The notes below the pieces were generated by a model. That model did no database searches and was not told the DNA's origin. It saw nothing but the letters and a program-made list of their open reading frames with translations. The position numbers and the translations under genes are program-made. Shown here in pieces: positions 1 through 64,000 of a stretch of 64,000 nucleotides of DNA. Source of the DNA: Pseudanabaena frigida. GTDB taxonomy: Bacteria; Cyanobacteriota; Cyanobacteriia; Pseudanabaenales; Pseudanabaenaceae. Position 1 is the stretch's first letter. The number at the start of each line of letters is the position of its first letter. The stretch spans positions 1 to 64,000 of the forward strand of contig QBML01000008.1 in the NCBI GenBank assembly GCA_003242085.1. Direction: 5' to 3'.

Positions 1-636
1 GGGGCTGGGGTTCTAGTTTATGGAACTAGTAAAATTGGCGAAGGTGCTTGTATTGGCGCTTCAAGTTCGATTGTCCGTGCAGTAATTGCTAAGGGTGCGA
101 TCGTACCTCCTTGTTCTTTGATTAGTGGTTTAGAGCAAAGTTCAGTTGAGAAAGAAGTAAGTCCTGCGATCGCCCAAGAATTAGAAATTAACAATACCTA
201 TACTTCACCCACAAACCATTCGTTTACGCATACCTATACATCTGCAAAACCTGTAGGAAATCAATTTATGCAGGGATCGGGATTCAGACAAGTAAGCATT
301 ACTGAAAATATCCCTGATAGTATTCCTGACAATATTGTCGAGCGATCGACTACAGAGACTTATGTGCATACAAGCGTCACCGCTACTTCTGAGAGTGTTG
401 TTGCCAATTCTGTCGAACGCACAGTTACGGAAACTCAAGTGGAAATTCCTGCTGAAGCGAGTGTCGATCAATTCTTAGAAACTGCTGGGGATGAACAAAA
501 TAAGCAAATTAATCCAGTCATCAATCCTCTAGAAACTGATATATCGACCATTGCCACTACTAATTCTGCGCAAGCTAAGGCACATGCTCAATCACAAATT
601 AATCGTTTTATCAAAAGACTTTATCCACAAAACTAA
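1..636 (+). CDS. ccmN: Carboxysome assembly protein CcmN, C-terminal part (5' end outside window)
   Basis: The gene enters the window in frame at base 1, so its N-terminus is missing. The first ~40 codons encode hexapeptide-repeat (left-handed beta-helix) sequence such as KIGEGACIGASSS. A Ser/Thr/Val/Glu-rich linker of about 130 residues follows. The protein ends in a short amphipathic stretch, NRFIKRLYPQN, which fits the encapsulation peptide known at the CcmN C-terminus. In beta-carboxysomes CcmN bridges the CcmM/RuBisCO core and the CcmK shell proteins. The rest of the ccm cluster should lie upstream of the window; the RuBisCO operon is about 59 kb away at the other end. The long linker before the terminal peptide argues against a CcmM or plain gamma-carbonic-anhydrase reading. 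Confidence 0.85.
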   Translation, partial: GAGVLVYGTSKIGEGACIGASSSIVRAVIAKGAIVPPCSLISGLEQSSVEKEVSPAIAQELEINNTYTSPTNHSFTHTYTSAKPVGNQFMQGSGFRQVSITENIPDSIPDNIVERSTTETYVHTSVTATSESVVANSVERTVTETQVEIPAEASVDQFLETAGDEQNKQINPVINPLETDISTIATTNSAQAKAHAQSQINRFIKRLYPQN

Positions 637-665
637 ATCACCCATATAGAGCTTTGCACTTTTTG

Positions 666-724
666 ATAAAACCCATAGAGTAGAAACAGTAGGTTATCCA
701 CTACTTCTATTTTGTGGGTTTTAT
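666..724. terminator. Long imperfect hairpin after ccmN
   Basis: ATAAAACCCA at 666 pairs with TGGGTTTTAT ending at 724, and the stem continues with interruptions through TAGAAGTAG-type sequence. It sits 30 bases after the ccmN stop and probably ends that operon. Its outer arms resemble the AAACCCA/TGGGTTT family seen elsewhere in the window. The remainder of the gap to the next gene (725-971) shows no ORF I can support; the promoter of the next gene should lie there. Confidence 0.6.
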
Positions 725-971
725 AATTTGTTTGTAATCGAGATCCTAGTGTAAGTGACCGCAATCACCAAAAGTTGATGTCTAAATTACACCCTTATTG
801 AAGCTTACCGATTAGTATGTATATAAATAAAATGATTTTTGGTGGCTAAACTTAAAATCATTTAACAAGTAGAAAGATTGTAGATGCAGTTCAGCTAAAG
901 CTTAGGAAACAAAAATACGTAAAGTTTAGTCATTGGTGTCGTTGGGACAACCTTGTTGGAGGAATATGAGG

Positions 972-1151
972 ATGAATAGCACTTTTAGCCTTAAATCTAG
1001 TATTGCCTTGCTAGTTTTGGGTGCTGCTATGCTTGCAGCTCCAAAAGAACCAGCAAAATCAACATTAGCCGCACTCAGTGCTTACCAACCAGAGATAGCT
1101 GCTTCTGCCGTAGAGGTAATTGCTAGCACTATCCAGTATGAAATTGTCTAG
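972..1151 (+). CDS. Small secreted or membrane-anchored peptide (59 aa), unknown
   Basis: Unrecognised small protein. The start is placed at ATG 972 because GGAGGA at 958-963 lies 8 bases upstream; the in-frame ATG at 966 would be only 2 bases from it. The N-terminus MNSTFSLKSS is followed by a hydrophobic run IALLVLGAAMLAA, giving a signal peptide or single membrane anchor, then about 35 mostly small and polar residues. It has its own upstream gap and is followed 20 bases later by a strong hairpin terminator, so it looks like a monocistronic expressed unit. No function can be assigned. Confidence 0.55.
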   Translation: MNSTFSLKSSIALLVLGAAMLAAPKEPAKSTLAALSAYQPEIAASAVEVIASTIQYEIV

Positions 1152-1171
1152 TGAGTTATTTCATAATTCTT

Positions 1172-1208
1172 AAAAAGAGGGGCAGCGCATTACGCCGCCC
1201 CTCTTTTT
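1172..1208 (+). terminator. Rho-independent-type terminator
   Basis: Perfect 12-bp stem AAAAAGAGGGGC / GCCCCTCTTTTT with a 13-base loop, ending in a T-run. It lies 20 bases after the stop codon of the small secreted peptide. Confidence 0.8.
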
Positions 1209-1283
1209 AGCCTTACGCAAAGCCTAGTTAAAAAAGGTAGAATACTAGAGAAAATTTCTGGCTTTGGTGGACAAGGGGCAATT

Positions 1284-3347
1284 TTGGAAAAAGGTACGCT
1301 AGTCGAAGTGAAATTGCATGGCGATCGCCGCCTTGTCGTAATCGATCGGCCTGAAGGCAAGAAACACTTTCAAGCGATCGATGAAAATGGCAATACGCAC
1401 ACCATCCATCCCCGCGAAATTAATTACACCATCAAAGCTAGTGGTGAAAGCACAAGTTTCAACCATCTGCAAATCCCTTCGTTTTTGCAAAAAGTTGAGA
1501 AATTTCTCGATCCTTCTAGCCTAGAAGTGGCATGGGAAATTTTGATAGAAGACAGCCAAGCGACTAGCCCCAACGATCTTGCTAATCTACTATTTTCAGA
1601 AATATCTTCTGTTACCTCCTATGCTTCCTACTGTTTGTTGATTAATGACAAGATTTACTTTAAACAGAAAGGCGATTTGTATGAACCGCGATCGAGTTCT
1701 CAAGTCTTAGAACTAAAACATCAAGCGGAAGCTGCTGCTCAACGCGCTAAATTACTGGAAGAATTTCAGCAAAAACTTACTACTAAGCTTTCTGGTGGTG
1801 AGGTAACATGGACGACTAGCGATCGCGCTCGGTTGGATTGCCTAGAGCGTTATGCTCTTCATGGTGACGAAGCCTCAGACAAAACTGCTGCCCAAGAGCT
1901 TTTAAGTTTTGCCAAACGCTCTAAAAACGAACAAGCCGCTTTCCAAATGTTAGTCGATCTCGGTATTTGGAGCGAACATGAAAATCTGAATTTACTACGC
2001 AGCCAGATTCCGATTCGTTTTGCTAATGAATTGATTGCCGCCGCCCAAGAATGTTTTACAGCACCAATTCCTGACAACATGAGGGACTTGCGGCGCGATC
2101 TCACCCATCTGCATGTTTATACAATTGACGACATCAGCACCACCGAAATTGATGATGGGTTGAGCATTGAGACTCTTGCTGACGGGAAAAAACGTATTTG
2201 GATTCATATTGCCGATCCAACAAGATGGCTCGATCCTGAAAGTCCTCTGGACAAAGATGCTCGTAAGCGCGGAACTAGTGTCTATTTGCCCACAGGCGTG
2301 ATCCCGATGTTCCCGATTGAGTTGGCGGCTGGCCCTATGAGCTTGATCGAGAACAAGGTCTGTCATGCGCTCTCTTTTGCAGTCGATCTTGATGAAGTCG
2401 GCGCAGTTGCTAATTATGAGATCGTGGCAAGTTTGGTGAAACCGAACTATCGCCTTACCTATGAAGATGTCGAGGAAATGCTACAACTAGGGGTGGAAGA
2501 CGATCTCGATCGCCTTGCGGACTTTGCTCGCCTCCGCAAAAAATGGCGTGTCGATCAGGGGGCGATCGAAATTCATTTACCTGATACCAGCGTTAAGGTT
2601 GATTCTAAAAATGGCGATCGCCTGACCTTAGAACTGATGGAAGATACCTTCTCGCGTCAACTAGTCGCCGAGATGATGATTCTCGCTGGGGAAGTTGCTG
2701 CCAAATTCGCCCAAACCAATAATATTCCCATCCCCTATCGCTACCAAGAACAGCCCGAATTGCCACCTCTCGATACTTTAATGCAATTGCCATCGGGACC
2801 AGTACGCGAATTTGCAATTTGTCGCTGCATGACTAAAGGTTCTCTGGGGCTATATGCCTCACGCCATGCAGGTTTGGGGCTCGATGCGTATGCACAGGTG
2901 ACTTCACCAATTCGGCGATATAGCGATCTACTGGCTCATTGGCAGATCAAAGCTTTTTTACGTGGGGAGTCTTTGCCGTTTACGGCGGAAAGACTTACCG
3001 AAATTTTGCAGGCGATCGATCCTGCAATTTGGGATGCCAATCAGGTTGAGCGCCAGTCAGTAAAATATTGGAGTTTGGAATATTTGCGCCGCAACAAAGA
3101 TGTGGTGTGGGAAGCACTGATGCTCGACTGGTTGCGCGAAAATGAAAAGCTGGCTCTAGTTCTAATCGAAGATTTGGGCTTGAAATTGCCAATGCGAATT
3201 AATCGCCAGATTCAAGTGGGCGATAATCTGCGAATCAAAACTGGCGAAGTCGATCCCCGTAAGGACATTATTTACTTCCAAGAAGCTCAACAATCTACCT
3301 CAATCTTAGAAATGGAGATGGAGAGAGATAGCGAAGCCGTCACTTAG
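1284..3347 (+). CDS. RNase II/RNase R family 3'-5' exoribonuclease
   Basis: The 687-residue product carries the RNB catalytic domain in its second half. The signature acidic cluster is visible (TIDDISTTEIDDGLSIE, then WIHIADPTRW), as is the later substrate-channel motif QVTSPIRRYSDLLAH. RNB enzymes degrade RNA processively from the 3' end with Mg2+ held by these aspartates. The N-terminal half contains OB/cold-shock-like sequence, and the C-terminus ends in a short S1-like stretch. The start is TTG at 1284 with AAGGGG about 6 bases upstream; no ATG nearby preserves the N-terminus. At 687 residues it is shorter than E. coli RNase R and near RNase II size, so I leave the symbol blank (rnb or vacB are used for such genes). 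Confidence 0.9.
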   Translation: MEKGTLVEVKLHGDRRLVVIDRPEGKKHFQAIDENGNTHTIHPREINYTIKASGESTSFNHLQIPSFLQKVEKFLDPSSLEVAWEILIEDSQATSPNDLANLLFSEISSVTSYASYCLLINDKIYFKQKGDLYEPRSSSQVLELKHQAEAAAQRAKLLEEFQQKLTTKLSGGEVTWTTSDRARLDCLERYALHGDEASDKTAAQELLSFAKRSKNEQAAFQMLVDLGIWSEHENLNLLRSQIPIRFANELIAAAQECFTAPIPDNMRDLRRDLTHLHVYTIDDISTTEIDDGLSIETLADGKKRIWIHIADPTRWLDPESPLDKDARKRGTSVYLPTGVIPMFPIELAAGPMSLIENKVCHALSFAVDLDEVGAVANYEIVASLVKPNYRLTYEDVEEMLQLGVEDDLDRLADFARLRKKWRVDQGAIEIHLPDTSVKVDSKNGDRLTLELMEDTFSRQLVAEMMILAGEVAAKFAQTNNIPIPYRYQEQPELPPLDTLMQLPSGPVREFAICRCMTKGSLGLYASRHAGLGLDAYAQVTSPIRRYSDLLAHWQIKAFLRGESLPFTAERLTEILQAIDPAIWDANQVERQSVKYWSLEYLRRNKDVVWEALMLDWLRENEKLALVLIEDLGLKLPMRINRQIQVGDNLRIKTGEVDPRKDIIYFQEAQQSTSILEMEMERDSEAVT

Positions 3348-3381
3348 AGTCTAAGTTCGCTATTCTTTAAATTAATGTGAT

Positions 3382-3407
3382 GCCAAGTTAATTTTTATTC
3401 ACTTGGC
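3382..3407. terminator. Weak hairpin between convergent genes
   Basis: GCCAAGT at 3382-3388 and ACTTGGC at 3401-3407 form a 7-bp stem around an AT-rich loop. It lies between the convergent exoribonuclease and DUF5615 genes and overlaps the last codons of the latter. A bidirectional terminator is possible but weakly supported. Confidence 0.3.
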
Positions 3408-3740
3408 TGGGCGCACTACACTAATTAATTTGCCTGAAAATGATGACTCTGCCAACATTGTTGCATGAATGCGTTTTGCTAAGCCAAGTCTATCTGAGTC
3501 ATCCGTACAAATAACAATACCTTCATGAATTGGAGCAAAACGATGCAACCGTTTGAAATCCTTACGATTTAATGTTAGTACTAGTCGCTTGTTACTACTG
3601 GCAAATATAAGAACTAGATCGTCAGGAATTTTTAAATTAGCATTTCCTGCTTCTTGGACAGTGAGAACATCATGCCCAAAATCACGTAAGTGTTCTACGA
3701 CCTCAAAGGAAAACTGTTCATCCGTATACAAACGTGCCAT
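3399..3740 (-). CDS. DUF5615 family PIN-like toxin
   Basis: 113 residues beginning MARLYTDEQFSFEVVEHLRD. It has the DUF5615/Mut7-C-type layout: an N-terminal acidic motif (TDEQF), a central DLVLIFASSNKRLVLTLNRKDF segment matching the PIN-like core acidic strand, then HEGIVICTDD. Such proteins are predicted metal-dependent ribonuclease toxins. The start codon overlaps the stop of the upstream DUF433 gene by one base (TAATG), so the two are translationally coupled. The pairing with DUF433 is a recurring toxin-antitoxin arrangement in cyanobacteria. Confidence 0.8.
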   Translation of the reverse strand: MARLYTDEQFSFEVVEHLRDFGHDVLTVQEAGNANLKIPDDLVLIFASSNKRLVLTLNRKDFKRLHRFAPIHEGIVICTDDSDRLGLAKRIHATMLAESSFSGKLISVVRPAK

Positions 3741-4066
3741 TAGTCTTCTTCGTTTTCTTTAATGGCGAGTGCAATTTCTTCAGGATAGGCTGCGGCATAA
3801 ACCCAAGCATTAGCCAAATCAGTTGCGGAGAGAGTTGGATAGTCTTTTAAAAGTTGAGCTTCGCTAATACCTATGTTGCGAGCATTAACTAATACCCATA
3901 CAGGAATGCGAGTTCTAACAATACATGCATCTCCACCGCAGACATTGGGCGTTTTCTCGATTCCCCGCCAAGGACTGCTTAAACTTTGTACTAATATCTG
4001 AATTGCCTGTGCTTTTTCGTTTGCTGTTAGGGCGAGTAGTTGTGGCTCTAGATTTTGAAGTGTCAT
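3740..4066 (-). CDS. DUF433 family antitoxin
   Basis: 108 residues. The C-terminal ~70 residues match DUF433: TPNVCGGDACIVRTRIPVWVLV, then LLKDYPTLSATDLANAWVYAA, a winged-helix-like module. The N-terminal ~35 residues (LTANEKAQAIQILVQSL) form a helical extension often seen on cyanobacterial members. It is the first gene of a two-gene unit with the DUF5615 toxin and is expected to neutralise it and autorepress. The promoter should lie in 4067-4170; no operator could be identified. Confidence 0.8.
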   Translation of the reverse strand: MTLQNLEPQLLALTANEKAQAIQILVQSLSSPWRGIEKTPNVCGGDACIVRTRIPVWVLVNARNIGISEAQLLKDYPTLSATDLANAWVYAAAYPEEIALAIKENEED

Positions 4067-4168
4067 AAAACTCCTACCAACTTAAGAGCATAGGATACTC
4101 AATATTATAAAAGAACAATCTTTCCAAATATTAGGATTGACTGAAATTAAAGCGATCGCAAACTTATC

Positions 4169-4219
4169 ATTATAAAAAAATAGAGTCAGCACAAAGTGCT
4201 GACTCTATTTTTTTATAAT
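4169..4219. repeat. Perfect 24-bp palindromic hairpin
   Basis: Arms 4169-4192 and 4196-4219 are fully complementary around an AAA loop, with the stem containing TAGAGTCAGCAC. Its ends are runs of A and T, so it can terminate transcription in both directions. It lies between the toxin-antitoxin pair and the cinA group. It belongs with the many long hairpins of this window. Confidence 0.8.
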
Positions 4220-4270
4220 TTGATTTTTAATAAGGCAATAAGCGATCGCCCAACATCCCCCCTAACATAA

Positions 4271-4297
4271 TATAAGACCCGCTAAGCGAGTCTTATA
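4271..4297 (-). terminator. Hairpin downstream of the 47-aa ORF
   Basis: TATAAGAC pairs with GTCTTATA, and CGCT pairs with AGCG inside, with one mismatch. It lies 4 bases past the stop of the small minus-strand ORF and is the likely end of the cinA transcript. Confidence 0.55.
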
Positions 4298-4300
4298 ACC

Positions 4301-4444
4301 TTAATGGCGACGGTCGCGGCGTGAGTTATTTCTTACTGGTATAGGAATTAACTCAGGCTGAGGTTGATTTTGACCCAAAAGGGCTTCCAAAACGCGATTT
4401 AGAATTTCGCCGATATCCTGCAATACTTTCTTGATCGCTTTCAC
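4301..4444 (-). CDS. Small basic protein (47 aa) downstream of cinA, unknown
   Basis: GTG start at 4444 with AGGGAG centred about 10 bases upstream, TAA stop at 4301. The product begins (M)KAIKKVLQDIGEILNRVLEA, a plausible amphipathic helix, continues through a Gln/Pro-rich linker (QNQPQPELIPIP) and ends in a very basic tail, RRDRRH. It starts 33 bases after the cinA stop on the same strand and is followed at once by a hairpin, so it looks like the last gene of that transcript. I do not recognise it. The ribosome site, helix pattern and terminator placement support a real gene, but composition alone cannot prove it. Confidence 0.5.
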   Translation of the reverse strand: MKAIKKVLQDIGEILNRVLEALLGQNQPQPELIPIPVRNNSRRDRRH

Positions 4445-4477
4445 TATGCTTGGCTCCCTATCATCATCTAGGTTTAT

Positions 4478-5737
4478 TTAATCAATCATAACAAATCTTT
4501 TCCTAAACAAATCTAAAGCTGAGCTTACAGTTGCCTTTCTGATCCAATTTCTACCCCTAGAGGGACTAAAACGTAACTCGATCGCCTCGACTTTGCCATC
4601 TGGATGCGCGATCCCCACATAAACTAATCCTACAGGTTTTGTCTCCGTACCACCATTTGGCCCAGCGATCCCCGTAATGCTGATCCCCCAGTCCGATTTG
4701 ATTTTAGACTTGACCCCGATCGCCATTTGTTCGGCAACGATCGCACTAACTGCCCCATACCGATCGAGAATTTGGCGATCGACATTTAGTAAATCAACTT
4801 TGACATCATTGCTATAACTGATTACACCGCCGAGAAAATAACTAGAGCTGCCCGATACTTCTGTTAGGGTCTCACCCAGCCATCCGCCTGTGCAGGATTC
4901 AGCAACTGCTAGAGTTTGACCGCGTTCCAGTAAAAGCTTACCTGCCACAGTCGCCAGCGTATCTTCATCAGTACCATAACAAAACTCGCCAGTTAGTTCG
5001 CGGATCTCCGCTTCAACGGGAGCAATTAAGGCGATCGCTTCTTCTTGTGTATTTGCCCTTGCCGTGATCCTGAGCCTTGCTTGTCCGTAGTTAGCATAAG
5101 GTGCAACCGTAGGATTTTTGAGATCGAATAAATGATTGACTTTCGTTGCAAGCGTAGACTCGGCGATGCCCCAGTAGAGCAAAACTTTAGAATGAAATGT
5201 TCCCTGTCCGTAGTTTCTATCTTGCAGTAAAGGTGAAGCGGTTTGCTTCCACATAGGATACATTTCACTGGGTACGCCAGGGAAAGTGAGGATCAATAAA
5301 TTTGGTTGTGGTTCCCAGATCATGCCTGGAGCAGTACCAACGGGATTATGTAAAATCTCTGCGCCCTTGGGCAGTAACGCTTGCTTACGGTTGTTGGCGG
5401 TAAGAGTTCTGCCCGTTTGCGCCGCCATCTGCTGGATACGCTCCCAAATCTCGGGACGTTCCTCGAGCGGTGTATTGAAGAAATTGGCGATCGCCTCAGT
5501 AGTGAGATCGTCAGGTGTGGGGCCAAGCCCGCCAGTAGTGATAATCAAGTTAGAACGGCTGGCAGCAATTTCTAAAGCCTGATGAATGCGATCGGGATTA
5601 TCCCCAACAACGGTTTGATAAAAATGAGGGACTCCCAATAAAGCAAGTTGCTGTGCCAAATACTGGGCATTACTATTAAGAATTTCGCCTAGTAATAGCT
5701 CCGTACCGATACAAAGGATTTCTGCGCCAACACTCAT
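4478..5737 (-). CDS. cinA: CinA family protein (competence/damage-inducible; NMN deamidase domain)
   Basis: 419 residues, the usual length for two-domain CinA. The N-terminal COG1058/MoaB-like domain has GAEILCIGTELLLGEI and the GGLGPTPDD motif. The C-terminal ~165 residues form the nicotinamide-nucleotide amidase (PncC) domain: LAVAESCTGGWLGETLTEV, later GISITGIAGPNGGT. The family handles pyridine nucleotides (NMN deamidation and ADP-ribose pyrophosphatase activities have been reported) and is linked with competence in Gram-positives. It is the third gene of a minus-strand run after rpsP and the KH protein, with a terminator-like hairpin in between. Confidence 0.92.
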   Translation of the reverse strand: MSVGAEILCIGTELLLGEILNSNAQYLAQQLALLGVPHFYQTVVGDNPDRIHQALEIAASRSNLIITTGGLGPTPDDLTTEAIANFFNTPLEERPEIWERIQQMAAQTGRTLTANNRKQALLPKGAEILHNPVGTAPGMIWEPQPNLLILTFPGVPSEMYPMWKQTASPLLQDRNYGQGTFHSKVLLYWGIAESTLATKVNHLFDLKNPTVAPYANYGQARLRITARANTQEEAIALIAPVEAEIRELTGEFCYGTDEDTLATVAGKLLLERGQTLAVAESCTGGWLGETLTEVSGSSSYFLGGVISYSNDVKVDLLNVDRQILDRYGAVSAIVAEQMAIGVKSKIKSDWGISITGIAGPNGGTETKPVGLVYVGIAHPDGKVEAIELRFSPSRGRNWIRKATVSSALDLFRKRFVMID

Positions 5738-5761
5738 ATGCTTGATCTCACTAGTTTCTAC

Positions 5762-5794
5762 AAATAAAAGGGGTGCTTTGCACCCCTTTTATTT
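5762..5794 (-). terminator. Terminator after the KH-domain gene
   Basis: 15-bp perfect stem (AAAAGGGGTGC/GCACCCCTTTT core) with a TTT loop, ending in A/T runs. It begins at the KH-protein stop codon and lies 25 bases before the cinA start, so it probably separates rpsP-khpA from cinA. Confidence 0.75.
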
Positions 5795-6171
5795 TAGTTA
5801 TTGATTTCCCGTTGCTTTGGCTTTTCAACATTGATCCGAGGACGCTCAACTTGGACTTGTTGTCGTTCTGGCTCAGAACGATCTGTATTTCGGTCTTGAT
5901 AATCGTCAGAATTGGCGTTAGGGGTCGGGTCAAAGACTTCAAATCTAGCGTTATGACCAGCTTCTTCGGCCGCGGTCATAACCACTGTCCGAACTGCTTG
6001 GATTGTCCGTCCCCCTTTACCAAAAATTCGCCCCCGATCTTCTGGATCGAAAGCAACTCTGATCCAGACGCGATCGCTTTTGCTATTTGACTCAAAATCT
6101 ACCCGCAAGGCATCTGGATGAGCTAATAATGGCTTCAGCAAAAAACTAATTAAGGCGTTATAGTCTGGCAC
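5794..6171 (-). CDS. KH-domain RNA-binding protein (KhpA-like)
   Basis: The core (PDYNALISFLLKPLLAHPD) followed by WIRVAFDPEDRGRIFGKGGR carries the GxxG loop (GKGG) of a single KH domain, as in KhpA/YlqC. A charged, Arg/Gln/Glu/Pro-rich tail of about 40 residues follows and looks disordered. KhpA proteins bind RNA and sit next to rpsP in many bacteria, as here (gap of 39 bases). I chose GTG 6171 because the family starts just before the PDY motif; TTG 6189 would add six residues (frame ACTTGTGCCA is duplicated there). Neither start has a good ribosome site. Confidence 0.85.
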   Translation of the reverse strand: MPDYNALISFLLKPLLAHPDALRVDFESNSKSDRVWIRVAFDPEDRGRIFGKGGRTIQAVRTVVMTAAEEAGHNARFEVFDPTPNANSDDYQDRNTDRSEPERQQVQVERPRINVEKPKQREINN

Positions 6172-6210
6172 AAGTTTAGATTGGCACAAGTTAGAAATTA
6201 ATTCAGCGAA

Positions 6211-6459
6211 TTAGGCAGTAACGAGATCGAATACCTTAGCTTTTTCAAGGATGCGACGTACTGTGTCGGTAGGTTGAGCACCTTGCTTAATGCGAAGAAC
6301 GATCGCAGGTACATCGAGTTGGGTTTCTTTGGTGCGTGGGTTATAGAAACCAAGCTCGGCGAGGGGACGACCATCGCGACGGCTGGTGCTGTTTACGGCA
6401 ACGATGCGATAGCTGGCTTCAAACTTTTTGCCAAATCGCTTTAATCTCAACTTCATCAT
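6211..6459 (-). CDS. rpsP: 30S ribosomal protein S16
   Basis: 82 residues beginning [20 protein letters not shown], the canonical bS16 N-terminus, with the [14 protein letters not shown] signature. Full length. It assembles early in the small ribosomal subunit. It heads the minus-strand rpsP-KH protein pair; the promoter should be in the 430-base gap upstream. Confidence 0.97.
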
Positions 6460-6619
6460 GGGTTTATGGCTCTAATTTCTGCGTGATTCGGTTCAATATT
6501 TTAGCAGAATTATAATCCTAGCATTATTAGAATATGTTTGAAAAGTATGTGCGAAGTGTTTATTTTTAGATTTTACGATTAGCACGATCGGCGATCGCCT
6601 ACCTGTAACTTGTAAGCGG

Positions 6620-6673
6620 CTTCGGCTCTGCTCAGTCGGCATAAACCCATGATGAAGTTGAGCGGAGCCGAAG
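6620..6673. repeat. Inverted repeat CTTCGGCTCTGCTCA ... TGAGCGGAGCCGAAG
   Basis: 15-base arms (one G.T wobble) separated by 24 bases. It is the only structured element I see in the 6460-6892 spacer between the divergent rpsP and desaturase genes. HIP1 sites flank it. It is probably a dispersed chromosomal repeat; a regulatory role is unproven. Confidence 0.55.
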
Positions 6674-6892
6674 TCTTAGGATTTGTATATCAACGCTCGC
6701 CTGTGATGAGTATCACTACCACACAATCTTGAAGCAAGGACAATCAAAATAACTTAATCCTGAAAGTGATCCTAAAAGTGAGTCTTTAAGTCCGATCGAC
6801 TCAGGCAATCTTAAATAGAGTGAAACTAAAGACTCACGATCGCAAGTTAATCGCAACTTATATTTAATTTACCTTTGAGAATCTCCAAGTCT

Positions 6893-7879
6893 ATGCAAAC
6901 ACAACTATTCTCAGGCAAGGATAATTTGAGGCTTGAGCAAGGCTCTACCCACGAAGAAAAGCCAAAGCTAGATCCCGAACTGCTCAAGCAATTACATAGT
7001 CTCGATCGACACCCTCAACGCTTGCCAATGTTCATTGGTTTATACTCGCTAGCAGCATTTGCAGCTTATGCATTAGTGCATGCGATCGCATCACCTTGGG
7101 TATATCTTCTCTGTTTACCCTTATACCTATTGGCGGCAGCTTCCTTACATGGCATTAGTCTATTTACCCATGAAGGCGTGCATGGAGTTCTAAGTCGCAA
7201 TTTTCATTGGAATCGATGGCTGAGCATCCTTTGTGCATTACCCGTTGGGCAAAACTTTTCAGCTTATAAAGTTCTCCATCTCAAGCATCACAGGCACTTG
7301 GGTGTGAAAGGAGATCCCGATCGTTATAAGAACTATACAAAATGGAATTGGCTCGCATTTTTGATGCATTGGGGCAGATTAATTATTGGCTATCCCGTCT
7401 ATATTATTGCGATTCCGATTCTTGGGTTTTGGCAGGGAAATAAATCAGAACGAGTATGGATTGCGATCGAAGTTGCCTTACTTGGGATATTAGTGACAGC
7501 GGTGCTACGATCTCCTATTCCTTCAGCATTCCTAATTCACGGTTGGCTGATTCCGATGCTTTGGATTAATACAATGGTAAATATTCGCGGCATGAGTCAA
7601 CACACCTTGCTCGAAGATGAAGACGATTTGATTCGCGGAACTCGCACTATTCTCACAATTCCCTTGGTGCGCTTCTTTATGTGTAATGAGAACTATCACT
7701 TAGAACATCATCTCTATCCCGCTGTGCCTTGGTATCATTTACCCCGTCTTCACCAAGAATTGAAGTCAGATCTCGTTCAACAGGGTGCGCCTTACATTCC
7801 TTCTTATTTTTCTTTTGTAAGAGATTTTATCGCTGCCAGTTTTCAGCGTCAGCCCGTCGGTAGTGTCGTGATTAATTGA
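6893..7879 (+). CDS. Membrane fatty-acid-desaturase-type di-iron oxygenase
   Basis: 328 residues from ATG 6893 (a TTG at 6875 is the alternative). The three histidine clusters of the family are present: HEGVH at about 93-97, HLKHHRH at 129-135 and HLEHH at 269-273. Several hydrophobic segments lie between them (about 45-90, 150-180, 190-225). Such enzymes desaturate or hydroxylate lipids or carotenoids using ferredoxin-derived electrons. It heads a four-gene plus-strand run; the next gene starts 11 bases after its stop. The partners (haem-oxygenase-like di-iron enzyme, aminocarboxypropyl transferase, GNAT) suggest a dedicated pathway rather than general lipid desaturation. Substrate unknown. 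Confidence 0.8.
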   Translation: MQTQLFSGKDNLRLEQGSTHEEKPKLDPELLKQLHSLDRHPQRLPMFIGLYSLAAFAAYALVHAIASPWVYLLCLPLYLLAAASLHGISLFTHEGVHGVLSRNFHWNRWLSILCALPVGQNFSAYKVLHLKHHRHLGVKGDPDRYKNYTKWNWLAFLMHWGRLIIGYPVYIIAIPILGFWQGNKSERVWIAIEVALLGILVTAVLRSPIPSAFLIHGWLIPMLWINTMVNIRGMSQHTLLEDEDDLIRGTRTILTIPLVRFFMCNENYHLEHHLYPAVPWYHLPRLHQELKSDLVQQGAPYIPSYFSFVRDFIAASFQRQPVGSVVIN

Positions 7880-7890
7880 GGAGAAAGAGA

Positions 7891-8625
7891 ATGCAAACTT
7901 TAATTAGAAAGCCAATGGCTAATCCTAGAATTCTGCAATATCCTGAATTGATTGTAGAAGACCTTCGCCAGTTGCCATCCTTACAAGCAGCAGTATTGCA
8001 GATATCAGAAGTTTATGACTTTAATTCCCATCCCTACATTCTTTGGATGAAAGATCCTTTGACCGATCGCGATTCTTTTCGTCGCAGTCAATTGCCCTTT
8101 CGCTTTGCGGTTGAGGCTTTTTCCCAACCATTAGCGGCAGTATTAGCGCGAACTGCGCCTCTAGAAGCTCGATTACCCTTACTGGCGAATATTACTGAAG
8201 AACATGGTCATGGCGATCGCTGGCGATCGCATAAATACACCTTTCAGCAATACCTTCATGCCTTGGGCGCAACTGAACTCGAACTAGAGTCTCCTTGCAC
8301 GGTGCCAGTCTTGGCGTTTAATCAATCAATTTTGTCCTATTGTTTGATGCAGTCAGGAGAATCGGGAGCAGCGATGCTGGGAATGATTGAGCATCTCTAT
8401 GTCAGCATAAGCGCCGCGATCGCCAGAACCATAAACCAACGAGGTTGGACTAAAAAGGGTAGTCAATCACACTATGCCGTGCATGAAAAGCTAGATACAG
8501 AGCACGCTAGAGACTTACTGTTATTAGCAGAAGCTAGTTGGATGAACCCGCATTCTCGCTCACAGGTTTTACGGGGCTTAGCACTTGGCGCTCACTATTT
8601 CTGGAGTTTATATCGTGACTTGTAG
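7891..8625 (+). CDS. Iron-containing redox enzyme, haem-oxygenase-like di-iron oxidase fold
   Basis: 244 residues. ATG 7891 is preceded at 6 bases by GAGGAGA. The sequence has the helical pattern of the PqqC/CADD/UndA-like group, with metal-ligand motifs EEHGHGDRWRSH around residue 105 and LDTEHARDLLLLAE near 205. Members oxidise diverse small substrates (fatty acids, amino acids, N-hydroxylations). It lies between a desaturase and a DUF3419 transferase, and its stop overlaps the start of the latter by 11 bases, indicating translational coupling. The exact reaction cannot be read from the sequence. Confidence 0.75.
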   Translation: MQTLIRKPMANPRILQYPELIVEDLRQLPSLQAAVLQISEVYDFNSHPYILWMKDPLTDRDSFRRSQLPFRFAVEAFSQPLAAVLARTAPLEARLPLLANITEEHGHGDRWRSHKYTFQQYLHALGATELELESPCTVPVLAFNQSILSYCLMQSGESGAAMLGMIEHLYVSISAAIARTINQRGWTKKGSQSHYAVHEKLDTEHARDLLLLAEASWMNPHSRSQVLRGLALGAHYFWSLYRDL

Positions 8626-9712
8626 CTCCATCTCAGCAATTGTTTCAGAAATAGCCTTCTCTCAAGTGCGCGAAGATCCTCGGATTGAGTTGCGCGTAAT
8701 TCAAGAGTTAGCCAAGCGTCAGAATCATTCGCTGAGAGTGCTTTTAGTTGCTTCAGGCGGTTGCACGGTTCTAAGTTTGCTCGCCAGTCCTGCGATCGCC
8801 AGAATTGATGCCGTCGATCTCAATCCCGCCCAACTGCATCTCGTGGAACTGCGCCGACAGGCTTTATTACATTTACCTCTAGTCGATCAATTACGATTGA
8901 TTGGTGCAGATAAATCCGCTAGCGATCACGATCGTCTCAGCATCTATGCGAAATTAAGTCCACATTTACCAGCCAGCACAAAAGCATTTTGGGACGCAAG
9001 ACAAAATCAGATAGCGTTTGGAGTAAATCAAGTTGGACGCTTTGAGCAAATGTTTCGCGAACTTGCTGCAAAATTCGCGCAGGTTGGCATCGAGCCTTTG
9101 TCAGAACCATTGACTGCAATTCAGTGTTCTCAATGGCGTAATATCTTTGAACAGGTGTTTGAACGGGATAGACTCATCCAAACATTTGGTGAAGCTGCTG
9201 TTAACTATTCGATGGATCGCAGTTTTGGCGAACATTTTGCCGATGTCTTTGCCCAAGCTTTGCAGCGTTTTATTCCAAATGAGAATTATTTTTTAACCCA
9301 AGTCTGGGGCGATCGCTACACCTCAAATCTCCAAGGCGAAGGAGTTCCTCTTTATCTACAAGCATCTGCTCAAAATGATATTCGCGCATTAGGAACAGAG
9401 CGCTTGCAACTACATCAGGGTGCATTTGTCGATCGCCTTCAACAACTTGCAGAATTAGAAAAATTCGATCTGATTCAATTTTCTAATATCTCAGACTGGA
9501 TGCCTCTGGATAATCTCCATCAAATGCTGATAGATGCTGTCGCTTGCCTGAAGTCGGGTGGTGCAATCATCGGGCGAAGGCTCAATGGCGACCACAATTT
9601 AGAAGCAATTATGGCTGAGCATATTGCTGTCGATCGCCAACTCAGTCAGGAATTGCTTGCTAGCGATCGCTCGTTTTTCTATCGTGAAGTCGTAGTAGGG
9701 TTTCGGTCATGA
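8615..9712 (+). CDS. DUF3419 family SAM-dependent 3-amino-3-carboxypropyl transferase (BtaA-like)
   Basis: 365 residues. The start is GTG 8615, because GGAG at 8603-8606 lies 8 bases upstream; an upstream ATG at 8585 lies inside the previous gene. Family hallmarks are FSQVREDP near the N-terminus, the SAM-binding LLVASGGCTVLSLL and the following DAVDLNPAQLHLVELR. A late motif, LIQFSNISDWMP, occupies the catalytic region. BtaA-type enzymes transfer the aminocarboxypropyl group of SAM, for instance to diacylglycerol in betaine-lipid synthesis. No BtaB-like methyltransferase is nearby, so the product may differ. It overlaps the genes on both sides (11 and 4 bases). Confidence 0.8.
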   Translation: MTCSSISAIVSEIAFSQVREDPRIELRVIQELAKRQNHSLRVLLVASGGCTVLSLLASPAIARIDAVDLNPAQLHLVELRRQALLHLPLVDQLRLIGADKSASDHDRLSIYAKLSPHLPASTKAFWDARQNQIAFGVNQVGRFEQMFRELAAKFAQVGIEPLSEPLTAIQCSQWRNIFEQVFERDRLIQTFGEAAVNYSMDRSFGEHFADVFAQALQRFIPNENYFLTQVWGDRYTSNLQGEGVPLYLQASAQNDIRALGTERLQLHQGAFVDRLQQLAELEKFDLIQFSNISDWMPLDNLHQMLIDAVACLKSGGAIIGRRLNGDHNLEAIMAEHIAVDRQLSQELLASDRSFFYREVVVGFRS

Positions 9713-10512
9713 AGTTTCATCGCATTGAGTTATCCGAACGTTCTTTATTCCAAGCTGGAATCGAAGCGATCGAGCAAACTGCTTTCTATCCTTTAGGGAA
9801 TGATTTCTTTCAACTCGATCATGGTGATAACTACTTTGCTTTTTTCGATCGCCTTGGTGATGTCCATTACTTTGCGGCTCTAGATGGCGAACGGGTAGCA
9901 GCCGTTGGTGCAGGAATATTAAGGGAAGTTCCCTATCGACAAGGTGAGGCTTCTCGTTTAGCTTGGTATCTATGTGATTTAAAAGTACATCCAGACTATC
10001 AGCGGCAACATCTTTCGATGAGGATTTTGCACCATGCTTTGACCTCCTGTATTAGGAAATGCGATCGCGGCTATGCAATTTCCATGAATGCAGGTGATGG
10101 TAAGCCTAATAGACTAGCACGAGTTTATGAGAAGTTTAATCTCGTGCGGTTTCGCTGCTCATCAATATTGGGAATATATAGCGTAGATGCAGAAGTAATG
10201 CGATCGCTTGAACCCACACTGATTAAATATCGCGGTAATATTTCTTATCTGTCCCTACAAGGAATTAAGGATTTAAAACTACAAAGTAATGGACAAAGAC
10301 TGCCCTTGCTTCATGTCCAATGGGGAGAAAATATACAAACAGATACTTCAACTCCGTTAGCTAGTTATACACATATGTTTTGCGTACCAAGTGATGATGA
10401 GCTAGCGATCGATCTTAAGGCAAAAGGGATAGTTCCCAATGCGACTGCTAGTTTAGTCAGTCATGGCATGGAAAAGAGTGATTGGCGCTTTATCCTAACT
10501 AGCGATATTTGA
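9709..10512 (+). CDS. GNAT family N-acetyltransferase, last gene of the biosynthetic operon
   Basis: 267 residues; the start overlaps the DUF3419 stop (ATGA). The GNAT core is visible as WYLCDLKVHPDYQRQHLSMR, where VHPDYQRQHLS is the acetyl-CoA-binding motif A, followed by ARVYEKFNLVRF. An N-terminal segment of ~60 residues and a C-terminal segment of ~90 residues extend beyond the core. The role is presumably acylation of the pathway's intermediate. Coupling to DUF3419 is certain from the overlap; the substrate is not known. Confidence 0.75.
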   Translation: MKFHRIELSERSLFQAGIEAIEQTAFYPLGNDFFQLDHGDNYFAFFDRLGDVHYFAALDGERVAAVGAGILREVPYRQGEASRLAWYLCDLKVHPDYQRQHLSMRILHHALTSCIRKCDRGYAISMNAGDGKPNRLARVYEKFNLVRFRCSSILGIYSVDAEVMRSLEPTLIKYRGNISYLSLQGIKDLKLQSNGQRLPLLHVQWGENIQTDTSTPLASYTHMFCVPSDDELAIDLKAKGIVPNATASLVSHGMEKSDWRFILTSDI

Positions 10513-10544
10513 GTTGTTTGAGCGAAAAATGGCATAAATACGCA

Positions 10545-10964
10545 TTAAAGTAAATTTAATGCCAAGAAATCTTGAACTGTCAAAATCGGGATGTTTTTAA
10601 ACGGATTCAAAATCAGTAAATCCGAGTCTCCACTAACAATGTATGTTGCTTCGCCATTTACTGCTAACTCTAAATATTTATCATCTTTGGGATCTCGACA
10701 AATCTTGACCGTTTCTTCAATATCAACAAACTGTACTGTCTTAATAAGTCTTGCTAGGAGTGACTTTCGCTCTGTTACAGTCAAATATTTGTCAAATTTG
10801 GGTCTAGATAAAACTTCCTCCAATTCTGACAACACCTCTATTGACATTAGTACTACACCATTTGTCTGAGCTTTATCTAGGGCTTGACGTGCTTTGCCTT
10901 CTTTAGCTAGAAATGCACTAACAATAATATTGGCATCAATAACAAACAGGTTTTTAGCGTTCAT
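10545..10964 (-). CDS. PIN-domain toxin, COG1569-type toxin-antitoxin system
   Basis: 139 residues with the PIN acidic residues in order: FVIDANIIVSAF (first Asp), SIEVLSELEEVLSRPKF (Glu), CRDPKDDKYLELA (Asp pair) and YIVSGDSDLL (last Asp). Such toxins are Mg2+-dependent ribonucleases. The start overlaps the upstream antitoxin gene by 11 bases. The length is normal and all catalytic acidic positions are present, so it appears intact. Confidence 0.88.
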   Translation of the reverse strand: MNAKNLFVIDANIIVSAFLAKEGKARQALDKAQTNGVVLMSIEVLSELEEVLSRPKFDKYLTVTERKSLLARLIKTVQFVDIEETVKICRDPKDDKYLELAVNGEATYIVSGDSDLLILNPFKNIPILTVQDFLALNLL

Positions 10965-11178
10965 TGAGAATAGATTCCAAAATTTCTGGAGTTAACCCTC
11001 TTTCTTTAGCTCTGTTGCTAATTTCATCCATCAGTTCTCGTAGCAAATCAATATCTCTATCTACTGGCTTGTGAAGTAAGAGACTAACTATAGCTTGAAT
11101 TTTTTGACGTTCTTGCAAAGATGCAGACTGATATGCTTCTGCAACCTCTCGGCTAACTTCAATAGTAATTTTGTTCAT
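10954..11178 (-). CDS. Antitoxin of the PIN toxin
   Basis: 74 residues. The N-terminus MNKITIEVSREVAEAYQSAS resembles a ribbon-helix-helix-like or related short antitoxin, followed by a helical region ending LLRELMDEISNRAKERGLTPEILESILNER, a C-terminal pattern typical of partners of COG1569 PIN toxins. It is first in the two-gene unit, consistent with conditional cooperativity. The upstream gap (11179-11487) is AT-rich and holds the divergent promoters of this pair and the HEPN gene; I see no clear operator or ORF in it. Confidence 0.75.
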   Translation of the reverse strand: MNKITIEVSREVAEAYQSASLQERQKIQAIVSLLLHKPVDRDIDLLRELMDEISNRAKERGLTPEILESILNER

Positions 11179-11487
11179 AGCTCTATTTTAAATCAATCGT
11201 CTGAACAGTGCTGTAATGATTCTTAACTAAACATAAATGTATAAATTATTTCGTTAAGTAGTTTGTTGTAGTGATTTTTGGATTATCCGTCTTTTTTCTC
11301 TGTATTAAGAAGAGATACTTTAAACTTTGCTTAGGAAGTAACTTGATCGCATTTTCTTCCATTCCACTTTTTTAATAAATTTTCTTTATTTTTAGACTAC
11401 TAGTCACCAAATTGTTTTTTATATTATCATTCATTTTTCGGTATAGTTTGGTAAATAAGCATTGAGACGTATGGAGACAGATATAAA

Positions 11488-12231
11488 GTGACTTTACCAA
11501 TCAACTTGCAAAAAAAGTATATTGATCGTTTTGATGTACTTATCACACAAGGAGAAGTAATTACTCAGAAAATTAGAGAGGATGTTGTTAATCATAGAAC
11601 ATTAACAAGTTCTCCTTCAGTTATGCAATGGAAAACTTGTTGTATATCACTGCTGAGTCAGGTTTTAAAAGGAAGTAATGCTCATAAATACTTGATTGAA
11701 GAATTTGAAGAGATACATATTAGTAATCCTAAAAAAGCTACCAAAGGCTATATTGACATGCTATCCATGTCTGAGGCTGTTGGCAAACTAAAAGCTATCA
11801 AAGATGATTTTGAAAACGGATTTCTAGCTAACTTATCAATGCAAATTGAGGCTGAAATTTCTGCCAATTATATGGAACAGGCAGAACAGCTACTTATTGA
11901 AGGAAAAAGTGGTGCATATGATCATGTTCCAGCAGCAGTTTTAACTGGTGCAGTGTTAGAAAAATCTTTACGCACACTCTGCGATCAGCAAAACCCGCCT
12001 ATTCATACTTTTAAAACAACTGCGAAAGGTTCAGAACCGCTTACATTAAATCCTCTCATTGACGAGCTCAAAAAAGCAGCATTGTTTAATGAATTAAAAG
12101 CTAAACAGTTACGTGCTTGGGCGGATATTCGCAATGCCGCAGCACATGGTGAATTTGATAAATTTTCTCGTTCCGATGTTGAACAAATGATTGAAGGCGT
12201 AAAAAACTTTTTGGCTACCTATATGCTCTAA
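11488..12231 (+). CDS. HEPN-like protein with DUF4145-type C-terminus
   Basis: 247 residues, GTG start at 11488 with GGAG about 12 bases upstream. The C-terminal ~110 residues (VLTGAVLEKSLRTLCD onward) look like a DUF4145/HEPN fold, with IRNAAAHGEF supplying the R-x(4-6)-H motif of HEPN ribonucleases. The N-terminal half is helical and unrecognised. It lacks HIP1 sites and is AT-rich relative to neighbours. It stands alone divergently from a PIN toxin-antitoxin pair, so it may be a stress or defence RNase without a visible partner. Confidence 0.65.
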   Translation: MTLPINLQKKYIDRFDVLITQGEVITQKIREDVVNHRTLTSSPSVMQWKTCCISLLSQVLKGSNAHKYLIEEFEEIHISNPKKATKGYIDMLSMSEAVGKLKAIKDDFENGFLANLSMQIEAEISANYMEQAEQLLIEGKSGAYDHVPAAVLTGAVLEKSLRTLCDQQNPPIHTFKTTAKGSEPLTLNPLIDELKKAALFNELKAKQLRAWADIRNAAAHGEFDKFSRSDVEQMIEGVKNFLATYML

Positions 12232-12325
12232 ACGAACCATCTGAAAATTTGCCTGTGGACTATCTCAAGATTTTGACTCGGAGTGTGATGAGGTAGATGT
12301 TTAGCTTTAAACAGTAATTTATTAA

Positions 12326-13921
12326 ATGAGTCCCAGAATGCAAGATATTTATCAACAAAATATAACTCAAGGTAAAGTTTTTATAGTTGGTGCGGGAATT
12401 GGTGGCGTGGAGTTTTTGACGGTTCGCGCTAGGGATTTGATTAGTGTTGCTGAAGTAATTATTAGTGATGCGCTGGTCGATCGCACTTTATTGGATCTGG
12501 CTCCAGAAAAATGCGATCGCATCATTGCTGGCAAACGTGGCGGACAGGAAAGCATCAAGCAAGCCGAAATCAATCAAATGTTGGTGGATTATTGCTTACA
12601 AGATAAGCGCGTGGTGAGGCTCAAGAGTGGTGATCCTTGGATTTTTGGGCGATCGCTACCTGAGATACTTGCCTTACAAGCAGCAAATTGTGAATGGGAA
12701 GTTGTTGTAGGAATTTCTAGCGCGATCGCTGCACCGATGTTGGCAGGGATTCCGCTTACAGAAGTGGAATCCAGCTCTTGTTTTGCGGTGATGACGGGAC
12801 ATGATTTGGAGCGATTGCCTTGGGAAGCGATCGCCCAAATTCCGACGCTGGTAATTTTGATGGGGACAAATAATCTGGGGGGACTATTAGAGAAATTGCA
12901 AGGGGGAAGATCTGGGGATACAAAAATTGCGATCGTGCGTTGGTGTGGGCGACCTGAGCAGCAGGTATGGACAGGGACTTTGGTGGATATTCAGTCGAAA
13001 TTACCTGAAGGATCGCTCTCGCCTGCGGTGATTGTTGTTGGGGAAGTCGTAAAGTTTCATGAGCAATTGTCCAGTTCGTACGGTAAATCGTTAGAAAATT
13101 TTGAGCAGAGTCCAGAAAAGGAAAAGTTAGCATTGCAAGGCAAAACGATTTTAGTAACAAGGGCGGCGAGTCAGTCTAGCCAATTTTCAGATTTACTTAC
13201 TAGTCAAGGAGCAGAGGCGATCGAGATGCCAACTTTGGCGATCGCTCCGCCGACTAGTTGGGAAATGTTGGATCGGGCGATCGTCGATCTTGCTAGTTAT
13301 GACTGGCTAATTTTGACTTCAGCAAATGCCGTTGAGAGCTTTTTTGGACGCTTGCAACGGGCTGGTAAAGATAGTCGCGCTCTACATTCGCTTAAGGTCG
13401 CGGTAGTCGGACGCAAGACTGCGGAAGTACTGGCAAATTATGGGATTGCGCCAGATTTAGTGCCAACAGATTTTGTTGCCGATGCTTTGGTTGATGCTTT
13501 TCTGGCTATTTCCGATCGTGTTTTAACTGGCAAAAAAATGTTGTTCCCGCGCGTGGAGTCTGGGGGGCGCGAGATTTTGGTGGAGCAGTTGCAACAACAT
13601 GGTGCAATTGTCGATGCTATTCCTGCCTATGAGTCTGGATGCCCTGAAGTGATCGATCCTGTAGCGCTAGCAGCTATTCAAAATCAACGACTCGATGCGA
13701 TCGCCTTTGCTAGCTCCAAAACGGTGAAGCATTTTTGCCAATTACTAGAGCGTACTGCTTCTACCGATACTTGGAAATCATGGATTGCCAAAGCAAAAAT
13801 CGCTTCGATTGGCCCCCAAACATCTAAGACTTGCTACGAGTTGTTAGGGCGAGTTGATTGTGAAGCAGTGGAATATACCCTTGATGGTCTGGTTACGGTG
13901 ATTAGAGAAAGTTTTAGATAA
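12326..13921 (+). CDS. Fused uroporphyrinogen-III C-methyltransferase / uroporphyrinogen-III synthase
   Basis: 531 residues in two modules. Residues ~15-245 are a CobA/SUMT domain: VFIVGAGIGGVEFLTVRA, VVRLKSGDPWIFGRS and the later VVVGEVV. Residues ~270-530 are a HemD domain: ILVTRAASQSSQFSDLL, DWLILTSANAVESFF, and IAFASSKTVKHF. SUMT methylates uroporphyrinogen III toward sirohaem and cobalamin; HemD cyclises hydroxymethylbilane. The fusion joins two consecutive steps at the branch point from haem and chlorophyll. ATG 12326 is used; ATG 12338 is an alternative. No neighbour belongs to the pathway. Confidence 0.9.
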   Translation: MSPRMQDIYQQNITQGKVFIVGAGIGGVEFLTVRARDLISVAEVIISDALVDRTLLDLAPEKCDRIIAGKRGGQESIKQAEINQMLVDYCLQDKRVVRLKSGDPWIFGRSLPEILALQAANCEWEVVVGISSAIAAPMLAGIPLTEVESSSCFAVMTGHDLERLPWEAIAQIPTLVILMGTNNLGGLLEKLQGGRSGDTKIAIVRWCGRPEQQVWTGTLVDIQSKLPEGSLSPAVIVVGEVVKFHEQLSSSYGKSLENFEQSPEKEKLALQGKTILVTRAASQSSQFSDLLTSQGAEAIEMPTLAIAPPTSWEMLDRAIVDLASYDWLILTSANAVESFFGRLQRAGKDSRALHSLKVAVVGRKTAEVLANYGIAPDLVPTDFVADALVDAFLAISDRVLTGKKMLFPRVESGGREILVEQLQQHGAIVDAIPAYESGCPEVIDPVALAAIQNQRLDAIAFASSKTVKHFCQLLERTASTDTWKSWIAKAKIASIGPQTSKTCYELLGRVDCEAVEYTLDGLVTVIRESFR

Positions 13922-14000
13922 GGAAGAGATTATAAAAACAAGCAATTTCTGACATTTACAGGTTTTTTCCATACAATAAATATATAGGCTCTTTTATAAA

Positions 14001-14039
14001 TTGAGATTTATGCCCCAATTTTTGTGACATAAACCTCAA
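14001..14039. promoter_or_regulatory. Inverted repeat upstream of the peptidoglycan-binding gene
   Basis: TTGAGATTTATG (14001-14012) and CATAAACCTCAA (14028-14039) pair with one mismatch. It lies 80 bases after the cobA-hemD stop and 80 before the next start, so it could terminate the former or regulate the latter. Confidence 0.35.
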
Positions 14040-14121
14040 GAATAACGAACTTAAAATTTTCACGAAAGCAAAAGAGTCAATTGATTAGCCTAGCGGCACT
14101 TTTTTATAGAGGCTTAATTGT

Positions 14122-14970
14122 ATGGAACTTGTTGCTTTTCTCCACAGTGAGATGCTTTGCGAACGCCTACAGCAAGGTGAATCGCTCGATCGAGATTTAG
14201 ACTGTCAATTGCTTGATTCGATCGCTAAATCTTCACATCAAGCTAAGTCAGTCCTGTGTGTTGGACTAGCGGCGGGTGCGATCGCCATGAATGTTAACCC
14301 GATTGCCGCCTTTGCCTATACACCTGAAATTGCCAGTATTCAACAACTATTAGCTAGGCGGGGCTTCAATCCTGGAGCGATTGATGGTGTTAAAGGCCCT
14401 GCTACAACAGAGGCAATAATTGCAGCGCAAACATTTTATAAGTTAGAGACTGATGGCATCATCGGCTCAAAAACCCTTGCGGCTTTGCAGGAAGATACCT
14501 ATGAATCGACTGAATCTAATGCATCCGTTGAAACTACGCCAGTTAGTGCCCCTAATAACGTCAGCAAATCAGACGAAATTAAAAATGTACAGCAGTTATT
14601 AAGCGATCGCGGCTTTTACGGTGGTGCGATCGATGGCATCAAGGGGCCAATGACCCAAGAGGCGATTATTCTTGCGCAGAAAACCTATGGCTTGATTGCT
14701 GATGGTATTGCAGGATCTTTAACTATTGCTGCTTTAGAGGCAGGTAGCAACTACGTACCAGTTAGCTATCAAGAGCCAACTAGCAATAGTTCTGATAACT
14801 CGATCGTTGAAGGACAAAAACTGTTGAGCAGTTTAGGATTTTATGACGGAGCGATCGATGGTATTCAAGGTTCAAAGACTAGTGCTGCCATTAAAAAAGC
14901 ACAGGCTTTGTATGGCTTACCTGTCGATGGAGTTCTCAATGCTCAAACTATAGCAGCTTTAAAATCTTAG
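14122..14970 (+). CDS. Cell-wall protein with three peptidoglycan-binding (PG_binding_1) domains
   Basis: 282 residues. After a ~45-residue N-terminal region, a hydrophobic segment (SVLCVGLAAGAIAMNVNPIAA [interrupted by polar residues]) suggests export or membrane attachment. Three copies of the PGB_1 repeat then follow at about 70-120, 155-205 and 230-282, each with QQLLARRGFNPGAIDGVKGP-type sequence (x-LxxxGFYxGxIDGxxG). These modules bind peptidoglycan. No catalytic domain is present, so the role is probably structural or targeting. Linkers are Ser/Thr/Asn-rich. Twin hairpins follow the gene. Confidence 0.85.
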   Translation: MELVAFLHSEMLCERLQQGESLDRDLDCQLLDSIAKSSHQAKSVLCVGLAAGAIAMNVNPIAAFAYTPEIASIQQLLARRGFNPGAIDGVKGPATTEAIIAAQTFYKLETDGIIGSKTLAALQEDTYESTESNASVETTPVSAPNNVSKSDEIKNVQQLLSDRGFYGGAIDGIKGPMTQEAIILAQKTYGLIADGIAGSLTIAALEAGSNYVPVSYQEPTSNSSDNSIVEGQKLLSSLGFYDGAIDGIQGSKTSAAIKKAQALYGLPVDGVLNAQTIAALKS

Positions 14971-15040
14971 GAATTTAGAAGCCTTGCTTAGCAAGGTTTC
15001 TAAATTCTAGGATAATAAAAGCGCCTAGCGCTTTTATTAT
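14971..15040. terminator. Two tandem hairpins
   Basis: First hairpin 14971-15007: 17-bp arms starting GAATTTAGAAGCCTTGC with a TTA loop and one wobble, beginning just after the stop codon. Second hairpin 15012-15040: perfect 13-bp arms ATAATAAAAGCGC with a CTA loop. The fetB-like ORF starts 10 bases after the second. Efficient termination followed by a very short leader for the next gene is odd unless the next promoter overlaps. Confidence 0.75.
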
Positions 15041-15049
15041 GAACTCTCT

Positions 15050-15829
15050 ATGAATGCTGTTATCGATCTCAATATCCCTAAAATGGCGATCTCCCTTGGT
15101 ATGGTGGCGATCGCCATTAGTTTTTCGGTTTGGCAAAAACTAACGATCGAAAAAAATTTATTAATTGCCACTTTCCGCAGCATCATTCAGTTGATCGTAG
15201 TGGGATTTTTGCTAGATGCTGTATTTGAAATCAAACAGCCAGTCGTGATTCTATTCATCATTTTATTGATGAGTTTGATGGCAGCCCGCGAAGCCAAAAA
15301 TCGCGTGCGAGAAAAAGTACCCTATGTCCTGCCGATTATGTGGATATCAGTAATCGTTGGCACTCTTGCAATTCTTGCTTACACCACATTTTTAGTCGTG
15401 CAGCCCGATACTTGGTATGCACCGCAATATCTGATCCCACTTGCAGGAATGATTTTAGGAAATTCCATGAATGGTGCAGCGATCGCTGCCGAGAGGTTCA
15501 CACAGGATTTAGTCAAGCGATCGCGGGATATCGAGACACATTTATGTTTGGGTGCAACACCACAACAGGCGATCGCTAATTACCAATCCGATGCCATTAG
15601 AGCCGCGATGATTCCCACAATTAACGTGATGATGGTGGCAGGTGTGGTGTCTTTACCTGGAATGATGACGGGACAAATCTTAGGTGGCGTATCACCTTTA
15701 TTGGCGGTGAGATATCAACTAGTGATTTTATTTGCGATTACAACTGCCAATCTAATCACGGCATTAATATTAACAAATCTCGTTAGCCGCCAGTTTTTTA
15801 CATCAGCCCAGCAATTAAAACTGCCTTAA
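15050..15829 (+). CDS. UPF0014 family ABC-type permease (FetB-like)
   Basis: 259 residues with about seven hydrophobic segments. Family landmarks include LLIATFRSIIQLIVVGFLL, LLMSLMAAREAKNRV, PLAGMILGNSMNGAA and PGMMTGQILGG. E. coli FetB, with ATPase FetA, exports iron and aids oxidative-stress resistance; the substrate here is unproven. No ATPase gene is adjacent. The gene is followed by a perfect 22-bp hairpin that includes its last codons. Confidence 0.85.
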   Translation: MNAVIDLNIPKMAISLGMVAIAISFSVWQKLTIEKNLLIATFRSIIQLIVVGFLLDAVFEIKQPVVILFIILLMSLMAAREAKNRVREKVPYVLPIMWISVIVGTLAILAYTTFLVVQPDTWYAPQYLIPLAGMILGNSMNGAAIAAERFTQDLVKRSRDIETHLCLGATPQQAIANYQSDAIRAAMIPTINVMMVAGVVSLPGMMTGQILGGVSPLLAVRYQLVILFAITTANLITALILTNLVSRQFFTSAQQLKLP

Positions 15830-15865
15830 ATTAATATCGACTGATTAATTTAAGGCAGTTTTAAT
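15814..15865. terminator. Perfect 22-bp hairpin overlapping the permease stop codon
   Basis: Arms 15814-15835 and 15844-15865 (ATTAAAACTGCCTTAAATTA core) are fully complementary around an 8-base loop. The left arm encodes the last residues of the permease. Confidence 0.8.
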
Positions 15866-15930
15866 TAGAAAAAATATTAACTGAACAATTTTAAAAATGT
15901 CAGAATTTCTATAGTGAATTTATACACAAA

Positions 15931-16488
15931 TTAAACATTAACAGGTTTACCATTGTTTGTTTGGTTTAACTGCTTAAATTTACGGCGGACAAAACGCAAG
16001 AAAAGCAACCATTTTTCAGCAGGATACTCGTAAAACGAGAAGATATCTCCAAAAGCTGCAAAGGCGTTTTGATGGTGTAGCCAATGTCTTTCAGGAGTGG
16101 TGATAAATAATAGATCGCACCAAGATTTAAAAGGTTCTGGAGTTTTCCATTCAAGAATGGAAACATGTCGCCAAACTACATGGAACTCACCTAACAACAA
16201 ACCAATAATTGTACCGACCGCCGATAATTGCCATAGCCAAGGAGTAAATATAAAGTAAGGAACTGCTCCTAAAATGCCATCTAGCAAGACGAGGGGATTT
16301 CTGGTCAAAACTGCATAGTGAAGAAAGCTGCGGTTTTTTCCATGATGCACAATACTATGAAACTTGCCAAATACATGTTCGGGAACATGATAGAAAAATG
16401 TTGAAAAGAAGTCGCCTAGCAGAAGTAACAGCACTGTTGCCGTAATTGCTTTAATCAACTCTAAAGTAACTTCTAAAAAAACTTCCAA
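15931..16488 (-). CDS. Sterol-desaturase/fatty-acid-hydroxylase family membrane protein
   Basis: 185 residues with hydrophobic segments at about 10-35, 65-85 and 85-105. Histidine motifs typical of the superfamily are visible: HVPEH, HSIVHHGK, a single His in VWRHVS, and HWLHHQNAF. These would ligate a di-iron centre for C-H oxidation. It is shorter than most sterol desaturases but the His set looks complete. It faces away from its neighbours with its own promoter region and carries no operon information. Substrate unknown. Confidence 0.75.
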   Translation of the reverse strand: MEVFLEVTLELIKAITATVLLLLLGDFFSTFFYHVPEHVFGKFHSIVHHGKNRSFLHYAVLTRNPLVLLDGILGAVPYFIFTPWLWQLSAVGTIIGLLLGEFHVVWRHVSILEWKTPEPFKSWCDLLFITTPERHWLHHQNAFAAFGDIFSFYEYPAEKWLLFLRFVRRKFKQLNQTNNGKPVNV

Positions 16489-16631
16489 AGTAAACCCTCA
16501 CAACTTGATTTAAGCCTAAGAGATGAAGTTAAAGTTACGTTTATACCAAGGTTAAGAATCGATTGGAGCTAAGTAAATGTACTTGGATCGACCGTAAATC
16601 GTTAAATAAATTTTTAGATATGCTTAATAAA

Positions 16632-16680
16632 ACTTAAAGAAAAAAGCGGCTTGCTTTGCAAGCTGCTTTTTTCTTTAAGT
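16632..16680 (-). terminator. Hairpin terminator, 23-bp arms
   Basis: ACTTAAAGAAAAAAGCGGCT pairs with the complementary sequence ending at 16680 (one wobble, TTT loop). It overlaps the stop codon of the minus-strand hypothetical gene. The remaining spacer 16489-16631 has no feature I can support. Confidence 0.75.
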
Positions 16681-17103
16681 TTCAATTTGTGATGCTAAAC
16701 GATCGCTTAAAAAATGATACCAACCTGCTGCAATATCCACATCTGTAAATCTAATGCTTGGCATTTCACCAGTTTTAAGTACTAATTCCAAGGAGATTTT
16801 TTTAGGATTTGATGGGAATTTGGCATCTTTGCTATCAAAAAACTTACTGTCAATCCGAAATCTAATCCGTGCAATATCTTGAAAACTAACTGTTTGGATC
16901 TCTAGTGGATCTTTGCGCGTGGGCTTTCCCCATGTCAGGCGATCGCCTTTTTGACCTAAAACTGCGTAAATATCGTATTTATGGCGCTCAAATTGCTCAG
17001 CCCAGCGTTTATAGGACTCAATTTTTTGGTATTCATTCCAGCCCGACCATGCTAGCCAAAAGAACACTACAAGCAATGGCAACCACAATAATCCACGTTC
17101 CAT
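16675..17103 (-). CDS. Conserved-looking membrane-anchored protein, unknown (142 aa)
   Basis: Unrecognised. One N-terminal transmembrane segment (LLWLPLLVVFFWLAWSGW) is followed by a soluble domain of about 115 residues with beta-rich patterning (DIYAVLGQKGDRLTWG, ISLELVLKTGEMPSIRF). The layout suggests a small PH-like or signalling-type domain exposed on one membrane face, but no family can be named. It is transcribed toward 16675 with a hairpin at its end; a tRNA-Arg lies upstream on the same strand. Confidence 0.65.
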   Translation of the reverse strand: MERGLLWLPLLVVFFWLAWSGWNEYQKIESYKRWAEQFERHKYDIYAVLGQKGDRLTWGKPTRKDPLEIQTVSFQDIARIRFRIDSKFFDSKDAKFPSNPKKISLELVLKTGEMPSIRFTDVDIAAGWYHFLSDRLASQIET

Positions 17104-17130
17104 AGATTAAAAATTTAGTTTGTTTACTAA

Positions 17131-17163
17131 TAAATCTTGCTGTGCTTCGCACGGCAAGATTTA
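17131..17163. terminator. 15-bp hairpin between tRNA-Arg and the membrane protein gene
   Basis: TAAATCTTGCTGTGC and GCACGGCAAGATTTA pair with one mismatch around a TTC loop. It lies 32 bases past the tRNA 3' end on the minus strand and probably terminates the tRNA transcript. Confidence 0.7.
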
Positions 17164-17194
17164 CTTTTATTATTAGCGTGGAACGCTGTAACTA

Positions 17195-17268
17195 CGAGCA
17201 TGGAGGGACTCGAACCCCCGACCCTCAGGACCGGAACCTGATGCTCTATCCAACTGAGCTACATACCC
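17195..17268 (-). tRNA. tRNA-Arg (anticodon CCG)
   Basis: On the minus strand the sequence folds as a full cloverleaf. Acceptor arms are GGGTATG/CATGCTC, the anticodon stem is TCAGG/CCTGA with loop TTCCGGT, and the T-loop is GGTTCGAGTCC. The 3' CCA is not encoded. It reads CGG arginine codons. Confidence 0.95.
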
Positions 17269-17290
17269 AAACTGGCTTACATAATACCAT

Positions 17291-17333
17291 AATTCTTAAG
17301 AGTAAGGGTGCACAGCTCTTGCTCTTAAGAATT
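17291..17333 (-). terminator. Hairpin at the end of ftsX
   Basis: AATTCTTAAGAG (17291-17302) pairs with CTCTTAAGAATT (17322-17333); pairing extends inward imperfectly. It overlaps the ftsX stop and lies between ftsX and the tRNA. Confidence 0.65.
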
Positions 17334-18242
17334 AAAGGAAAAACGCCGAACTGCTAGCAAACTTCCCAATACACCGATCACCGAGCCAAAGATAACTAAC
17401 ACAGCGGGTAAAAGAAGCTGCACTCGCAGATCCGTTGTTAATCCCAAGGTTAAAGATTTGATTAGCTCTGGTTGATTGACGATCGCCCCACCTAATAAAT
17501 TCAAGCTCAGCATGAGCATCAAATAAGCAGTAGCCGCTCCTGTAATGCCAAACACTATCCCTTGCAGCACAAACGGAAAATAAATCCATGTTGCCGTTGC
17601 GCCTACCAGTTGCATCACCTCAATCTCTCGCCGTCGTGCCAATACAATTAAGCGAATTGTCGTCGTAATCACCGCGATCGCAATCACCGTAAAAATTGCC
17701 ACGATCGCCACACTGCTATTACTCAAGGCACGGCGCAATTGCCCAATCCGCTCCACCACCTCATTGGTGTACCACACCTCATTAATCCCTTTTAAACCTG
17801 AAATCCGTTTAGCAATATCAGGTACGCGATCGCTAGAAATAGCCCTGACCTTAAACTCATCAACCAAAGGATTGCCACCAAGCTGCTGCGTTGCTTGACT
17901 GAGATCGGTTTTGCCCAAGTCCTTCATCAGATTTTGCCATGCATCCTCCTTGGGAATAAGCCTTGCCGAAGCGACCCCATCTACTAGGAGCAAGCGAGGC
18001 TGCATCGATTCACCCACTATATTTTCGTCAAGGTAAACCGAAATTTCAAGCTGGCTGCCTAATTGACCTAAGACATTTTCTAGCTGCCAAGAAATTTGGA
18101 GGCTAGCCCCAAACAAAAATAGCAGCACAGCTACTGTACTAATTGCTGCCCAATTCATCCAGCCACCGCGTCGCAATCCTAAAAAAGTCTCGCGCAGCAG
18201 ATAGTCAATTTTAGTGAAGAAGCGAACGACGTTTTGTACCAT
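17325..18242 (-). CDS. ftsX: Cell division protein FtsX (ABC-type permease)
   Basis: 305 residues. There is a cytoplasmic N-terminus, a transmembrane segment at about 30-50 (AAISTVAVLLFLFGASL), an extracytoplasmic domain of ~110 residues, then three more transmembrane segments (AIVAIFTVIAIAVI; FVLQGIVFGITGAATAYL; LLLPAVLVIFGSVIGVLGSL). The FtsX signature RREIEVMQLVGAT precedes TM3. With FtsE it controls peptidoglycan hydrolases at division. It lies directly downstream of ftsE, but a perfect hairpin separates the two. Confidence 0.9.
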   Translation of the reverse strand: MVQNVVRFFTKIDYLLRETFLGLRRGGWMNWAAISTVAVLLFLFGASLQISWQLENVLGQLGSQLEISVYLDENIVGESMQPRLLLVDGVASARLIPKEDAWQNLMKDLGKTDLSQATQQLGGNPLVDEFKVRAISSDRVPDIAKRISGLKGINEVWYTNEVVERIGQLRRALSNSSVAIVAIFTVIAIAVITTTIRLIVLARRREIEVMQLVGATATWIYFPFVLQGIVFGITGAATAYLMLMLSLNLLGGAIVNQPELIKSLTLGLTTDLRVQLLLPAVLVIFGSVIGVLGSLLAVRRFSFNS

Positions 18243-18252
18243 AACTTTAAAG

Positions 18253-18287
18253 GGTTTGTGATGTGGGCAACGCCCACATCACAAACC
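18253..18287. repeat. Perfect 16-bp hairpin between ftsE and ftsX
   Basis: GGTTTGTGATGTGGGC and its complement around an AAC loop. It lies inside what should be one transcript, so it could attenuate ftsX relative to ftsE, or be an inserted palindromic repeat. No T-run follows in the direction of transcription. Confidence 0.7.
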
Positions 18288-18314
18288 AAAACTCAAATTG
18301 TGATTGACAGACTA

Positions 18315-19061
18315 CTAGACGATGTAACCATTATGCAAATGCAAAACAGGATGATTGGCGGCTCTTACTAGCTGCTCATCGTGAGTAGTTAAAAGTACCG
18401 TTACTCCAAAAGAATTAAGCTTTTTCAAGATTTTAATCACCTGCCAAGCATTATCGGGATCGAGGTTGCCCGTGGGTTCATCGGCAAGCACTAGAGGTGG
18501 TGTATTGACGATCGCTCTAGCAATACTTGTCCTCTGTTGCTCTCCACCTGAAAGCTCTTCGGGAAAACAATCGGCTTTATGCATTAAGCCCACCATCTTT
18601 AGGGCTGGTTGCACGCGACGCTGGATTTCCTTATAGGTATAGCCTTGTGCCATGAGGACAAAAGCTACATTCTCAGAAACAGTGCGGCGTGGTACGAGTT
18701 TGTAATCTTGAAAGACGATGCCAATCTTGCGACGCAACATTGCAAGGTTATTTCCTTTTAAACCATTCAGGTTAAATCCATTCACAATTACATCGCCATC
18801 GCTAGCTTGTTCAGCGCCATAGAGCAATTTTAGTAATGTGGATTTCCCCGACCCCGAATGACCTGTAATAAACTTAAAATCCCCTTGATAGAGTTCGATA
18901 TTGACATCGCGTAAGCCAACAGCGCCGTTCGCATAGGTCTTGCGAACATTTTCTAATTTGACGATCACCGACTTTTTATTGTTGGTGTTGTTTTCATCAG
19001 AGCTTTTAGTTTTATTTGCGTTGGTTGGTGTTGGATTTGGCTTTGTTGGCAGTTTTAGCAT
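18315..19061 (-). CDS. ftsE: Cell division ATP-binding protein FtsE
   Basis: 248 residues. The ABC ATPase core has Walker A GHSGSGKST, signature LSGGEQQR, Walker B PLVLADEPTGNLD and H-loop TTHDE. It couples ATP hydrolysis to FtsX in the membrane. The first ~32 residues are an unusual Pro/Asn/Thr/Lys/Ser-rich extension (TPTNANKTKSSDENNTNNKK) absent from standard FtsE (~220 residues). A later start near VIVKLENV would remove it, but no good start codon is apparent there. Confidence 0.92.
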   Translation of the reverse strand: MLKLPTKPNPTPTNANKTKSSDENNTNNKKSVIVKLENVRKTYANGAVGLRDVNIELYQGDFKFITGHSGSGKSTLLKLLYGAEQASDGDVIVNGFNLNGLKGNNLAMLRRKIGIVFQDYKLVPRRTVSENVAFVLMAQGYTYKEIQRRVQPALKMVGLMHKADCFPEELSGGEQQRTSIARAIVNTPPLVLADEPTGNLDPDNAWQVIKILKKLNSFGVTVLLTTHDEQLVRAANHPVLHLHNGYIV

Positions 19062-19176
19062 TGGCGATCGCTTCTATATTCTTAAAAAGCTGAACATCAG
19101 GTACAGCATGTCCAATCTTTCACATGAGATTATACAGACCTCGTCAAGCGATCGGCATCAGCTATTACAGCCATTC

Positions 19177-19231
19177 AAAACCCAAATAAAGAAAGGCGGC
19201 GCTTCGCGCCGCCTTTCTTTATTTGGGTTTT
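19177..19231. repeat. ACCCAA-family palindrome, 26-bp perfect arms
   Basis: Arms run AAAACCCAAATAAAGAAA then GGCGGCGC, with a TTC loop and an exact complement. It is followed by TATATCCTAAGC and TTGCATTGCTATA, sequences that also flank the copy near 51.4 kb. It lies upstream of ftsE (minus) and of the response regulator (plus), so it is not an obvious terminator for either. Confidence 0.85.
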
Positions 19232-19347
19232 ATATCCTAAGCAAAACTTGCATTGCTATATCCTTCCTGTAGCTTTTGAATGGGAAAGCTATACATTTCA
19301 TGACTTCCCCCAAAAATATGGTTTTTGTATGCTAAATTATTGCGGAT

Positions 19348-19522
19348 TTCAAATTCTAATTAATAATTTGAAAATTCATAAGTTAGTTTTTTCTACTCAT
19401 GGGATATCATGAGCGAAATTTGTTAAAAAACTAGTAAGCTTTTATTGATCTGGTGCTTTTACCTAAAAAATAAAGGCTTACGATCCTTATGCTTGTAGAA
19501 CCAGCTATCCTGTCAGTGACAG
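19348..19522. promoter_or_regulatory. Short palindromes upstream of the response-regulator gene
   Basis: Within the 365-base gap before the regulator gene are three small dyads: TTCAAATT/AATTTGAA (19348-19372), CTCATG/CATGAG (19396-19413) and CTGTCAGTGACAG (19510-19522). They are candidate regulator sites. No promoter can be fixed by sequence alone. Confidence 0.3.
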
Positions 19523-19596
19523 TAATGTAATAACCAAAGGAATTAGCTAATCAATCTATATGTCTATTCACCAAACCAACTGAGGGGTTATCAGCA

Positions 19597-20169
19597 GTGG
19601 CAGCTCACAAGATACTCGTGATTGATGATAGTCGCGTAATCCGTAATATGGTGCGTGACATGCTCCCGCCAGCAAACTTTGAGGTGCTAGAGGCAGCCGA
19701 TGGCATCAAAGGTCTCGAAATGATCCACGAGCAAAAGCCTTGGATGATCATGCTAGATTTTTTATTGCCCAAAATGAGTGGTTTTGAGGTTTATGAATCT
19801 TTGCAGCAGAATGCAGATTTGAGCCACATTCCCCTAATTTTGATGTCAGGTCGTAAGGAAGAAGTAACTAGTAAGATAGGTGAGCCATTTGAAGATAAAT
19901 ATCTTGTATTTATTGAAAAGCCTTTTGAACAGAAAGAGCTGATCGTAGCGATTAAAAAAGCAATGGATTTGGCAAAACGGCGGCCACGTATCTCTGTTAT
20001 ACCTACCAGTCCTACTGCCGATGTAGCTCCTCAAGAACGTACAGATGGTGCTCTAGTTAAGCGCATCGAAGTATTAGAAGCTAAGCAGAAGTTACTAGAG
20101 CAGCAGATGGCATCGCAGCAAAAGCAATTCCAGCAGCTAGTGGACTTTATCAAGAAAAAACTAAAGTAA
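19597..20169 (+). CDS. Response regulator with REC domain and C-terminal coiled coil
   Basis: 190 residues, GTG start with GAGGGG 9 bases upstream. The REC domain (1-125) has the acidic pair IDDSR, phosphoacceptor Asp54 in MIMLDFLLPKM, Ser/Thr in LMSGRKEE and Lys in IEKPF. A ~30-residue linker (RPRISVIPTSPTADVAP) leads to a C-terminal coiled coil (EVLEAKQKLLEQQMASQQKQ). There is no DNA-binding domain, so it likely signals by protein contacts. No histidine kinase is adjacent. The upstream gap is long and contains several dyads. Confidence 0.88.
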   Translation: MAAHKILVIDDSRVIRNMVRDMLPPANFEVLEAADGIKGLEMIHEQKPWMIMLDFLLPKMSGFEVYESLQQNADLSHIPLILMSGRKEEVTSKIGEPFEDKYLVFIEKPFEQKELIVAIKKAMDLAKRRPRISVIPTSPTADVAPQERTDGALVKRIEVLEAKQKLLEQQMASQQKQFQQLVDFIKKKLK

Positions 20170-20220
20170 TCAAAAGAAGATGTGCTGAGGTTTGTATTGG
20201 ATTAAGAAAAAATGCAAAAC

Positions 20221-20265
20221 CAATAAATTAAGAGGCGGCGCTGTGCGCCGCCTCTTAATTTATTG
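20221..20265. repeat. GGCGGCGC-core palindrome, 21-bp perfect arms
   Basis: CAATAAATTAAGA followed by GGCGGCGC, loop TGT, exact complement. It sits between the convergent response-regulator and pentapeptide genes and overlaps the latter's stop, so a bidirectional terminator role is plausible. Confidence 0.85.
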
Positions 20266-20643
20266 ATGAATAGAACCATCGGGCATAACTGCCCCACTTA
20301 GTTTTGTGCGATCGAGTTTGGCGAGACTGAGATCGGCTTTTAGAAGATTTGCTCCTTGTAGATTTGCGTTGCTTAAGTCGGCTCTTGTTAAAATGGCACC
20401 GCGTAAATCAACATTTTCGAGATTGGCGCGACTGAGATCCGCCCAGCCGAGGTCGGCTCCGCGAAGATCGGCTCCGCTTAAGTTAACGTGGGTCAAAATT
20501 GATTCACTAAGATCGCATCCATGCAGAGATACACCTTGCATATCGATATCATGTAAATGCGTTCGTTCAAAGTTACGATCGCCTTTAGCATAGCGATCGA
20601 GCAGTTCTGCCTTGGTTAGTGCTGCATGAGAAGGTAATGTCAT
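20260..20643 (-). CDS. Pentapeptide-repeat protein
   Basis: 127 residues. From about residue 28 the sequence follows the A(D/N)LxX pentapeptide pattern (LSGADLRGADLGWADLSRAN and onward), predicting a right-handed quadrilateral beta-helix of about 15 repeats. The first ~25 residues (ALTKAELLDRYAKGDRNFER) match the short helical cap seen in many cyanobacterial members. No membrane or signal sequence. Function unknown; it is divergent from tcdA. Confidence 0.85.
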   Translation of the reverse strand: MTLPSHAALTKAELLDRYAKGDRNFERTHLHDIDMQGVSLHGCDLSESILTHVNLSGADLRGADLGWADLSRANLENVDLRGAILTRADLSNANLQGANLLKADLSLAKLDRTKLSGAVMPDGSIHQ

Positions 20644-20722
20644 AATCTGTTTTCGTAAGGATTAAGATGTGTAAAGCACTTCCCTTCCTTATCCTAAAGT
20701 ATTTTATATATTGATTTTTATC

Positions 20723-21439
20723 ATGACAGATTGGTTGCAACGTACAGAATTATTGATTGGGGCAGATGGTCTCAATAAGCTGAAGCAGGCGAATGTCTTG
20801 ATAGTTGGGATGGGTGGTGTCGGTAGTTTTGCGGCTGAGTTTTTATGTCGCGCTGGAATTGGGCGTATGACAATTGTTGATGGCGATCGCGTCGATCCTT
20901 CTAATAAAAACCGTCAAATAGTGGCGCTCAATAGTACGGTCGATGTGCACAAAGCTGATGTGATGGCTGTGCGAATGCATGATATTAATCCTGAAATGCA
21001 ATTGACTGCGATCAAAGAATTTCTTACGCCCGATCTGATGACGGAGCTAGTGACGACAAAGTTTGACTGGGTGCTGGATTGCATTGATAGTCTGCAACCG
21101 AAGCTCTATTTCCTCGGAGCGGCTGTGACTAATGGGGTGAAGGTAGCTAGCAGCATGGGTGCGGGTGGGCGAGTCGATCCGCAGAAGGTGAGAATTGCGC
21201 CAATTTTTGAAACTGATTGTTGCCGATTTGCTTACAAGATTCGCAAAGGTTTACGACGTAAGGGTTTTGCCCATGCCAATATCATTGCCGTTTATTCTGA
21301 AGAATTAGTCAATCGCGACTCGTTGCAATTAACTGATGGTAGTAATTTCAAGCGATCGTACTACGGTACGATTTCCTATTTACCTGCCTTGTTTGGCTTA
21401 AATTTAGCGAGTGTTGTTATTCGCGATCTGATCAATTAA
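20723..21439 (+). CDS. tcdA: tRNA threonylcarbamoyladenosine dehydratase (TcdA/CsdL family)
   Basis: 238 residues from ATG 20723 (TTG 20711 would add four). It is an E1-like ThiF fold: nucleotide loop VLIVGMGGVGSFAAEFLCRA, then DGDRVDPSNKNRQIVA and LDCIDSLQPKLYF. TcdA cyclises t6A37 of tRNA to ct6A using ATP. The C-terminal SYLPALFGLNLASVVIRDL is characteristic. Monocistronic, with a hairpin directly after it. Confidence 0.85.
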   Translation: MTDWLQRTELLIGADGLNKLKQANVLIVGMGGVGSFAAEFLCRAGIGRMTIVDGDRVDPSNKNRQIVALNSTVDVHKADVMAVRMHDINPEMQLTAIKEFLTPDLMTELVTTKFDWVLDCIDSLQPKLYFLGAAVTNGVKVASSMGAGGRVDPQKVRIAPIFETDCCRFAYKIRKGLRRKGFAHANIIAVYSEELVNRDSLQLTDGSNFKRSYYGTISYLPALFGLNLASVVIRDLIN

Positions 21440-21470
21440 AAAGAAGCTGCACGCAGTGCAGCTTCTTTTA
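21438..21470 (+). terminator. Hairpin terminator after tcdA
   Basis: AAAAAGAAGCTGCAC pairs with GTGCAGCTTCTTTT around a GCA loop, immediately after the stop codon and 7 bases before the tRNA-Gly 3' end. Both convergent transcripts could end here. Confidence 0.75.
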
Positions 21471-21476
21471 GAATTA

Positions 21477-21547
21477 AGCGAATGGCGGGAATCGAACCCG
21501 CAACATCTGCTTGGAAGGCAGAGGTTTTACCACTAAACTACATTCGC
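21477..21547 (-). tRNA. tRNA-Gly (anticodon TCC)
   Basis: Minus-strand cloverleaf: acceptor GCGAATG/CATTCGC, anticodon stem TCTGC/GCAGA with loop CTTCCAA, T-loop GGTTCGAATCC, discriminator T. CCA is not encoded. Confidence 0.95.
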
Positions 21548-21652
21548 ATGTGCGCACTTAACATTAGTTTTATTACATGCAGTTATTAAGTATAGCAGCG
21601 ATCGCTATATTGTCAAAGCCTGATATCAAAAAAATAGCAATTCTCATTATGG

Positions 21653-21735
21653 AGCCGATTTAGTTGTTTTCAGCGCCTGCGGCGCTGAAAACAACTAAAT
21701 CGGCTTTTGGAAAGCTGCTTTCCAAAAGCCGATTT
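21653..21735. repeat. Composite double hairpin, AGCCGATTT family
   Basis: Hairpin 1 (21653-21705) has perfect 25-bp arms beginning AGCCGATTTAGTTG with loop TGC. Hairpin 2 (21697-21735) has perfect 19-bp arms beginning AAATCGGCTTTTGG. They share AAATCGGCT, so only one can form fully at a time. A second composite of the same design lies at 34043-34136 in the opposite orientation. It ends exactly at the stop of the HEAT gene. Confidence 0.85.
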
Positions 21736-22497
21736 TTAAAATTCACAATAGCCTTGATCCATTTCGATGCGATCTAATACTTTTAAGCCGCGAGGGTCGC
21801 CAAGTTTTCGCAATGCGTTTCGTGCATCGGTCTGGACACTGAGATCTTCGTCATCAAGAGCATAAATCAAAGCATCAACAGCATCGTGATAAATCTCGTC
21901 TTGGGTGTCAAATTCACGGCGCTTTTGCACAATTAATTTGCCGAGAGACCATGCACAGTTACCACGTACAGCTGACATCGAATCTTTAGTTAGAGCATCG
22001 ACTAGAGGCTCGATCGCTTCTAGATCCCCTAATTGTCCGAGCGCACTGGCTGCCCACAGGCGCACTGCCGTAATGTCATATTTGAGGGCAGAAATAAGGG
22101 GTTTTAAGCCTAAACTAGCGCGACAGGTTCCTAAAGCCCAGACAATGCCTTTGCGGACATAGCCATTCCAGTCTTGATTAAGCTGATCGATTAACGGGGC
22201 GATCGCTTGCTCGCTTTTGTTGCGTCCAAGGGCATAGGCAACGCTAACCCGCACGAGAGGACATTCATCTTGCAGTAATTCGATCAGGCGTGGGATGGCT
22301 CGCTCATCCTCTAGTTCACAAAAGGCTCTGGCAGCTTGCATCCTTTCGAGGACGATCTCCGAATTGAGGAGTGCTAACATCTCATCAGGATCGGGAAGAG
22401 GCATTTCCTCTTCAGGTGGCAAATCCAATGGACTTAGTGGAGATGCTTCAATGTCTAAAATTGTTAGGTCGTCATTGAGTGTCATGGCGATCGTCAT
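21736..22497 (-). CDS. HEAT-repeat protein
   Basis: 253 residues. After a ~45-residue acidic/Pro-rich N-terminus (PLDLPPEEEMPLPDPDEM) there are about five to six HEAT repeats of the PBS-lyase type, e.g. DERAIPRLIELLQDECPLVR and RVSVAYALGRNKSEQAIAPL. Related cyanobacterial proteins act in phycobilisome or phycobilin lyase processes (CpcE/F, NblB) or as generic adaptors; no phycobilin gene is near, so no function is assigned. Starts 22497 or 22485 are both possible. Confidence 0.8.
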   Translation of the reverse strand: MTIAMTLNDDLTILDIEASPLSPLDLPPEEEMPLPDPDEMLALLNSEIVLERMQAARAFCELEDERAIPRLIELLQDECPLVRVSVAYALGRNKSEQAIAPLIDQLNQDWNGYVRKGIVWALGTCRASLGLKPLISALKYDITAVRLWAASALGQLGDLEAIEPLVDALTKDSMSAVRGNCAWSLGKLIVQKRREFDTQDEIYHDAVDALIYALDDEDLSVQTDARNALRKLGDPRGLKVLDRIEMDQGYCEF

Positions 22498-22651
22498 GGC
22501 AAAAAGTTGGGCAGAGTGCGATGCCCCGATGTGTGTTGTTATCTTACAGTGCTTTGTCCTGCTTTGTTAACTAGGATCGCAGCAAGCGATATACGCTGAA
22601 GATTCTGAACTCATGTAGGATTGCTGTAATCCCAAAATATAGTTAACGAGC

Positions 22652-23176
22652 GTGCAATCTTCTCCTCTAGTCTCAACAGAATCAGAGCATCTATCTGTAG
22701 CCGATCGCATTGAATCTTTTAAAGCTGGGTTTCTTGGTGCGATCGCTAGTGTTTTCGCATTTTTTGCGATCGCCATTTTGCATTATGGTTTGCAGCAGTT
22801 TTGGCAAACTATTCTGACAAGTTCACCTGTGCAACTAATCACAAGCTTTGAGCTTGGTAATCCCTTCGTTTTGTTCATCAAGTTAGGAATGATTGGCTTT
22901 TCAGGTTTTTTGTTTGCAGTCACCTATCGCTATATTGTGCGTCGCGATTGCAATTCACATCTCAAATCAGGGGCAATTTTAGCGTTTGCCTGTATCCGTT
23001 GTTTCGCGACAATTGATCGCGATTTGTCAGCGCTCACTTTACTGCCTTTAATGCAATCAACTTTAGCGATCGCTATTTTACTGCTCGAAAATATTGCATG
23101 GCTGGCGATCGTCCAAAGCATTCTCGAAACCGCAATTCATCATAAATGGATCGCTGCTTTTGGCTCAGCGAATTGA
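22652..23176 (+). CDS. Multi-pass membrane protein, unknown (174 aa)
   Basis: Not recognised as a named family. GTG start. It has about four hydrophobic segments: AIASVFAFFAIAILHYGL, FVLFIKLGMIGFSGFLFAV, GAILAFACIRCFA and LAIAILLLENIAWLAIV. The N-terminal ~25 residues are soluble. It has the look of a lineage-restricted cyanobacterial integral membrane protein. The upstream spacer contains ATTGCTGTAATCCCAAAA, a string also present near 53.97 kb at the edge of a repeat element. Confidence 0.65.
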   Translation: MQSSPLVSTESEHLSVADRIESFKAGFLGAIASVFAFFAIAILHYGLQQFWQTILTSSPVQLITSFELGNPFVLFIKLGMIGFSGFLFAVTYRYIVRRDCNSHLKSGAILAFACIRCFATIDRDLSALTLLPLMQSTLAIAILLLENIAWLAIVQSILETAIHHKWIAAFGSAN

Positions 23177-23355
23177 GTCGCAAATGAGTGTTTGGGGGAT
23201 AACAAAACAGCGATCGCTTGTTAATTCTGTTATAGGCTATTTCATCTTTTTGATAGGTTTGCCTAGGTGCGAAAATCACACAGGTTGCTAGAGCGATCGC
23301 CCAAAGCTATTAGGGGATGTGGCATAATCGCTCTGGCGGGAAATTTACAGTTTTC

Positions 23356-23868
23356 ATGGATTTAAGCTCACAAAAAGAGAAATTTAGCGAGGCTTATGTC
23401 CTAGCCGTAGCCGCAACCGCAGGATATGGCACTTATAAACCCAGTCCCGACGACGATAGTGTTGATTTTGGGATCGCGGCGCGGACTACTTCTCAGGCTA
23501 ATGGCGTTGTAACAATGCGATCGCCAAGATTGGAACTACAACTCAAATGCACCGCAGCGCCAACGCCGCTTGGGGATAGTCTCTCATTCCCGCTTAAACT
23601 CAAAAATTACGAAGAACTGAGAGCCGATAATTTTGTGATTCCGCGCATTCTTGTCGTTGTTCTCGTCCCCGATCTAGCCACGGACTGGCTGGCTCATTCT
23701 GAAACTGAGCTTTGTCTGCGGCGTTGCGGTTACTGGGTTTCATTGCGGGGCAAACCTGCGACAAGCAACACAAAAAACATTAAAATAGAAATACCTCGTC
23801 AAAATCAGTTTACGGTTCTCGCTCTACAGGCGATGATGCAGAGACTAGCGCAGGGAGAGCTACCATGA
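23356..23868 (+). CDS. DUF4365-type PD-(D/E)XK nuclease-like protein
   Basis: 170 residues from ATG 23356 (an ATG at 23317 would add 13 residues). The pattern DDDSVDFGIAA then LELQLKCTA matches the DUF4365 arrangement of an acidic strand followed by a (E/Q)xK motif, as in restriction-endonuclease-like folds. A Trp-containing segment (DWLAHSETELCLRRCGYW) follows. Its stop overlaps the start of the next gene (ATGA), so the two form one unit. DUF4365 proteins are often found in defence-type neighbourhoods; the function is otherwise unproven. Confidence 0.7.
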   Translation: MDLSSQKEKFSEAYVLAVAATAGYGTYKPSPDDDSVDFGIAARTTSQANGVVTMRSPRLELQLKCTAAPTPLGDSLSFPLKLKNYEELRADNFVIPRILVVVLVPDLATDWLAHSETELCLRRCGYWVSLRGKPATSNTKNIKIEIPRQNQFTVLALQAMMQRLAQGELP

Positions 23869-24992
23869 CTCTAAAAACTTCAGTTGCAAATATAGAAGCA
23901 ATTAGTCCTGAAACCCTCAGCCAATATCTCAGGGCTAGAGGTTGGCACGAGTCTGGAGATTTTTTGGGAAACGCTTCTGTTTGGCATCGTGGTGAAGAAT
24001 TAGAAGTCCTATTGCCTAAAAGCGATCGCCTTCGCGATTATAAAACTAGGGTTTGTGAAATTATCGACGTACTCGAACTTTCAGAGCATCGCGATCGCCA
24101 ACAAATTTTAAACGATTTGCTATTACAACCGACTGACCTGATTAAAATCCGCATCGACAGTCCAGATATTATTGGCGGCACGATTCCGATTGATGAAGCG
24201 GTGCGGCTATACGAAGCAACTTCTAAAATTATGAAGTTTATCGCTTCCTCAACCGTGCAACCTCGTTCCGTTTATCGTGGTGGAATGTTTGCCGAAGTAA
24301 GGGAATATCTACAAGAACTCCGCGTGGGAGAAACGGAGCGGGGGAGTTATATCATTAACGTTCTCTCGCCGATCATGCAGGAGCATAAGAACTTCGGACG
24401 CAAGGTCAATCTCTCTCTGAATAGAGCCTTAACGGCGATTAATACGACGACTAAGGATGTCTTGGCGGGAAGCAATATCGATATTTTCGAGCAGTCTGTC
24501 GAATCTGGGGTTAGTTCCAATTTGTGCGACGCTTTGTTGGAGGTTGGTAATTATACCGATCTGCAAGATCTCAGCTTTCGCTGGCAATGGTCGCCCATGT
24601 GGGATGCGCCAGCGATCGCTAAGGAAAAGTTGGCTCTCTCTAAGCAAACTTTTCCCGTTCTCAAGGAGGCTAGCAAGCTTCTCAAAAGCAAAGATATCAT
24701 TCGCAAGCGTTCTGAAACTAAGATGCAGTCACAACGCAGCGATCGCCTTACTCCGATTTCAGGCAAGGTGATTGGTTTGACGCGCCGCGATGATGCGGCG
24801 GTGGCTAGCGTGACTATCTTGGCAAAGATCGAAGGGATCGATCGCGAGTTGCAATTGGAACTAAGCGAAAGTTCTTATGCAAAAGCAGTTCACGCCCATT
24901 TAGCACGCCGCAAAATCTCTTGCTATGGTGAAGTTGTTAAAAATGGTGAGGCGATCGCAGTTCAGAACGTTCGAGATTTGCGCGTAGTTTAG
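23865..24992 (+). CDS. Unknown partner of the DUF4365 protein (375 aa)
   Basis: Not recognised. Soluble. An N-terminal segment of ~60 residues (LSQYLRARGWHESGDFLGN, VWHRGEELEVLLPKS) is followed by a central helical region with DLIKIRIDSPDIIGGTIP and a conserved-looking YIINVLSPI. The C-terminal ~80 residues (ISGKVIGLTRRDD, VTILAKIEGIDRELQLEL, CYGEVVKNGEAIAVQNVRDL) look like a small beta-barrel of OB type. It is translationally coupled to DUF4365, so the two products probably act together. HIP1 sites are present, so there is no sign of very recent import. Confidence 0.6.
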   Translation: MTLKTSVANIEAISPETLSQYLRARGWHESGDFLGNASVWHRGEELEVLLPKSDRLRDYKTRVCEIIDVLELSEHRDRQQILNDLLLQPTDLIKIRIDSPDIIGGTIPIDEAVRLYEATSKIMKFIASSTVQPRSVYRGGMFAEVREYLQELRVGETERGSYIINVLSPIMQEHKNFGRKVNLSLNRALTAINTTTKDVLAGSNIDIFEQSVESGVSSNLCDALLEVGNYTDLQDLSFRWQWSPMWDAPAIAKEKLALSKQTFPVLKEASKLLKSKDIIRKRSETKMQSQRSDRLTPISGKVIGLTRRDDAAVASVTILAKIEGIDRELQLELSESSYAKAVHAHLARRKISCYGEVVKNGEAIAVQNVRDLRVV

Positions 24993-25083
24993 ATTTTTGT
25001 GGTTTGCAAGAACATCTTAGTAAGTTGAATATCGATCTATCTGACTTTCATTTACCCCACTTGTAGCAATAGAAGTAAAACTC

Positions 25084-25407
25084 ATGACTAAACCACCACT
25101 CCCCCAACCCCAACTCGATCGCACCCCAATCACCTCCGATCAGTACTTTGAATACACCCCCGAAAAACTAGAACTATGGGACGGATTCTATGAATATGGA
25201 GGTCAAGACTTCACAGGCTTTTATCTGGGCATCTTGGCAAACATGGGACTTCGGGAAGCCGTGCGCCATGTAACGATGTCCAAATGGTTAGAAGCTATTC
25301 AAGAAGTCGCATTGCAAAATCCCAAACTCGATGAAGCCATGCGCGATCGGCTAAATCGAGGCTTAGCAGATTTACAAGCAGTTGCCGATTATTTAGAAGA
25401 GCATTAA
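25084..25407 (+). CDS. Small cyanobacterial protein, unknown (107 aa)
   Basis: Not assigned. The N-terminus ITSDQYFEYTPEKLELWDGF resembles the start of Uma2/DUF820-type sequences, but the nuclease core is absent and the rest (FYLGILANMGLREAVRH, then a helical C-terminus) differs. It may be a relative of a short Uma2-associated family. It lies 90 bases after the DUF4365 partner gene and 65 bases before mntA. Confidence 0.5.
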   Translation: MTKPPLPQPQLDRTPITSDQYFEYTPEKLELWDGFYEYGGQDFTGFYLGILANMGLREAVRHVTMSKWLEAIQEVALQNPKLDEAMRDRLNRGLADLQAVADYLEEH

Positions 25408-25421
25408 AGAAACCCAAACTT

Positions 25422-25457
25422 CACATGGCAGAATGTGAGAGTAGCGATCGCAAAATT
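25422..25457. repeat. Repeat copy A upstream of mntA
   Basis: CACATGGCAGAATGTGAGAG followed by TAGCGATCGCAAAATT. Nearly the same sequence recurs at 26172-26214 before the DUF1016 gene. It contains a small dyad CACAT/ATGTG. It could be a shared promoter/operator element or a recombination scar. Confidence 0.65.
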
Positions 25458-25471
25458 TCCCACAAAAAACT

Positions 25472-25792
25472 ATGACAGTGATCAAAGCGACGAATTTACC
25501 CTTTGCTCTTTCTAAAGAAGAACTTACGCAATTTTGTCAAAAAAATGGGATTGCTAAACTTTCCTTGTTTGGATCTGTCTTACGGCAAGACTTCCGACCT
25601 GATAGTGATGTTGATGTTTTGGTGAATTTTCTCAGCGATCGCAAAGTTAGTTTTTTAGATCTTGCAAGAATGGAACGAGAGTTATCGGTATTATTTGCAG
25701 GTAGAAAAATTGATTTGAGAACCCCTAAAGAGTTAAGTCCTTATATCCGCGATCGCGTGATTAATGAATCTTTGGTTCAGTATGGCAATTGA
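25472..25792 (+). CDS. mntA: MntA-like nucleotidyltransferase antitoxin
   Basis: 106 residues with the minimal nucleotidyltransferase motif LSLFGSVLRQDFRPDSDVDV (GSxxRxDxxxDSDxD) and the later third acidic residue in GRKIDLRT. MntA proteins poly-AMPylate HepT toxins. Its stop overlaps the hepT start by 11 bases. ATG 25472 follows the repeat copy A by about 15 bases. Confidence 0.88.
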   Translation: MTVIKATNLPFALSKEELTQFCQKNGIAKLSLFGSVLRQDFRPDSDVDVLVNFLSDRKVSFLDLARMERELSVLFAGRKIDLRTPKELSPYIRDRVINESLVQYGN

Positions 25793-26135
25793 TAACATAA
25801 CCCGTCTGCATCACATGATCGATGCAGCAAAAGAGGCGATCGCATTTGCTAATGGTAAATGCAGAGAGGATCTTGAGAGCGATCGCCTACTCTTGTTAGC
25901 TTTAGTCAAAGATTTAGAAATCATTGGTGAGGCAGCTAGCAAACTCACACCTGAAATTAGAGCGTGTTATCCCCAATTGCCTTGGATCGATATTATTACA
26001 ATGCGAAATCGCCTAGTACATGAATATTTTGGGATTGATGAAAGTATTGTTTGGGATACAGTAACGAAAGATTTACACCCTTTGATTGAGGAATTAGAAA
26101 TCATTCTTCAACACGAAACTGTAAATGCTAACTAA
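25782..26135 (+). CDS. hepT: HepT-like HEPN ribonuclease toxin
   Basis: 117 residues from ATG 25782. The HEPN catalytic motif MRNRLVHEYFGID (RNxxxHxY) is intact, preceded by LVKDLEIIGEAASKL. The Tyr in the motif is the residue AMPylated by MntA in characterised systems. It forms a two-gene module with mntA, in the middle of a run of defence-type genes. Confidence 0.88.
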   Translation: MAIDNITRLHHMIDAAKEAIAFANGKCREDLESDRLLLLALVKDLEIIGEAASKLTPEIRACYPQLPWIDIITMRNRLVHEYFGIDESIVWDTVTKDLHPLIEELEIILQHETVNAN

Positions 26136-26171
26136 TTGATTGCGATCGCCTAAACACTGAAATCCTAATTT

Positions 26172-26214
26172 GACATGACAGAATGTGAGAGTAGCGATCG
26201 CCGTTGCAAAATTA
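26172..26214. repeat. Repeat copy B upstream of the DUF1016 gene
   Basis: GACATGACAGAATGTGAGAG followed by TAGCGATCGCCGTTGCAAAATT; matches copy A apart from two substitutions and a short insertion. It lies about 15 bases before the ATG of the broken nuclease gene, the same position as copy A before mntA. Confidence 0.65.
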
Positions 26215-26230
26215 CTACATTCTCAGATTC

Positions 26231-27259
26231 ATGGCTAATCAAATCGTACCCGCAGACTATGACCAGTTATTGCGAGATCTCAAAGTTCGTATTCGCTTGG
26301 CACAAGTTAAAGCTGCGTTGGCGGTAAACCGAGAATTGGTATTACTCTATTGGCAAATTGGGCGAGAAGTTTTGCTCCGTCAAGGACAGGAGGGTTGGGG
26401 AACGAAGGTAATTGAGCGTCTAGCCAAAGACCTGAAGCATGAATTTCCTGACATGAAGGGTTTCTCGTCGCGCAATCTGAAATATATGCGGTCTTTTGCC
26501 GAAGCATGGTCAGATGAACAAATAGTGCAGCAACCTGCTGCACAAATCCCTTGGTTCCATAATTGTATTTTGCTCGATAAGGTAAAGCCAAAACAGGAGC
26601 GGATTTGGTATATCCAAGAAACGATCGCTAATGGTTGGAGTCGAGCAGTTTTAGAACACCAGATTGAAACTAAGCTCTATCACCGATAGGGAAAAGCAAT
26701 TACCAATTTTGCCACTACCTTGCCTCAACCTCAATCCGATTTAGCACAACAACTTATTAAAGATCCTTATTCATTTGATTTTCTGAGTTTGGCACAAGAT
26801 GCTCAAGAGCGAGATTTAGAAAAGGCTTTACTCGATCGCATTCGTAGTTTTTTATTAGAGCTTGGCTTGGGATTTGCTTTTGTTGGTAGCCAATATCATT
26901 TGGAAGTAGGCGGCGATGATTTTTATATTGACCTGTTGTTTTATCATCTGAAACTACGCTGCTATATTGTCATTGACTTAAAGATGACAGAGTTTAAACC
27001 TGAGTATTCGGGCAAGATGAGTTTCTATGTGTCAGCAGTAGATGATTTGCTGCGGCATTCTGAAGATAAGCCGACAATTGGCTTAATTTTGTGTAAGTCT
27101 CGGAATCAAGCAGTGGCAGAATATGCGTTACGGGATGTGAATAAACCTATTGCTGTTTCTCAGTACAAGCACGAATTACCTGAGTTCTTACAGGATGTTT
27201 TGCCAAGCATCGAGAGGTTAGAAGCGGAGTTGGCAACGGTTGTTATTGATTTGGAATAA
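26231..27259 (+). pseudogene. DUF1016/YhcG-type PD-(D/E)XK nuclease gene interrupted by an in-frame TAG
   Basis: Two halves lie in the same frame, separated by TAG at 26687-26689. The first half (from ATG 26231) has the DUF1016 N-terminal domain: LLYWQIGREVLLRQ, GFSSRNLKYMRSFAEAW. The second half, read on through GKAITNFATTLP, has the nuclease domain: FAFVGSQYHLEVGGDDFYID, LRCYIVIDLKMTEFKPEYSG (D...E/DxK core). In intact relatives a Gln is expected at the stop (RQGKAITNF), so a single CAG-to-TAG change explains it. Nothing else is disrupted, so the break is recent, or the two halves are expressed separately. The second half lacks a good start; TTG 26720 is possible. Confidence 0.85.
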
Positions 27260-27300
27260 ATGAGTCAAGTCGCAATAATTCACAGTGTTAATACTTTTAA

Positions 27301-28227
27301 CTATGGCAATTTGTGGACTCCTAATTGCTCTCTTAGGTATCGCTGAATTATAGTTTGAGCCTCACCAATTACTTCATTAATTAGATTTATGTGATCTTGA
27401 TTGTATCGGTTAAATAGAAGAAGATTTCCACTAGAATCACTTTTTAAGAACTGTTTCAGAGTGTCTAATGTTTTGGCTCCATGAAGGAAGCTATGTGCAA
27501 CGAAATCTCTAGCACATTTAAATTTGTCAAAAAATTTGAGTTTTACAATGCTACCATTTACCACTATAGACTTTCCAGCTATTTCTGTATTAAATAATAA
27601 TTTGAAAAATTCATCATATTCATTAATGTATTCATGGAGAGAAAACAAGGAAATAAGATGTAGTAATGGATCGGTACTCAGACTTTTAAGACTTAAAAAA
27701 CGACCAATATATTTATCAATATTATCATTGTCAACTTCTAGAACTTTAAATATACTTTGCAAAGTTATTGGGGGATCTTGGGAAAGATAGCAATTCATAA
27801 TTAAATCTTGACGTAAATCGAATCCTAGTATTAGTGATTTTGTCCCAGTCTCATAATCTAAAATGCTAGTACTAATTGTCCAATTGTTTTTTGTTTCAGC
27901 AGTGTAGTACCAATTTTGATTTTGCAAGCCTATAAAAGCAATCTGCATACGATTCAGCGAGTTTATAATAACTTCTAGAGATTCTGTCTTGAACTCATGA
28001 AAATTATCATTATGGAATTTTTCTTCAGTATCCAATTCATAGATAACTGAATTAATTTTTCCATCTAATTCAATTTCTGCTAATAGTTTATAGCGGTCAT
28101 TCTCAAAAATACTTACAAGTCCTTCATTATTTGGAAAGACATCTTGTATAGGATATTTTTGCCAAATTGAATTGGCAGGCAATTTATAAGTAGCAATATA
28201 GCAGTACTTTTTCTTAATGCTTTTCAT
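27301..28227 (-). CDS. Unknown soluble protein with possible C-terminal HEPN-like motif (308 aa)
   Basis: Not recognised. AT-rich, with no HIP1 site inside. The N-terminal half is beta-rich (YKLLAEIELDGKINSVIYEL). The C-terminal half is helical, and ARDFVAHSFLHG has an R-x(4-5)-H pattern reminiscent of HEPN proteins. It is convergent with the broken nuclease gene and stands at the end of the defence-like run. The composition suggests horizontal acquisition; the HEPN idea is tentative. Confidence 0.55.
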   Translation of the reverse strand: MKSIKKKYCYIATYKLPANSIWQKYPIQDVFPNNEGLVSIFENDRYKLLAEIELDGKINSVIYELDTEEKFHNDNFHEFKTESLEVIINSLNRMQIAFIGLQNQNWYYTAETKNNWTISTSILDYETGTKSLILGFDLRQDLIMNCYLSQDPPITLQSIFKVLEVDNDNIDKYIGRFLSLKSLSTDPLLHLISLFSLHEYINEYDEFFKLLFNTEIAGKSIVVNGSIVKLKFFDKFKCARDFVAHSFLHGAKTLDTLKQFLKSDSSGNLLLFNRYNQDHINLINEVIGEAQTIIQRYLREQLGVHKLP

Positions 28228-28286
28228 ATGCTGTCACTTTGATGAAGCAGTTTTACAAAGAATAATTTGATTGAATCATTGATTTC

Positions 28287-29270
28287 TTAAAAAGGTTTCC
28301 AATCGGGCGATCGCAACATTTTAAAATGTTCGAGACGATGATGGAAGTAACTCTCATCGAGTTTACTGTGATTATGCACGATCGCTGATTTGACACTGAT
28401 CGCCCATGACCAAATCTGTGCGGCTTGCATGAGAGGCTGCATACATTTCAGCTCAATATCCTCAAGGGGCTGTGTAGACTGATAGCCATGCAAAAAAGCC
28501 TTGCGAACGCTAGGACTAATACCAGCTTGCAAAGTCACCTGTAAAAACTTGGCAATATCAAACGATCGCCATCCATAACCACATTGATCGAAATCAAAGA
28601 GAGTGATTTCGTTAGTTTCCGTAAAATGCACATTCCCGCTATGTGGATCGCCCCAGCAGACACTCCAGATAGGCAAGGTGTTCGGAAGGCGATCGATTTG
28701 TTCTTTGATCTGGGCGATCGCGTCGTTCATATACGCTCGCGCAGAACTAGACAAAAATGGGAAGAGATCTTGCAGTGAATCATCCAGTAAATAGTTAATT
28801 GTCAAATGAGGACGAGCCGCATGGCATTGAAAACTTTGGGCAGTGTTGTGTAGCTTTGCTAAAGTTTCCCCCAATCTTTGGGCTTGAGATTTATCAAGAT
28901 CTCCAACCGCAACCTTACCCGCCGCATAGGTAAACAGAGACGCATAGCGTTTACCCTCAAGGGCAGGAATCTCGATCGCTAATTGTCCATCTTCAGTTCG
29001 GAGTGGATGAGCAACGGGAATATAATTTTGGCGTAAATATGTTAACAACTCTAATTCAAATTCGATTTCCGCCTTAGAACGCCAATGAGCATGGGAAACA
29101 CGCAACACATAGCGATTATCACCTGCTTCCACCAAATAAATATCGCTTAACCCACGCATCCAAAACACACAACTACTTACCTCTCCGACTGCGTAGCGAG
29201 ATAGGATGCGATCGACCAAGGCTTGGGGAGCGAGGGTGGAATAAGTAATCGGAAAGAGATGGTCAGACAT
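28287..29270 (-). CDS. Aminoglycoside-phosphotransferase/choline-kinase-like enzyme
   Basis: About 327 residues from ATG 29270 (upstream starts would run into a hairpin). The kinase-like fold is shown by VLRVSHAHWRSKAEIEFELE (ATP-binding Lys/Glu region), the catalytic loop CWGDPHSGNVHF (Asp and Asn in place) and the metal-binding LFDFDQCGYGWRSFDIA. It phosphorylates a small hydroxyl compound such as homoserine, choline or a sugar; the substrate is not readable. It diverges from trmB. Confidence 0.8.
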   Translation of the reverse strand: MSDHLFPITYSTLAPQALVDRILSRYAVGEVSSCVFWMRGLSDIYLVEAGDNRYVLRVSHAHWRSKAEIEFELELLTYLRQNYIPVAHPLRTEDGQLAIEIPALEGKRYASLFTYAAGKVAVGDLDKSQAQRLGETLAKLHNTAQSFQCHAARPHLTINYLLDDSLQDLFPFLSSSARAYMNDAIAQIKEQIDRLPNTLPIWSVCWGDPHSGNVHFTETNEITLFDFDQCGYGWRSFDIAKFLQVTLQAGISPSVRKAFLHGYQSTQPLEDIELKCMQPLMQAAQIWSWAISVKSAIVHNHSKLDESYFHHRLEHFKMLRSPDWKPF

Positions 29271-29372
29271 ACTTTGAATATGCTGTAGAGACCTATCTAT
29301 AACAGGCATAGCGATCTGATAGGTTTTAACGTCTACCAGATATATCGCAGAGCTGCGATCGAAAGTGTTTAT

Positions 29373-29435
29373 CAAAAACCAAAAGATATTTTTGTTAATT
29401 TCGCAGCAATCGACAAAAATATCTTTTGGTTTTTG
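29373..29435. repeat. 23-bp perfect inverted repeat in the trmB leader
   Basis: CAAAAACCAAAAGATATTTT (left arm to 29395) pairs exactly with 29413-29435, loop 17 bases. It ends 16 bases before the trmB ATG, in a region that must contain divergent promoters, so it cannot act as a simple terminator. Confidence 0.75.
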
Positions 29436-29451
29436 GTTATCCTTAAATACT

Positions 29452-30162
29452 ATGCAAAACTCCTCAACTCCTCAACTTAACAACTCCGCAAGTGAGATCG
29501 TCGTTAATGTCACCAATGAAAATGTCTCGCGACGGGCGCGAGTGCGCGAACATGTTAATCCGCTAGCCAAAAAATATAGCGTCCCAGTCGCTCCACCTAA
29601 CTGGACGGAAATTTATGCTGATTGGTCAAGGAAGCTTAGTCTTGATATTGGTAGCGCGAGGGGACGATATATTTTGCAGATGGCGCAACTAAAGCCTGAT
29701 TGGAATTTTTTGGGTCTAGAAATTCGAGAACCACTAGTCGATCGTTGTAATGAAGTTCGCGATGAATTAGGCTTAAAAAACTTGCACTACATTTTTTGTA
29801 ATGCCAATGTGTCGCTAGCGGGACTGTTAACAAAAGACTCATTGCATGAGGTTACAATTCAATTTCCCGATCCTTGGTTTAAACGCCGTCAACAAAAACG
29901 CCGTGCTGTCCAACCCGAATTAGTCGTAACTTTAGCCGAGTTACTTGTGCCTAATGCCGATGTATTTTTGCAGTCAGATGTCTATGATGTTGCTGAAGAT
30001 ATGCGTCAACATTTTGAAGCAAATGAGAATTTTATTAATCTTGCGGGGATAGGAAACTTTGCGAGTGATTCTATTTTCCCCGAGCATATCCCTACCGAGC
30101 GTGAAAGTTCTGTAATATCGCAAGGGTTACCAGTATACCGCGCTCATTTGAAACGTAGATAA
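29452..30162 (+). CDS. trmB: tRNA (guanine-N7-)-methyltransferase
   Basis: 236 residues from ATG 29452. The SAM site is LSLDIGSARGRYI, the catalytic motif is VTIQFPDPWFKRRQQKRRAV, and the C-terminus carries FPEHIPTERE, the usual TrmB motif (TxxE). It makes m7G46 in tRNA. Intact and full length. The last 31 codons plus stop are duplicated, with divergence, at 30717-30812. Confidence 0.93.
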   Translation: MQNSSTPQLNNSASEIVVNVTNENVSRRARVREHVNPLAKKYSVPVAPPNWTEIYADWSRKLSLDIGSARGRYILQMAQLKPDWNFLGLEIREPLVDRCNEVRDELGLKNLHYIFCNANVSLAGLLTKDSLHEVTIQFPDPWFKRRQQKRRAVQPELVVTLAELLVPNADVFLQSDVYDVAEDMRQHFEANENFINLAGIGNFASDSIFPEHIPTERESSVISQGLPVYRAHLKRR

Positions 30163-30196
30163 GAAAGGATTTTGCCAATAAAATTAACAAAAAACT

Positions 30197-30718
30197 ATGA
30201 ATCCATATTACACACACCAAATACATCTCAACGAAGAACTAGCTAGCATTAGCTTGAATCAAGAAGTCAATATTTTAGAGTTTGGAGTTGGGGAAGGCAG
30301 CTCAAGTATCTTGTATCAATACGCGAAAAAATATCCAAATTTTAAAATTCAGGCTTTTGAAAATAATCAAGAATGGATACAGACTGTCGCACAGAAATAT
30401 TCACTTCCAAATTACTCTTTTGAATTTGTGGAAGACTGGAATAAATTATTTAAGGAGCGTGATTTTTTAGGACATTACGATTTTGTTTTTATCGATCAAT
30501 CTCCTTGGGAAGCAAGAATTTTAACTTTAGATTCTTTAAAAACAAAATCATCGACCATCATGCTCCATGATTATGATTTTTATAATAAAGGCGTATGCGA
30601 AAACATTTACAGCGTTGGACAAGACAGCTTCTTTGCAAAATATTTAGATCTTCTTAAGGCTAACGCTCATTGTGAAATACTGCCGCCAACATTAGTTTTC
30701 AAGGCAAAATCAGAATGA
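30197..30718 (+). CDS. SAM-dependent-methyltransferase-like protein (173 aa)
   Basis: The product has a class I methyltransferase motif I, VNILEFGVGEGSSSILYQYA, a later acidic strand QAFENNQEW and YDFVFIDQSPWEA, as in small Rossmann methyltransferases or SAM-binding proteins. AT-rich and lacking HIP1. It lies between trmB and a displaced trmB tail, and its TGA overlaps the first two bases of that tail, so it looks like cargo inserted at the 3' end of trmB. Substrate unknown. Confidence 0.65.
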   Translation: MNPYYTHQIHLNEELASISLNQEVNILEFGVGEGSSSILYQYAKKYPNFKIQAFENNQEWIQTVAQKYSLPNYSFEFVEDWNKLFKERDFLGHYDFVFIDQSPWEARILTLDSLKTKSSTIMLHDYDFYNKGVCENIYSVGQDSFFAKYLDLLKANAHCEILPPTLVFKAKSE

Positions 30719-30812
30719 TTCTATTTTTCCAGAGCATATCCCTACCGAGAGAGAAAGCTTTGTGGTATCGCAAGGTATACCAGTATATCGCGCTCATTTC
30801 AAAAGAGAATAA
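30717..30812 (+). pseudogene. Displaced trmB 3' tail (31 codons plus stop)
   Basis: Encodes DSIFPEHIPTERESFVVSQG and the following residues to the stop; 26 of 31 residues equal the real TrmB C-terminus (30067-30162), and both end in a stop at the same codon. Many third positions differ, so this is a diverged homologue rather than a fresh tandem copy. It has no start codon and no ORF upstream in frame. It marks a recombination or insertion boundary. Confidence 0.85.
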
Positions 30813-30875
30813 ACAGACAATTCTGTAACTTATTAGAAAACAAAGATTGACTAAATATCTGATTTTTGTGTCTAC

Positions 30876-31610
30876 TTAATTTAAAGAGGAAGTAGGGCTA
30901 TCGGAAATGCTCGTTTGAGCTAAATATTTTAGGGTTTCAATTTGTTGTGAAGCATTTAGAGTTTTACCATCTAACCAATTAGATGGAGGTGAATTAGGGT
31001 TGAGTTTACCAAAAATTTGAAGACAGCGTGAGTATGCTATGGCAGCCTGAAGTCGATAACTTCCTATAAGTTGCTTTTCATTACTAAGAATTGACCATGC
31101 AATAGTTCTTTGATTTATTCCTTTCAAAATAGCCATCGCAAACTCTCTAGTATCATTGATAGTCAAATCAAAGTGATAGTTGTTTGCTGGATAAAAATCA
31201 CGATTATTTTTAGGAGTATATTCATAGACTGTGGACTTAGGGAGACAAGAAGTTGGGATAAGCAAAGTGCCACGCGAACAATTAAGTTTTCTTTTTTCTC
31301 CTCGGTTAATACGGAAATCTGGTTGGCATATACTCTCAGCTATCACAGCTAAAGCATGTCCATGATCAAGCGGATCTAAAGTGTTTGAACTGTAAACTGA
31401 AATTCCTGATTTCTCATCTCGTAAAATATACTTAATGACGTTATCTATAGTTTTCTGATCCCATTCTTGATTTGAAGCGTTGATTGCTTCATTGATTATG
31501 ATGATAAACTCGGTACGACTTCTACAAAGACGTACTAAATGTTTAGGCTGAGAATGCCAAGAAAACTTGCAAATTGCTTGAAGGAAATCAGAAACTAGAG
31601 ACATTATCAA
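30876..31610 (-). CDS. Unknown protein, third gene of a three-gene operon (244 aa)
   Basis: Not recognised. Soluble, mostly helical at both ends. It contains SRTEFIIIINEAINASNQEW and DPLDHGHALAVIAESI in the first half, and the Cys-containing CSRGTLLIPTSCLPKSTVYE in the middle. The start overlaps the stop of the upstream gene by 4 bases (ATGA), so the two are co-translated. AT-rich, no HIP1. No homologous family can be named from the sequence. Confidence 0.6.
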   Translation of the reverse strand: MIMSLVSDFLQAICKFSWHSQPKHLVRLCRSRTEFIIIINEAINASNQEWDQKTIDNVIKYILRDEKSGISVYSSNTLDPLDHGHALAVIAESICQPDFRINRGEKRKLNCSRGTLLIPTSCLPKSTVYEYTPKNNRDFYPANNYHFDLTINDTREFAMAILKGINQRTIAWSILSNEKQLIGSYRLQAAIAYSRCLQIFGKLNPNSPPSNWLDGKTLNASQQIETLKYLAQTSISDSPTSSLN

Positions 31611-32227
31611 CCCAAAATTTTGCTTATACCTTGGATAAGTTGCGAGTGAATTACTCCTTGAGAGAGGATTTTCAATAAGTAGCTTTCACCTATATCACCA
31701 CCACAAGTAATTAGAAAAATTGCAGCAGTTTGAGCTATCCATCTGTCATCAGATTGAACTAGTAAACTCACATAATTAAGTAGATTTTCATTGCTAGTTA
31801 AAAACCCTTCGTCACTCATTACAGTCATTAGTATGCGGCTGACTTCTAATGAAGTATTTTTAAAATAAGTTGCAAAAACAGTTTGATCATTGCTAGAAGA
31901 ATCAATTAACCAATCTGTAACTGAATTTGCTATCTCATACAAAACGTTATCATTTTGAGCTATAGCTAATCTATTAAATATGTCTTGCAAAAATAAAATT
32001 GAAGGTGAATATGAAGATATAGTGTTGGCTGTAGATGTCATTACTAATGGCTTAGTAAAATTATCCAGTCTTAAAGTATATATATCTCTAGATTCATCAC
32101 TTTTAAGTTGATAAGAATCTATGTTATTTAACGAAGGATTATTTGCGTGTAGAATTGTCACTAAAGCCGTTGCAGCAGTGACAGAAATGAATCTTTGATT
32201 TGCATTTACCAAATTAACTTGATTCAT
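31607..32227 (-). CDS. Unknown protein, second gene of a three-gene operon (206 aa)
   Basis: Not recognised. Begins MNQVNLVNANQRFISVTAAT and is predicted mostly helical, with ANSVTDWLIDSSSNDQTVFA and WIAQTAAIFLITCGGDIGES suggesting a HEAT/ARM-like helical bundle. It starts 10 bases after the preceding gene and overlaps the next by 4 bases. The three genes form a compact minus-strand unit bounded by long AT-rich gaps. Confidence 0.6.
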   Translation of the reverse strand: MNQVNLVNANQRFISVTAATALVTILHANNPSLNNIDSYQLKSDESRDIYTLRLDNFTKPLVMTSTANTISSYSPSILFLQDIFNRLAIAQNDNVLYEIANSVTDWLIDSSSNDQTVFATYFKNTSLEVSRILMTVMSDEGFLTSNENLLNYVSLLVQSDDRWIAQTAAIFLITCGGDIGESYLLKILSQGVIHSQLIQGISKILG

Positions 32228-32237
32228 GTTTTATCCT

Positions 32238-32708
32238 CTAATTATCCAGACACTTAACTTCTACTGGTAAACTAACTTTGCCTAAATGTTGATTTTTTAG
32301 TTTATAATTAACTTCGAAAATATAATCAGGATAGATTTGTTCGTTAGATGTTATTAATAAAGTAGCTGGATCTAATATAATGTTTACAAAGGTATTATTT
32401 TTGTCATTATTAATAATAAGTGGAATTGAAAAATTTTGAGTTTCACTGCCTGGGGTTGAGATTTCAACATTCAAAATCTCGTCAACTTGAGTATCAGAAC
32501 CACCTAATTTATTAAATACTGCCACAACAGTCATTTTGTTAAGGTTTAGTAGAATGTTGGGATTGTCAGTGTTTTGTGGAGGTTTAGCAATTTCAAGCTT
32601 CAAGCCAGGCATAATGTCTATAATAGATGTCTCTTGTGTATCTCTGTCTACAATTGCTCTACGACAGAACGTACCCCATAAAAAGCTGATTGGCGAGGTA
32701 TTATTCAT
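32238..32708 (-). CDS. Unknown beta-rich protein, first gene of a three-gene operon (DUF6941-like)
   Basis: 156 residues from ATG 32708 (GTG 32750 would add 14). The N-terminus PISFLWGTFCRRAIVDRDTQ followed by TSIIDIM resembles the start of DUF6941-type beta-sandwich proteins (a cytosolic strand, an R-x-D-x-x-T turn, then a SIID-type strand). The rest is alternating strands ending in LPVEVKC. The family match is tentative. As the first gene it probably sets expression of the unit. Confidence 0.55.
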   Translation of the reverse strand: MNNTSPISFLWGTFCRRAIVDRDTQETSIIDIMPGLKLEIAKPPQNTDNPNILLNLNKMTVVAVFNKLGGSDTQVDEILNVEISTPGSETQNFSIPLIINNDKNNTFVNIILDPATLLITSNEQIYPDYIFEVNYKLKNQHLGKVSLPVEVKCLDN

Positions 32709-32928
32709 TGATCTTATTGCAAGGGATTCTTTGTCTAACTCTTTAAACACATTACTTTATAGTATGTTAGCAAATAGTACAATTACTAAGCTTAGATTAA
32801 TAGGATAAATAAAACATACGGAATAGTTTCACCAAGTAAAACTTTCAGTGTTAAATATTTTTTTAGTGCTGGATAAAGTTCTGGAAGTTTTTCATGTCTT
32901 AGTATTAGGCTATATAGGGAAAGTTAAT

Positions 32929-33927
32929 TTACAAGGGTGGTAAATAACCCATTGCGTCTTTAACTGCATTTAAAGTTTTAAAAGCGGTCTCAGCGGCTTT
33001 TTCGCGACCTTCTTTTAATACGCGATCGAGATAGCCTGACTCTTTTACTACTTCATCATACTTAGTTTGAATTGGCTCAAGATGCGCGATCGCCGAATCA
33101 GTCAGCACAGTCTTAAAATCACCCCAACCACGCCATGTCGCCGCCTCCGCTTGAACTTGTTCCTTAGTTTTGTTAGCAAAAATCGCGTACAAACCTAGAA
33201 GATTATTTGCCTCAGGGCGATCGCTATCATCAAAGGCTAACTCTCGCACAGCATCGGTTTTGCATTTTTTGATTTTCTTGGAAATCTCATCGGGTTTGTC
33301 GAGCAAATGAATCCGACTCATTTCCGAAGGATCGGACTTTGACATTTTCTTTGTGCCATCGGTGAGGCTCATTACCCTTGCGCCTTCTTTGCGAATCAAT
33401 GGCTCAGGTACTTTCAAAACAGGCTTAAATTGATCGTTAAATCTTCCCGCCACATCCCTTGTCAGTTCCAAATGTTGCTTCTGATCTTCACCAACAGGAA
33501 CTAGATCCGCTTGATATAACAAAATATCTGCCGCCATCAGCACGGGATAGTCCAGCAATCCCACTCCCACGTTTTCCCCTTGCTTAATTGCCTTCTCTTT
33601 AAATTGGATCATCCGTTCCAACCAGTTAAGCGGCGTGATGCAGTTGAGCAGCCATGTTAGTTCAGCATGTGCCGAAACATGGGACTGCACAAAAATTGTT
33701 GAGACTTTGGGATCGATACCACAGGCAATATAGAGAGCTGCAATATTGCGGGTGTTGCTAGCTAGCATTGCAGGATCGTGTGGCACGGTAATTGCATGTA
33801 AATCGACAACACAAAAGAAGTTTTCGTAATCAGCCTGAGTTTCTACCCAGTTGCGAATTGCCCCCAAATAATTGCCAATGTGAAGGTTGCCAGTCGGTTG
33901 TACGCCAGATAGAACTCTTTTTTGCAT
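32929..33927 (-). CDS. trpS: Tryptophanyl-tRNA synthetase
   Basis: 332 residues. Class I signatures: RVLSGVQPTGNLHIGNYLGA (the HIGH-type motif HIGN) and KMSKSDPS (KMSKS loop). Also VDLHAITVPHDP and PLNWLERMIQFKEK. Charges tRNA-Trp. Full length. A composite hairpin repeat lies immediately upstream. Confidence 0.96.
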   Translation of the reverse strand: MQKRVLSGVQPTGNLHIGNYLGAIRNWVETQADYENFFCVVDLHAITVPHDPAMLASNTRNIAALYIACGIDPKVSTIFVQSHVSAHAELTWLLNCITPLNWLERMIQFKEKAIKQGENVGVGLLDYPVLMAADILLYQADLVPVGEDQKQHLELTRDVAGRFNDQFKPVLKVPEPLIRKEGARVMSLTDGTKKMSKSDPSEMSRIHLLDKPDEISKKIKKCKTDAVRELAFDDSDRPEANNLLGLYAIFANKTKEQVQAEAATWRGWGDFKTVLTDSAIAHLEPIQTKYDEVVKESGYLDRVLKEGREKAAETAFKTLNAVKDAMGYLPPL

Positions 33928-34006
33928 GGGAAATGGTAAGCGATTTTTAAGATTATATATAGAGCGTGAAGCGCCCTATATTATAGCTGTCGCCAATTAA
34001 AACCCC

Positions 34007-34136
34007 AAAGAGAGTTGCGACGCGATCGCAATTCTCTTTATAAAAATCGGTTTTTGAAAGCTAACCCTGGGCTGGCTTTCAAAAACCGATTTTGTTGCTT
34101 TCAGCGCCGTAGGCGCTGAAAGCAACAAAATCGGTT
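34007..34136. repeat. Composite of three hairpins (ACCCAA-like half plus AACCGATTT double hairpin)
   Basis: Hairpin A 34007-34039: AAAGAGAGTTGCGA and its near complement. Hairpin B 34043-34093: 19-bp arms AAAATCGGTTTTTGAAAGC, 13-base loop. Hairpin C 34084-34136: perfect 25-bp arms AACCGATTTTGTTGCTTTCA(GCGCC), loop GTA. B and C share AACCGATTTT and are mutually exclusive. Flanked by TATAGCTGTCGCCAA on the left and its inverse CTGGCGACAGCTATA on the right (34150s). It occupies the whole gap between the minus-strand unknown gene and trpS. Confidence 0.85.
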
Positions 34137-34161
34137 TCATAGTGTGAATTGCTGGCGACAG

Positions 34162-34866
34162 CTATATATTTAGATTACAGGTTGATAATGTATTTACAGG
34201 AACGGGAGAAGGAAAGACGATCGCTCGACAAAAAGGCAAGCTAAGTTTTCCTAAATCCCGTTCAAAAGCTTTTGGTATTGTACCAATTAGGGTTTCCGCT
34301 ATGCTCTTGCGCGGATCGGTAGGTGCAACTTGATAGAGAACACTCAGCACGTCATCAGGAAACCAAGCTCTGACAAGGGTTAATAGTTCTGGTGCGGTGA
34401 GGGGGCGATCGCGGTTGTCAGGAGTTAGCCTAATACCAACTAAGCGATCGCGCTCAAAATAAATATTTGCCGTGAAACCTCTAACATAAATCAATTTGCG
34501 ATCGGGCAGAGCGTATAAACCTTCGCCTCCTGGCTGTAAATTATGGACGGTAAACTCATCCCGATGGATAGTAGAAATTGCTGACCAGTTATTGTCTTTG
34601 GCATATTCAAAGAACTGCGTTTCCAACATCCCAAGATGCAATGTCGATGGCTGTAATGGTGGACGTGCTCTTGTTTGTAAGCTCGGTAAAGTTCTGACTG
34701 TACCTAGTTTCTCATCAGCATTAGCTGCAATGTCTGACAACTGCGATGTGCGAATGCGTGCTTGTCTAGTTTGCGATCGCGCCGAACGAGTATAGACGAT
34801 CGAGCTAAATAAGACTGCGGCGATCGCCACGACTATACAAATATAAAAATTAATTCTAATCGCCAT
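34162..34866 (-). CDS. Membrane-anchored protein, unknown (234 aa)
   Basis: Not recognised. A single N-terminal transmembrane segment (FYICIVVAIAAVLFSSIVY) is followed by a ~45-residue basic linker and a C-terminal alpha/beta region of ~150 residues (LETQFFEYAKDNNWSAISTI, LIYVRGFTANIYFERDRLVG). Probably faces the periplasm or thylakoid lumen side. Lineage-specific hypothetical. Upstream is the 364-base gap discussed below. Confidence 0.6.
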   Translation of the reverse strand: MAIRINFYICIVVAIAAVLFSSIVYTRSARSQTRQARIRTSQLSDIAANADEKLGTVRTLPSLQTRARPPLQPSTLHLGMLETQFFEYAKDNNWSAISTIHRDEFTVHNLQPGGEGLYALPDRKLIYVRGFTANIYFERDRLVGIRLTPDNRDRPLTAPELLTLVRAWFPDDVLSVLYQVAPTDPRKSIAETLIGTIPKAFERDLGKLSLPFCRAIVFPSPVPVNTLSTCNLNI

Positions 34867-34989
34867 ACACTCAACTCATACGGCATCAATTTTTCTAGTT
34901 ACTACTTTAGCAAAAATTCTTTTTTAATGTCTTATTTACAGTTACTACAGATGGCAATCTATAGTATTTCCAATAAAGTTAAAAGCTTG

Positions 34990-35088
34990 ATAAGTAGCTG
35001 GGCGCAATTAATTATAAAATCCTGAAACCTGTGGCGTGCGCTGCGCGCGCGACTTAGCTCTGGGTTTTAATTATGCCCAGCTACTTAT
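34990..35088. repeat. ~100-bp element with ATAAGTAGCTGGGC terminal inverted repeats
   Basis: The ends 34990-35003 and 35075-35088 are exact inverted copies. Inside is a GC-rich alternating core (GTGCGCTGCGCGCGCG). It lies in the spacer 34867-35230 upstream of ftrC. The remaining bases of that spacer hold no ORF I can support; the ftrC promoter should be after 35100. Confidence 0.65.
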
Positions 35089-35230
35089 AGCAAAGTGCTA
35101 CTGCTGCTAGCGAGATTCTCAAATGCAATGTAAATCTTCACAAACATCGTCTTTATCCCGAAAAATAAGGCAGCGTAGCGGTTTCATGTTATAGGTTATA
35201 ATTAACCGTTTATTTGCAGTTTTTTAGTTT

Positions 35231-35602
35231 ATGTCCCTAAACCCAGATTCAGAGTCAGATCGCGGGAAAAATAAAGCTTCCTCTAAAAGTTTTGAGGCAA
35301 TGCGAAAATTTTCCGAGAAATACGCAAAAAATACAGGTACGTTTTTTTGTGTCGATCCAAGTGTTACGAACGCAGTTATAGAAGGCTTAGCTAAGCATAA
35401 AGAAGAGTTAGGCTCCCCTCTCTGTCCTTGTCGTTATTACGAAGATAAGGAAGCAGAAGTCAAAGATACCTATTGGAATTGTCCTTGTGTGCCAATGCGT
35501 GAGCGCAAAGAATGTCATTGTATGTTGTTCCTTACCGAAGATAGTCCCTTTGTCGGTACAAAGCAAGAACTTGATATTGTTGAAATTGTCTATGACGCAT
35601 AG
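35231..35602 (+). CDS. ftrC: Ferredoxin-thioredoxin reductase catalytic subunit
   Basis: 123 residues. All redox-active cysteine motifs are present: GTFFCVDPS, SPLCPCRYYEDK, WNCPCVPMRERKECHCMLF. The CPC and CHC cysteines hold the [4Fe-4S] cluster and active disulfide that pass electrons from ferredoxin to thioredoxin. The variable subunit (ftrV) is encoded 6 kb away at 41688. Monocistronic, with a perfect 27-bp hairpin after it. Confidence 0.96.
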   Translation: MSLNPDSESDRGKNKASSKSFEAMRKFSEKYAKNTGTFFCVDPSVTNAVIEGLAKHKEELGSPLCPCRYYEDKEAEVKDTYWNCPCVPMRERKECHCMLFLTEDSPFVGTKQELDIVEIVYDA

Positions 35603-35613
35603 CTAAATGTAGC

Positions 35614-35670
35614 TATACCCAAAAAAGAGAGAGGCTGTGCAACGCACAGCCTCTCTCTTTTTTGGGTATA
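35614..35670. repeat. Perfect 27-bp palindrome after ftrC
   Basis: Arms TATACCCAAAAAAGAGAGAG then GCTGTGC, loop AAC, exact complement at 35644-35670. Flanked by TATAGCAAT on the right. It can terminate ftrC and belongs to the ACCCAA family. Confidence 0.85.
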
Positions 35671-35726
35671 GCAATCTGAAGTGAGTTGTAAGAAGCTTTG
35701 ACTTCGCTTAGCTAGCGGTACAATTA

Positions 35727-35815
35727 CCAAACCAAGAAAAAAATAGAAAGCATTGCAAAGCAACGCTTTCTATTTTTTTCTTGGTTTGGGTTTGAGCGCA
35801 AAGCGCTGCAATTTA
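35727..35815. repeat. Element with 30-bp hairpin and GCGCAAAGCGC flank
   Basis: Hairpin arms CCAAACCAAGAAAAAAATAG(AAAGCATTGC) 35727-35756 and 35760-35789, one wobble, AAA loop; then TTTGAGCGCAAAGCGCTG (35790-35808). A second copy in the opposite orientation lies at 53873-53958 with a different stem middle. It ends exactly at the ComFB-gene stop codon. Confidence 0.85.
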
Positions 35816-36826
35816 CGAGACATTTGGTTTAGGTTGCGATCGCTGCCAACAAATTTTTCCAGTTCTAGCAAGATCTAATGATTGTGAAATTACTTCTGGC
35901 ATATTTTGCCACTTGACTTCTTTTGAAAGCAGCTTACTAACTTTGATCGTTGTTTGTTCTCGCTCATGACGAATTTTAGAAAACATTAAAGGTTCAATCC
36001 TTCCATAGTTCTCTTTGCGAACTTCAAGCATAGACTCATGAACGATGATGGCAACTTCAGAGCCAATATTCATTTGTGCGTAATGACGGAGATGATTGAT
36101 CCCTTTCTCTGAAGTTGCATATAAAGGTGGTAGTCGATTTAATGTTTTTGCCAAGACATCTTCCAAGCGGATAAATTTTAGTTCTGTTGGTTGAAAGCTT
36201 TGTGCTCGATTTTGCGCCATTCTAATCACAAGTCTTTCTAAGGAATGCACTAGATGATTGGATTCAAGCATGTAAGTAGCATATTCTTTTTGCTTGGTTT
36301 CATTTGGGATACTTAGTACTGTTTGTTTTTGCGAAGACCTACTAAGATACATTTGTGCGTTTCCTTGCCTCCGTCCCAAAGCCCCATATTTGCTCGTGCT
36401 CGGTGACAAATTCCCAGAATTATATTTGGCGATCGCACTTTCTAGTAAGTTTTCCAGAACTTTGGGGACATCGCACCACATGAGATTTTTGCAGTCTAAT
36501 AAATCTTGAATGCCAAGCAAAGCATAGGGGGCATTCGCTAATTCAATATCAGCTAGCGGCTGAGGTTGCCGTAATGGATCGCGGCGCACAGCAATCAAAG
36601 CTTGACGAGTGACTTTCGTGATATTTTCTTGGAGTGCAGCGCATTCTTGCCGCTTAACTTGCAAGCCAACGTCTGTTGATGTAAACATTGGTGGCAAACG
36701 ATTTAAGGCATAAGCTATTACTTCATCAATATTGTATTTATGCTTAATCCCACTACCTAAGCTCTGGATTTGAGCATTGGCTTCCCTGTAGACAAATTCA
36801 ATTAAGACATTTCGGCAGGATTCCAT
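35813..36826 (-). CDS. Tandem ComFB-domain protein
   Basis: 337 residues with two ComFB-like modules. The first is at about 30-110: DEVIAYALNRLPPMFTSTDV, ending VRRDPLRQ. The second is at about 220-300: LEDVLAKTLNRLPPLYATSE and MNIGSEVAIIVHESMLEVRK. A ~100-residue linker between them contains basic and polar residues. ComFB proteins of cyanobacteria bind cyclic dinucleotides (c-di-GMP and c-di-AMP have both been reported) and tune motility and competence. Two fused modules are unusual. A CheW gene lies 91 bases upstream on the same strand, consistent with a role in taxis. Confidence 0.75.
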   Translation of the reverse strand: MESCRNVLIEFVYREANAQIQSLGSGIKHKYNIDEVIAYALNRLPPMFTSTDVGLQVKRQECAALQENITKVTRQALIAVRRDPLRQPQPLADIELANAPYALLGIQDLLDCKNLMWCDVPKVLENLLESAIAKYNSGNLSPSTSKYGALGRRQGNAQMYLSRSSQKQTVLSIPNETKQKEYATYMLESNHLVHSLERLVIRMAQNRAQSFQPTELKFIRLEDVLAKTLNRLPPLYATSEKGINHLRHYAQMNIGSEVAIIVHESMLEVRKENYGRIEPLMFSKIRHEREQTTIKVSKLLSKEVKWQNMPEVISQSLDLARTGKICWQRSQPKPNVS

Positions 36827-36917
36827 GTGGATTAACTGAATATGAAAATTTCAGTGTTATCTAAAGTATATGAATATTTTGAAAGGCAGAACTCGTTTTT
36901 TAGGTGATGTGATGAAG

Positions 36918-37430
36918 TTATGAATGTAAAATCGTCGACATCAGAATATTCTCAGCTCGAAGTAAGTAAGAAGTTTCCTTTTTTTCATTAACATACCCTT
37001 TAACATAGGGTTTAAGTGTCGCTGGTGTAGAGAAATTATCGTTTTCTATGCGATCGTTTGGAATATGCACAACCCCCAAGATGCGAGGTACTACTAAAGC
37101 TAAAGCTAGTTCCTGCACCGTTGTAAGAATTACTTCGTAAAGTCTAATATTTTGATCTAGAGGTTGCAACCCCATCAACATAGCTAGATCGATTGCCCAA
37201 TACACTCGACGACGACTGCTTAAAATCCCCAAAATGCAAGAAGGTTTGTTTGGAACAGGCATAATGTGGGTTGATTTAATTGTCAAAACTTCCTGTGCAA
37301 ACTCACTTTCTAGTAAGCCGATAGTTTGAGGATCGATCTCAAATTTTAAACAAGTATCAAGTTTTACATCTTGTTCCACGTCAGTTTTGACATCCTGAAT
37401 GCGATTAGCACTCTCTGAAAATGTGTACAT
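36918..37430 (-). CDS. CheW-like adaptor protein
   Basis: 170 residues from ATG 37430 (TTG 37445 would add five). The beta-rich CheW fold is seen in LKFEIDPQTIGLLESEFAQE, PNKPSCILGILSSRRRVYWA and LALALVVPRILGVVHIP. Residues around RRRVYWAIDLAMLMGL fit the CheW core that links chemoreceptors to CheA-type kinases (PilI in type-IV-pilus taxis). Co-directional with the ComFB gene. No CheA or receptor lies in the window. Confidence 0.8.
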   Translation of the reverse strand: MYTFSESANRIQDVKTDVEQDVKLDTCLKFEIDPQTIGLLESEFAQEVLTIKSTHIMPVPNKPSCILGILSSRRRVYWAIDLAMLMGLQPLDQNIRLYEVILTTVQELALALVVPRILGVVHIPNDRIENDNFSTPATLKPYVKGYVNEKKETSYLLRAENILMSTILHS

Positions 37431-37561
37431 GGATATATATGTCAACTTTCGTATGCATCAACCATATATAGCGATCAGTGCGATCGTTTGTATACAGCAT
37501 GAATGCTGATATTTAGAGCTCGGTGCTTTATACCGACTTTCTATAGATACAGTTACTTGTC

Positions 37562-37610
37562 ACCCAAGAATTGATTGGCGGCGCGGAGCGCCGCCAATCA
37601 ATTCTTGGGT
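37562..37610. repeat. ACCCAA-family palindrome, 23-bp perfect arms
   Basis: ACCCAAGAATTGATT then GGCGGCGC, loop GGA, exact complement, followed by TTTATGTCCTAAAC. Confidence 0.85.
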
Positions 37611-37645
37611 TTTATGTCCTAAACTTGGCGACAGCTATATATAGC

Positions 37646-37710
37646 AATGCAAAACCCCAATAAATAGAGGCGGCGCGAAGCGCCGCCTCTATTTATTGGG
37701 GTTTTGCATT
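37646..37710. repeat. ACCCAA-family palindrome, 31-bp perfect arms
   Basis: AATGCAAAACCCCAATAAAT then AGAGGCGGCGC, loop GAA, exact complement. The longest perfect stem in the window. It ends 4 bases before the livH stop codon (minus strand) and follows another family member by only 35 bases. Confidence 0.88.
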
Positions 37711-37714
37711 AGTT

Positions 37715-38671
37715 CTAAACTTTTTGGACAAATGTTTTGCCGAGAAGTCCTTGAGGGCGGATCAGTAAAACGATGAATAGTAAGGCAAAGGCAACCGCAT
37801 CTTTGTAGGCAGACTGATCGGATGGTACAAAAGATTCGGCAAGTCCCAAAACTACACCGCCAACGACTGCCCCAGGGATATTTCCTAGTCCACCTAAGAC
37901 AATTACGGCTAGTCCCTTTAAGCCAAAGCCAATGCCAAAATAGGGACCAGCAATGCTGACACTCGAACCCACTAAAGTTCCCGCTAGTCCACCTAAGAAG
38001 CCTGACACAAAAAAGGTGAGGAGAATAAAAAAGTCGGTATTGATTCCTAATAAACTGGCGGTAGTAGCATCTTCAGCTACGGCTTTCATCGCTTTGCCAA
38101 GTTTAGTGAAGTTAATCGCATAGGTCAGGATTGATAAAATTATGCCTGATACTCCAAAAATGACAATTTGGACTGTGCGAATCGCGATCGGTTTGTCGAT
38201 CGTGCCAAAGTTAATTGAGGGTGGTAAATTGCCATAAATATTGGCGGGAAAGTTATAACTCTCTGCACCAACCAGATATTGAATCGTATTGACGATCGCT
38301 AAGGCTACACCCAAACTGGAAACTAAGGTTAATAATGGATCGGCGTTGCGATCGCGTAGAGGTCGAAAAGCAAGTCGTTCGATCAGGATGCTTACACCGC
38401 CAGCAAGTAAACTGCTCACTAAAATGGCAACAAAAAAAGGTAAATGCAGTCCTTTGGGTAGTGAGAGGTTGGCTAATATGCCATTAAAACCAAATGCGCC
38501 CCCACAAAGCACGTAGGTAAAATATGCCCCAAGGGTAAATACAGCACCGTGAGCAAAATTAATAATTCCTAAAATCGAGAATACTAAGGTGTATCCGAGG
38601 GCAAAAATGGCGTAAACACTGCCAATCGATAGACCGTTTAAAAATTGCTGTAAAACTACCGAAAAGTCCAT
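37715..38671 (-). CDS. livH: Branched-chain (neutral) amino-acid ABC transporter permease, LivH type
   Basis: 318 residues, about eight hydrophobic segments. Family motifs: LSIGSVYAIFALGYTLVFSI, LGIINFAHGAVF, GKAMKAVAEDATTASLLGIN and GGLGNIPGAVVGG. In cyanobacteria the equivalent permease (NatD) belongs to the neutral amino-acid (N-I) uptake system. Partner genes are not adjacent, as is common in this phylum. The start codon abuts that of the divergent C39 gene (CATATG), leaving no intergenic DNA. Confidence 0.88.
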   Translation of the reverse strand: MDFSVVLQQFLNGLSIGSVYAIFALGYTLVFSILGIINFAHGAVFTLGAYFTYVLCGGAFGFNGILANLSLPKGLHLPFFVAILVSSLLAGGVSILIERLAFRPLRDRNADPLLTLVSSLGVALAIVNTIQYLVGAESYNFPANIYGNLPPSINFGTIDKPIAIRTVQIVIFGVSGIILSILTYAINFTKLGKAMKAVAEDATTASLLGINTDFFILLTFFVSGFLGGLAGTLVGSSVSIAGPYFGIGFGLKGLAVIVLGGLGNIPGAVVGGVVLGLAESFVPSDQSAYKDAVAFALLFIVLLIRPQGLLGKTFVQKV

Positions 38672-39409
38672 ATGAGTTTTTTAAGTTTTTTAAAAAATAT
38701 TACACTTGTAGTCGCAAGTGTGGCGATCGCTACGACAGCCACTCCTGCTACATCAGCGATCGCTACGCTTAAGCGTCCCCACGCCAAACAAAATCCCGAA
38801 CAAATCCAGCTTGCATCCAGTGGTTCGTCGCAACCAATTGATCTACCCGATACTGGCGCTCAGAATGATGGATGGAGTTGTGGACCTAATTCGGCGGCGC
38901 GGATATTGCGTTATTACGGTCATGATGTTGACTATACGGTTGTCAGAGCTGCTACTGACAAGAAGCTATTTTTACCTCAGCGAATGCGAAATCCTTTTAC
39001 AAATCAATGGATCGAGGTGCGAACAGGCACGCCGCCTCTGACCTTACAACAAGTGATGCAGAAATGGGAAGGCGATCGCGTCAAAAAATCGCCACAAACT
39101 AGTTTTAATAAGTTGATTAATTTAGTGCAATCAGGTAAACCTGCGATCGCCTTGGTTCGGGTGGGGAGCTTTTCAATTCCCTATATCGGTTCGATTCCAT
39201 ATTTGCACTGGATTGCGGTAACTGGTGCAGATTCCCAACGTCAACAGATTTATTACACGGATACGAATAGCCAAAACTATTCTCTGTCGTACAAGGATTT
39301 TCAGACAAGATGGAATTTAGGTTTAGATAAAGATGTCAGTGGGGCGATCGCTAGCGTTCTGAAAAGCAATGGAGTCGAAGCGAGAACAATTGTCTGGGTA
39401 GATCGGTAA
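38672..39409 (+). CDS. Secreted C39-family papain-like peptidase
   Basis: 245 residues. An N-terminal signal sequence (NITLVVASVAIATTATPATSA) precedes a cysteine-peptidase core: the catalytic Cys in NDGWSCGPNSAARILRYYG and the His in PYLHWIAVTGAD, with a downstream Asp/Asn in YYTDTNSQNYSL. C39-like enzymes cleave peptides or act on exported proteins. The start ATG is at 38672, directly next to the livH start on the other strand; its promoter must lie within livH or be within its own 5' end. Confidence 0.75.
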   Translation: MSFLSFLKNITLVVASVAIATTATPATSAIATLKRPHAKQNPEQIQLASSGSSQPIDLPDTGAQNDGWSCGPNSAARILRYYGHDVDYTVVRAATDKKLFLPQRMRNPFTNQWIEVRTGTPPLTLQQVMQKWEGDRVKKSPQTSFNKLINLVQSGKPAIALVRVGSFSIPYIGSIPYLHWIAVTGADSQRQQIYYTDTNSQNYSLSYKDFQTRWNLGLDKDVSGAIASVLKSNGVEARTIVWVDR

Positions 39410-39437
39410 TAATGCTGTACTTAAATCTCCAATAGCG

Positions 39438-40271
39438 TTATACATTCTGTTTGTAATTAATCACAGCTTCACTTAGAGCTACCCATTGAGCGACATCTAG
39501 ATCCTCGGCTCTTACTTGGGCATTAATTCCCATTGATTCCAAAATGAGAACTAGGCGATCGCGATCTATTTCAGAGATGAGATTGTTGCGTAACATCTTG
39601 CGCTTAGTTGCAAAACCGAGGGTGAGTAAACGATCTAAGTACTTCGGATCGCTAGCAGGAGTGACGGGCGGACGTGGAATGATGCGAACAACTGCCGAAT
39701 TAACTTTTGGTGGTGGATAGAAGGCTGTAGCAGGGACATCGCAGATAAACTGACAATCGGCTAGATATTGGATCTTTACGCTAAGAGCATTGTAGGCTTT
39801 GTGTCCGGCTTTTGCCGCGAGGCGATCGCCGATTTCTTTTTGAACTAATAGAACGATTTGTTCAAATTGTTGAACTGGTTCTGAAAGAGTGCCCAATAGT
39901 CTTTTGAGAATTTCGCCTGTGATGTTGTAGGGAATATTGGCGATAACTTTGTTGGTTTCACTAGGTAGTGGAATATCAAGAATACTTCCTTCTATTAATT
40001 GGAAGTTTTTTTGATGCATGGTTTTACGGAGCTTTTCGCAAAGATCGCGATCGATTTCTACCGCCGTTAGTGACTCGACAAATGGCAAAATTAGGCGGGT
40101 GAGATTTCCCGTGCCAGGCCCGATTTCTAAAACGCGATCGCTTGGCTGTAATTTTCCTGCCCGCAAAATTTTATTAAGTACATCATCGCTCCGCAGCCAA
40201 TGTTGCCCAAACTGTTTGCGGGGACGAATGGTTTTGCTAGGGACATAGATCGGTTTATCGGAATTTGTCAT
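39438..40271 (-). CDS. rsmA: 16S rRNA (adenine1518-N6/1519-N6)-dimethyltransferase
   Basis: 277 residues. SAM site RVLEIGPGTGNLTRLIL, catalytic NIPYN in IANIPYNITGEILKRL, and the QKEIGDRLAA motif. N-terminus RPRKQFGQHWLRSDDVLN is diagnostic of KsgA. Dimethylates two adjacent adenines of 16S rRNA helix 45. Divergent from the GNAT gene. Confidence 0.96.
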   Translation of the reverse strand: MTNSDKPIYVPSKTIRPRKQFGQHWLRSDDVLNKILRAGKLQPSDRVLEIGPGTGNLTRLILPFVESLTAVEIDRDLCEKLRKTMHQKNFQLIEGSILDIPLPSETNKVIANIPYNITGEILKRLLGTLSEPVQQFEQIVLLVQKEIGDRLAAKAGHKAYNALSVKIQYLADCQFICDVPATAFYPPPKVNSAVVRIIPRPPVTPASDPKYLDRLLTLGFATKRKMLRNNLISEIDRDRLVLILESMGINAQVRAEDLDVAQWVALSEAVINYKQNV

Positions 40272-40329
40272 TGGCGATCGCTTGCTAAGAGTACTAGGCT
40301 AAATACTAGGTTATTATCCCTAAATAGCG

Positions 40330-41025
40330 ATGATAACTGCGATCGCTAAAAATTATCGTATTATCGCTAAGCTGTTAGCGCTCAATGTGCCAAGCCCATC
40401 TTCTTTGTTTACCATTCGTCACGCTAGCTCCAGAGATGTCGGTCATGTGTCAGACATCTTGACTGAGAGCTTTTATCGGAATTCTAATCGGAAAGTCAAT
40501 TTTTTGCTGCGCTGCTTTACTGATTGGGTTTACCCTCTGTTGCGCTACGGCATCATGCTCGATCTCAGTAGCCGCTTTGGTGAAAAAACGCCCTGTTATG
40601 CCTGCCTTGTCGCCACTCACCCAGCCAATAAATCCCAAGCGATCGCCTCCCTTGAAATCTGTATGCGCTACGTGCCCGTAAAGTCCCATCGTGAGTTTTG
40701 GCTAGGTCGTGAAATGCAGCAATACCCATATATTTTTAATTTGGCGGTACATCCTCAATGGCGACGACGTGGCGTGGCAAAACAGCTTTTGATCGCAGCC
40801 GAGAAAACGGTAAAGCAATGGGGATTTTCGCATTTGTACATGCACGTACTTGAAGACAATCAGCCTGCACGGCAACTATACGATCTCATTGGCTATCGAT
40901 TTTATAGTCAGGAAGGTAGCGTTAATTATTGGTTATTAGGGAGCCCAAGACGATTTTTATTACAAAAAAAATTAACCGACCTCACTCCTCCGTCGTCTTC
41001 AGGAAAAGCAAAGTCGGATGGTTAA
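40330..41025 (+). CDS. GNAT family N-acetyltransferase
   Basis: 231 residues. The acetyl-CoA motif is visible as IFNLAVHPQWRRRGVAKQLL, followed by LYMHVLEDNQPARQLYDLIG and YRFYSQEG. The N-terminal ~30 residues precede the domain (FTIRHASSRDVGHVSDILTE). Substrate unknown. It precedes rsfS by about 100 bases. Confidence 0.82.
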   Translation: MITAIAKNYRIIAKLLALNVPSPSSLFTIRHASSRDVGHVSDILTESFYRNSNRKVNFLLRCFTDWVYPLLRYGIMLDLSSRFGEKTPCYACLVATHPANKSQAIASLEICMRYVPVKSHREFWLGREMQQYPYIFNLAVHPQWRRRGVAKQLLIAAEKTVKQWGFSHLYMHVLEDNQPARQLYDLIGYRFYSQEGSVNYWLLGSPRRFLLQKKLTDLTPPSSSGKAKSDG

Positions 41026-41123
41026 TGACTTCCCGATCGCAAATTAACCAACGCCAAAATTTAGATCGAGTTACAATGTTGATGTATTGCAAATAAATTA
41101 TATAAGGAGTGCATCTGCTAACT

Positions 41124-41570
41124 ATGACCATCGCAACCGATATCGCTACCTCCCAAGATCTAAATCTCATTGACAGAGTAAATGACCAGAGCTATCAAAT
41201 GGCACAAACAGCCGTGATTACGGCTGACGATCGCAAGGGAGAGAATATCGTGTTGCTCGCGATCGGTGAAGTCTCGACTTTGGCAGAGTATTTCGTAATT
41301 GCAACAGGATTTTCTAAAGCTCAAGTACGCGCAATCTCTAGCGCTGCTGAAGAAGAGATCGAACTAAAGTTTGGACGTAAACCCAGAAATATTGCAGGTG
41401 AGCAAGATGGTACTTGGATTTTGCTGGACTATGGTGACTTGATCGTTCATGCGATGATGGCTCAAGAACGCGAATATTACGATCTAGAGGCATTTTGGGG
41501 TCATGCACCCAAGCTAGAAGTAATTTTGCCTGCCGCCGATGCCAAAGATGCAGTTGCAAGCGTAATTTAA
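41124..41570 (+). CDS. rsfS: Ribosomal silencing factor RsfS
   Basis: 148 residues from ATG 41124. The RsfS/Iojap core is clear: ENIVLLAIGEVSTLAEYFVI, GTWILLDYGDLIVHAM and REYYDLEAFW. It binds L14 and blocks subunit joining under starvation. AAGGAG at 41104-41109 lies 14 bases upstream, somewhat far; GTG 41109 overlaps it and is unlikely. A ~30-residue N-terminal extension precedes the domain. Confidence 0.93.
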   Translation: MTIATDIATSQDLNLIDRVNDQSYQMAQTAVITADDRKGENIVLLAIGEVSTLAEYFVIATGFSKAQVRAISSAAEEEIELKFGRKPRNIAGEQDGTWILLDYGDLIVHAMMAQEREYYDLEAFWGHAPKLEVILPAADAKDAVASVI

Positions 41571-41620
41571 AACAAAAAAACAAAAAGCGGCACTTAGTGC
41601 CGCTTTTTGTTTTTTGTTTT
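41569..41620 (+). terminator. Terminator after rsfS
   Basis: ACAAAAAGCGGCAC pairs with GTGCCGCTTTTTGT around a TTA loop, with outer A- and T-rich arms (24 bp total with one bulge). Directly after the stop codon. Confidence 0.8.
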
Positions 41621-41687
41621 ATCGCATTGACAACACAGACAAGCGATAATTGACAAATCTCGTTTACATTTGGATATATCAGAATTT

Positions 41688-41912
41688 ATGAAGGTTGGCG
41701 ATCGCGTTCGTGTCAAGGCACCATTAAGTATATTTCACCATCCCGAACACAAAGGCAAAGCTTTTGACATTTCAGGATTGGAGGGAGAAATTGTTCGCGT
41801 ACATAAGGAGTGGAATGGTCGTCCGATCAGTCCTAATTATCCCTATGAGGTTAGATTCACGCCAAAGTTCGTAACTCATCTAGGCGAGCACGAAATAGAA
41901 GCAGCCAGCTAA
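41688..41912 (+). CDS. ftrV: Ferredoxin-thioredoxin reductase variable subunit
   Basis: 74 residues from ATG 41688, the usual length of cyanobacterial FtrV (TTG 41670 would add six). KVGDRVRVKAPLSIFHHPEH and SPNYPYEVRF form the small SH3-like barrel that packs on the catalytic subunit encoded at 35231. No clear ribosome site is seen upstream. A hairpin separates it from the SPFH gene. Confidence 0.92.
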   Translation: MKVGDRVRVKAPLSIFHHPEHKGKAFDISGLEGEIVRVHKEWNGRPISPNYPYEVRFTPKFVTHLGEHEIEAAS

Positions 41913-41922
41913 TTTAATTTTA

Positions 41923-41953
41923 AAAACGGTCTGTGTTTTGCACAGACCGTTTT
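41923..41953 (+). terminator. 13-bp hairpin after ftrV
   Basis: AAAACGGTCTGTG / CACAGACCGTTTT with a 5-base loop and T-run. Confidence 0.75.
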
Positions 41954-41971
41954 GCTACAAGAGGTTTACAT

Positions 41972-42982
41972 ATGGAAGCAACAATTTTTAGTATTGTTTT
42001 TGCTCTGTTAAGTGGAACTTATATCTTTCGCTCATTTCGGATCATTGAAGAGGGCGAAGTTGCGCTCGTTGAAAGGTTTGGTAAATATCAAAAAACTTTA
42101 GAACCTGGGATCAATATTGTTTTGCCACTACTCGATCGCGTAGCCTTGATTAAAAGCTCCCGAGAACAAGTACTAGAACTTAAGCCTCAACCCTGTATGA
42201 CTTCTGACAATGTTAGTGTCAATGTCAGCGGATCGATGTATTGGCAAATTACCGATCTCCAAACAGCTCGCTATAGCATTGTAGATGTTGATAAAGCTTT
42301 AATTGGTTCGCTTACGACGCAAATTCAGACCCAGATTGGTCGTTGCGAACTGGATAACATCATCGGTGGTCAAGAGCGAATTAATGAAGAAATTTTAACG
42401 GGAATCTCCAGTGACACTAAGGATTGGGGAATTAATGTATTGCGGGTTAGGCTAGGGGAAATCACGATTCCCAACTCGGTACTGCTATCGATGGAAAAGC
42501 AAAAGGCTGCTGAAATCGAAAAAAAAGCGATGATTTCTCTTTCTGAGGGCGAAAAAACTTCAGAAATCAAAAAAGCTGAAGCCGTCGCTCTCTCCAATAA
42601 AGTATTAGCTGAGTCAGAGCGCCAAGTCCGTTTGGAGCAGGCTGAGGCAATGGCATTGTCGATCGAGCGTATTGCTGATGCGATCGCCAATCATTCTCAC
42701 GGTCAAGAAGCGGTGCAGTATCTATTAGCGCAAAAATATCTAGAAATGGGACAGGCGATCGGGCAAAGTCCCAGCAGCAAAGTTTTGTTTATGGACCCGC
42801 ATTCGATTCCAGGAGCGATTCAATCGTTATTAGCAATGACTGATGGCAAAATAACTGAGGCGATCGCTAAGCAACCTTTTGGCGCAAGCAGTAATATTCC
42901 TCCATCGTTACGCAATTTACCTGAGATCAAGCCTTTCAAACCGCCTTCAGATAATGAGAAAGCCGATCCTAATAATAATTAA
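41972..42982 (+). CDS. SPFH/Band 7 family membrane protein (stomatin/prohibitin-like)
   Basis: 336 residues from ATG 41972 with AAGAGG 7 bases upstream. N-terminal membrane segment ATIFSIVFALLSGTYIFRS, then the SPFH domain (EEGEVALVERFGKYQKTLEP, TSDNVSVNVSGSMYWQI), then a long helical region (EIEKKAMISLSEGEKTSEIK). A Pro-rich tail follows. Members oligomerise at membranes and organise proteases or microdomains; cyanobacterial relatives are thylakoid/plasma-membrane proteins. No partner protease is adjacent. Confidence 0.88.
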   Translation: MEATIFSIVFALLSGTYIFRSFRIIEEGEVALVERFGKYQKTLEPGINIVLPLLDRVALIKSSREQVLELKPQPCMTSDNVSVNVSGSMYWQITDLQTARYSIVDVDKALIGSLTTQIQTQIGRCELDNIIGGQERINEEILTGISSDTKDWGINVLRVRLGEITIPNSVLLSMEKQKAAEIEKKAMISLSEGEKTSEIKKAEAVALSNKVLAESERQVRLEQAEAMALSIERIADAIANHSHGQEAVQYLLAQKYLEMGQAIGQSPSSKVLFMDPHSIPGAIQSLLAMTDGKITEAIAKQPFGASSNIPPSLRNLPEIKPFKPPSDNEKADPNNN

Positions 42983-43036
42983 AAACAAGTGAGAGCAGAA
43001 GCACCACTTTTATTTGGATAGCGATCGCCAGTCAAA

Positions 43037-43095
43037 ATTAAAACCGAAAGAAGGATTGCGGCGCTTTGCGCCGCAATCCTTCTTTCGGTTTTAAT
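43037..43095. repeat. Perfect 28-bp palindrome
   Basis: ATTAAAACCGAAAGAAGGAT then TGCGGCGC, loop TTT, exact complement. Preceded by GCGATCGCCAGTC. It lies between the convergent SPFH and Gln-rich protein genes. Confidence 0.85.
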
Positions 43096-43122
43096 AACTA
43101 TAGTTGACGCAAGAATTACGAT

Positions 43123-43506
43123 TTAATGATGATTTTGGGCATAGCGATCTTGCTGTTGTCTATATTCACGCTCTCGCAGTTGAGCAAGACGTAGTTTTTG
43201 CTCGCGTTCTCGTTGTTGAGCAAGACGTTGCTGTTGTTCGCGTTCTCGCTGTTGAGCAAGGCGTTGCTGTTGTTCATGCGCCCTCTGTTCGGCAAGACGT
43301 TGCTGTTGTTCATGTGCCCTTTGTTCGGCAAGGCGTTGCTGTTGTTCTCTTTGGCGGATGATTTCGCGATCTCTATCTTTTATATAGGTGGGGTTCTGTT
43401 GATTGGTCACGCGAATGTCGAGTTCTGCTGCTGATGCCATAGTCGGTCTAAATGCAATAGAGCTGACTAAAGTGATGAAAAGTATTCCTAAAACTCTAAA
43501 TTTCAT
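43123..43506 (-). CDS. Secreted Gln/Arg-rich tandem-repeat protein
   Basis: 127 residues. The signal peptide is VLGILFITLVSSIAF...MASAAE. From about residue 50 the sequence is a 12-residue repeat EQQQRLA(E/Q)QR(A/E)(H/R), about five copies, highly charged and strongly predicted as a single long helix or coiled coil. The repeat is encoded by a 36-bp DNA tandem repeat (43155-43350), so copy number can change. Function unknown; probably periplasmic or outer surface. Confidence 0.7.
   Translation of the reverse strand: MKFRVLGILFITLVSSIAFRPTMASAAELDIRVTNQQNPTYIKDRDREIIRQREQQQRLAEQRAHEQQQRLAEQRAHEQQQRLAQQREREQQQRLAQQREREQKLRLAQLREREYRQQQDRYAQNHH
43155..43350. repeat. 36-bp coding tandem repeat, about five units
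   Basis: Units begin at about 43155, 43191, 43227, 43263, 43299 and a partial at 43335; consensus contains GTTGCTGTTGTTC and GGCAAGRC. The last three full units are the most alike, indicating recent expansion. Confidence 0.8.
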
Positions 43507-43580
43507 TGTTTTTGCTATTATTTAGCATATTTTGTTGACTCATGCTTTGTTAGACAAGCTCCATAAGCAAATGGTTCAAT

Positions 43581-43625
43581 CCTTAAAAAAGAAGCGCACC
43601 CTTTGGGTGCGCTTCTTTTTTAAGG
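43581..43625 (-). terminator. 21-bp perfect hairpin terminator
   Basis: CCTTAAAAAAGAAGCGCACC(C) and its exact complement around TTT. It overlaps the stop codon of the site-2-protease-like gene (minus strand) and lies 75 bases before the Gln-rich gene. Confidence 0.8.
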
Positions 43626-45197
43626 GAGTAGTCCGCCGCCACTGCCAATGCCCAGACGTTCGGCAACTCCAGATGTGATGGGCAGTAAAGTAACTAACAT
43701 CCAGAAAAGTGCAACAACGCCTAAGGCTTCGCGATCGCCATCAAGTTCTGAAAGCTCATTTAGCATTGGCCGTTCCAGATCTCGCAATAGGATTAAAATA
43801 ATGCCTCCCCAGTAAAGTGCGAGCGGATTAATGACCGTCGCAATTACCAAAAATATCAGTGTCAGTACCGTCGTCCAACTTGCTGTCCGTCTTCCATAAA
43901 TTGATTGGACGATCCGTCCGCCATCTAGTTGACCTGCGGGCATCAAATTGAGTGCTGTAATCGCTGAGCCGAGCCAACCCAAAATCACTAGAGGATGAAT
44001 CGAGATAAAGCTATTGTGTAGGGCTTCACCAAGGAATAATTTGGCTAAGGTTCCAGCCAGTACGGATGCTTGGAAAATTTGACTGGGAATGTCAATACTG
44101 CCCATACCGATCGCTGATAAACGTAAACCTAGGAGCAAGATCGTCAAAGATAACAAGCCACTGGCGAGCGGTGCGGCGATCGCAATATCAAATAGCGCAG
44201 CACGGTTTGGTAATGGCGAAAGAATTCGGCTGAATGCACCGAAAGAGCCTAACTGAGATGATGGCAAGAGAAATGGCAGACTCAAAACTACTTTATATTT
44301 TCTAGCCATCAGACGCATCGCTAACTCACGCAATCCTAAAATCGCGCCGATACCAAGGGCAAAAGGCAATCCAACCAAATATTCTTGAGGATTCTGCACC
44401 ATTGGTACACCTGCAACTTGTGCCCCTAAGTTTAAGGCGGTATAGCCATTAGCAATAATCAACACCGCGATTAATATTTTTTGGGGAATTGTATTGTTAT
44501 CGGCAAAAGCATTAATCCTGCTCGGCAGCACAATTACTACTGGCTTACGATCTTGACCTTCAACCAAAAATAGGTTGTATTTATTGCCGAGGCGATCTTG
44601 TAATGATTTACTCAGGCGATCGTGGACTACATCAGACTCACCCCGCAAATTACCTTTAAAAATTGCGCCCTCTTGATACGGAATCGTCTCGGTAACGTAA
44701 TAGGTTTCAATCCCAAAAATTCCCTGAATTAGCTTCATATCTTCCGCAGGGACTGCTTTAAACAGTTTTAACTGGGTCTTGCCCTGCGACATTGCTAATG
44801 CAATGGGGGTTTTAGTGGGTGATTTGTTCGGGGAACTATTTGGAGGATTATCTGAGGTGCTGGGTTGATCGCCATTAGATGCTTCGATATCTTGTTTGAG
44901 TTTCTGCTCAATTTCCGATCTTTCGGCTGAGACAACTTTACGCAATTGATTGCCGATCGCCACATAAGCGATTGTGGAACTCAGCAATAAAAATAATAGC
45001 GTTGTGAAATTAATGAATACACCAGACACAAACAAGCCGAAATAAACTAACCAAGGTGACATGAGTACGACAAACTGTAGCCAAGACAATAGCCCCAGCT
45101 TGCCAAACTTGCGAGATCGGAAGTATCCCCAACCTAATAAAGCAAGGGTAAGTATAAATACGGCGATCGGAATAAATGGAGTTGCTCTCATAAACAT
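43620..45197 (-). CDS. Site-2-protease-family membrane protein lacking the HExxH zinc motif
   Basis: 525 residues. Two N-terminal hydrophobic segments, a ~150-residue soluble region (QGIFGIETYYVTETIPYQEG, KYNLFLVEGQDRKPVVIVLP), then the multi-pass core with the S2P NPDG-type motif LNLMPAGQLDGGRIVQ. Where EGY-like proteases carry HExxH, this protein has ILGLRELAMRLMARKY: the two histidines are Arg and Met, while the Glu remains. It may therefore be a non-catalytic relative, as known for plant EGY3. Starts 45197 and 45191 are both possible. Divergent from cysA. Confidence 0.78.
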   Translation of the reverse strand: MFMRATPFIPIAVFILTLALLGWGYFRSRKFGKLGLLSWLQFVVLMSPWLVYFGLFVSGVFINFTTLLFLLLSSTIAYVAIGNQLRKVVSAERSEIEQKLKQDIEASNGDQPSTSDNPPNSSPNKSPTKTPIALAMSQGKTQLKLFKAVPAEDMKLIQGIFGIETYYVTETIPYQEGAIFKGNLRGESDVVHDRLSKSLQDRLGNKYNLFLVEGQDRKPVVIVLPSRINAFADNNTIPQKILIAVLIIANGYTALNLGAQVAGVPMVQNPQEYLVGLPFALGIGAILGLRELAMRLMARKYKVVLSLPFLLPSSQLGSFGAFSRILSPLPNRAALFDIAIAAPLASGLLSLTILLLGLRLSAIGMGSIDIPSQIFQASVLAGTLAKLFLGEALHNSFISIHPLVILGWLGSAITALNLMPAGQLDGGRIVQSIYGRRTASWTTVLTLIFLVIATVINPLALYWGGIILILLRDLERPMLNELSELDGDREALGVVALFWMLVTLLPITSGVAERLGIGSGGGLLP

Positions 45198-45300
45198 AAA
45201 TTACAGGAAATTGCATGAATTCTAGAAGTCCAATCACAATTCCCTACAATCTCTTCATAGTTTGTCGGTGTTCTGTCTATCCACTTTAGCGACAAATCGT

Positions 45301-45360
45301 AATTAAAACCCAAAAATCAGAGTCTGGGCTTTTGCGGCTTCTTATTTTTGGGTTTTATGT
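45301..45360. repeat. ACCCAA-family element with degenerate core
   Basis: AAAACCCAAAAAT (45305-45317) pairs with ATTTTTGGGTTTT (45343-45355); the middle no longer pairs well. The right end continues TATGTCAG like other members. It lies in the divergent spacer 45198-45487 upstream of cysA. Confidence 0.7.
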
Positions 45361-45487
45361 CAGCGCGAAATGTAGTAAGATACGATTATATAATCAACGG
45401 TAAACACATAGGCTAACTGTGGATTTATCTATGCGTTTATGAGGGCGATACCGTCGTTATGTCAAGACAATTTGAGGCAAGTGCAAC

Positions 45488-46513
45488 GTGGGCATTGTTG
45501 TAGAAAATGTAAATAAGCAGTTTGGTGATTTTTTAGCTCTAGATAATATCAATCTTGAGGTCAAAACTGGCTCACTAGTTGCGCTGTTAGGTCCTTCTGG
45601 TTCTGGCAAATCTACCCTATTAAGACTGATTGCTGGTCTAGAAACTCCCGATCGCGGCAAAATTTTCCTTACAGGTAAGGACGCTACCGATCAAGATGTA
45701 CGCGATCGCAATATTGGATTTGTGTTTCAGCACTATGCCCTTTTCAAGCACATGACTGTTCGCAAAAATATTGCTTTTGGATTGGAAATTCGCAAAGAAC
45801 CTAAAGCTAAAGTTGCCAATCGTGTTGAAGAACTATTAGAACTTATTCAATTAAAAGGTTTAGGCAATCGCTACCCTTCCCAACTTTCAGGCGGACAACG
45901 CCAACGGGTAGCTTTAGCCCGAGCCCTAGCCGTAGAGCCAAGCGTGCTACTTCTTGATGAGCCTTTTGGAGCGTTAGATGCAAAAGTTCGCAAAGATTTG
46001 CGTGCATGGCTGCGTCGTCTCCATGATGAGGTGCATGTAACTACTGTATTTGTGACCCACGACCAAGAAGAAGCGATGGAAGTGTCTGACGAAATCGTGG
46101 TGATGAATAAAGGTAGGATCGAGCAAATCGGCTCACCCGCAGCGGTTTACGACAATCCTGCAACTCCATTTGTGATGAGCTTTATTGGCCCCGTGAATGT
46201 TCTGCCTGCTAGTAGCGATCGCGTTAGCGAATTTCATCAAATCCACAAACACAAAACAGGCGAAGATGTTTACATTCGACCTCGCGATATTCTGATCGAA
46301 ACTGAGGCAACTAGTACTTCCATATCTGCACGCATCACTAGACTGATTCATCTCGGTTGGGAAGTTCAGGCTGAGTTGGTATTAGGTGATGGACAAGTTT
46401 TAACCGCCCATATGACTCGCGAACGTTTTGATGAGTTAAAGTTACAACCGCAGCAATACGTGCATATCGAGCCTAGAGATGCGAAGTCATTCCCTCTAGA
46501 TTATTCAATCTAA
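45488..46513 (+). CDS. cysA: Sulfate/thiosulfate ABC transporter ATP-binding protein
   Basis: 341 residues, GTG start. ABC core: Walker [19 protein letters not shown], signature [15 protein letters not shown], Walker [14 protein letters not shown]-loop VTHDQ. The C-terminal ~90 residues form the TOBE-like regulatory domain ([25 protein letters not shown]). CysA powers sulfate uptake; other cys transporter genes are not in view. A potA-type reading is less likely from [20 protein letters not shown]. Confidence 0.88.
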
Positions 46514-46956
46514 TTACTTAAGAGAATTAAGTGGCGATCGGTAGCGTGGGATTGCTAAAAACTAGTAATGGAATCAGTTTAAAGTTTTATCTATGAAGTT
46601 TTTGACAGCTTATCTTATTAAATATTTAGTATTGCGAAATCAATGTAATGATTTGTTAAATTGACTAGTGTAAGTATTGCGCGATCGTCAGCTAAAACAT
46701 ATAATTTATCTCAATTATTTTTAGGAAACGCCTAAAAATTTCGTCTGATGTCATGATTTAGGTAGTTAGGTAGAAATTTTCCGTCTATCTACTCCAATTT
46801 GAAATTTTAAGCAGAAGTTTTCTAGTTTTTGTATCACATAAGGTTTATTAATCTGAAATTCAAGTTTCTGACTAATTTATAGTTAGGCAGATGTTGTCGA
46901 AAATCTTTGTTATGAACCCATAATATCTAATTCGAGGATAGGGAGTCAGAGCGAAC
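46514..46956. other. Non-coding spacer before the MBL cassette
   Basis: 443 bases, AT-rich, no ORF above about 25 codons with a ribosome site and no long hairpin; it breaks the pattern of hairpins at gene ends. One HIP1-like site occurs near 46680. It probably contains the promoter of the cassette and the left junction of an imported segment. Confidence 0.5.
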
Positions 46957-48489
46957 ATGGTCAGTCAATCTGTCATTAACGTCGATCTAGCAGACGTGTT
47001 TGAGCATCCCGATCGCAAGGGGTTTCTCTATACACTTGCCTGGGGCGATTACGTAGAGGTTCTCGAAACGACAACTAAGCACCTTCGTATCAGTACAGTG
47101 AAGTTTGAGGAGAAAAGTGATGGCAGTATTTTGCCAGTTCAGACCGAAGCCTATATTTGCCCCACGAAAGAATCTAAGCTCAAGCCGACAGATGTAGTCA
47201 TCCCAAGAGTTAACAACCAAGTTCTTAAGGTTAATTTTGTCGATGTACAGCAAGGGGATGGAGCGGTCATAGAGTCACCGGATGGGAAGATCATTTTGGT
47301 GGATGGCGGTGACAATCAACTTTTCGCCCGATATCTAGCTGCCCGCTTTCGAGGAACGAGTGAAACAAAACCCAAAGAGATTGATTGTATTCTTGTGACC
47401 CATGGTGATGCAGACCACTTTGCGGGACTGACGAAGATTTATGAATCGGAGACGAACGCCGAGCCAAGAAAACGTTTGTTTATCGCGCCGAAGCGCGTAT
47501 ACCACAATGGTCTTGTGAAGCGCCCAAGCAAGGATAAAAGCAACAAAGCCATTCCTGACAAAAAATTGCTTGGCCCAACACAAGTCGTCAATGGCGAAAC
47601 AATTCTTACGGGACTAGTGGACAGCTTACTCGATGTATCAGATGACGAAATGAACTTGCCATTTCGTCAGTGGAAGAAAGCTCTCGCAAAATGGAATGAC
47701 CGAAACAAAATTGAGTTTCGCAGGCTATCATTCGCTCAGGATGATGCCTTTGACTTCTTCAAACGCAACAACTTAGACATCTCCGTTCTTGGTCCGATTA
47801 TGACTGGAGATGGATCTGTCAGGGGGCTCAAGTTTCTCGGTAATCCTCCTAAAGGACCAAGGATCGGTCACGAGTCGCTTAATTTGGATCAAGAGGAATT
47901 CAAAGGTTTTTCATCCTCTCACACCATAAACGGTCATTCGATTGTTTTTCGTCTCCGATACGGTGGGTTCAGCTTTCTTTTCTGTGGAGATCTGAACGAT
48001 GAAGCCAGTCGCATTTTGGCTCGCAAGCATCAAAATGGAGAAATTAATCTTCGGTCTGAGGTTTTCAAGGTTCCTCATCATGGATCGGCAGATTTCTCTG
48101 GAGCATTCTTTCAGATGGTCTCACCAATTATTAGTGTTATCTCTAGTGGAGATGAATCTGCCAAGAAAGAGTACATTCATCCGCGTGCAACTTTGCTTGG
48201 TGCCTTGGGAAGATATTCCCGTGTTGATGAGCCGCTTATCTTCGTGACTGAACTAGTTGCCTTTTTCAACCTCGAAGGTTGGGCACATTTGACAGATAAA
48301 AAGAAGGATGAAGAGAGAGGCGAATTTTTTGCTTTTAGCCGCACGGCATACGGTATCGTCAAAACCCGCACGGATGGCACTCGGATGTTGATTTATACCG
48401 ACAGCGGTAAGGCAGACATGAAAGAAGCATATTGCTACTCATTAGACGATAACGGGTTGCCAGTGCCGTCGGCGCTTGTGAGAGCGTAA
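46957..48489 (+). CDS. ComEC-like metallo-beta-lactamase-fold hydrolase
   Basis: 510 residues. N-terminal ~85 residues look like an SH3-type module (KGFLYTLAWGDYVEVLETTT). The MBL domain follows: VNFVDVQQGDGAVIESPDGK, then the zinc motif LVTHGDADHFAG, the later HSIVFRLRYGGFSFLFCGDL and FKVPHHGSADF. The match is to the soluble ComEC/Rec2-type MBL group, which cuts phosphodiesters. All metal ligands appear intact. AGGGAG about 11 bases upstream of ATG 46957. First gene of a three-gene set with DUF2278 and DUF3616. Confidence 0.8.
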   Translation: MVSQSVINVDLADVFEHPDRKGFLYTLAWGDYVEVLETTTKHLRISTVKFEEKSDGSILPVQTEAYICPTKESKLKPTDVVIPRVNNQVLKVNFVDVQQGDGAVIESPDGKIILVDGGDNQLFARYLAARFRGTSETKPKEIDCILVTHGDADHFAGLTKIYESETNAEPRKRLFIAPKRVYHNGLVKRPSKDKSNKAIPDKKLLGPTQVVNGETILTGLVDSLLDVSDDEMNLPFRQWKKALAKWNDRNKIEFRRLSFAQDDAFDFFKRNNLDISVLGPIMTGDGSVRGLKFLGNPPKGPRIGHESLNLDQEEFKGFSSSHTINGHSIVFRLRYGGFSFLFCGDLNDEASRILARKHQNGEINLRSEVFKVPHHGSADFSGAFFQMVSPIISVISSGDESAKKEYIHPRATLLGALGRYSRVDEPLIFVTELVAFFNLEGWAHLTDKKKDEERGEFFAFSRTAYGIVKTRTDGTRMLIYTDSGKADMKEAYCYSLDDNGLPVPSALVRA

Positions 48490-48566
48490 CAAACTATATC
48501 CAGCCCGAATCCAGCCCGAAGAAGAGTGTTTGCTATCAATGATTAATTTTTTACAGAGGAATCCCC

Positions 48567-49622
48567 ATGAAAAACTATGGTGTTTTAAAAGGAAAGGCCG
48601 TTCAATATAAGCGAGATAATGACGAAGATCCACACTCGGAGCTTCTTGTAAATGTAAAAGGTGTAAGCTTTCGCATTGCTATTAACGTGCGCTCTAGTAG
48701 AGGCCCTATCCAACAAAGGCTGATTGAATACTTGATTCTGAATGACATTAAACATCCGATTGTTGACCGTGCGCGCGAACTTCCTATTGGTTGGAACGAT
48801 CTTAAAGATGGTGTAAAAGATGACGCGGCTATAGACTATATCCGCAGTAACCTCTTTCGGGCAGAGGACATGAAACCAATTACGCATACTTTGCCAGGTC
48901 CAAACAATGACCTATTCGAGCGGGTAGAGGATCTTTTGCAACGGGCGATCGATGAGGAGGATGCCGTAGTCTATGCCTTTGGAGAGAAGTGGGGACCTGA
49001 GGCTGGGAAAAAAGACGAATATTTTGGCTTTCTGCCAGGTAACGGAGTTCATCTGATTCATATGAATCAGGGTGGCACAGGTGATGGCAACAGCACCTAC
49101 AGTGATGGAGCTCTCATGATTGATTTTCCTAAGTCTGGCATTACCTCAGCACTCTTTCTTAAGTTCCAAAATCAAGTCTGGCATACTGATGAGCAAGATG
49201 CGTCACCAATTGACGACGCTCCATCGGTTCCTGTAGTCTCAATTCCAGATAGTGGAACTATTGAGCCTTGGCCCGTAGTTGCGCCAGACTCGCCATACAA
49301 CCTCGCACGCATTATTGCCGCAATGGTTAACCCTCGTTCTGATGACCCCGGTCGTGAATTCGTGACAATTCTTAACAAGTCTGACCGTACTTTAGACCTA
49401 ACTAATTGGAAAATTCTCGACCAACAGGATAAAGCTGATACGCTTTCTGGCTCGATCGCGCCGGGAGCGGCAACCGTCTTTCGACTCAGTGGAAAGGGGG
49501 CACAACTGTCGAACAAAGGGGGAACAATAACCCTTCTTGACTCCCGAGGACTAAAGGTTGATGGTGTTGCCTACACTAAGAAAGATGCGCAAGTTGAGGG
49601 TAAACCGGTCGTTTTCTCGTGA
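48567..49622 (+). CDS. DUF2278 (YukJ-like) protein with C-terminal lamin-tail domain
   Basis: 351 residues. The N-terminal ~210 residues are DUF2278: MKNYGVLKGKAVQYKRDNDE start, later HLIHMNQGGTGDGNSTYSDG. The C-terminal ~110 residues (LARIIAAMVNPRSDDPGREF, VTILNKSDRTLDLTNWKILD) form a lamin-tail-type immunoglobulin fold often attached to secreted or nuclease proteins. No catalytic residues are known for DUF2278. Spacing to the MBL gene is 77 bases. No signal peptide, so cytosolic. Confidence 0.78.
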   Translation: MKNYGVLKGKAVQYKRDNDEDPHSELLVNVKGVSFRIAINVRSSRGPIQQRLIEYLILNDIKHPIVDRARELPIGWNDLKDGVKDDAAIDYIRSNLFRAEDMKPITHTLPGPNNDLFERVEDLLQRAIDEEDAVVYAFGEKWGPEAGKKDEYFGFLPGNGVHLIHMNQGGTGDGNSTYSDGALMIDFPKSGITSALFLKFQNQVWHTDEQDASPIDDAPSVPVVSIPDSGTIEPWPVVAPDSPYNLARIIAAMVNPRSDDPGREFVTILNKSDRTLDLTNWKILDQQDKADTLSGSIAPGAATVFRLSGKGAQLSNKGGTITLLDSRGLKVDGVAYTKKDAQVEGKPVVFS

Positions 49623-49733
49623 GCGATGCTTCAACCTCATGCATAAAGAATAACTTGGCGATCGGCAGAGATTGCCAAGTTAAGTAACACCTGCTTTCTA
49701 TTTAGTTGTCTGTTGCCTAGAAAAAAGAAAACT

Positions 49734-50669
49734 ATGACATCATCAATTTCCCTTTTAGGTCCTATCAATATCATCGGAAACATTTATGATGATGATAAAA
49801 AGAACGAGAGTATCAGTGCTATTGAAGTAGTTGACGATTTCCTTATCGTTGGGGCTGATGAAGGTAATAAAGTAAAAGTCTTAAAACGTAATGGTGATGG
49901 GTATGCGGTTGTACGTAGTATTCAACTCAGGAGTGATAAGGAAATCGATATTGAGGGAATTGCTTGTGAAGGATCTGCTGTCTATGTTATCGGTTCCCAC
50001 TCATACAAAAGAGAGAAAATCAAATTAAATCAGTCCTACGAACAAAACCGAAAAGCGATCGCAACTGTACTGTCAGAAACACAACGAGACCAACTGTTTC
50101 GCTTCTCCTTGAATGCAGACGCTGAGATTGAGAAAACTAGTCTACGTTCCATTATCGAGCTCAACGATAGCAACAATCTGCTGTACCTATTTAGCCGAAT
50201 ACCTAGTAAAGAAAATGGAGTTGATATCGAGGGCTTAGCAGTTCATAACGGGCTGCTGTACGTTGGTTTTCGTGGGCCAGTGCTCCGCGATAACTGGGTA
50301 CCAATATTGAAGTGCAAATTTGCACAGCCTATTGTTCAAGCAGATCTGGTGTTTGTGAACCTAGGTGGGCGGGGTGTTCGAGACATTACTCGCGTTAACG
50401 ATGGTTTCCTCATTCTCGCTGGAGCGGTTGGGGACGGTCTAGTTTCATACCAAGTTTATTTTTGGGATGGTGAGGACTGTCTGATAGGTAATCGCAAATT
50501 GGGTAATGTTGGGCGACTCGACATTTTAGGAGAGCTTCCAGTGTATGAAAATGCGAAGGCTGAAGGTCTGGCGCTACTAAAGGAAAGTGATTCAGCCTAT
50601 GAAGTCTTGATCGTCTTCGATGGAGTGAAGAATGGCGACCCAAAGCGCTTCAGAATTATTAAAAAATGA
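49734..50669 (+). CDS. DUF3616 beta-propeller-like protein
   Basis: 311 residues from ATG 49734. The repeating pattern (NESISAIEVVDDFLIVGADE, DIEGIACEGSAVYVIGSHSY, GVDIEGLAVHNGLLYVGFRG, ENAKAEGLALL) is that of DUF3616, a predicted beta-propeller with conserved (D/E)EG motifs possibly binding metal or sugar. Third gene of the cassette, 111 bases after DUF2278. Only one HIP1 site occurs across the entire three-gene set. Confidence 0.78.
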   Translation: MTSSISLLGPINIIGNIYDDDKKNESISAIEVVDDFLIVGADEGNKVKVLKRNGDGYAVVRSIQLRSDKEIDIEGIACEGSAVYVIGSHSYKREKIKLNQSYEQNRKAIATVLSETQRDQLFRFSLNADAEIEKTSLRSIIELNDSNNLLYLFSRIPSKENGVDIEGLAVHNGLLYVGFRGPVLRDNWVPILKCKFAQPIVQADLVFVNLGGRGVRDITRVNDGFLILAGAVGDGLVSYQVYFWDGEDCLIGNRKLGNVGRLDILGELPVYENAKAEGLALLKESDSAYEVLIVFDGVKNGDPKRFRIIKK

Positions 50670-50828
50670 TTCTTTTGTGCTTCTCTGCAAGGAGAAAACC
50701 TTATATGAAAGATGGATTAGGGAAGAATAGTGAAGTAGAAATTATGTCTTAATTTTACGGACAATCGCCACATCGCCAAAAAAATTTGGTATAGACTAGT
50801 GATTAGATGTTATCAGGGAGCTAAAACT

Positions 50829-51164
50829 ATGATTTGTAAAACTGTTTCTTTGGTTGCGACTAGTCTCGTTGCAGCAACAATGTTTGCTTCGGCTAGTGCG
50901 ATCGCTCAAATTAATAATGCAGCAACGCTGTCGGAACAGACCTTACGCGAAGCTCAGCAACAAGAAAAAGGATCCCTTAATATTGGTGGTAGTAATTTGA
51001 ACTTACTTCAGCTAATCAATAGTATTAATCTTGCTGGGGGAAAATCTCCTGAGAAATTTAGTGCCGATCAGTCTGAATCTCTGGATGAAGCTGTTTCGAC
51101 CTTTAAAAATCAGCAACGCCGCGATATTAAGATTTCTATTCCTTCTAATCAACCCAGTAATTAA
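50829..51164 (+). CDS. Small exported protein, unknown (111 aa)
   Basis: ATG 50829 is preceded by CAGGGAGCTAAAACT. A typical signal peptide (TVSLVATSLVAATMFASASA, then IAQ) leads to an ~85-residue polar mature part rich in Gln, Asn, Ser and Leu (NIGGSNLNLLQLINSINLAG). Not recognised. It lies after the MBL cassette but has its own promoter region and resumes HIP1 usage. Confidence 0.65.
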   Translation: MICKTVSLVATSLVAATMFASASAIAQINNAATLSEQTLREAQQQEKGSLNIGGSNLNLLQLINSINLAGGKSPEKFSADQSESLDEAVSTFKNQQRRDIKISIPSNQPSN

Positions 51165-51204
51165 AAATATGAGATAAATCTAATTTGTTCTATCTCAAGA
51201 TAAA

Positions 51205-51241
51205 AAGATAAGAGGCAGCGCATTGCGTTGCCTCTTATCTT
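51205..51241 (+). terminator. 17-bp hairpin after the exported protein
   Basis: AAGATAAGAGGCAGCGC and GCGTTGCCTCTTATCTT, one wobble, ATT loop; an extra ATCTCAAGATAAA flank extends partial pairing. Confidence 0.75.
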
Positions 51242-51326
51242 GAGGATATGGTTTCGGATTCCCTCAGCCAATGATTATTATTGCTGGCTGAGCGGATCTG
51301 AAGCTGTATTTAATAAATTGGATTGC

Positions 51327-51442
51327 TATAGCAATTCAATAGATAGCTAGGACAAATCAAAACCCAAAAAGCAAGTGGCGGCGCGAAGCGCCGCCACTTG
51401 CTTTTTGGGTTTTATGTCCTAAGTAACCATTGCATTGCTATA
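51327..51442. repeat. Full-length 116-bp palindromic element (MITE-like), ACCCAA family
   Basis: Outer imperfect inverted repeats TATAGCAATTCAATAGATAG(CTAGGACA) and its counterpart ending CATTGCATTGCTATA enclose a perfect 26-bp hairpin (51359-51413) with GGCGGCGC core and GAA loop. It has no coding capacity. It fills most of the gap between a terminator and a TPR gene. Confidence 0.8.
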
Positions 51443-51447
51443 TATTT

Positions 51448-52251
51448 TTACTTTAAAGTTAAGAATTTTTCGAGAGCTACAACCATCGATGGGGGCCAAC
51501 GGCGAATATTTTTTACCCAGTTAATATCTCGATAGCGTGGATCGAGATTTTCGACAGATACCCAGTTGCTTTCGGCTTCACCTTGCTTTTTACTTGCCCA
51601 AAGTGCAGCTGTTAAAGCGGCACGAACATCAGTAAAGTTGGGATATTTGCGTAATATATTCTTCATCGCTTTGATCGCTTCATCGGTCTTGCTAACTTGA
51701 AATAAAGCGATCGCATTATTTCCAAAGGCAGTACTAAAGCGCGAATTAACTTGCATCGCTGTTTGATAATCAGCGATCGCCTCTTCCCATTTGCCTAAAC
51801 CCGCTTTAGCATTACCGCGATTGTTATAAGCTGCTGCATCATTAGGAGCAATTTCCAAAACGCGATTGTAATCAGCGATCGCCTCTTCCCATTTTCCTAA
51901 ACTTTCTAGCGCCGCCCCACGATTGAGGTAAGGATCGGGATAATCGGGAGCAAGTTCTACGGATTTGTTATAGTCGGCAAGTGCTTCCTGTGGACGGTTT
52001 TGGCTCATTTTCGAGTTGCCACGATTGCTCCAACCTGCGGCATTGTCTGGATACAAATCGATCAAATCTGTCCAATAGCCCTCGGCAATCGGAAATTTAC
52101 CCGCATCAGTAGCATCAAAGGCTTTTTTAACCAATGCATCGAGTTGATTTGATTCTGCTTCAGTAATGTTGATTTGTGCCTGTACTGGTGCGATCGCCGC
52201 AGGGTGAAAAAGTAAAAGTAAGACAAGAAAAGCTGCAAGTATCGAACGCAT
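51448..52251 (-). CDS. TPR-repeat exported protein
   Basis: 267 residues. Signal peptide SILAAFLVLLLLFHPAAIAP...AQA. About five TPR motifs follow (AAGWSNRGNSKMSQNRPQEA, DPYLNRGAALESLGKWEEAI, AAAYNNRGNAKAGLGKWEEA). A C-terminal ~60-residue tail ends GWP/RRWPPSMVVALEKFL. TPR proteins are scaffolds for assembly of membrane complexes; the exact partner is unknown. A 45-base leader joins it to nothing obvious; it is convergent with no gene. Confidence 0.8.
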   Translation of the reverse strand: MRSILAAFLVLLLLFHPAAIAPVQAQINITEAESNQLDALVKKAFDATDAGKFPIAEGYWTDLIDLYPDNAAGWSNRGNSKMSQNRPQEALADYNKSVELAPDYPDPYLNRGAALESLGKWEEAIADYNRVLEIAPNDAAAYNNRGNAKAGLGKWEEAIADYQTAMQVNSRFSTAFGNNAIALFQVSKTDEAIKAMKNILRKYPNFTDVRAALTAALWASKKQGEAESNWVSVENLDPRYRDINWVKNIRRWPPSMVVALEKFLTLK

Positions 52252-52310
52252 GGAAATTTAATCCCTCAGTAAACAAACGCGATTTAATTCCTTATTCTAA
52301 ACACTTGACT

Positions 52311-52805
52311 CTAAGCACTGGGTTGAATGGTGATATTGCCGCGCATTCCTGCTTCAGTGTGACCAGCGATCGCACAGTGCAATTCATAAGTGCCAGATTT
52401 GATTGGGACAAAAGTCCATTCTGCGGTTGTATTTGGGCGCAATTCCAATTCGCGAACATTCCCTTTGATTTCGACATTGCCTGCTACGATATTTTGTGTC
52501 CAGACTGCATCAGCAAAATCTTTGCTGGTGAAATAATGCTTCATCGCGCTGGAATTATTTAGCAAGAGCTTATAACGCTTGCCTGATTCAAAGATGAAGC
52601 GATCGGGAATAAATTTCAGTTCGTTAGCGGTGTTGCTGAGACTAACTTTGACAGCGATTACAGGTTGTTTGGTAAAATCAACCGATGCAATTTTGATTGG
52701 TGCGGCGATCGCCAAATTAGGTTTAATCACAACACAGCAAAGCGTAAATAAAAGGATGCTAAAAGTGCTAATTACTTGACTAAAAACTCGTAAGGCTCGG
52801 CGCAT
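52311..52805 (-). CDS. Exported cupredoxin-like copper protein
   Basis: 164 residues from ATG 52805 with GAGG 7 bases upstream. Signal/anchor FSILLFTLCCVVIKPNLAIA. The cupredoxin fold follows: the first His in NNSSAMKHYFTSKDF, then the ligand loop YELHCAIAGHTEAGM with Cys, His and Met. This is the type-1 copper set. Possibly an electron carrier or copper sink in the periplasm or lumen. It lies just upstream of fabG on the same strand, with a hairpin between. Confidence 0.8.
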   Translation of the reverse strand: MRRALRVFSQVISTFSILLFTLCCVVIKPNLAIAAPIKIASVDFTKQPVIAVKVSLSNTANELKFIPDRFIFESGKRYKLLLNNSSAMKHYFTSKDFADAVWTQNIVAGNVEIKGNVRELELRPNTTAEWTFVPIKSGTYELHCAIAGHTEAGMRGNITIQPSA

Positions 52806-52830
52806 AAAATACCTCGTTGATAAAAAATTT

Positions 52831-52857
52831 AGAGCAGAGCGCTTAGCGCTCTGCTCT
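52831..52857 (-). terminator. 12-bp perfect hairpin between fabG and the cupredoxin gene
   Basis: AGAGCAGAGCGC / GCGCTCTGCTCT, loop TTA. It starts 4 bases after the fabG stop (minus strand), 26 bases before the cupredoxin start. Confidence 0.75.
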
Positions 52858-52860
52858 GGT

Positions 52861-53679
<819 letters not shown>

Positions 53680-53731
53680 TTAAAAATAATTTCCCATGAT
53701 TTGTACGAAATATGGCGGTAGCCAATTATGT

Positions 53732-53805
53732 TAGGACAAACCCAAAACCCACAAGAGAGTTGCATTGCAATGCACCGCAACTCTCCTGTGGGTTTTATGT
53801 CTTAA
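53732..53805. repeat. ACCCAA-family element with TAGGACA ends
   Basis: Left TTAGGACAAACCC and right GGGTTTTATGTCTTAA enclose a hairpin AAAACCCACA...TGTGGGTTTT with an inner AGAGAGTTGC / GCAACTCTC pairing. It is preceded by GGTAGCCAATTA, like the GTCGCCAATTA flank near 33.99 kb. Confidence 0.75.
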
Positions 53806-53872
53806 CTAAAATGTCTATACCTATACATGACAAATTGCGGTTTAAGTTAGTTTAGCGAGTTGAGTGACACTT

Positions 53873-53958
53873 ACAGCGCTTTGCGCTCAAACCCAAACCA
53901 AGAAAAATTTTGAAAGCGTTGCGAAGTAACGCTTTCAAAATTTTTCTTGTGGTTTGTT
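53873..53958. repeat. Element with GCGCTTTGCGC flank, second copy
   Basis: CAGCGCTTTGCGCTCAAACC leads into hairpin AAACCAAGAAAAATTTTGAA(AGCGTTGC) with a near-exact complement. Same design as 35727-35815 in reverse orientation, with different stem centre. Confidence 0.8.
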
Positions 53959-54013
53959 TGGTCGGAAATTGCTGTAATCCCAAAAACAGGCTGAGAAAAG
54001 CGCAACATGTTTT

Positions 54014-55570
54014 TTAGGTAATACCCTGCAATGCTTGGATTGCCTGCTGTGTGCGTTTAATCCATTCAGCATCACGATTTTCTTCGTATAGCTTCAGGGC
54101 TTCTTGGTAAGAGCGAATTGCGTTACTGACTTCACCTTTAAGGGTATACAAAGCACCGAGACCAAAATGCGCCTTAGCAAATTTTGGATTTAAGGATAGA
54201 GCCTTGAAATAGGCAGTTTGGGCTTCGCCGAGTTTGCCACGATCGGCGTAGGCAAGTCCCAGACTCGTATAATCCACCCACAGATCTTCTTTGCCGATCG
54301 CGATTGTTTTTTGAAAAGCATCGATCGCTTCATCCCCATTACCTTGCGATCGCAAAAGATTTCCGAGATTGCTATAGGCAACTGCGTTCTTAGTATCGAT
54401 GGCGATCGCGCGGCGAAATGCAGTGATTGCTTCAGCATTACGATTTTGGTCAGACAGGACACGACCGAGGTTGTTATAAGCTGGTGCATAGCTTGGATTA
54501 ATCGCAATTGATTTCTCATAAGCGGCGATCGCCCCTTCGAGATCCCCTTGGCGGCGCAAGGCAAGACCTAAACCATTGAAAGTGCTTGCTACCCTTGGAT
54601 TTATTTCTGTACTGCGTTTAAAGGCTTCAGCAGCTTCGGGAATATTTTCCTCACGCAACAGAGCGCTGCCTAAAGCCGCATAAATTTCAGCATTACGGGG
54701 ATCTTGCTCGATCGCCTTCCGAAAGATCGCAATCGCATTTTGGCGATCGCCCAACTGGTTATAAGCTAAGCCGAGATTGTAATAAACATTTGGGAAATTA
54801 GGATCGATTGCCGTTACTTGTTTGTACGAATTGATTGCACCAACATAATCACGGTCTTCATATAACGAAATTCCCAACGCAAAATGAGCAACGGCATACT
54901 GAGGAGCAAGCTCGATCGCCTTACGGTAGGACGCGATCGCTTCTTGACGATTGCCTTGGCGGCGCAACACCGTGCCTAAACCGTTATGGGCAAGGGCATA
55001 TTTAGGATCGAACTCAATTGCCTTCCTAAAAGCAGTAATCGCATCCTCAAGATTATTCCGACGTTCGTGGGCTAAACCCAAATTGTAGTAAGCAGGAGCA
55101 AGATTTGTGTCCGCTTTGCTGAATTGGATAAACTGGTTATAAGCTTCGATCGCGCCAATCGAATCCCCTTTTTGATAAAGCGCAATCCCTAATCCGTAAT
55201 AGGCAGGTGTATAGTTTTTATCGATTGTAATTGCTTGGCGATGAGCCTCAATTGCGCCTTGAATGTCCCCTTTTTGGCGCAAAGTTACCCCTAACCCATA
55301 ATAAGCAGGTACAAACTCTGGACTCGTCGCGATCGCTTGACGATATAAAGCAAGGGCGCGATCGAGTTGATTTTGTTCCCTTAAAGAATTAGCCCTTTCT
55401 ACCAGATTAATTGCTGTGTTTGCAGGAGAATCGCTTTGAGCGATCTGACTTGTAGAGGTTGGAGTTGGCGATGTTTGAGCTAAGGCGATCGTGTCAAGAG
55501 CAGGCGCGAGACTACACATTAGCGGGAAAAAACCCACTACTGCGATCTTCGTAATTGCGGTTTTGATCAT
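54014..55570 (-). CDS. Long TPR-repeat protein with signal peptide (518 aa)
   Basis: A signal peptide (ITKIAVVGFFPLMCSLAPAL) is followed by a Thr/Ser/Pro linker and about twelve near-identical 34-residue TPR units (for example AYYGLGVTLRQKGDIQGAIE, AYNNLGRVLSDQNRNAEAIT). The repeats continue to the C-terminus (AIQAL). It forms a superhelical scaffold outside the cytoplasm. The similarity of repeats makes copy-number change and assembly error possible. Monocistronic. Confidence 0.88.
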   Translation of the reverse strand: MIKTAITKIAVVGFFPLMCSLAPALDTIALAQTSPTPTSTSQIAQSDSPANTAINLVERANSLREQNQLDRALALYRQAIATSPEFVPAYYGLGVTLRQKGDIQGAIEAHRQAITIDKNYTPAYYGLGIALYQKGDSIGAIEAYNQFIQFSKADTNLAPAYYNLGLAHERRNNLEDAITAFRKAIEFDPKYALAHNGLGTVLRRQGNRQEAIASYRKAIELAPQYAVAHFALGISLYEDRDYVGAINSYKQVTAIDPNFPNVYYNLGLAYNQLGDRQNAIAIFRKAIEQDPRNAEIYAALGSALLREENIPEAAEAFKRSTEINPRVASTFNGLGLALRRQGDLEGAIAAYEKSIAINPSYAPAYNNLGRVLSDQNRNAEAITAFRRAIAIDTKNAVAYSNLGNLLRSQGNGDEAIDAFQKTIAIGKEDLWVDYTSLGLAYADRGKLGEAQTAYFKALSLNPKFAKAHFGLGALYTLKGEVSNAIRSYQEALKLYEENRDAEWIKRTQQAIQALQGIT

Positions 55571-55680
55571 AATTAGTATTGCTTATAGCTGTTTTCTGCC
55601 ATGAAGGATTATGAGTTGGCAAAAGCAGAAATGAAATGAGCAGTATATTGTCTCAACTAGCTGAGCTGTAAAAACTCATC

Positions 55681-55881
55681 TTAGATAGAGTTCGTTTCGA
55701 TCCATCGCACCACATCAATGACTTTACCAAGGAAAGATGGCAAATTGAAGATTTTGATACATTTATCGTATTTGTAATGTTGCCCTAAGGCGATCGGTAG
55801 ATTGGCGTAATTGCAATTTGCTGTAGTACCAGATCTGTCGAAAGTAATCGCACATACTTTTTTTGTATCGACTAGTTTCAT
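55681..55881 (-). CDS. Possible small protein, unknown (66 aa)
   Basis: MKLVDTKKVCAITFDRSGTT from ATG 55881 (GTG 55893 alternative). Two Cys and a C-terminal VIDVVRWIETNSI helix. No clear ribosome site and no recognised family. It lies in a region otherwise non-coding between the long TPR gene and the HIP1-rich spacer. Confidence 0.35.
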   Translation of the reverse strand: MKLVDTKKVCAITFDRSGTTANCNYANLPIALGQHYKYDKCIKIFNLPSFLGKVIDVVRWIETNSI

Positions 55882-55915
55882 AGTCTTAAGCACAAGTTTG
55901 AATCGTGTTTCAAAT

Positions 55916-56101
55916 AGCGATCGTTCCCTTCCCTTTCACAAAACCAAGCGATCGCTCACTCCCAATAAAATACCAGTAATTAGTAATTGTCCATTCCTTC
56001 TCATAAAAGAAAGCGATCGCTCTTAATCAAATATCAACAACCAGCGATCGCCATTTCATCTCTCCACAAAAAGCGATCGCCCCAAATCAAAAATCAGCGA
56101 T
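55916..56101. repeat. HIP1-dense spacer
   Basis: Exact GCGATCGC at 55948, 56013, 56043 and 56073, plus partial forms at 55917 and 56096, separated by AT-rich and Pyrimidine/Ala-rich sequence without ORFs. The 55894-56280 gap upstream of the trypco1 gene holds nothing else I can name. Confidence 0.7.
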
Positions 56102-56280
56102 CACAAATATGATCTCATCTACACATTCATGTAGAGTGCGCGATACATTTCAGCGCATTGCAAGAAAGATGATCGCACTTCAATCTTTTTTAATAAAGCT
56201 AACCCAACTAACTGTAGTCCAAAATCCAATCTATCGAGCAAAAGCGATACAATTTAAATTGATACAATTAGGAGAAAATT

Positions 56281-56637
56281 ATGTCAGATGAACCAATTTG
56301 GATTATGTCACGCGATGATGCTGATAGCGAAGATAGTGGAGGAGGAAAAGGCTGGAAAGAAAACTGGACTCAAAAAGCTTCTTCAATCCTGCATCTTAAG
56401 CCTATAGATCCTGTAAAGCTACAACATAAGTGGGATCGAACAATGCGCTTTGTGGGACAACTAATTCATCAGGCAGAGAGGGAAGCAGGCGGCGAGTTTG
56501 GGATGCAGTTAGATGAAGTAACACTTGCGGTTGAAATCAACGGTCGTGGACAAGTTAATTTGCTAGGAGCATGTACTACCGAAGGAAGTGGTAAAGGTGC
56601 AATCACTCTAAAGTTTAAGCGAACTGAATCAAAGTGA
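56281..56637 (+). CDS. trypco1-type (CU044_2847-like) small protein
   Basis: 118 residues. The pattern PIWIMSRDD at the start, FGMQLDEVTLAVEINGRGQV and the Gly-rich C-terminus (GACTTEGSGKGAITLKFKR) fit the trypsin-co-occurring domain 1 group, small beta-rich proteins found next to peptidases, EADs and other conflict-system parts. Here it is followed 1 base later by a caspase-like gene (TGATATG), so they are co-expressed. It may act as effector-associated sensor or adaptor. Confidence 0.65.
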   Translation: MSDEPIWIMSRDDADSEDSGGGKGWKENWTQKASSILHLKPIDPVKLQHKWDRTMRFVGQLIHQAEREAGGEFGMQLDEVTLAVEINGRGQVNLLGACTTEGSGKGAITLKFKRTESK

Positions 56638-56638
56638 T

Positions 56639-58351
56639 ATGGCAGAGAGTAACTGGGCGATCTCAATTGGTGTAAATCAATATGATTATATTTCTGACCA
56701 TCTTGAGTATGCAGTAAATGATGCTGAAAAAGTCAGTCATTTTTTGAGTACCCAATTAGGATTCGAGGTATTACTCTATACGGACACTTCAAAAACATTA
56801 GGGCAAACCCAAACAAGACCATCTCGGAATAACTTATGGTATTTACTGAAAAATTTAATTGGTCAAGCTAGAAGAGCAGATAACTTTTTGTTTTTTTTCA
56901 GTGGACATGGAGCTTTAGGGAAGGATTTACATGAGTATTTACTGACTTCTGATCATTCCCCTAGCGACATAGAGAATACGGCTCTTCCTTTGAGTTTTGT
57001 GATTCAATGTTTGATAGAGTGTCAAGCTAGAAACACCGTGCTTGTCCTAGATATGTGTAGGAGTAGACAGCCAGACTGGAGCAAAGGTGATGAGAGAGTT
57101 AGTATGGAAACTTTAAACCAAGCAAGGCAGCAAGGAATTACTGTTGTCTTCTCCTGTAATCGTGGAGAAAGATCTTACGAAATCCCCTCAATTCAACAAG
57201 GCTCATTTACATATGCATTCCTAGAAGGATTAAAGTTTTGCGTAACGACAGCAGAACTGGAAAGGTATCTGATGCGAAGGGTATCGCAAATTAACCAAGA
57301 AAATGGTAAGCCTCCGCAACACCCTCTAATCGGAGTTGAATCGACGCTTAAGTACGATTTGCCATTGATAGCTACTCAATCAAGGCAACTAAATCAATTT
57401 CAAGAGAATATCCGTTCACCCGCTAAAAGCGATCGCGATATTAGAAGTGTAGAGTTGCAATCAGAGACAAATATAACTCTGCGAGAATCATCCCACCAAT
57501 TTATAATCCCTGTTATTGAAGGTAAACAGGCTTTTGAATTTGAAGTGATAGTAGTAGATGTATATGGTCAAAAACTTAAGCAACATCATGGGGAGTCTAT
57601 TTATCTCTCAGAAGAATTAGGCACATCTTCGCTACAAATGGTGGTTATTCCTAGTGACACTTTCGTGATGGGATCTTCAGAACGTAGACCATCTTCTAAT
57701 GAATTACCCTTGCACTCAGTGACGATCAAACCTTTCCTGATGAGCAAGTACCCAATTACAAAATCTCAATGGAAAGCTGTTGCAAAACTAGAACAAGTTA
57801 AGATTCCCCTAAAACTGCAACCATCTCGATCTGGCGGAGCAAAGCATCCAATCGTAGAAATCTCTTGGGATGAAGCAGTTGAGTTTTGCGATCGCTTATC
57901 GCGAAAGACAGGTCACGTTTATCGGTTGCCCTCTGAAGCAGAATGGGAATTTGCCTGTCGAGCAGGAACAACCACCCCATTTCATTTCGGTGAAACAATT
58001 ACCCCAAATCTCGCCAACTATGACGGAACTTTCCCCTATCATTCAGAACCGAAAGGAGAAAATCGAAAAAAAGCTATTGACGTTGGCAGTTTCCCATTTG
58101 CAAATACTTTTGGGTTATTCGACATGCATGGTAACGTGTGGGAATGGTGTTTAGATCACTGGCACGAAACTTACTATGAAACTCCAACAGATGGACGAGC
58201 TTGTTTCAAAAAACCTGAGAGTCGTGATCGCTTTATACGTGGCGGTTCGTGGCGTAACGAACCAAAGTTATGTCGATCTAGCTCCCGATTCTTCGATCAG
58301 GCAGATAGTAAATCAAACAATATTAGTTTCAGAGTAATTCGTGAACTTTGA
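56639..58351 (+). CDS. Caspase-like (C14) protein fused to a formylglycine-generating-enzyme-type domain
   Basis: 570 residues. Residues 1-230 are a caspase-hemoglobinase fold with catalytic His90 in FFFSGHGALG and Cys140 in VLVLDMCRSRQ. A ~110-residue linker follows. From about 330 a FGE-sulfatase (C-type lectin fold) domain: LQMVVIPSDTFVMGSSERRP, YRLPSEAEWEFACRAGTTTP, HGNVWEWCLDHW and FIRGGSWRNEPKLCRSSSRF. This architecture is common in cyanobacterial conflict and cell-death proteins: the protease is the effector, the FGE module a ligand- or partner-recognition unit. Coupled to the trypco1 gene. Confidence 0.85.
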   Translation: MAESNWAISIGVNQYDYISDHLEYAVNDAEKVSHFLSTQLGFEVLLYTDTSKTLGQTQTRPSRNNLWYLLKNLIGQARRADNFLFFFSGHGALGKDLHEYLLTSDHSPSDIENTALPLSFVIQCLIECQARNTVLVLDMCRSRQPDWSKGDERVSMETLNQARQQGITVVFSCNRGERSYEIPSIQQGSFTYAFLEGLKFCVTTAELERYLMRRVSQINQENGKPPQHPLIGVESTLKYDLPLIATQSRQLNQFQENIRSPAKSDRDIRSVELQSETNITLRESSHQFIIPVIEGKQAFEFEVIVVDVYGQKLKQHHGESIYLSEELGTSSLQMVVIPSDTFVMGSSERRPSSNELPLHSVTIKPFLMSKYPITKSQWKAVAKLEQVKIPLKLQPSRSGGAKHPIVEISWDEAVEFCDRLSRKTGHVYRLPSEAEWEFACRAGTTTPFHFGETITPNLANYDGTFPYHSEPKGENRKKAIDVGSFPFANTFGLFDMHGNVWEWCLDHWHETYYETPTDGRACFKKPESRDRFIRGGSWRNEPKLCRSSSRFFDQADSKSNNISFRVIREL

Positions 58352-58365
58352 GTAGATTCTCTGAT

Positions 58366-59709
58366 TTAAGCGCTTTGTGTATTTACAGCAGTATGATCGT
58401 CCTTTCGCTTAATCGCGATAGTTCTTCGGTACTCAAGGGCTTGTGGTGCTTTCTCATATTGAATGTTTTTCAATGCTCCAGTTTCTTTTTTTATGTCTTC
58501 AACGGCTTGAGCAATTTCATCGATAGAAATTTCAAAAAATTCTCTTCTAAGATTGATTGCATTCACTCGTCGATCTTTAAAACGCTCATGCAATCGACGT
58601 AACGTATCTGATGCATCCTCTGAGATGAACTTGAAATGAACGTCAAATGGAAATGGAACTTCAGGAGACATATCCTTAATGTATCCATCTTCATTTGTAC
58701 TTCTCTTGGTCATGCATATCCTATAAACATCGCGTCCCAAAGAACCAATGTTTGAGATGATGTAGATGTAGCCAGCCTTAACCATTGCTGAGCGGGATAT
58801 CGCTGCTTCTTTGTCACTAATAGCTTTAGCCAAATTTTGTCTCAATTGCTCAATTTGAACTTCCAGTTGCCTTCGCTCTTGTTTTGCAACAGATTCTTGC
58901 TGACGCAATGCAATTTCCAATTGCTGTCGATATTGACTCTCATTTTCTTCTGCCTCTCTAATTTTTTTAGTTTCCTCTTCTAATTTTCGGCGATCTTTCT
59001 CTTCTTGCCTCATTTGGATAAGTATTTCTTGCTCCTGCTCTTTTTCTTCTTGTTTTTTACACTCTAATTCATATTTTAAATGTAATTCCCATATTTTCAA
59101 TTTTAAGTATGCTTCAGTAATCTCACAGTTGATTATCTTGGATTTCTTGTTTAAATCATTAAAATTTCTTTCGATTTTTTCTTGTGACTTATCTATGTTA
59201 CTTGTCTTAACTTTATTGATAACTGTGTCACATTCACTATTAAAGATTGTTAAAATCAATTTTAGAAAGTTTTGAGAAAGCTTTTGACCTTCTTTCTCAC
59301 TATCGTTTAAAGATAGTGAAATATTACAGATTGCAGCACCATTATTCTTAATCATCTCCCTTTGTTGTGCTTTAATTCGCTTAAGCTGAACTTCATAATC
59401 CCCAGAATTAATAAAGTTATACTTTGCTTGATAAAATCCAAAGGATTGGACGTATAACTCCTCTTCAAAGTCAGGAATCTGCTGTCTAAGTTGACTAACC
59501 TGCTTCTTTAAACTAGAACATTGTTGGTCGAGGTTCAGTAGTTCTCTTTGTCTATTATGAATATCTAAATTTAATTGCTCTATAAAATTTTCCTGCGATG
59601 ATAGGCTGTCATATCGACGTAAAGCCTTCCGCGATCGATTCAGTTCGCCCAGCGTGTAAATAATCCCCGCACTGCTTAAAACTAGCAAAAACAGTAAAAA
59701 AAGATTCAT
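58366..59709 (-). CDS. Coiled-coil protein with C-terminal GIY-YIG (T5orf172/DUF4041) domain
   Basis: 447 residues. N-terminal membrane segment LFLLFLLVLSSAGIIYTL, a DUF4041-like helical part (residues ~30-200), a long coiled coil rich in Glu/Gln/Arg (REAEENESQYRQQLEIALRQ), then from ~315 the T5orf172/MUG113 nuclease-like domain: AGYIYIISNIGSLGRDVYRI, EVPFPFDVHFKFISEDASDT, LHERFKDRRV and REFFEIS. GIY-YIG nucleases cut DNA; in phage-related proteins this domain is often linked to anti-phage or phage functions. It is convergent with the caspase gene with 14 bases between stops. Confidence 0.8.
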   Translation of the reverse strand: MNLFLLFLLVLSSAGIIYTLGELNRSRKALRRYDSLSSQENFIEQLNLDIHNRQRELLNLDQQCSSLKKQVSQLRQQIPDFEEELYVQSFGFYQAKYNFINSGDYEVQLKRIKAQQREMIKNNGAAICNISLSLNDSEKEGQKLSQNFLKLILTIFNSECDTVINKVKTSNIDKSQEKIERNFNDLNKKSKIINCEITEAYLKLKIWELHLKYELECKKQEEKEQEQEILIQMRQEEKDRRKLEEETKKIREAEENESQYRQQLEIALRQQESVAKQERRQLEVQIEQLRQNLAKAISDKEAAISRSAMVKAGYIYIISNIGSLGRDVYRICMTKRSTNEDGYIKDMSPEVPFPFDVHFKFISEDASDTLRRLHERFKDRRVNAINLRREFFEISIDEIAQAVEDIKKETGALKNIQYEKAPQALEYRRTIAIKRKDDHTAVNTQSA

Positions 59710-59800
59710 AAATCTCAGTACCTCTACTTAAGGAATCTTTACATGGTTTAAGAGATTTTTCTGTAATTAGTATAAATGCTCAGTACTAAGTTAACAATCA

Positions 59801-59847
59801 AAAAGACAAAAGAAAGCCCCGCATTGCGGGGCTTTCTTTTGTCTTTT
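59801..59847 (-). terminator. Perfect 22-bp hairpin terminator of the RuBisCO operon
   Basis: AAAAGACAAAAGAAAGCCCC(GC) and its exact complement around ATT, beginning 5 bases after the rbcS stop (minus strand). A- and T-rich ends make it bidirectional. Confidence 0.88.
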
Positions 59848-59852
59848 AAAGC

Positions 59853-60188
59853 TTAGTAACGAGCGCTGTTAGGCTTGTGTACGATGAAGCTTTGGACTTG
59901 GCACTGCTTGATGTTGTCGAAAGCAACAACGCGGATGAAGCTACCAGGATAGCTAGAGCGGCAAGCTTGAACTTCGCTCAAAACTTCTTGAGGAGTTCTG
60001 GCGTTGAACAAGGGCAACTTCCAAAGAGTCCAGTAGTGGATTGCAGGATCGGAATCTTCGTTAAATTCGATCGCAGGATAGAAACCTTGCTTCAAGGTGT
60101 ACTCGATTTGACGAGTGATTTGAGCATCGCTCAAAGGGGGAAGGTAAGAAAGAGTTTCGTAGTGACGCTCTTTTGGTAAAGTTTGCAT
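59853..60188 (-). CDS. rbcS: RuBisCO small subunit
   Basis: 111 residues. [20 protein letters not shown] start, WTLWKLPLF and [20 protein letters not shown] are the form IB small-subunit signatures. GAGGAA lies 7 bases upstream of the ATG. Last gene of rbcL-rbcX-rbcS; 27 bases after rbcX. It caps the L8S8 holoenzyme in the carboxysome. Confidence 0.97.
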
Positions 60189-60215
60189 TATTTCCTCGCG
60201 ATTGAAATTATATTG

Positions 60216-60713
60216 CTATTGATTTTGTTGGGTGGGAGCGCGATCGCCATCAACACATGAGTCAGCAACAACTTCTGGAGAACTTTCAAGAACATCTTCT
60301 GAACTAACTTCTAAATTTATCTCTAGATCGGGTTCAGAGTCAAGATTCTCGCATTCTGCATATCCTTCAGAAGCTTGAACACTCATGATGTGCTCAAAAT
60401 GCTGACGGCGAAGCTGCATATTTGATTGTTGGATTCCAGTACGAGTCATTTCTGGCAAAAAATCTAAAATCTCATTTGCTAGATGTTCCCGAACTGTCAT
60501 CACTCGAAAAGCCATTTCTTGGTGAACCGCAAATAGGTCTTTGATATAAAGTTCGCCATTTTGGAGTCTTTCGCGCGTCGAGAATTGATTAAACCAGAGA
60601 GCTTTTAACTTATCAGTTTCCTGCAATTGCTCGCCAATAGTCTTTACAGCCTCGAAGGTCAAAAAATTGATCAACATATTGGCTGTGGACTTAGTACTGC
60701 GCTTGATATCCAT
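60216..60713 (-). CDS. rbcX: RuBisCO assembly chaperone RbcX
   Basis: 165 residues. The helical core (STANMLINFLTFEAVKTIGE, FAVHQEMAFRVMTVREHLAN) matches RbcX, which binds the RbcL C-terminus ([10 protein letters not shown]-type peptide) during L8 assembly. The C-terminal ~45 residues are an acidic tail (EPDLEINLEVSSEDVLESSP) longer than in typical RbcX (~130 aa). Start codon ATG 60713, 70 bases after rbcL; a small hairpin intervenes. Confidence 0.92.
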   Translation of the reverse strand: MDIKRSTKSTANMLINFLTFEAVKTIGEQLQETDKLKALWFNQFSTRERLQNGELYIKDLFAVHQEMAFRVMTVREHLANEILDFLPEMTRTGIQQSNMQLRRQHFEHIMSVQASEGYAECENLDSEPDLEINLEVSSEDVLESSPEVVADSCVDGDRAPTQQNQ

Positions 60714-60742
60714 AGGCTGAACTTAACCCCAAGATTTTGTTT

Positions 60743-60769
60743 GTAAGAATGAGCGTAGCCCATTCTTAC
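60743..60769 (-). terminator. Small hairpin between rbcL and rbcX
   Basis: GTAAGAATGAGC and GCCCATTCTTAC pair with one mismatch. It may reduce downstream expression of rbcXS relative to rbcL or stabilise the rbcL mRNA 3' end. Confidence 0.55.
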
Positions 60770-60782
60770 GGTAGCTAATCGA

Positions 60783-62213
60783 TTAGACGGTATCCATTGC
60801 TTCAAACTCGAACTTGATTTCCTTCCAAAGTTCAAGAGCAGCATTCAATTCAGGAGACCAACGACCAGCTTCACGAAGGATGTCGCCACCTTCACGCATC
60901 ATGTCGCGACCTTCGTTACGAGCTTGGATACAAGCCTCGAGAGCAACGCGGTTAGCGGTTGCACCAGGAGCAGCACCCCATGGGTGACCCAAAGTACCAC
61001 CACCGAACTGTAAGCAAGAGTCATCGCCGAAGATTTCGACGAGTGCAGGCATATGCCATACGTGGATACCGCCCGAAGCAACGGGAAGTACGCCAGGCAT
61101 AGAAGCCCAATCTTGAGTGAAGTAGATACCACGTTCGCGATCGAGTTCGATGTGGTCTTCACGCATTAGGTCAACAAAGCCCATGGTGATTCCCTTTTCG
61201 CCTTCGAGCTTACCAACAACGGTTCCAGAGTGGAGGTGATCGCCACCAGACATACGCAAGCACTTAGCCAAAACGCGGAAGTGAATCCCGTGGGTTTTTT
61301 GACGGTCAATAACAGCGTGCATAGCGCGGTGAATGTGCAAGAGCAAGCCATTGTCACGGCAGTACTTAGCAAGAGAGGTGTTAGCTGTGAAACCACCAGT
61401 CAAGAAGTCATGCATGATGATCGGTGTGCCAATTTCCTTAGCGAAAGCTGCACGCTCCATCATTTGCTCGGAGGTAGGCGCAGTTACGTTGAGGTAGTGA
61501 CCCTTGATTTCGCCAGTTTCAGCTTGAGCTTTTTCGATTGCTTCTTGTACAAACAGGAAGCGATCGCGCCAACGCATGAAGGGCTGAGAGTTGATGTTTT
61601 CGTCGTCTTTGGTGAAGTCCAAACCGCCGCGCAAACATTCGTATACTGCACGACCGTAGTTCTTAGCAGATAGACCCAATTTAGGCTTGATGGTACAACC
61701 CAATAGAGGACGACCGTACTTGTTCAACTTGTCGCGCTCAACTTGAATACCGTGAGGAGGTCCTTGGAAGGTCTTCAGGTATGCAATAGGTACGCGGATG
61801 TCTTCTAGACGCAATGCGCGAAGAGCTTTGAAACCGAATACGTTACCAACCAATGAGGTGAGCAAGTTGGTTACAGAACCTTCCTCGAACAAGTCCAAAG
61901 GATATGCAATGTAAGCAATGTATTGATTGTCTTCGTTAGCAACTGGTTCGACATCATAGCAACGACCTTTGTAGCGATCGAGGTCGGTCAACAAGTCTGT
62001 CCATACAGTTGTCCATGTACCTGTCGAAGATTCAGCAGCTACCGCAGCAGCAGCTTCTTCTGGTGGTACGCCTGGTTGAGGCACGAAGCGGAAAGCAGCG
62101 AGAAGATCGGTATCTCTGGGAGTGTAATCGGGAGTATAGTACTTTAGTTTATAGTCCTGAACACCTGCATCGTAACCAGCCTTAGCTTTAGACTGTGTTT
62201 TTGAGTAAGACAT
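60783..62213 (-). CDS. rbcL: RuBisCO large subunit, form IB
   Basis: 476 residues. [20 protein letters not shown] start; active-site Lys region [17 protein letters not shown]; loop 6 [13 protein letters not shown]; and [22 protein letters not shown] lies 6 bases upstream of the ATG. It fixes CO2 onto ribulose-1,5-bisphosphate. First gene of the operon, with a long upstream region to DUF1350. Paired in function with ccmN at the opposite end of the window. Confidence 0.98.
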
Positions 62214-63099
62214 TAATATCTCCTTACTAGAGTTAAATGAGAATCAATTAAAATTTCCACCATTTGTCCGATGGCAGTTTGCTCCCGTGAGAGTGCGTAA
62301 AGCTCATCAAGCTTTATAACTCACAACGATTAAAAGACAGTAGTCAAGACTGAAAGGATAGCTTTGGAACTGAAAAATATTTCTGGGTTCTATGCGTCGT
62401 TGAGTCTTAAAACTGGGTTGCCCGCAAACTGCACGGGGCACTGCAAAAAAACTTAAGAGTCAGAGTCAATCGTCAAATCAAAAATTAATCTAAAATTAAA
62501 AAGTTAATTAGCCTTTCGATATCTAGCTCTTTCGGTGGAATATTTTTTGCTTTATATAAGTTAATCCTATCAGGAATTCTTCGTGTGAAGTCCTTGAGCG
62601 ATGTCTTTAATTTAAACATAAAGTGCGTATCTACATTTACTTTTTTTTAGAAAAAATTTTTTGAAATACGCCATTTCGGGATACAAATTGATATAAAAAA
62701 TTTATATCACTCTAATAAGCTAGATATATCCCCTAGTAGTTGTTTCTGGTGATTTGCTCTGGATTGAATAGCGGAAAGCCTTTAAGGATAAGAGATTTTT
62801 GATGAATTTATATCTGAGTTTGTGTTAAGAAAAGCAAGGATATCTAAATTAGTTTTTATGATCCCTCGATACATACTGATACTAAATGTGATGGGAATAG
62901 GCGACGAATCTAACAATATTAAAACAATATTAGAAATCCTAATAGCTTTTATATAAATACAAAATCAATCAATTTCGATCTGAATTAGTTATTAAGTTCA
63001 CTGTTGATTTAAATAGAGTATTTCTACTCATTGCTATTGCTGCATCAGAAAAGAGTTGGCAATTTCTGCCGACTCTTCGCTAAAAGGACATGCAGTAAA
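62214..63099 (-). promoter_or_regulatory. Long rbcL upstream region
   Basis: About 890 bases with no ORF above 60 codons on either strand. A T-rich stretch at 62640-62660 and a perfect dyad GATATAAA-AAA-TTTATATC (62690-62708) stand out; LysR-type regulators bind such A/T dyads upstream of cyanobacterial rbc. A dense C/G-containing stretch (62400-62440) lies near the expected leader. Nothing else could be identified. Confidence 0.5.
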
Positions 63100-63158
63100 A
63101 TAAAGAACCGATTTTTTGTAGAGCGGCGAATCCACTCTACAAAAAATCGGTTCTTTAT
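63100..63158. terminator. Perfect 24-bp hairpin, AACCGATTT family
   Basis: ATAAAGAACCGATTTTTTGT(AGAG) and its exact complement around an 11-base loop. It shares the AACCGATTTT/AAAATCGGTT arms with the composites at 21.7 and 34.1 kb. It lies 15 bases after the DUF1350 stop (minus strand) and probably terminates it. Confidence 0.8.
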
Positions 63159-63172
63159 TAAATCGCAGAATT

Positions 63173-63946
63173 CTAACGGGTTTGCTTGGTAAGCCAGTCC
63201 AGCAAGACCAGTTCTAAGCTTTGGTTGTTTTTGTGAATTTCTTGCTTAACCCATTGCGCGATCGCATCAATGGGCGAAAAGCTAGAACCTGCCTGCCATT
63301 TCATGTCAATCCCCATAGAAGTGAGGTGAGTGCCTTCTAGGGTTTGCAAGCTAACAGTTTTTGGAAATTTTTGTTGGAGTAGCCGAGCGAGGGTGGAAAT
63401 TTCGTCAATGCCATCATCAACGAACTTAACTAATAAGTTATTGGCGGTTTGATAATTGGCAGTTACCAGTTGCTCGGTTTCCTTGGGGCTAGGTGTGAAT
63501 TCCATGGAGGACATTTCGGGAATTGTGCCAGCTAATTCTTTAAAAAAAGGAATCGAGCGATCGGCGCTGTAGTTGTTGTAGGCGATGTAAATATTGCCAG
63601 AGCGGGTGGGTTTGTAAAGACTATTGATCAGTAAATGAATTTTGCAGCCCATACTATGACCCATGCCAAACACTGGGAAATAATCGAGAAATAGTTTGCT
63701 ACGTGCCTTGCGAAATGAAGTGTTAACGTCACGAGCGATCTGGCGATGGTCGAAGGTGTTGTTTAGAAATGGCGTTGCCACGATCGCATAGTTATTTTGT
63801 GCAAGCTGCTCTAAAACGCGACCATAGGTAACATGAGGCGCGGCTGCAAAAAATGCACCACCCAAAAAGTGAATTACGCCTTTGGGTTTGGGCGGTGTCA
63901 AGACCCAATTCTCTTCAATTTGCTTCCACTCCATCGTTTTCGCCAC
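63173..63946 (-). CDS. DUF1350 family alpha/beta-hydrolase-like protein
   Basis: 257 residues. PKGVIHFLGGAFFAAAPHVT near the N-terminus, the nucleophile-elbow-like GHSMGCKIHLLINSLY, and LARLLQQKFPKTVSLQTLEG toward the end. This is the DUF1350 family widely conserved in cyanobacteria and plastids; an esterase or thioesterase role is likely but unproven. The gene ends the window; its 5' flank reaches base 64000 without another feature. Confidence 0.85.
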   Translation of the reverse strand: MAKTMEWKQIEENWVLTPPKPKGVIHFLGGAFFAAAPHVTYGRVLEQLAQNNYAIVATPFLNNTFDHRQIARDVNTSFRKARSKLFLDYFPVFGMGHSMGCKIHLLINSLYKPTRSGNIYIAYNNYSADRSIPFFKELAGTIPEMSSMEFTPSPKETEQLVTANYQTANNLLVKFVDDGIDEISTLARLLQQKFPKTVSLQTLEGTHLTSMGIDMKWQAGSSFSPIDAIAQWVKQEIHKNNQSLELVLLDWLTKQTR

Positions 63947-64000
63947 TATTTACATTTCTTTATATATATTCATTATAGAGACGCGAATAAAAAGAAACCC

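Follow-up and report, generated by a model that had tools for sequence, protein, structure and literature searches.

A gene trio for a DUF3419 enzyme, a haem-oxygenase-like di-iron oxidase and a tandem GNAT recurs in five bacterial phyla and may encode a small-molecule pathway

What might four closely packed genes for a desaturase, a di-iron oxidase, a putative aminocarboxypropyl transferase and an acyltransferase make together? The genes lie within the window analysed here, a stretch of 64,000 nucleotides of Pseudanabaena frigida DNA (contig QBML01000008.1, positions 1 to 64,000), and encode the following proteins:

6893..7879, + strand: DES, a membrane protein of the desaturase/hydroxylase type (FA_desaturase, PF00487; Pfam 1.9e-40)
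7891..8625, + strand: HDO, a haem-oxygenase-like di-iron oxidase (Haem_oxygenas_2, PF14518; Pfam 3.6e-18)
8615..9712, + strand: DUF3419, a BtaA-type putative 3-amino-3-carboxypropyl transferase (PF11899; Pfam 3.8e-39)
9709..10512, + strand: GNAT, a tandem, N-myristoyltransferase-like acyltransferase (Acetyltransf_1; Pfam 3.8e-5)

The head-to-tail arrangement given in the preliminary description was re-found with the same spacings: the DES stop at 7879 is followed at +11 by the HDO ATG at 7891, the HDO stop at 8625 overlaps the DUF3419 GTG at 8615 by 11 bases (−11), and the DUF3419 stop at 9712 shares the overlap ATGA with the GNAT ATG at 9709 (−4). The GTG at 8615 is an inferred choice of start, a longer open reading frame beginning at the TTG at 8585. 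Judged by this spacing, the four genes are probably co-transcribed. Neither promoter-like sites (4, versus a mean of 9.1 in shuffled sequences) nor terminator-like sites (3 versus 3.7) were above shuffles at the locus, no Rfam match at the gathering score was found in 4000-12500, and the regions upstream of six related loci were hardly alignable.

Co-conservation beyond close relatives had been set beforehand as the finding on which the proposal of a common pathway would stand or fall, and it was observed: DUF3419, HDO and GNAT occur together at 31 loci in five bacterial phyla (13 in cyanobacteria, 11 in planctomycetes, 5 in Verrucomicrobiota, 1 in Chloroflexi and 1 in a mycobacterium, where the DUF3419 frame is broken). 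In other cyanobacterial families, the order DES-HDO-DUF3419-GNAT is retained at 57-76% identity; elsewhere membership of the trio is kept and the order reshuffled (HDO-DUF3419-GNAT, DUF3419-GNAT-HDO, DUF3419-HDO-GNAT and, where DES is included, HDO-DES-DUF3419-GNAT and DES-DUF3419-GNAT-HDO). Retention of the order across cyanobacterial families, together with recurrence of the trio in other phyla, indicates that the arrangement is more than chance. Flanking genes differ between the trio loci inspected, and no constant extra genes were noticed there (ten neighbors were Pfam-scanned, and planctomycete neighbors were listed only). With some exceptions, close homologs of all four genes were found in the same 4 of 386 cyanobacterial-phylum genomes, and within the genus the cassette is patchy, being present in 9 of 26 genomes.

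Pairwise distances among the three trio proteins were also correlated (r = 0.91, 0.89 and 0.77; n = 25; permutation p = 2e-4), with shared species relatedness contributing; from the 31 loci, L118 (broken frame) and L041, L042, L045, L050 and L061 (close to retained rows) had been left out. HDO was detected in none of the 14 partnerless DUF3419 loci within the stretch examined (12 outside the cassette clade and two, L053 and L054, within it). An HDO match was present in 47 planctomycete-phylum genomes, and regions from 15 of them (16 loci) were examined besides that of Uabimicrobium; HDO stood without partners at 6 of the 16 loci, some of them on short contigs, and likewise in one cyanobacterium. 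For the Streptomyces plasmid HDOs, one of six records was inspected. Conversely, one Chthoniobacteraceae and one Pseudanabaena draft genome carry a clade-type DUF3419 with no detectable HDO. Two draft-genome loci are imperfect, the HDO match of L043 containing one stop codon and the DUF3419 gene of L044 missing its start. Overall, co-conservation supports the cassette genes as a functional unit, and the earlier proposal of a complete four-gene pathway is supported in part, with DES falling outside the core.

DES has both the profile match and the three His boxes by which PF00487 membership is judged, and the boxes HExVHG, HLxHH and NENYHLEHH are conserved in 18 or 19 of the 19 homologs covering them. 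It is linked to the trio in cyanobacteria and Verrucomicrobiota, and is present but unlinked in Uabimicrobium. No close ortholog was found in ten planctomycete genomes (nine with the trio and one with a partial trio at a contig end), nor in the Gemmataceae genome or the Chloroflexi genome. DES is thus an accessory, and not a core, member of the cassette. The best-scoring curated NCBIfam family for all four cassette DES proteins scanned was GntB (NF041365), the PF00487-type L-arginine gamma-hydroxylase of guanitoxin biosynthesis, with DesA and DesB scoring lower; however, the scores of 73-92 bits (73.4 for the present DES) are far under the cut-off of 380, and the gene setting differs from that of GntB.

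The DUF3419 protein is a family member (PF11899, 135.4 bits versus a cut-off of 28.2), and its predicted structure (pLDDT 92.6) has a methyltransferase fold that matches many methyltransferases at Z 11.5-12.8 with no standout, the nicotianamine synthase MtNAS being a weak match at rank 25. It shares with BtaA this fold, the SGG and DxN motifs, and a predicted aminocarboxypropyl transfer. The cassette proteins nevertheless carry [VT]RED where BtaA has WED, and SGGxT where BtaA has SGGxN (motif table without L118), and in the sequence tree they fall into a well-supported clade of their own, distinct from BtaA; a 100/99 branch separates them from L064 and L080, each with a methyltransferase next door. 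The records of these two loci read DUF3419 and class I methyltransferase, BtaA and BtaB being our own reading of them; the tree was built without L118 (too short) and without L007, L008 and L010 (duplicates of L034, L036 and L037). One genome, G008, encodes both a cassette DUF3419 and a second one of the WED type.

These observations bear on one explanation of the locus, namely, that DUF3419 serves ordinary DGTS synthesis together with a BtaB encoded at another genomic site, and that the remaining three genes are passengers unrelated to it. BtaB had been described as absent, and this was borne out: no BtaB adjoins the cassette by Pfam analysis of the open reading frames at the locus, whereas BtaA-type loci have a methyltransferase as neighbor, and no convincing BtaB was found in the genome. 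DUF3419 family membership and the partial similarity of some genomic methyltransferases to the BtaB-type protein of L064 speak for DGTS, the best such match (1.8e-5) having 29% identity over query residues 29-143 only. Given the separate clade, the changed motifs and the lack of a convincing BtaB, an ordinary betaine lipid is unlikely; furthermore, the coexistence of both DUF3419 types in G008 and the recurrence across five phyla of genes that would be mere passengers, in addition to the HDO and GNAT partners, leave this explanation a very slight chance, and a DGTS product was rejected.

A different lipid could still be made if DUF3419 formed a homoserine ether lipid from diacylglycerol, with GNAT N-acylation and oxidation by HDO and DES yielding a non-betaine homoserine lipid. 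The sole DUF3419 activity of which we know is transfer to diacylglycerol, so that a lipid acceptor is conceivable. In the literature found, DUF3419 is mentioned solely in connection with betaine lipids or in algal and fungal surveys. MmpL/RND transporters often export lipids; one is encoded by the next gene at the mycobacterial trio locus, and an RND-like open reading frame, recognized by eye only, adjoins the lone HDO of L124. The resemblance of DUF3419 to BtaA is offset by the distinct clade and motifs of the cassette enzymes, and the ranking of GntB, an amino-acid hydroxylase, above DesA and DesB also argues against a lipid substrate. In the light of these points and those for HDO below, we regard such a lipid pathway as rather unlikely.

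Alignment of HDO with CADD assigned E104, H114, E167, H198, D202 and H205 as a set of three His and three carboxylate ligands, which is complete in 39 of 39 aligned homologs (a fortieth, L125, is truncated and was left out). The nearest solved structures in the PDB were those of CADD and 4-aminobenzoate synthase, followed by BesC and HrmI. The five PDB matches do not include UndA, a fatty-acid decarboxylase, which again speaks against the lipid pathway. The nearest characterized relatives of DES and HDO act on amino acids or protein residues, and not on acyl lipids, which tilts the interpretation toward an amino-acid-like small molecule. A role of HDO as a CADD-type pABA synthase, with the cassette leading to a folate-related or aminobenzoate-derived product, would fit these nearest structures and a sub-threshold match to TIGR04305; that match, however, scores 30.7 bits, far under the cut-off of 200. 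In CADD, Lys152 is the amine donor and Tyr27 the self-sacrificed residue. Among the 39 homologs, the position aligned with Lys152 holds Ile in 37, Leu and Thr in the others and never Lys, and that aligned with Tyr27 is Tyr in 1 (L055), although a Tyr is found at the preceding residue, Tyr49, in 38, so that a one-residue alignment shift would matter. With the CADD lysine missing, pABA synthesis was rejected as the function of HDO, and the corresponding pathway is extremely improbable. The cassette HDO resembles CADD, BesC and HrmI in its fold family, as judged by sequence, and in its full ligand set, and differs in the missing lysine, the low CADD score and its new gene partners; the HDO of L057 is likewise below the cut-off of the BesC model. 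According to a review, substrates of characterized HDOs are mostly fatty or amino acids, and these enzymes are a growing source of unusual amino-acid chemistry (PMC13108848).

By sequence, Pfam detects only the first GNAT domain of the acyltransferase, but the predicted structure (pLDDT 89.3) matches tandem GNATs end to end, with two domains per chain. In a fold search, N-myristoyltransferases (Z 13.3-14.1) were tied with 4zm6 (14.3), 3ddd (13.6) and 2wpw (13.6). The model aligns over its full length with N-myristoyltransferases, its residue 267 meeting the last residue of each, although the cassette protein is shorter and shares 5-8% identity with these and other tandem GNATs. All 33 homologs have Ile at this last position. 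The invariant Ile and the register with N-myristoyltransferase in the model suggest that the C-terminal carboxylate may serve as the catalytic base. One study describes the C-terminal carboxylate as the catalytic base in human NMT1 and reports that removal of the two C-terminal residues did not lower turnover (PMC7048800), so that such a base may be dispensable. A GNAT with a fixed last residue would offer a bacterial test of this mechanism. The acyl donor of N-myristoyltransferase, a long acyl-CoA by PDB titles, would also suit the homoserine-lipid alternative.

From the observed gene set, its co-conservation across phyla, the separate DUF3419 clade, the intact metal ligands, the GNAT C-terminus and the predicted tandem-GNAT fold, we infer the cassette reactions, their order, the acceptor, the acyl donor and the product. 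There is, in our estimate, about an even chance that the cassette constitutes a short pathway dedicated to making a secondary metabolite or signal, with the 3-amino-3-carboxypropyl group of SAM at its center. DUF3419 would transfer this group to an acceptor, probably an OH or NH group on a small molecule resembling an amino acid, with release of methylthioadenosine. GNAT would acylate an amine, for which the alpha-amine of the newly added aminocarboxypropyl arm is the simplest candidate, and its C-terminal carboxylate would act as the base, as in N-myristoyltransferase. HDO would carry out an O2-dependent oxidation of the amino-acid part (desaturation, C-C cleavage or N-oxygenation), and the GntB-like DES would add a hydroxylation or desaturation in the cyanobacterial and verrucomicrobial pathways. 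In line with the preliminary description, no published pathway with this gene set was found in the literature searched (few subscription journals and no preprints). A second DUF3419 clade, repeatedly partnered by an acyltransferase and a di-iron oxidase, would represent an unrecognized use of the aminocarboxypropyl group of SAM in widely separated bacteria, and a three-gene core without large synthetases makes reconstitution feasible in one experiment.

The same enzymes could instead modify a macromolecule (tRNA, rRNA or a peptide), with DUF3419 adding the aminocarboxypropyl group to a nucleotide or residue and the others tailoring it. Export or activation genes are not constantly linked at the loci inspected, which would be consistent with such a role, as would the aminocarboxypropyl transfers to RNA described in a review (PMC10491745). 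Nevertheless, none of the four proteins has an RNA-binding domain detected by Pfam, and the patchy presence within the genus (9 of 26 genomes) is ill-suited to a core RNA modification; this alternative is accordingly very improbable.

Within the small-molecule pathway, a more specific product, an N-acylated O-alkyl homoserine of a new class, is conceivable but improbable. DUF3419 would join a hydroxylated metabolite to the aminocarboxypropyl arm of SAM by an ether, and HDO, DES or both would desaturate the arm to a rhizobitoxine-like enol-ether vinylglycine; alternatively, the arm carboxylate would be removed, leaving an alkene or nitrile. The GNAT with its C-terminal base would cap the alpha-amine, whether to protect the producer itself or to complete the pathway. 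If true, direct SAM alkylation would here, to our knowledge, yield an oxyvinylglycine-type family for the first time, and this family would extend over five phyla. The rhizobitoxine desaturase RtxC is a member of the fatty-acid-desaturase family with an O-alkyl homoserine as its substrate, and we know of no HDO, DUF3419 or GNAT in the rhizobitoxine pathway. One paper describes rhizobitoxine as an enol-ether amino acid that is formed by a desaturase, dihydrorhizobitoxine desaturase RtxC (PMC6304460). The likeness of this pathway to the cassette is by analogy only. A link to FVG-type clusters was also considered and rejected, the main text of the gvg paper naming neither 'heme oxygenase' nor 'iron-containing redox'.

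Among the plasmid-borne matches to DES, no RtxC was identifiable in the 6 records inspected of 300. Two of the six were of the Moc type, with the desaturase adjoining a MocE ferredoxin; one was a GntB-like gene adjoining a LysE transporter, one a Leptolyngbya gene adjoining a hydrolase, and two were unannotated.

ORF positions bore out the four-gene arrangement of the preliminary description, with spacings of +11, −11, and −4 bases. The genes, with their Pfam families, and two further features downstream are as follows.

6893–7879, + strand: DES, of the membrane desaturase/hydroxylase type (FA_desaturase)
7891–8625, + strand: HDO, a heme-oxygenase-like di-iron oxidase (Haem_oxygenas_2)
8615–9712, + strand: DUF3419 protein (DUF3419)
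9709–10512, + strand: GNAT (Acetyltransf_1, at marginal scores)
10545–10964, − strand: PIN-family toxin-like gene, just downstream of the cassette and convergent (TIGR00305, above cut-off)
11488–12231, + strand: protein with weak HEPN/DUF4145 matches, under cut-offs

The window sits on contig 66 of a host genome of 5.39 Mb; we read the ORFs upstream of the cassette as CinA-like and ribosomal-protein-like, and the closest named relatives of the cassette belong to Pseudanabaena. Every enzyme family in the cassette is already known. DUF3419 appears by name in few papers of the literature searched, and the earlier statement that no pathway with this gene set has been described held within the literature searched on the set and its families. 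Within the searchable literature, the DUF3419 clade, the gene combination, and its spread appear undescribed, and the locus was filed as a small biosynthetic cassette.

The trio of DUF3419, HDO, and GNAT was found in 31 loci—13 cyanobacterial, 11 planctomycete (9 of them from genomes in the phylum of Candidatus Uabimicrobium), 5 verrucomicrobial, 1 chloroflexotal, and 1 actinomycetotal—a set that includes close copies (L059/L061 and several from Pseudanabaena). A scan of the genome collection with a DUF3419 alignment gave 26 loci, and the trio set was built by matching the window proteins to loci, clustering neighbors, and adding the mycobacterial plasmid and planctomycete-phylum loci. In the planctomycete search, with the Akkermansiaceae HDO as the query against 294 genomes, 47 matched at E ≤ 1e-3, and the best 16 loci outside Uabimicrobium, from 15 genomes, were examined. 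Nine of these contained the trio, one, at the end of a contig, contained DUF3419 and HDO, and six contained HDO without partners in the stretch examined, two of these stretches being contigs of 3.4 and 7.3 kb. On a Mycobacterium riyadhense plasmid, the annotated order is DUF3419, iron-containing redox enzyme, GNAT, and RND transporter, with the HDO 36% identical to that of the window and the GNAT 34% identical to the Akkermansiaceae protein; the DUF3419 frame is broken in this record and in L118, with the VRED motif readable in another frame in both. The Uabimicrobium locus has an additional ORF of 504 residues, with no Pfam match, between its DUF3419 and GNAT genes. Trio membership is kept between loci while gene order varies and the flanking genes look different, as expected for a functional unit rather than for plain descent. 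Pairwise protein distances across 25 trio loci were correlated (DUF3419/HDO, 0.905; DUF3419/GNAT, 0.886; HDO/GNAT, 0.773), and none of 5000 permutations reached these values; the correlations include shared species history, which contributes to them. Conservation beyond close relatives, a check suggested in the preliminary description, was borne out for the trio, with its 31 loci in five phyla; DES is an accessory to the cassette.

Among 386 cyanobacterial genomes surveyed, a DUF3419 match (E ≤ 1e-3) was detected in 23 and a close match (E < 1e-60) in only 5; HDO was detected in 5 and GNAT in 4 (both E ≤ 1e-10), and DES in 6 (E ≤ 1e-30). The same four genomes, from three families (G000, G193, G008, and G091), contain close homologs of all four genes, adjacent and in identical order. 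The exceptions are G044, with DUF3419 at 38% and the other cassette genes absent; G062, with HDO at 57%, its neighbors unrelated, and DES at 38%, without DUF3419 or GNAT; and G199, with DES at 37%. The cassette is patchy, since the DUF3419 gene is present in 9 of the 26 genomes of the genus.

In a 56-row DUF3419 tree, a 100/99 branch sets all 30 trio rows, 4 partial rows, and the partnerless L053 and L054 apart from the 20 other rows, including those adjoining a methyltransferase of the type (BtaB) that partners the betaine-lipid enzyme BtaA. The W position of the WED motif is R ([VT]RED) in all trio rows (29/29) and partial rows (3/3) covering the site, whereas the 25 other rows (including 3 duplicates) have W in 20, D in 3, and N in 2. 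Among the 30 trio rows, the motif SGGxN ends in T in 29 and in S in 1; among the 25 others, it ends in N in 20, R in 4, and V in 1. AlphaFold predicts (pLDDT 92.6) a methyltransferase fold into which a large and mostly helical segment is inserted. Consistent with the preliminary description, no convincing BtaB was found in the host genome. G008 has a WED-type DUF3419 in addition to the cassette type. No HDO match was found in the stretches (3.3 to 16 kb) examined around 14 partnerless DUF3419 genes (L033–L039, L053, L054, L064, L067, L080, L082, and L083), nor in two draft genomes with clade-type DUF3419 (L065 and L044).

Other DUF3419 loci differ in motif or context. A divergent cyanobacterial group (L020, L022, and L023) has DED for WED and GSGCR for SGGCN. 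On the Rhizobium plasmid pMK-2 (L067, 1–6146), a different DUF3419 operon contains ketoacyl synthase III, an NAD-dependent epimerase-like protein, an MBL-fold protein, a "CoF synthetase", and a protein of 368 residues with no Pfam match, and suggests other non-betaine uses of DUF3419. The operon on a Roseinatronobacter plasmid (L082, 523–8507) contains a UbiA prenyltransferase, a PEP/pyruvate-binding protein, two unknown proteins, and an AMP-binding enzyme. In Sinorhizobium meliloti Ak57 (L066, ~3350–4615), the BtaA-type frame is broken in the record, with an intact methyltransferase gene downstream.

The cassette GNAT is predicted (model pLDDT 89.3) to be a tandem GNAT. Over its full length, the model can be aligned with N-myristoyltransferases (NMTs; Z 14.1 and 4.1 Å over 221 residues for 6pau_A), and a few other tandem GNATs align equally well. 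Its final residue, 267, pairs with the last aligned residue of the NMT entries (496 in human NMT1). All 33 homologs encode a C-terminal Ile, preceded by D or E in 32 and by Q in 1; at the same loci, the last residue is of 12 kinds in DUF3419, 11 in HDO, and 7 in DES. One study describes the catalytic base of human NMT1 as the C-terminal carboxylate of Gln496, with the protein two residues shorter retaining turnover via a glutamate and that three residues shorter being barely active (PMC7048800). By analogy, we infer that the C-terminus of the cassette GNAT may play a similar role.

The solved structures nearest to HDO are CADD, an HDO of the pABA-synthase type, and 4-aminobenzoate synthase, followed by BesC and HrmI. 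All 39 aligned homologs keep the 3His/3carboxylate set together with Ser174, His194, and Tyr195, and 38 keep Tyr49; judged from its sequence, HDO looks like a full di-iron enzyme. A CADD-type pABA synthase was considered and rejected: the position aligned with CADD Lys152 is Ile in 37 of 39 homologs and never Lys, and that aligned with CADD Tyr27 is Tyr in 1 of 39. According to a 2026 review, substrates of characterized HDOs are predominantly fatty or amino acids, and neither "aminocarboxypropyl" nor "S-adenosyl" appears in its main text (PMC13108848). HDOs of the cassette type that lack partners in the stretch examined come from planctomycete-phylum genomes, a single cyanobacterium, and a plasmid of Streptomyces (L113, L115, L116, L117, L120, L140, and L097), suggesting a use independent of DUF3419. 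Another, in L124 (6421–9482; 51% identical to that of the window), is divergent from an ORF that is RND/MmpL-like by eye; an MmpL gene likewise adjoins the mycobacterial trio.

The best-supported scheme would combine SAM-dependent aminocarboxypropyl transfer, amine acylation using a C-terminal base, di-iron oxidation, and an optional second oxidation, with no sequence of steps implied; the acceptor is possibly a lipid.

Of the 13 cyanobacterial trio loci, 12 have DES linked; in the remaining one, L046, the contig begins a short way ahead of HDO. All 5 verrucomicrobial loci also have it linked. The Uabimicrobium trio is without DES, a 58% relative of the Akkermansiaceae DES lying ~0.5 Mb away. 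Ten planctomycete-phylum genomes, 9 holding the trio and 1 part of it, gave no close DES (best match 31%, 2.7e-18); the Gemmataceae genome gave only 1.5e-9 and the Chloroflexi genome no match. GntB is the best curated family for the window DES and three other cassette DES, followed by carotenoid hydroxylase or ketolase, and the DesA/DesB acyl desaturases had a lower score or none against the same four. Of six distant plasmid relatives inspected, one adjoins a LysE amino-acid transporter and two adjoin a MocE ferredoxin, neighbors that weakly suggest small polar substrates. The relative beside LysE is a GntB-like desaturase-family gene (255 bits, below the 380 cut-off) on the Staphylococcus epidermidis plasmid SAP105A (L149, 4779–6375), which also bears cadmium and mercury resistance genes.
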